Program-made: the position numbers and the translations under genes | Shown: positions 1 through 11,346 of the stretch, one piece after another | Numbering within the stretch: the stretch's first letter is position 1 | How the letters are laid out: each line of letters begins with the position of its first letter | The notes under the pieces: model-generated | Database searches by the model: none | Told to the model about the DNA's origin: nothing | The model's input: only the letters and a program-made list of their open reading frames with translations | Origin: an uncultured Collinsella sp. | GTDB taxonomy: Bacteria > Actinomycetota > Coriobacteriia > Coriobacteriales > Coriobacteriaceae | DNA: 11,346 nucleotides | Direction of reading: 5' to 3' | Assembly: GCA_900757265.1 (NCBI GenBank) | Contig: CAAENW010000275.1 | Location: forward strand, 1 to 11,346

Positions 1-1244
1 ACCGCATACTCGCAGCCTTTCTGGCGGCGATCGTGATCGAGTTTCTTAAAGAAATCATCGTTCTTGTGTTTGGTCGCGGTCTCGTCGTTCTCGTTTTTCA
101 TCTCGAACATGATCGAAATGATCTCGTTGCCGCTCTCGTCACACTCGCGGAAGATAAAGTCGCCCTTGGTACCCTCGGATGCATCGTTATCCTTCTCGAA
201 ATACGCGTTGGGAAACGCCGTCATGCGCAGGCGGTTAAACTCGGTCTCGCAGTGCTGCTCGAGCGACTCGCCCACCATCTTGGTGGACAGGCGGACCTTC
301 ATGTCCTTAAGGCGCTCAATCTCTTCATCCTTGTAGCGAATCAGTTCCTCGTTCGCGCGCTTGGTCTGCGCAAGTTCGAGCTCGTGTGCCGCCTTGGCCT
401 GCTCCTCGCGTGAATCGCGCACCGCCAGCTCACTCGTGAGCTTGGCGCGGGCCTCGTCACGCTCACGCTCCGCCGCGGCGACCGCCTCCGATAGGTTCAT
501 CTTGGCCGTCAGTTCCTGTTCGCGCAGCTGAGCACGCAGACCCTCGGCCTCCTGCTCGGACTGAGCCTTTGCGACGGAAAACTTCTCCTGAACCTTCGCG
601 CGATAGTCAGCAAGCGTACGTTCGGCCTCGCTGCGAGCGGCCTCGAGCTCACGCTGCGACTCGGCCGCAGCAGCAGCAAGCGCCATCTCCTGGGCCTTGT
701 CCGCCGCGGCGAGCCTGGCTTGCAGCTCGGCAATCTGGGCATCACGTGCGGACAGGTCGTTTTGAGCAGCATTGCGTGCCGCTGCCTCGGCAAGCCTGGC
801 TTCATCATCTTTGCGCCCCAACTGCGCACGCAGGTTGTCGATCTCGCGCTGCAGTTCGGCATTCTCCTTTTGAGCATCGGCGCGGGCCTCAACCGCCGCA
901 CGCTGGCTTGCACTCTCGCGCTCTGCGGCAGCGCCCTCGAGCTTGGCGCGCAGCTCGGCAAGCTCGGCATCGCGCTTGGCAACCTCTTGTGCCAGCTCCT
1001 GGGCCGCGGCGTTCTTCTGCTCGACAAGCTGAGCATCGCGTTGAGACTCCGCCTCCTGCAGGGCAGACGCCGAACGCGAACGCTCAAGCTCCAGCGCCTG
1101 CTCGCCCTCGCGTCGAGCCGCCGCTACGCGCTCATCCAGGTCACGCGAGAACTCGGCATCGCGCACTTGCTTGACGATATCTGCATAGCCGGACGCATCG
1201 ACCTTAAACACTTCGCCGCAATGCGGGCACTTGATCTCGTTCAT
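1..1244 (-). CDS. DUF2130 domain protein with N-terminal CxxC and long coiled coil (3' end outside window)
   Basis: The first 414 codons are present; the C-terminus lies beyond the left edge. The start at 1244 is chosen because GAGGAG stands five bases before ATG. The protein opens MNEIKCPHCGEVF, a single CxxCG knuckle (Cys6, Cys9). From about residue 28 to 310 it is almost entirely Ala/Glu/Arg/Gln-rich heptad-like sequence, predicted to be a long coiled coil. The final part (about 315-414) matches what I recall of DUF2130: a GDFIF segment with Asp about 362, then FEMK with Glu about 381 and Lys about 383, then KLDHDRRQKGCEYAV. The D...ExK spacing resembles the PD-(D/E)XK nuclease fold, but that is inference. 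No signal peptide or membrane segment is seen, so it is probably cytoplasmic. Family function is unknown; nucleic-acid or phage-related roles are only suggested by the fold. It is separated from the upstream metallophosphoesterase by a terminator. Confidence 0.85.
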   Translation of the reverse strand, partial: MNEIKCPHCGEVFKVDASGYADIVKQVRDAEFSRDLDERVAAARREGEQALELERSRSASALQEAESQRDAQLVEQKNAAAQELAQEVAKRDAELAELRAKLEGAAAERESASQRAAVEARADAQKENAELQREIDNLRAQLGRKDDEARLAEAAARNAAQNDLSARDAQIAELQARLAAADKAQEMALAAAAAESQRELEAARSEAERTLADYRAKVQEKFSVAKAQSEQEAEGLRAQLREQELTAKMNLSEAVAAAERERDEARAKLTSELAVRDSREEQAKAAHELELAQTKRANEELIRYKDEEIERLKDMKVRLSTKMVGESLEQHCETEFNRLRMTAFPNAYFEKDNDASEGTKGDFIFRECDESGNEIISIMFEMKNENDETATKHKNDDFFKKLDHDRRQKGCEYA

Positions 1245-1302
1245 GGCAGCTCCTCGATGGACGCAAATTTAAACCGTCTACACTCTACCGCGCCGCGCGG
1301 AC

Positions 1303-1337
1303 AAAAAAGGCGCCGCTGCCATAATGGCAACGGCGCC
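1303..1337 (-). terminator. Rho-independent terminator of the metallophosphoesterase gene
   Basis: Arms 1309-1321 and 1325-1337 form a 13-bp GC-rich stem with one C-A mismatch and a 3-nt loop. On the minus strand the stem is followed by six T residues (1308-1303). It lies 46 bases beyond the stop of the gene at 1383-1928 and before the DUF2130 start, so it separates the two transcription units. Confidence 0.8.
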
Positions 1338-1339
1338 AG

Positions 1340-1376
1340 AACCACCACAAAGGTGCCTGTCCCCTTCGTGGCGGTT
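1340..1376. repeat. REP-like imperfect palindrome
   Basis: AACCACCAC (1340-1348) and GTGGCGGTT (1368-1376) pair over 9 bp with one mismatch. The loop has short AAGG/CCTT complementarity and contains GGTGCCTGTCCCC. It sits between the stop at 1383 and the terminator. The GGGGACAGGCACC core (minus strand) resembles short intergenic palindromes often repeated through bacterial genomes, and shares GGGGAC with the palindrome at 11206-11249. Only one copy is visible here, so the repeat call is inference. Confidence 0.4.
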
Positions 1377-1382
1377 TGCGAG

Positions 1383-1928
1383 CTACAGGCCAAAGAAATT
1401 CAGGATCTGGTCTCGGCTTACGGGCTTGTAGTTGTTGGCGTCGAGGCCCACATCGTAGCGGTAAATGGGACGTTCGCGATCGCGGTTGCGCGCGTTGACG
1501 CGGTCTCCCCTGCTGTGGATATGTCCGTGCAGCATGATGGCACCGCGCGCCTTGCCATTCCAGCTGAGCATGGGGTAGTGGCTCATCACCAGACGATGGC
1601 CCTTGGCATAGCCCGGGGCAACCTCCAGGTAATCGCGCACCTCATCCCAAATGTGCGGCGCGTCCGGATCTTCCCAATCGCCGTCATGGTTGCCACGAAT
1701 GAGCGCCACGTTCTGGCATTTGATACGCTCGCGCAGGCGCACTGCCTCCGCCAGGGGCAAACGATAGGTAAAGTCACCCAAAATGTAGAGACGGTCGTCC
1801 GTCGCCACGCACTCATTGATGGCATCGATGACCTTGCGGTTCATCTCCTCGACCGAATCAAACGGCCGATCCATATCGTGCAAGATATTCGTATCGCCCA
1901 GGTGCAGGTCGGCGGTAAACCACATCAT
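1383..1928 (-). CDS. Calcineurin-like metallophosphoesterase
   Basis: This is a compact, probably two-metal phosphoesterase; substrate unknown. The motifs appear in the order expected for the family: FTADLHLGD at the N-terminus (Asp and His ligands), ILGDFTYR (GD), RGNHDGD (GNHD), MSHYPM (His) and LHGHIHSRGD (GHxH) near residue 135. An ATG at 1943 would give 186 residues but has no ribosome binding site. GAGGA lies eight bases before the ATG at 1928, with a second in-frame ATG at 1925. Starting at 1928 or 1925 also places the DxH motif at the extreme N-terminus, as usual in this family. The product is then 181 or 180 residues. No signal peptide is seen. It has its own likely -10 box (TATACT) and a terminator, so it is probably monocistronic. 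The exact role (nucleotide, phosphodiester or protein phosphatase) cannot be told. Confidence 0.9.
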   Translation of the reverse strand: MMWFTADLHLGDTNILHDMDRPFDSVEEMNRKVIDAINECVATDDRLYILGDFTYRLPLAEAVRLRERIKCQNVALIRGNHDGDWEDPDAPHIWDEVRDYLEVAPGYAKGHRLVMSHYPMLSWNGKARGAIMLHGHIHSRGDRVNARNRDRERPIYRYDVGLDANNYKPVSRDQILNFFGL

Positions 1929-1949
1929 CGTCTGTATCCTCATTTCGCA

Positions 1950-1974
1950 ACGTGTCTAACACGTGCCTAGTATA
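1950..1974 (-). promoter_or_regulatory. Candidate -10 box and overlapping palindrome before the metallophosphoesterase
   Basis: On the minus strand TATACT (1974-1969) matches the -10 consensus at five of six positions; no convincing -35 box is visible. Just downstream, over the expected transcription start, is a perfect palindrome ACGTGT-TAG-ACACGT (1964-1950). Its place suggests an operator or a short 5' hairpin. No regulator is identified. Confidence 0.4.
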
Positions 1975-1994
1975 CAGACGCTTTGGCGCGTCGG

Positions 1995-2174
1995 TTAGCC
2001 AAAGAGCCCACCGAACGGACCTCGGCGGCGTTTGTCTTTCTTTTTCGACGCGTCACCCTGGGCGTTCTTGTCCTGCCGCTTCTTCCGGTCCTGCTCCAAC
2101 TCATCGTCATCGAGCAGCATATCCCACTCAAACGGATCGTCTGTCAGATCGAACAGGTCGTCGTCATCAACCAT
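1995..2174 (-). CDS. Small charged hypothetical protein (59 aa)
   Basis: I do not recognise this protein. The start at 2174 is preferred over the ATG at 2186 because GGAGG lies just before it, and the upstream ATG has no binding site and contains this Shine-Dalgarno within its own first codons. The sequence is strikingly bipolar: the first half is very acidic (MVDDDDLFDLTDDPFEWDMLLDDDELE), the second strongly basic (KKRQDK, KKKDKRRR), and it ends GPFGGLFG. It has no membrane segment or cysteine. It begins 18 bases after the HIRAN gene stop, so the two are probably co-transcribed. The acidic N-terminus and basic tail suggest a disordered protein that binds a protein or nucleic acid, but this is only a guess. 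A short GACGC/GCGTC hairpin (1977-1992) follows its stop but lacks a T tract. Confidence 0.65.
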   Translation of the reverse strand: MVDDDDLFDLTDDPFEWDMLLDDDELEQDRKKRQDKNAQGDASKKKDKRRRGPFGGLFG

Positions 2175-2192
2175 GACCGCCTCCATTGCCGA

Positions 2193-2519
2193 CTAGCGGG
2201 CATCCACCACATAGAGGCCAACGCGCACCTGATGCCACGGGCTGCGCTCGGGAGCAACCTGCTGCACACGGGCTTCAAATACGTCCTCATGCCCGTAATA
2301 CATCATCAAGGACAGCGGGCCAACCTCGCTTCCCGGAACATAGCCAAGCTTGGTGTTGCCGTAATAGATCGCAACCGCCTCGGGGTCATGGGGATTATCG
2401 CGCTCGGCACACAGCGTCAGCTTATCGCCCACTTTAAGATCGCCCAAGACCAAGGCGCCATCGGCATACTGAAATCCTGCAATATGAAACGACAAAAGAA
2501 CACGTGAAGGCTCGTACAT
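2193..2519 (-). CDS. HIRAN-domain protein (108 aa)
   Basis: HIRAN domains occur in SWI2/SNF2 helicases and as small stand-alone proteins; in human HLTF the domain binds 3' ends of single-stranded DNA. Here the whole protein is one domain. The segment AERDNPHDPEAVAIYY followed by TKLGYVPGSEV is the characteristic 'R..NP.D..A(V/I).(V/I)....LGY(V/I)P' core. An upstream ATG at 2552 (119 aa) lacks a ribosome binding site, whereas GAGGAG stands five bases before the ATG at 2519, which gives MYEPSRVLLSF. No membrane or signal sequence. It is followed 18 bases later by the small charged protein, a likely two-gene operon. Stand-alone HIRAN proteins are often uncharacterised; a DNA-damage or mobile-DNA role is possible but not shown. 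Confidence 0.8.
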   Translation of the reverse strand: MYEPSRVLLSFHIAGFQYADGALVLGDLKVGDKLTLCAERDNPHDPEAVAIYYGNTKLGYVPGSEVGPLSLMMYYGHEDVFEARVQQVAPERSPWHQVRVGLYVVDAR

Positions 2520-2754
2520 GGCAACTCCTCTAACGACCGAATAAACCGGCACTTAACCTTACTGAGAAGCTTACGGGCCCGTGCGGACAAAATTTCACCC
2601 GCTCGCACCTTTCGCCCATTTGCCGCAACGCTTGCGAGACAGAGCGCTTGCAGATAAGATAGAGGCACGGATGGCACCCGTTGCAGCGGGTCTTGCCAAC
2701 TCCAGTGCACGTTTACATCGTGAGAAGTGGCCGTCTTCGCTTACGCGGGGGCGG
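2520..2754. other. Intergenic region without a supported large gene
   Basis: Open frames here are poor shadows without ribosome binding sites. Visible structures are a self-complementary ACGGGCCCGT (2574-2583) and a short hairpin with arms ACCCG/CGGGT near 2675-2695; neither has a T tract. It must hold the promoter of the HIRAN gene (minus strand), but I could not find a convincing -35/-10 pair. Confidence 0.4.
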
Positions 2755-2838
2755 CTATTTCATTCGGCCGATAAACAGGCCGAGTTCGATAGCCGCGATT
2801 AACAACGCCAGTAACGAAATAACATCGCTTACGTTCAT
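2755..2838 (-). CDS. 27-residue membrane peptide, possible type I toxin-like
   Basis: The reading frame is ATG to TAG on the minus strand. It encodes MNVSDVISLLALLIAAIELG followed by LFIGRMK. One hydrophobic helix (about residues 6-24) is flanked by an Asp near the N-terminus and a basic GRMK tail. This is the layout of small 'holin-like' or type I toxin peptides and also of small regulatory membrane proteins; I cannot place it in a named family. AAGGGA lies six bases before the ATG, and that binding site is buried in the hairpin at 2840-2864. It is transcribed in the direction of, and just beyond, the alcohol/aldehyde dehydrogenase operon, so it may be read from operon read-through or its own promoter. 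No antisense RNA or clear terminator could be identified. A 65-codon frame overlapping it (2741-2938) has no binding site and was rejected. Confidence 0.5.
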   Translation of the reverse strand: MNVSDVISLLALLIAAIELGLFIGRMK

Positions 2839-2839
2839 A

Positions 2840-2864
2840 CCAATTCCCTTCTAAAGGGACTTGG
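2840..2864 (-). promoter_or_regulatory. Hairpin sequestering the ribosome binding site of the 27-aa peptide
   Basis: On the minus-strand RNA, CCAA-G-TCCCTT (2864-2854) pairs with AAGGGA-A-TTGG (2850-2840): ten base pairs with one mismatch and a TAG loop. The Shine-Dalgarno AAGGGA is wholly in the 3' arm, and the stem ends one base before the start codon. Folding would block translation. Confidence 0.6.
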
Positions 2865-2896
2865 CCCATCCGTACCCCATAGCAGTAGTCTAACGT

Positions 2897-2940
2897 AAAT
2901 GGCAGGTAATAGGAACATTTGTTCGTATTACCTGCCATTT
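2897..2940 (-). terminator. Large hairpin directly after the aldehyde dehydrogenase stop
   Basis: Arms 2897-2911 and 2926-2940 are a perfect 15-bp inverted repeat (AAATGGCAGGTAATA). After one G-G mismatch there are four more pairs (GAAC/GTTC) and an ATTT loop. It starts one base after the ALDH stop codon, so a terminator or 3'-end processing and stability structure is likely, but the T tract is only three bases, so efficiency is uncertain. Its apex contains AACATTTGTTCG (2914-2925), which is repeated in the operon's promoter region. Confidence 0.55.
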
Positions 2941-2941
2941 T

Positions 2942-4321
2942 CTAATGCACGAATATGCGCACGAACTTGTGCTTCCAGCTCTCATAAGGGGCGTAGCGGA
3001 ACGGCACGTCCAGCCACGTTGCCTTGTTCACGATGCTCTTCTTGTGGCTAAACGTATCGAAGCTCTCGCGGCCATGGTACTGGCCCATACCGCTCGCACC
3101 CATGCCGCCGAAGCCCATATGACTCGTAGCCAAGTGCATGATCGTGTCGTTAACGCAGCCGCCGCCAAAGGGCACGTAGCGCACAAAGCGCTCCTGAACT
3201 GCGCGATCCTGGCTAAAGATATACAGGGCCAGCGGCGTCGGACGATCTGCAATAAACGCCTCGGCCTCATCCAGGCTCTCAAACGTCAGCACCGGCAAGA
3301 TGGGACCGAAAATCTCTTCCTGCATCACGGCGTCCTCAGGCGCCACGCCGTCTAGGATCGTCGGCTCAATCTTGAGCGACGACTCGCGCGCCGTGCCTCC
3401 CAGCACAACCTTGTCGGGGTCGATCAGCCCGCGCACGCGCGCAAAATGCTTGGCGTTGACGATATGACCGTAATCCTCGTTGTCGAGCGGATGCTCGCCA
3501 AACATGCGACGGGTCTCCTCCCTGATGAGGCCCAACAGCTCATCGTGTACGCGCGTATCGACCAGCAGGTAGTCGGGCGCCACGCAGGTCTGCCCCACGT
3601 TGAGCCATTTACCAAAGGCGATGCGCCGTGCCGCGACTTTTAAGTTTGCCGTGGCATCCACAATGCAGGGGCTCTTTCCGCCCAGCTCAAGCGTCACGGG
3701 CGTCAGGTTTTTACTTGCGCGCTCCATGACGAGCTTGCCGACCGAAACGCTACCGGTAAAGAAAATCTTGTCCCAGCACTCATCGAGCAGTGCTTCGTTC
3801 TCGGCACGGCCGCCTTCTACAACCGTCACCAGGCGCGGATCAAATGCCTCTTCGCAGATTTGCTTGAGCACCGCGCTCGATGCCGGGGCATAGGCGCTCG
3901 GCTTGATGACCACGGTATTGCCCGCGGCAAGGGCTCCAGCGAGCGGCTCGAGCGTCAACAAAAACGGATAGTTCCATGGAGCCATGATGAGCGTGACGCC
4001 ATAGGGCACGGCCTGCGTCTTACACACGCTCACGGCGTTGGCGAGGTCGCACGGGCGCAGGCGCGGGCGACTCCATCGAGCAACATGCGCAATCTGATGA
4101 CGAATCTCGGAAAGCGAGGTGCCGATCTCACACATATAGGCCTCGTCATGCGACTTTCCCAAATCGGTCTTGAGCGCATGGGCAATATCGGTCTCGTGTG
4201 CCCGCACCGCCTCGCGCAGGCGCACGAGGGCGCGACGTCGAGCATCGACATCAAACGTGGCGCGCGTCTTAAAGTAGGCGCGCTGTTCGCCGACAATGCG
4301 CGCGATTTCCTCGGTGTTCAT
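2942..4321 (-). CDS. NAD(P)-dependent aldehyde dehydrogenase, class 3-like
   Basis: Oxidises aldehydes to carboxylic acids using NAD(P)+. At 459 residues it has the short length of class 3 (ALDH3/YwdH/CALDH-type) enzymes rather than the roughly 490 of class 1/2. Visible motifs: APWNYP (oxyanion Asn about 117), NTVVIKPS (cofactor Lys about 140), FFTGS (about 187-191), LELGGKSP (general base Glu about 212), GQTCVAPDY (nucleophile Cys about 246), EEIFGP (about 334-339) and a GFGGMGASGMGQYHGRESFDTFSH segment typical of ALDH3. No CoA-acylating features or membrane anchor are seen, so it is likely soluble and cytoplasmic. AGGAGG precedes the ATG by four bases and overlaps the stop of the alcohol dehydrogenase gene. 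The two genes are eight bases apart and surely co-transcribed, consistent with sequential alcohol to aldehyde to acid conversion, or the reverse. The substrate cannot be told. Confidence 0.93.
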   Translation of the reverse strand: MNTEEIARIVGEQRAYFKTRATFDVDARRRALVRLREAVRAHETDIAHALKTDLGKSHDEAYMCEIGTSLSEIRHQIAHVARWSRPRLRPCDLANAVSVCKTQAVPYGVTLIMAPWNYPFLLTLEPLAGALAAGNTVVIKPSAYAPASSAVLKQICEEAFDPRLVTVVEGGRAENEALLDECWDKIFFTGSVSVGKLVMERASKNLTPVTLELGGKSPCIVDATANLKVAARRIAFGKWLNVGQTCVAPDYLLVDTRVHDELLGLIREETRRMFGEHPLDNEDYGHIVNAKHFARVRGLIDPDKVVLGGTARESSLKIEPTILDGVAPEDAVMQEEIFGPILPVLTFESLDEAEAFIADRPTPLALYIFSQDRAVQERFVRYVPFGGGCVNDTIMHLATSHMGFGGMGASGMGQYHGRESFDTFSHKKSIVNKATWLDVPFRYAPYESWKHKFVRIFVH

Positions 4322-4329
4322 GGGCCCTC

Positions 4330-5550
4330 CTAGTTCTCATCCTCAAACATACCACCCGCGACGACCTCGTACATACGCTCGAGCTCCAAACGGTCCATCA
4401 AAAGTGGAACGGGGTATAGCGGATTGGCCTCGGCATCGGCATGGGCCGCCATTTGCGGAATATCGGAGCGGCGAATGCCCGTCACATATTTGGGAATGCC
4501 CAAGGCGGCATTCATGCGGTCGACCCAATCGATAAAGGCCTCGGCCGCAAGACTGTCCTGCGCGTTAGCCGGCGCGATACCGGCCATGCGAGCAAGATCG
4601 GCAAGCTTGGGGGCGGCGGCGTCACCATAAGCGCGAAGCATGTGCGGCAGGATGATCGCGTTGGCCAAACCGTGCGGAATTCCGTATCGGCCGCCCAGAC
4701 TGTGCGCGATGGCATGCACGTATCCGACATAGGAGCGGGTAAATGCAACACCCGCTTTATACGCCGCCGAAAGCATATTGCGACGAGCGCGCATGTCGTC
4801 GCCATGCTCATAAGCCTCGGGCAAATTGTCGTGAATGAGCTGGACCGCCTGACGCGCCATCTTGCGCGTGTAGGGCGTGGTGCTACGGCCGATAAAGGCC
4901 TCGACGGCATGCGTCAGGGCATCCATGCCCGTCTGCCCCGTAATGGAGGCGGGCAGGCCGCGTGTAAACTCGGGGTCGTGCACCGCAAAGCGCGGGATAA
5001 GCACAAAGTCGTTAATGGGGTACTTGTAGTGCGTCTCGTCATCGGTAATTACCGCCGCGAGTGTGACTTCGCTTCCCGTACCGGCGGTAGTGGGAACCGC
5101 AATAAGCAGCGGCAGGAGACGGTGGACGCGCAACAGGCCACGCATCTTGTTGATGGGCTTATTTGGCTGTGCGATGCGTGCGCCCACACCCTTGGCGCAG
5201 TCCATGGCCGAACCGCCACCAAAGCCGATAATGGCCTGGCAGGCGCTCTCGCGATACAGGGACGCCGCTTCCTCCACGTTTGAGACCGTGGGATTCGCAC
5301 GCGTTTCGGCATAGACCGTAACGCCAATCCCCTGAGCCGTAAGCGCACGCTCGAGTGATGCCGTGAGTCCCAAACGAGCAATACCAGGGTCTGTCACGAT
5401 AAGGACCTTCTGGATCGAGCGCTTTTGAAGCACTGCGGGCACATCCTCGGCATGCTCCAAAATGCGCGGCTCGGTATAGGGCAGGATCGGCAATGCGATG
5501 CGAAAAACCGTCTGATATGTTCGGCACCAGGCGCGGCGGGCTAGATGCAT
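4330..5550 (-). CDS. Iron-containing (group III) alcohol dehydrogenase
   Basis: Interconverts alcohols and aldehydes with NAD(P)H. The start at 5550 (MHLARRAW, 406 residues) is chosen over an ATG at 5619 because AAGGAG lies eight bases before it; the longer form would also run through the promoter palindromes. Motifs: GFGGGSAMDCAKG (nucleotide binding, about 109-121), PTTAGTGSEVT (about 153-163), then metal ligands Asp210 and His214 in GMDALTHAVEAF, His279 in VHAIAHSLGG and His293 in GIPHGLANA. All four Fe-ADH ligands are present. No signal peptide; soluble. The N-terminal 30 residues (RAWCRTYQTVFRIALPILPY) extend before the usual family start and are common to one ADH subgroup. Its stop overlaps the ALDH ribosome binding site. 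Divergent to the rubrerythrin gene across 257 bases. Confidence 0.93.
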   Translation of the reverse strand: MHLARRAWCRTYQTVFRIALPILPYTEPRILEHAEDVPAVLQKRSIQKVLIVTDPGIARLGLTASLERALTAQGIGVTVYAETRANPTVSNVEEAASLYRESACQAIIGFGGGSAMDCAKGVGARIAQPNKPINKMRGLLRVHRLLPLLIAVPTTAGTGSEVTLAAVITDDETHYKYPINDFVLIPRFAVHDPEFTRGLPASITGQTGMDALTHAVEAFIGRSTTPYTRKMARQAVQLIHDNLPEAYEHGDDMRARRNMLSAAYKAGVAFTRSYVGYVHAIAHSLGGRYGIPHGLANAIILPHMLRAYGDAAAPKLADLARMAGIAPANAQDSLAAEAFIDWVDRMNAALGIPKYVTGIRRSDIPQMAAHADAEANPLYPVPLLMDRLELERMYEVVAGGMFEDEN

Positions 5551-5564
5551 AAAGGAAACTCCTT

Positions 5565-5602
5565 CATTTGTTGATAGGTCAACATTTGTTCGACCGATTG
5601 TA
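5565..5602 (-). promoter_or_regulatory. Promoter and operator-like repeats of the ADH-ALDH operon
   Basis: On the minus strand TACAAT (5602-5597) is a five-of-six -10 box; no good -35 is seen, as in activated promoters. Downstream is a palindrome TGTTGA-N4-TCAACA (5569-5584, plus-strand reading), and two direct copies of CATTTGTT (5565-5572 and 5583-5590) lie across it. The longer AACATTTGTTCG (5581-5592) covers the expected transcription start. A regulator site is likely but unidentified. Confidence 0.45.
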
Positions 5603-5695
5603 CTCATCGGCGTCCGCATATGGCTTGCAAATCGTTAATCAATCAACATCTTCACATGCCGAAAATTGTTTTATTAAAAATCATTCCTAATAGGC

Positions 5696-5723
5696 TTCAC
5701 ATTCGGTCGCATTTATGGATAAT
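5696..5723 (+). promoter_or_regulatory. Promoter of the rubrerythrin gene
   Basis: TTCACA (5696-5701) and GATAAT (5718-5723) each match the sigma-70 consensus at five of six positions with a 16-base spacer. This predicts a start near 5730 and a leader of about 78 bases. The leader contains a 7-bp inverted repeat CGTCCGG/CCGGACG (5742-5748 and 5766-5772) and a CGATC/GATCG pair around the Shine-Dalgarno. No clear Fur or PerR box was recognised upstream. Confidence 0.55.
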
Positions 5724-5807
5724 AGAACTCGTCAAGACGCACGTCCGGAGAGGGCCCTTACGGGACCGGACGAGCGCACCATCGCCATCGATCGAAAGGA
5801 TCGAATC

Positions 5808-6368
5808 ATGAAGTTTGTTTGCCCCGTTTGCGGTTATGTGGAAGAGTTCGACGGCGACCAGCTGCCCGAGGATTTCAAGTGCCCCCAGTGCGGCGTTCCC
5901 GGCTCTCGCTTCCTGAAGCAGGAGGAGGGTCAGCTCGAGTGGGCTGCCGAGCACGTCGTGGGCGTCGCCAAGATGGAGGGCGTCTCCGAGGACATCGTTG
6001 CTGACCTGCGCGCCAACTTTGAGGGCGAGTGCTCCGAGGTCGGTATGTACCTGGCCATGGCTCGCGTTGCTCATCGCGAGGGTTATCCCGAGATCGGCCT
6101 GTACTGGGAGAAGGCTGCCCACGAGGAGGCCGAGCACGCCGCCAAGTTCGCCGAGCTCCTGGGCGAGGTTGTGACCGACTCCACCAAGAAGAACCTCGAG
6201 ATGCGCGTTGAGGCCGAGAATGGCGCCACCGCCGGCAAGACCGATCTCGCTAAGCGCGCCAAGGCCGCTGGCCTCGATGCCATCCACGACACCGTGCACG
6301 AGATGGCTCGCGACGAGGCTCGCCACGGCAAGGCTTTCGCCGGTCTGCTCAAGCGCTACTTTGGCTAA
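5808..6368 (+). CDS. Reverse rubrerythrin (rubredoxin-like domain followed by diiron ferritin-like domain)
   Basis: A non-haem iron peroxidase: rubrerythrins reduce hydrogen peroxide to water with electrons from NAD(P)H through rubredoxin-type centres, protecting anaerobes. The product has 186 residues. The N-terminal rubredoxin-like knot has CPVCG (Cys5, Cys8) and CPQCG (Cys25, Cys28). The ferritin-like four-helix domain (about 45-186) has diiron-site candidates in FEGE (Glu72, Glu74), HEEAEH (Glu106/107, His110) and [10 protein letters not shown] (Glu165, Glu170, His173). Rubredoxin at the N-terminus is the reverse of classical rubrerythrin and matches the clostridial reverse type. Although the frame extends upstream to 5715, AAGGA lies before the ATG at 5808 and the protein starts at the rubredoxin motif. 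Codon choice is strongly biased (GAG, GCC, AAG), suggesting high expression. Monocistronic, with promoter and terminator. Confidence 0.95.
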
Positions 6369-6403
6369 GCCAGCCGCCTGAGAGATAATCTCTAGCTTGA
6401 TGA

Positions 6404-6433
6404 GGCCCGGACCGTATTGGTTCGGGCCTTTTT
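6404..6433 (+). terminator. Rho-independent terminator of the rubrerythrin gene
   Basis: GGCCCGGACC (6404-6413) pairs with GGTTCGGGCC (6419-6428) over ten pairs (one G-U) with a five-base loop, followed by five T residues. It lies 36 bases after the stop. A smaller AGAGA/TCTCT pair (6381-6393) precedes it. Confidence 0.92.
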
Positions 6434-6499
6434 CGTGCCTCACGAACTTGTTAACGCCCTGAAACAGGACCGCCTTCGGCATCGGCTTCTCGTCAAAAA
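6434..6499. other. Short intergenic stretch between terminator and repeat element A
   Basis: I see no gene or clear signal in these 66 bases. Confidence 0.3.
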
Positions 6500-6622
6500 C
6501 TAAGTGAGTAGACTTTTTTGAACTTGCCGAGCAGGCCATCCATATCACTTTATAAAGCCGCAGGTAAATGCCTTGTTACAAAACGGCCTGGTCACCAAAG
6601 TGCCAAAAGTCTACTCACTTAG
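6500..6622. repeat. Inverted-repeat-bounded element, copy A (123 bp)
   Basis: The ends are a perfect 18-bp inverted repeat: CTAAGTGAGTAGACTTTT (6500-6517) and its complement (6605-6622). Inside are CAGGCC (6532-6537) and GGCCTG (6585-6590), which can pair, and the blocks GAGCAGG, AAAGCCGCAGGTA, CAAAACGG and CTGGTC, shared with copy B at 7921-8042. The stop codon of the minus-strand gene 6611-7738 lies inside the right arm. It has no coding capacity. It could be a MITE-like element, a repeated structured RNA, or a 3'-end processing element. No clear target duplication is seen (only AA on both sides). Confidence 0.85.
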
Positions 6623-7738
6623 AACCGCAGCCGTCCACGATCGAGCTGTTTTGTGTCTAACGGGCATCTTTCCGTCGATTACTCCCAATTTTGTCCAGTC
6701 AACGAATAGTTCGGACCGGAGTAATGTCTCAGCCCTTTGCTCATCTGAACTTTTATCACGATATTCAGCATCGAGCATCCTGCATACGGCCTTAACGATC
6801 GCGCGGAATTTATCCTCATCGAATATCTGTCTGTGTGTCAGGAGAAGTACATCGTAGCCCATGGCCTGAAGGGCCGTCATGCGGTCAGCGTCACGCAAGC
6901 CATCCCCTGCGCGTCCGTGCGAGGCCTTTCCCTGACATTCAATGGCCACCTGTTGCCTGCCGTCCGGCGAAGACAGAAGTAGGTCGATATATACACGGGA
7001 CTTTCCCACAATCGCTCGAGCACTTGTGCTTAGCGTCACTTCGACATTGAGCTCTATGCCGCAAAAACCTTCGCCCCCTAGTGTTCGCGGCAGTGCAAAC
7101 AACAAATACGCCTCGACCTCAAAGGGCGATGCGGCGCCCAGCGGAACGAAACGCGACACCGCCATAAATCGCTTGCCGTACCGCATCCCGTAAACATCTG
7201 AACAAAAACGGTCGAGGTCTCCGCTCAAAACCAAAGCGTCGCGACGCCATAAATCTGAAGCGACGCCATCCTCGGACGGACAGCGTGTCCAGCCCGAAGT
7301 TGTCGGAATCGCGCCCGAATCAATTGCACGCGAAAGCTCCGCCTCGAGTGCCGCCGGCAGGGCACACACCGCAAACAAGCCACACATCTCCGCCAATACC
7401 AAAAGAAGCTGAAGATCCGTCAGATGCCGCAACATGATGAATGCCGTCAGTAGAGGAGACGTAATCAAAACCCCATGCTCCGTTTCCAGCACGGATTCCC
7501 TGGGAAGCTCACCAAGAAACAGCCGCTGCCTAATGCTGGCAGGACAAGTCCGTTTGTTTCTCGTCCGAACCAATGTATACAACGGAAAACCGAGCGCGAC
7601 CGCAGCCGTCGGGTTGCGGGCGAGATCATATCGCTGCCGGTCTTCTTCCGGTCGTGGAAGCGGCGGACACAAAGCGAGGGCTTGAGGAGGCAAACGCCAG
7701 TACCTAAAAGCCGATATGTCACAAAGTAGATCCTTCAT
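6611..7738 (-). CDS. Hypothetical protein with C-terminal DUF559/PD-(D/E)XK-like nuclease motif
   Basis: The product is 375 residues from the ATG at 7738; a GTG two codons upstream (7744) is possible. Neither has a clear Shine-Dalgarno. The C-terminal third reads SRVYIDLLLSSPDG, then QVAIECQGKASHGR, then DADRMTALQAMGYDVLLLTHRQI. An Asp at the end of one strand, an E-x-Q(-x-K) strand, and a later strand ending in T..Q form the arrangement of Vsr/DUF559-type PD-(D/E)XK endonuclease folds. The N-terminal part (ISAFRYWRLPP near the start; LLTAFIMLRHLTDLQLLLVLAEMCG further in) resembles AbiEi-type winged-helix proteins that often precede DUF559 domains in Actinomycetota, but this is weak. It is alone, without a partner toxin or antitoxin next to it. 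It lies between the two repeat elements and ends in Leu-Ser-Glu-stop encoded by element A. Possibly a defence or mobile-DNA gene; function unproven. Confidence 0.75.
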   Translation of the reverse strand: MKDLLCDISAFRYWRLPPQALALCPPLPRPEEDRQRYDLARNPTAAVALGFPLYTLVRTRNKRTCPASIRQRLFLGELPRESVLETEHGVLITSPLLTAFIMLRHLTDLQLLLVLAEMCGLFAVCALPAALEAELSRAIDSGAIPTTSGWTRCPSEDGVASDLWRRDALVLSGDLDRFCSDVYGMRYGKRFMAVSRFVPLGAASPFEVEAYLLFALPRTLGGEGFCGIELNVEVTLSTSARAIVGKSRVYIDLLLSSPDGRQQVAIECQGKASHGRAGDGLRDADRMTALQAMGYDVLLLTHRQIFDEDKFRAIVKAVCRMLDAEYRDKSSDEQRAETLLRSELFVDWTKLGVIDGKMPVRHKTARSWTAAVLSE

Positions 7739-7744
7739 AGGCAC

Positions 7745-7920
7745 AGGAAAACACGGATTTCAACCCGGGTACTCCCGCATTGGCGCGAACGTACCGAAAA
7801 GGGCGCCGAACGGACTGTTAAGTTTTCAACAGCCTTCCCCAACTGGCCAAAAGCTTGCCAAGAACTGGACGGAGTCCTGTTGAAAACCCGCTATTTCTCT
7901 CATGCGGAAGCTTTGCACAG
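7745..7920. other. Intergenic region with a 10-bp long-range inverted repeat
   Basis: GTTTTCAACA (7822-7831) and TGTTGAAAAC (7878-7887) are perfectly complementary around a 46-base loop, which itself contains TGGC/GCCA and two AACTGG copies. The promoter of the leftward nuclease-like gene should be here, but no convincing boxes were found. Frames running through this stretch have no ribosome binding sites. Confidence 0.45.
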
Positions 7921-8042
7921 CAAGTGAGTAGGCTTTTTGGAAACTCCCGAGCAGGCAGGCCATCTTGTCTTGCAAAGCCGCAGGTAGACGACTTGCTGCA
8001 AAACGGTCTGGTCGGCATAACGCCAAAAGTCTACTCACTTAG
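7921..8042. repeat. Inverted-repeat-bounded element, copy B (122 bp)
   Basis: This is the second copy, in the same orientation as copy A. The right arm (8025-8042) is identical to copy A over 18 bases. The left arm (7921-7937) has lost one T and carries one A-to-G change that leaves a G-U pair in the stem. The blocks GAGCAGG, GCCATC, AAAGCCGCAGGTA, CAAAACGG and CTGGTC are kept; the bases between vary. The pdxR stop codon lies in its right arm, exactly as in copy A. Confidence 0.85.
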
Positions 8043-9470
8043 GCTAGAGGGCACCCCCATTAGCTGTGATTCCAGGGTGTTTAGCGCATTTGGACTCAAA
8101 TCGTCATACTGGACAAGGATTCGAGCCAAGTTTTTAGGGACAGATGCGCCATCGGCACACCAAAAGCAGTCACCGATATCGATATAAGGGATATTCGAGT
8201 GCATAAGTGCCCGCGTAAAAGAGCTTCCGCCCGCGCCACGCTCCGCAACCACGATGCAGTAAAGGCCCGCGTCTGCATGCTCGATCGAGACCTCTCCTGC
8301 CGGAAATGTCTTCCGCACAAGCGCCGCCAGGCCATCACGCGCCTCGCGAGCACGAACACGCACGCGGTTCACATGTCGCTCGTAATCACCCGATTCCAGC
8401 AAACGAGCCAAAGCGACCTGGTCAACAGAGCTCACCGACGAGGCGTAAAAACCAAGGTTGTGCCTAAACCGCTCCATTAGCTCATCGGGCAACACCATGT
8501 ACGCTAGACGCAACGCCGATGACAGGCTCTTCGAAAACGTGTTGGTGTAGATAACCGACTGGGCGGCATCGATCGACGCGAGCGCGGGAATCGGCTTGCC
8601 GGCAAGGCGAAACTCACAATCAAAGTCATCTTCGATGAGATACCGACCTGGTCGCTCGGCGGCCCAGCTCAGCAGCGCATAGCGACGCGCAATGCTCGTC
8701 ACAAGGCCGGTCGGATACTGATGGGACGGCATCAGGTGAAGGACATCGGCCCCGGCTTTCTGCAGAACGCTCAAGTCCACGCCCTCATCATCCAACGGGA
8801 TATGTCGAACTTCGCAGCCCATAGCCTGATAGATGCGCGTCAGGCGCAAATAGCCCGGATCTTCAACGGCATACACCTTGTCGGCTCCAAGCAACTGAAC
8901 CAACATGGTATCGAGCAGCTGGGCGCCCGCACCGATGACGATGTTGTCGGGATTAACATTCATGCCCCGTGTCCCGCGCAGATGGCGAGCGATTGCGCGT
9001 CGTAGCCGAGCGGTGCCCTGTGCCGGCGCAGTCGAAAAGATTTCGCGTTCATCTTCAGATGCCAGCGTCGCCCGCAGCGCGCTTTGCCAAAGCCGCGCCG
9101 CCTCCAAAGCGGAAGGAGAAAGCGCATCGAATCGCTCGACCTGTCCGTTGACATCACGCGCACTGGGGCCCGCAGAGACGGCATCTCGGTCGATGCCCTC
9201 CGCAGCCGAAGCCAAAACCGGTGCATCCGGAAGCTCGCAAGCGTAGTAGCCACGACGCGGCATTGAGCAAATATAGCCCTCGGCAAGTAGCTGGCTATAT
9301 GCATTCTCGATGGTAATGACACTGATTCCCAGATGGCTGGCAAAGGCGCGCTTAGACGGAAGATGCTCCCCCGCCGCAATACGTCCAGCAACGATATCAT
9401 CTCGAATTTGCTGGTAAACATACTCATAGAGCGATGCCTCGCCGCGTTGTTCCAAATTGTAGTCAAGCAT
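8031..9470 (-). CDS. pdxR: MocR-family regulator of PLP synthesis (GntR wHTH plus aminotransferase-like domain)
   Basis: Known PdxR proteins use PLP as effector and control pdxS-pdxT, usually activating them when PLP is low. The product is 479 residues from the ATG at 9470, where AGGTGA precedes it by seven bases; an ATG at 9503 (490 residues) lacks a binding site and is less likely. A GntR-type winged helix covers about residues 10-80 (LYEYVYQQIRDDIVAGRI, then LPSKRAFASHLGIS, then GYICSMPRRGYY). A fold-type I aminotransferase-like domain follows, with AGAQLLD, EDPGY, MPSHQYPTG, IEDDFDCEFR (PLP-binding Asp) and NTFSKSLSSALRL, where the Lys near 314 would bind PLP. It diverges from pdxS across 145 bases, which supports the PdxR assignment over other MocR proteins. 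The last codons (Leu-Ser-Glu-stop) come from repeat element B. No enzymatic role is expected. Confidence 0.88.
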   Translation of the reverse strand: MLDYNLEQRGEASLYEYVYQQIRDDIVAGRIAAGEHLPSKRAFASHLGISVITIENAYSQLLAEGYICSMPRRGYYACELPDAPVLASAAEGIDRDAVSAGPSARDVNGQVERFDALSPSALEAARLWQSALRATLASEDEREIFSTAPAQGTARLRRAIARHLRGTRGMNVNPDNIVIGAGAQLLDTMLVQLLGADKVYAVEDPGYLRLTRIYQAMGCEVRHIPLDDEGVDLSVLQKAGADVLHLMPSHQYPTGLVTSIARRYALLSWAAERPGRYLIEDDFDCEFRLAGKPIPALASIDAAQSVIYTNTFSKSLSSALRLAYMVLPDELMERFRHNLGFYASSVSSVDQVALARLLESGDYERHVNRVRVRAREARDGLAALVRKTFPAGEVSIEHADAGLYCIVVAERGAGGSSFTRALMHSNIPYIDIGDCFWCADGASVPKNLARILVQYDDLSPNALNTLESQLMGVPSSLSE

Positions 9471-9481
9471 GAGTTTGTCAC

Positions 9482-9531
9482 CTGACCTTATCGAGTCATT
9501 CAATCTGATATTAGTCTGACCTTGTTATTAT
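9482..9531. promoter_or_regulatory. PdxR-pdxS divergent control region with CTGACCTT direct repeats
   Basis: CTGACCTT occurs at 9482-9489 and 9516-9523, 34 bases apart, with a related CTGATATT at 9504-9511. Direct repeats in the promoter are usual for MocR/PdxR binding. The second copy sits just upstream of TATTAT (9526-9531), a five-of-six -10 box for pdxS without a good -35, as expected for an activated promoter. The sites also lie near the pdxR start, so autoregulation is likely. Confidence 0.5.
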
Positions 9532-9615
9532 CTTGAAAACTGAGTATTTCGCCATACCCAGCTCCCCGATAGGATGTTCCGTCAAGCAATGCACATGCCA
9601 ACCAAGGGAGCAACC

Positions 9616-10506
9616 ATGGCAGAACAGACCAGCAAGGCCGATCGCGTCAAACTCAACCGCGAGCTCGCGCAGATGCTCAAGGGCGGCGTCATCATGGACG
9701 TCACCACGCCTGAGCAGGCACGCATCGCCGAGGAGGCAGGCGCCTGCGCCGTCATGGCACTCGAGCGCATCCCGGCCGACATCCGCGCCGCCGGCGGCGT
9801 GTCGCGCATGAGTGACCCCAAGATGATCAAGGGCATTCAAGAGGCCGTCTCCATCCCCGTTATGGCCAAGTGCCGCATCGGCCACATCGTCGAGGCACAG
9901 GTCCTTCAGGCCATCGAGATCGACTACATCGACGAGTCCGAGGTTCTCTCCCCCGCCGACGATGTCTACCACATCGACAAGACCCAGTTTGACGTCCCGT
10001 TTGTCTGCGGTGCCCGCGATTTGGGCGAGGCGCTGCGCCGTGTAGCCGAGGGCGCCACGATGATTCGCACCAAGGGCGAGCCGGGCACGGGCGACGTGGT
10101 CCAGGCCGTGCGCCACATGCGCAAGATCCAAAAGCAGATCCGCGACGTTGTTGCCCTGCGCGACGATGAGCTCTTTGAGGCCGCTAAGCAGCTGCAGGTT
10201 CCGGTCGAGCTGGTCCGCGAGGTCCATGCCACGGGCAAGCTCCCCGTCGTGAACTTTGCCGCCGGCGGCGTAGCGACCCCCGCCGACGCCGCATTGATGA
10301 TGCAGCTGGGCGCCGAGGGTGTCTTTGTCGGATCGGGCATCTTTAAGAGCGGCGACCCCGCCAAGCGCGCAGCCGCCATTGTCAAGGCCGTGGCCAACTT
10401 CACCGATGCCAAGCTCATCGCTGAGCTTTCGGAGGATCTAGGCGAGGCCATGGTCGGCATCAACGCCGACGAGATCGAGATCATCATGGAGGAGCGCGGA
10501 CGCTAG
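9616..10506 (+). CDS. pdxS: Pyridoxal 5'-phosphate synthase, synthase subunit
   Basis: Makes PLP from ribose 5-phosphate, glyceraldehyde 3-phosphate and ammonia delivered by PdxT, in a cytoplasmic 12+12 complex. The 296-residue length is typical. TIM-barrel features are clear: [20 protein letters not shown] with Asp28, [28 protein letters not shown] with Lys85, [11 protein letters not shown] with Lys153, and [27 protein letters not shown] as the phosphate-binding region. The two lysines correspond to Lys81 and Lys149 of the Bacillus enzyme, four residues offset, which fits. The start at 9616 follows GGGAG at five to six bases; the frame's earlier ATG at 9574 has no binding site. It is followed 20 bases later by pdxT in the same operon and diverges from the pdxR regulator. 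Confidence 0.98.
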
Positions 10507-10526
10507 TCCAGCAGAAAGGATCGCGC

Positions 10527-11114
10527 ATGAGCGATTACGCAGACCATACGGTCGCCGTGCTGGCGGTCCAAGGTGCTTTTGCCGAGCACGAGGCGAGGCT
10601 GTCCGAGCTGGGCGCACGTTGTATTGAGCTGAGGCAGGCGGCTGATTTGAAGCAGGACTTTGACCGCCTGGTACTTCCCGGCGGCGAGTCGACCGTTCAA
10701 GGCAAACTCCTTGCCGAGCTTGGCATGCTCGAGGATCTTCGTGCTCGCATTGCGGACGGCATGCCCGTCCTGGGCACCTGCGCCGGCTTGATCCTGTTGG
10801 CGCGCGATCTTGCCGCCCATGACGATAAGGGCACGCCGCGTTTGGCAACCATGGATGTACTTGTCGAGCGCAATGCCTACGGCAGACAGCTCGGCAGCTT
10901 TCGAACCAAGGGGCAGGTAGCCGGCATCGACGGTGAAGTGCCGCTGACGTTTATCCGTGCGCCCCGCATCGTCGAGGTCCACGGCGACGCCAAGGCCTTA
11001 GCGAAAGTCGACGGGCGCATCGTCGCCGCCCGCCAAGGCAACCAGCTCGGCGTAACCTTCCACCCCGAACTCGACGAAGACACCCGCCTCCACGAACTGC
11101 TCCTACAAATGTAG
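10527..11114 (+). CDS. pdxT: Pyridoxal 5'-phosphate synthase, glutaminase subunit
   Basis: A class I glutamine amidotransferase that hydrolyses glutamine and channels ammonia to PdxS. At 195 residues it has the normal length. Motifs: VLAVQGAFAEH at the N-terminus, LVLPGGEST (Gly-rich oxyanion strand, about 48-56), GTCAGLI with nucleophile Cys85, VERNAYGRQ (about 113-121), FIRAP (about 142-146) and FHPEL with His179 and Glu181 of the catalytic triad. All catalytic residues are present. AAAGGA stands six bases before the ATG. It is the last gene of the pdxST operon. A 7-2-7 inverted repeat TCCTACA-AA-TGTAGGA (11101-11116) covers the stop codon. Confidence 0.98.
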   Translation: MSDYADHTVAVLAVQGAFAEHEARLSELGARCIELRQAADLKQDFDRLVLPGGESTVQGKLLAELGMLEDLRARIADGMPVLGTCAGLILLARDLAAHDDKGTPRLATMDVLVERNAYGRQLGSFRTKGQVAGIDGEVPLTFIRAPRIVEVHGDAKALAKVDGRIVAARQGNQLGVTFHPELDEDTRLHELLLQM

Positions 11115-11127
11115 GAAGAACAGAAAC

Positions 11128-11191
11128 GAGAGTGGATAATCCCCCACCTTGAGCATGAATATGGGCTCATACCAGGAGATTATCCACTCTC
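11128..11191. repeat. 14-bp perfect inverted repeat after pdxT
   Basis: GAGAGTGGATAATC (11128-11141) and GATTATCCACTCTC (11178-11191) pair perfectly. The 36-base interior contains a smaller GAGC/GCTC hairpin. It lies 14 bases after the pdxT stop. No T tract follows on either strand, so it is not a standard terminator; a repeated intergenic palindrome or 3'-end stabiliser is more likely. Confidence 0.6.
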
Positions 11192-11198
11192 ATACTAT

Positions 11199-11249
11199 GT
11201 AGTCGTTGGGGACGTTCTTAAACGACTACTCAAACAAGAACGTCCCCAA
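11199..11249. repeat. Interlocking inverted repeats with mutually exclusive stems
   Basis: Stem 1 is GTAGTCGTT (11199-11207) with AACGACTAC (11221-11229). Stem 2 is TTGGGGACGTTCTT (11206-11219) with AAGAACGTCCCCAA (11236-11249). The arms alternate along the strand (1, 2, 1', 2'). With no bases between the first two arms a full pseudoknot is sterically doubtful, so the hairpins probably exclude each other. It could be a REP-like element or a switch in the leader of the next gene. Confidence 0.6.
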
Positions 11250-11257
11250 AGGGTCAC

Positions 11258-11263
11258 TATAAT
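11258..11263 (+). promoter_or_regulatory. Consensus -10 box before the right-edge gene
   Basis: A perfect TATAAT lies 44 bases before the ATG at 11308. No -35 box of good match is found 16-18 bases upstream, where the arm of stem 2 lies. Confidence 0.4.
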
Positions 11264-11307
11264 AAGGATAGAAAGGTCGTGAAAATACAAAACAGGAGGT
11301 TACACAC

Positions 11308-11346
11308 ATGAGGAAGCAGGAGCAAAAGGGTAAAATCACAGCATTG
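11308..11346 (+). CDS. Start of a gene cut by the window edge, possibly a large serine recombinase
   Basis: Thirteen codons are visible, MRKQEQKGKITAL, in frame to the last base. AGGAGG lies eight bases before the ATG, an excellent ribosome binding site, so this is a real start. Large serine recombinases of Tn4451/TndX-like mobile elements often begin with a few basic residues and then 'KITALY(x)RLSxDDE'. The K-ITAL here fits that start and is the only reason for the assignment; the catalytic Ser would be just beyond the edge. The leader from 11256 is visibly richer in A and T than the pdx genes, consistent with acquired DNA. Too little is seen to be sure. Confidence 0.4.
   Translation, partial: MRKQEQKGKITAL

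What the first reader, a model, noticed from the sequence alone, without database searches (positions are those of the whole stretch)
6500..8042. Two copies of a ~122-bp element with 18-bp inverted ends flank a nuclease-like gene
Copy A (6500-6622) and copy B (7921-8042) share ends CTAAGTGAGTAGACTTTT and internal blocks (GAGCAGG, AAAGCCGCAGGTA, CAAAACGG, CTGGTC) in the same orientation, with the bases between diverged. They bracket a PD-(D/E)XK-like gene and carry no ORF. This suggests either a non-autonomous mobile element (MITE-like) or a conserved structured RNA family, perhaps spreading together with the nuclease gene. I do not recognise it as a described family.
Basis: partly seen in the sequence, partly recalled or inferred. 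Interest (0 to 1): 0.85.

Follow-up and report, generated by a model that had tools for sequence, protein, structure and literature searches.

The report
Nuclease genes paired with matching palindromes
In gut bacteria of the Collinsella group and their relatives, genes for an uncharacterised DNA-cutting enzyme sit next to short palindromic DNA elements whose ends differ from one enzyme lineage to the next and which also occur elsewhere in the genome, which looks like an undescribed enzyme-repeat partnership.

Summary
In detail: two 119-123-bp imperfect palindromes with the same arms (CTAAGTGAGTAGACTTTT) flank a nuclease gene. In four near-complete Collinsella genomes such arms occur only as inverted pairs of fixed span, 4-7 per genome (one split by an insertion). 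More generally, 79 of 84 examined nuclease loci across class Coriobacteriia have a palindrome within 450 bp (70 at a stricter cut-off). Arms are lineage-specific; in 26 of 29 nucleases flanked on both sides the two sides match. Copies away from the nuclease were found for 7 of 8 arm families searched. At a syntenic locus in a more divergent genome of the genus the nuclease is 42% identical and a palindrome with unrelated arms sits in the same place. At orthologous loci arms diverge far less than loops. The protein models as a domain resembling the AbiEi C-terminal domain joined to a Vsr/I-Bth0305I-type endonuclease; 28 aligned members have no NCBIfam match and only weak matches elsewhere. Best reading: a nuclease-palindrome system working like REPIN/RAYT with an unrelated enzyme. 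Binding, cutting and movement are inferred; no clean insertion site was found, and elements persist in genomes lacking the cognate nuclease.

The parts
6500..6622 (.). Palindromic element copy A (119-bp core 6502-6620, 18-bp outer arms), between rubrerythrin and the nuclease 3' end
   Evidence: in the same 16 of 43 genus genomes as the nuclease ortholog
7922..8042 (.). Palindromic element copy B, between the nuclease 5' side and the 3' end of the GntR/MocR gene
   Evidence: 15 intact plus 1 split by an insertion among those 16 genomes
6611..7744 (-). Cognate nuclease gene: domain resembling the AbiEi C-terminal domain plus Vsr/EDxHD-type endonuclease; invariant E209, D254, E269, H276, R288 in 28 aligned members
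6500..6517 (+). Left arm of A, CTAAGTGAGTAGACTTTT (stops in three frames)
   Evidence: sequence; mostly invariant columns in a 39-copy alignment
6605..6622 (-). Right arm of A (reverse complement of the left arm)
8025..8042 (-). Right arm of B
6554..6565 (+). Central motif of A, AAAGCCGCAGGT, near the midpoint/loop
7974..7985 (+). Central motif of B, AAAGCCGCAGGT

Best explanation
A and B belong to a small dispersed family of fixed-length palindromic DNA elements whose inverted arms are the recognition ends of the nuclease encoded between them. [quoted passage not shown] SHOWN: the nuclease-palindrome association, matching arms on both sides, lineage-specific arms, dispersed copies, strong constraint on arms. 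INFERRED: the nuclease, perhaps as a dimer, binds both arms, possibly as a hairpin or cruciform with the central motif in the loop, and nicks or cuts there, so that elements are copied, converted or occasionally spread between intergenic sites. It would work like REPIN/RAYT with an unrelated hydrolytic enzyme. Arms and nuclease diverge together, and many present copies are old and vertically inherited.
Confidence: 0.5

Rival explanations
1. The palindromes are host-maintained regulatory or structural DNA sites; the nuclease is mainly a DNA-binding regulator of them, and dispersal is ancient.
For: Fixed span: 43 of 45 distinct copies 119 bp, 2 of 120; orthologous loci shared between species; arms conserved in genomes lacking the nuclease ortholog; no clean insertions; AbiEi proteins autoregulate by binding inverted repeats (PMC7319586, abstract and passages).
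Against: Elements lie 5', 3' or on both sides of the nuclease without a fixed operator position; arms are replaced entirely between relatives; putative active-site residues are invariant in 28 aligned members.
Confidence: 0.28
2. The element is a structured RNA partner (guide, antitoxin or processing substrate) of the nuclease.
For: Strong hairpins; a central loop motif shared by many arm families in the genus; two inner-stem pairs with compensatory changes, and a covariation score reached by only 2 of 500 shuffles.
Against: No Rfam match over threshold; window-family arms are conserved in sequence, and the number of pairs changing on both sides (4) was reached by 498 of 500 shuffles; no one-strand G-U bias in arm mismatches of nuclease-adjacent elements (14 G-U, 11 A-C), though window-type copies lean to one strand (21 against 6, related copies).
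Confidence: 0.13
3. The elements are ordinary REPINs moved by a RAYT (HUH) transposase and the nuclease is a bystander.
For: Y1_Tnp proteins occur in 37 of 43 genus genomes; the arm contains GTAG, recalled as the tag of some REPs.
Against: G016 and G018 have no Y1_Tnp match at E<=1e-5 yet carry nuclease-linked palindromes, with dispersed copies in G018; both-side arm matching is centred on the nuclease.
Confidence: 0.04
4. The association is a by-product of palindromic repeats being common in intergenic DNA.
For: 34 palindromes at >=16/18 (15 window-type, 19 other) in 152.8 kb of permease-locus DNA; 8 far matches at >=16/18 in the 40 loci from other genera.
Against: By my arithmetic the permease-locus density predicts about one locus in five within 450 bp, against 70 of 84; chance also does not give matching arms on both sides (26 of 29).
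Confidence: 0.05

Closest known systems
REPIN / RAYT (PMC3116915; abstract and section list seen)
   Same: Short dispersed inverted doublets forming hairpins, linked to a cognate enzyme, one repeat group per enzyme lineage, extragenic
   Different: Enzyme is not a tyrosine HUH transposase; window family has a fixed 119-bp span and a central motif and only 4-7 copies in each of four genomes
EDxHD / Vsr-like homing endonucleases, I-Bth0305I (PMC3943268; passages seen)
   Different: Not in an intron or intein as far as seen; joined to an AbiEi-like domain; paired with palindromic elements
AbiE type IV toxin-antitoxin, AbiEi (PMC7319586; abstract and passages seen)
   Different: Matched part is AbiEi residues 65-194, mainly its C-terminal domain; a nuclease domain is attached; no AbiEii toxin gene beside it in the window
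MTES_1575 Vsr-REase, PF18741 (PMC3710099; passages seen)
   Same: Weak Pfam match in 14 of 28 members
   Different: The founding protein is a giant HEPN/helicase fusion; of 30 PF18741 loci outside the class 1 has a palindrome at >=16/18 and 6 at >=15/18, though several genes ran past the fetched stretch
ERIC / Correia-type intergenic palindromes (recalled, no call)
   Same: Size of about 100-150 bp, imperfect palindrome, intergenic
   Different: No cognate nuclease recalled for them

Membership tests
REPIN/RAYT | Dispersed inverted doublet able to form a hairpin | tested here: met
REPIN/RAYT | Linked RAYT (HUH, Y1_Tnp) transposase | tested here: not met
   Linked gene is a Vsr-type nuclease; no Y1_Tnp match at E<=1e-5 in G016 or G018, which have the elements
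REPIN/RAYT | REP tetranucleotide GTAG/GGAG beside each small hairpin (recalled) | tested here: inconclusive
   GTAG lies inside the window arm, and GAGTAGAC recurs in many families by eye; not tested statistically
MITE of a DDE transposon | Target-site duplication / precise empty site | tested here: inconclusive
   Absences found include flanking sequence
MITE of a DDE transposon | Transposase with matching ends | not tested
   Only the nuclease was seen between matching ends; no DDE transposase search was run
EDxHD homing endonuclease | Vsr-like catalytic fold | tested here: met
EDxHD homing endonuclease | Cuts an unoccupied allele and homes by repair | not testable with these tools
   needs biochemistry
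AbiE toxin-antitoxin | AbiEi fold | tested here: inconclusive
AbiE toxin-antitoxin | Adjacent AbiEii nucleotidyltransferase toxin | tested here: not met
   Neighbours in the window are rubrerythrin and GntR/aminotransferase
Rfam RNA families | Covariance-model match over gathering score | tested here: not met
   0 matches; the 7 weak ones at E<=10 do not cover the elements
Integron attC | IntI integrase and GTTRRRY core sites (recalled) | not tested
   By eye the element ends carry no GTTRRRY site; integrase not searched

The most novel reading that the evidence does not exclude
A previously undescribed class of selfish or domesticated DNA system: an endonuclease with an AbiEi-like and a Vsr-like domain that recognises the inverted arms of its own palindromic element and propagates or maintains a small family of them, with arms and enzyme co-diverging so fast that most lineages examined in class Coriobacteriia have a private arm sequence.
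Probability: 0.5. Interest if true: 0.92.

Novelty: categorically new. Interest (0 to 1): 0.85.

Why it matters
If true, dispersed palindromic repeats with a dedicated enzyme have arisen with a hydrolytic PD-(D/E)XK-type nuclease and not only with HUH transposases. The many private arm-nuclease pairs would form a natural library of sequence-specific nucleases with their probable recognition sites written beside the genes. It would also give a function to 'hypothetical protein' genes that occur several times per genome in many gut Coriobacteriia.

Tried and rejected
Intrinsic terminator: rejected by eye, no T-run follows the stem on either strand; no scan was run. Rfam RNA: no match over threshold. 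RAYT-driven REPIN: disfavoured. Phage origin: no match in the phage records, no exact paired arms in viral contigs, one lone 18-mer arm in one viral contig without a partner, no nuclease relative in viral contigs. Plasmids: two Collinsella plasmid records hold relatives of the nuclease. One, a 1785-bp circle, looked like an excised unit but holds a truncated nuclease joined to part of a putative transposase (my reading) and no palindrome at >=15/18; the other, a 30-kb plasmid, has a short nuclease gene and no palindrome at >=15/18 in the 8.4 kb fetched. Neither is among the 84 loci. The 1.5-kb insertion in G025's copy B was first thought to be an autonomous element; it has its own inverted ends and looks like an ordinary IS (by eye). 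The first correlation test was not significant, the larger one was. PADLOC: 0 for the window protein. PHROGs: one unnamed family, 2 of 28 members, weak.

In print: ten paper searches listed no paper whose title or shown abstract describes this pairing; the library lacks preprints and most subscription papers, so this is weak evidence of absence.

Full report
OBSERVATION. Two palindromic copies, 79% identical over 121 nt and in the same orientation, flank a nuclease ORF. They fold better than shuffled sequence and match no Rfam family over threshold. Each arm contains stops in three frames, and the nuclease and GntR ORFs both end inside an element with LSE-stop.

A DISPERSED, FIXED-LENGTH FAMILY. 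The window's assembly is not held; the genus of the nearest genome was used. Of 43 genus genomes 23 have matches to copy A at E<=0.01; one of these, G026, matches only in the centre. In four near-complete genomes (G002, G003, G008, G025) arms with at most one mismatch total 44: 21 intact inverted pairs plus one pair split by an insertion, no lone arm, and no hit of the reversed control. Among 45 distinct copies the outer span is 119 bp in 43 and 120 in 2 (arm distances giving spans from about 77 to 155 bp were allowed). The exact paired-arm pattern was found in 51 stretches in the collection of 84,980 species genomes, all titled Collinsella; there the spans are 119 except two of 118 and one of 120. 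In the loci inspected with simple ORF calls, the elements lie between genes, next to the 3' end of at least one neighbour where calls were clear; a few long ORFs that look spurious overlap them.

UNIT GAIN OR LOSS. The nuclease ortholog (89-94% identity) is in 16 genomes, the same 16 that have A; 15 have intact B and one has B split by an IS-like insertion. In four genomes with the GntR and rubrerythrin neighbours (G003, G007, G032, G034) B, nuclease and A are all absent; the G004 contig ends too soon to tell. By eye the missing stretch includes about 20 and about 60 bp beyond the elements, so it is not a precise excision. At the permease locus 15 of 21 close genomes have the element (a 22nd was truncated and dropped), and absence involves a larger intergenic swap. 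At the MAQTT locus G034, G032 and G013 lack it with part of both flanks.

THE PAIRING GENERALISES. One search lists about 150 nuclease matches and says more are not listed; I examined 43 loci from it, mostly the stronger matches other than the window's own orthologs. From (99 of 197 class genomes, 38 of 93 genera matched at E<=1e-20) I examined 40 listed loci from other genera, 20 full-length or nearly so and 20 mostly matched in the nuclease domain. With the window that is 84 loci: 79 have a palindrome (>=15/18 outer bases) within 450 bp, 70 at >=16/18; the misses are L094, L156, L165, L180 and L191. One counted near-match (L177) looks tRNA-derived. Of 29 loci with palindromes on both sides, 26 have matching arms and 3 (L067, L178, L183) do not. 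Controls: 5 palindromes at >=16/18 in 140.7 kb of the remaining genus-locus sequence, none in shuffled sequence; 8 far matches at >=16/18 in the 40 other loci, three of them inside the nuclease gene span; in 30 PF18741 loci outside the class 1 at >=16/18 and 6 at >=15/18, a limited control because several of those genes run past the fetched stretch; and 19 other palindromes plus 15 window-type at >=16/18 in 152.8 kb of permease-locus DNA, showing that palindromic repeats are not rare in these genomes. Two plasmid-borne relatives, outside the 84, have none.

LINEAGE-SPECIFIC ARMS AND DISPERSAL. In G018, four of five nuclease-linked element families have further copies elsewhere, some partial; the L090 type has none. 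G014's arms occur at five places in G014, three as intact pairs (arm starts 104-105 bp apart); nine other genomes have one two-mismatch site each. A second family has arm matches in 22 of 43 genomes, mostly paired with starts 106-108 bp apart. With the window family that is dispersal in 7 of 8 families searched. In G014 the neighbourhood is syntenic with the window (ALDH 81%, iron-ADH 75%, rubrerythrin 95%, PdxS 92%, PdxT 73%, GntR 58-66%), while the nuclease is 42% identical and the one element, in the position of A, has unrelated arms. Arm similarity rises with nuclease similarity in 63 non-redundant loci (r=0.112, 2 of 2000 permutations); an earlier test with 28 was not significant (516 of 5000). 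Neither corrects for ancestry.

CONSTRAINT. At five orthologous loci arms diverge 0-3.5%, loops 6-15%, flanks 4-32% on average; in genomes without the nuclease ortholog, arms 6% and loop 16% (permease locus, 3 genomes) and arms 0% and loop 15% (MAQTT locus, 2 genomes). Arm pairs in the window family are mostly invariant; four pairs in the tested structure show two-sided changes, and the shuffle tests are mixed. A central motif (AAAnnSCWGRTARAnnnnTTG, which I derived from these same elements) exceeds the 99% null in 30 of 54 genus elements but only 6 of 29 and 6 of 25 outside.

MECHANISM. The anatomy (a domain resembling part of an inverted-repeat-binding protein, a hydrolytic nuclease fold, matching palindromes on both sides, private arms, small dispersed families) is best explained by recognition of element ends by the cognate enzyme. 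Whether this yields copying, conversion or only regulation is not shown. The persistence of window-type elements in genomes lacking the nuclease ortholog, and the absence of clean insertions, argue for old, rarely moving elements or a host role, hence the moderate confidence. On rechecking I lowered the best explanation from 0.55 to 0.5 and raised the regulatory-site rival from 0.25 to 0.28, because the AbiEi match is not to its winged helix; the RNA rival rose from 0.12 to 0.13 and the by-product rival from 0.04 to 0.05.

Noticed in passing
L036 3605-5222 (G025): Element copy B is interrupted in its loop by a 1.5-kb insertion with its own inverted ends, probably an ordinary IS.
   Followed up: partly
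L045 3906-4070, L046 3780-3944, L097 2799-2967 (G026): Longer palindromes (165-169 bp) with arms like CTTTGGCAAAAATGAC; those in L045 and L097 visibly share the central motif with the window family.
   Followed up: partly
window 2897-2940: Near-perfect 21-nt-arm palindrome AAATGGCAGGTAATAGGAACA..., just beyond the 3' end of the ALDH gene, containing GCAGGTAATA.
   Followed up: no
window 11125-11260: Intergenic repeats (GAGTGGATAATC... and GTCGTTGGGGACGTTC...) that by eye resemble repeats in permease-locus DNA of other genomes.
   Followed up: no
L233, L236, L237, L238: Another palindromic repeat (GCCCCTAAGCG...) in the intergenic segment that replaces or accompanies the window-type element at the permease locus.
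   Followed up: no
L153, L161: Nuclease-linked palindromes in another family of the class whose arms contain CTAAGTGAG or CTAAGTACG, similar to the start of the window arm.
   Followed up: no
L253 (NZ_OY725722.1): A 1785-bp circular 'plasmid' record holds a truncated nuclease of this family and part of a putative transposase; probably an assembly product.
   Followed up: yes
G014:C11:537074-537195: A solo element whose two arms share the same two-base change, as if both arms changed together.
   Followed up: no
L174, L175, L183: Palindromes at 16-18 of 18 lying within the span of the nuclease gene itself.
   Followed up: no
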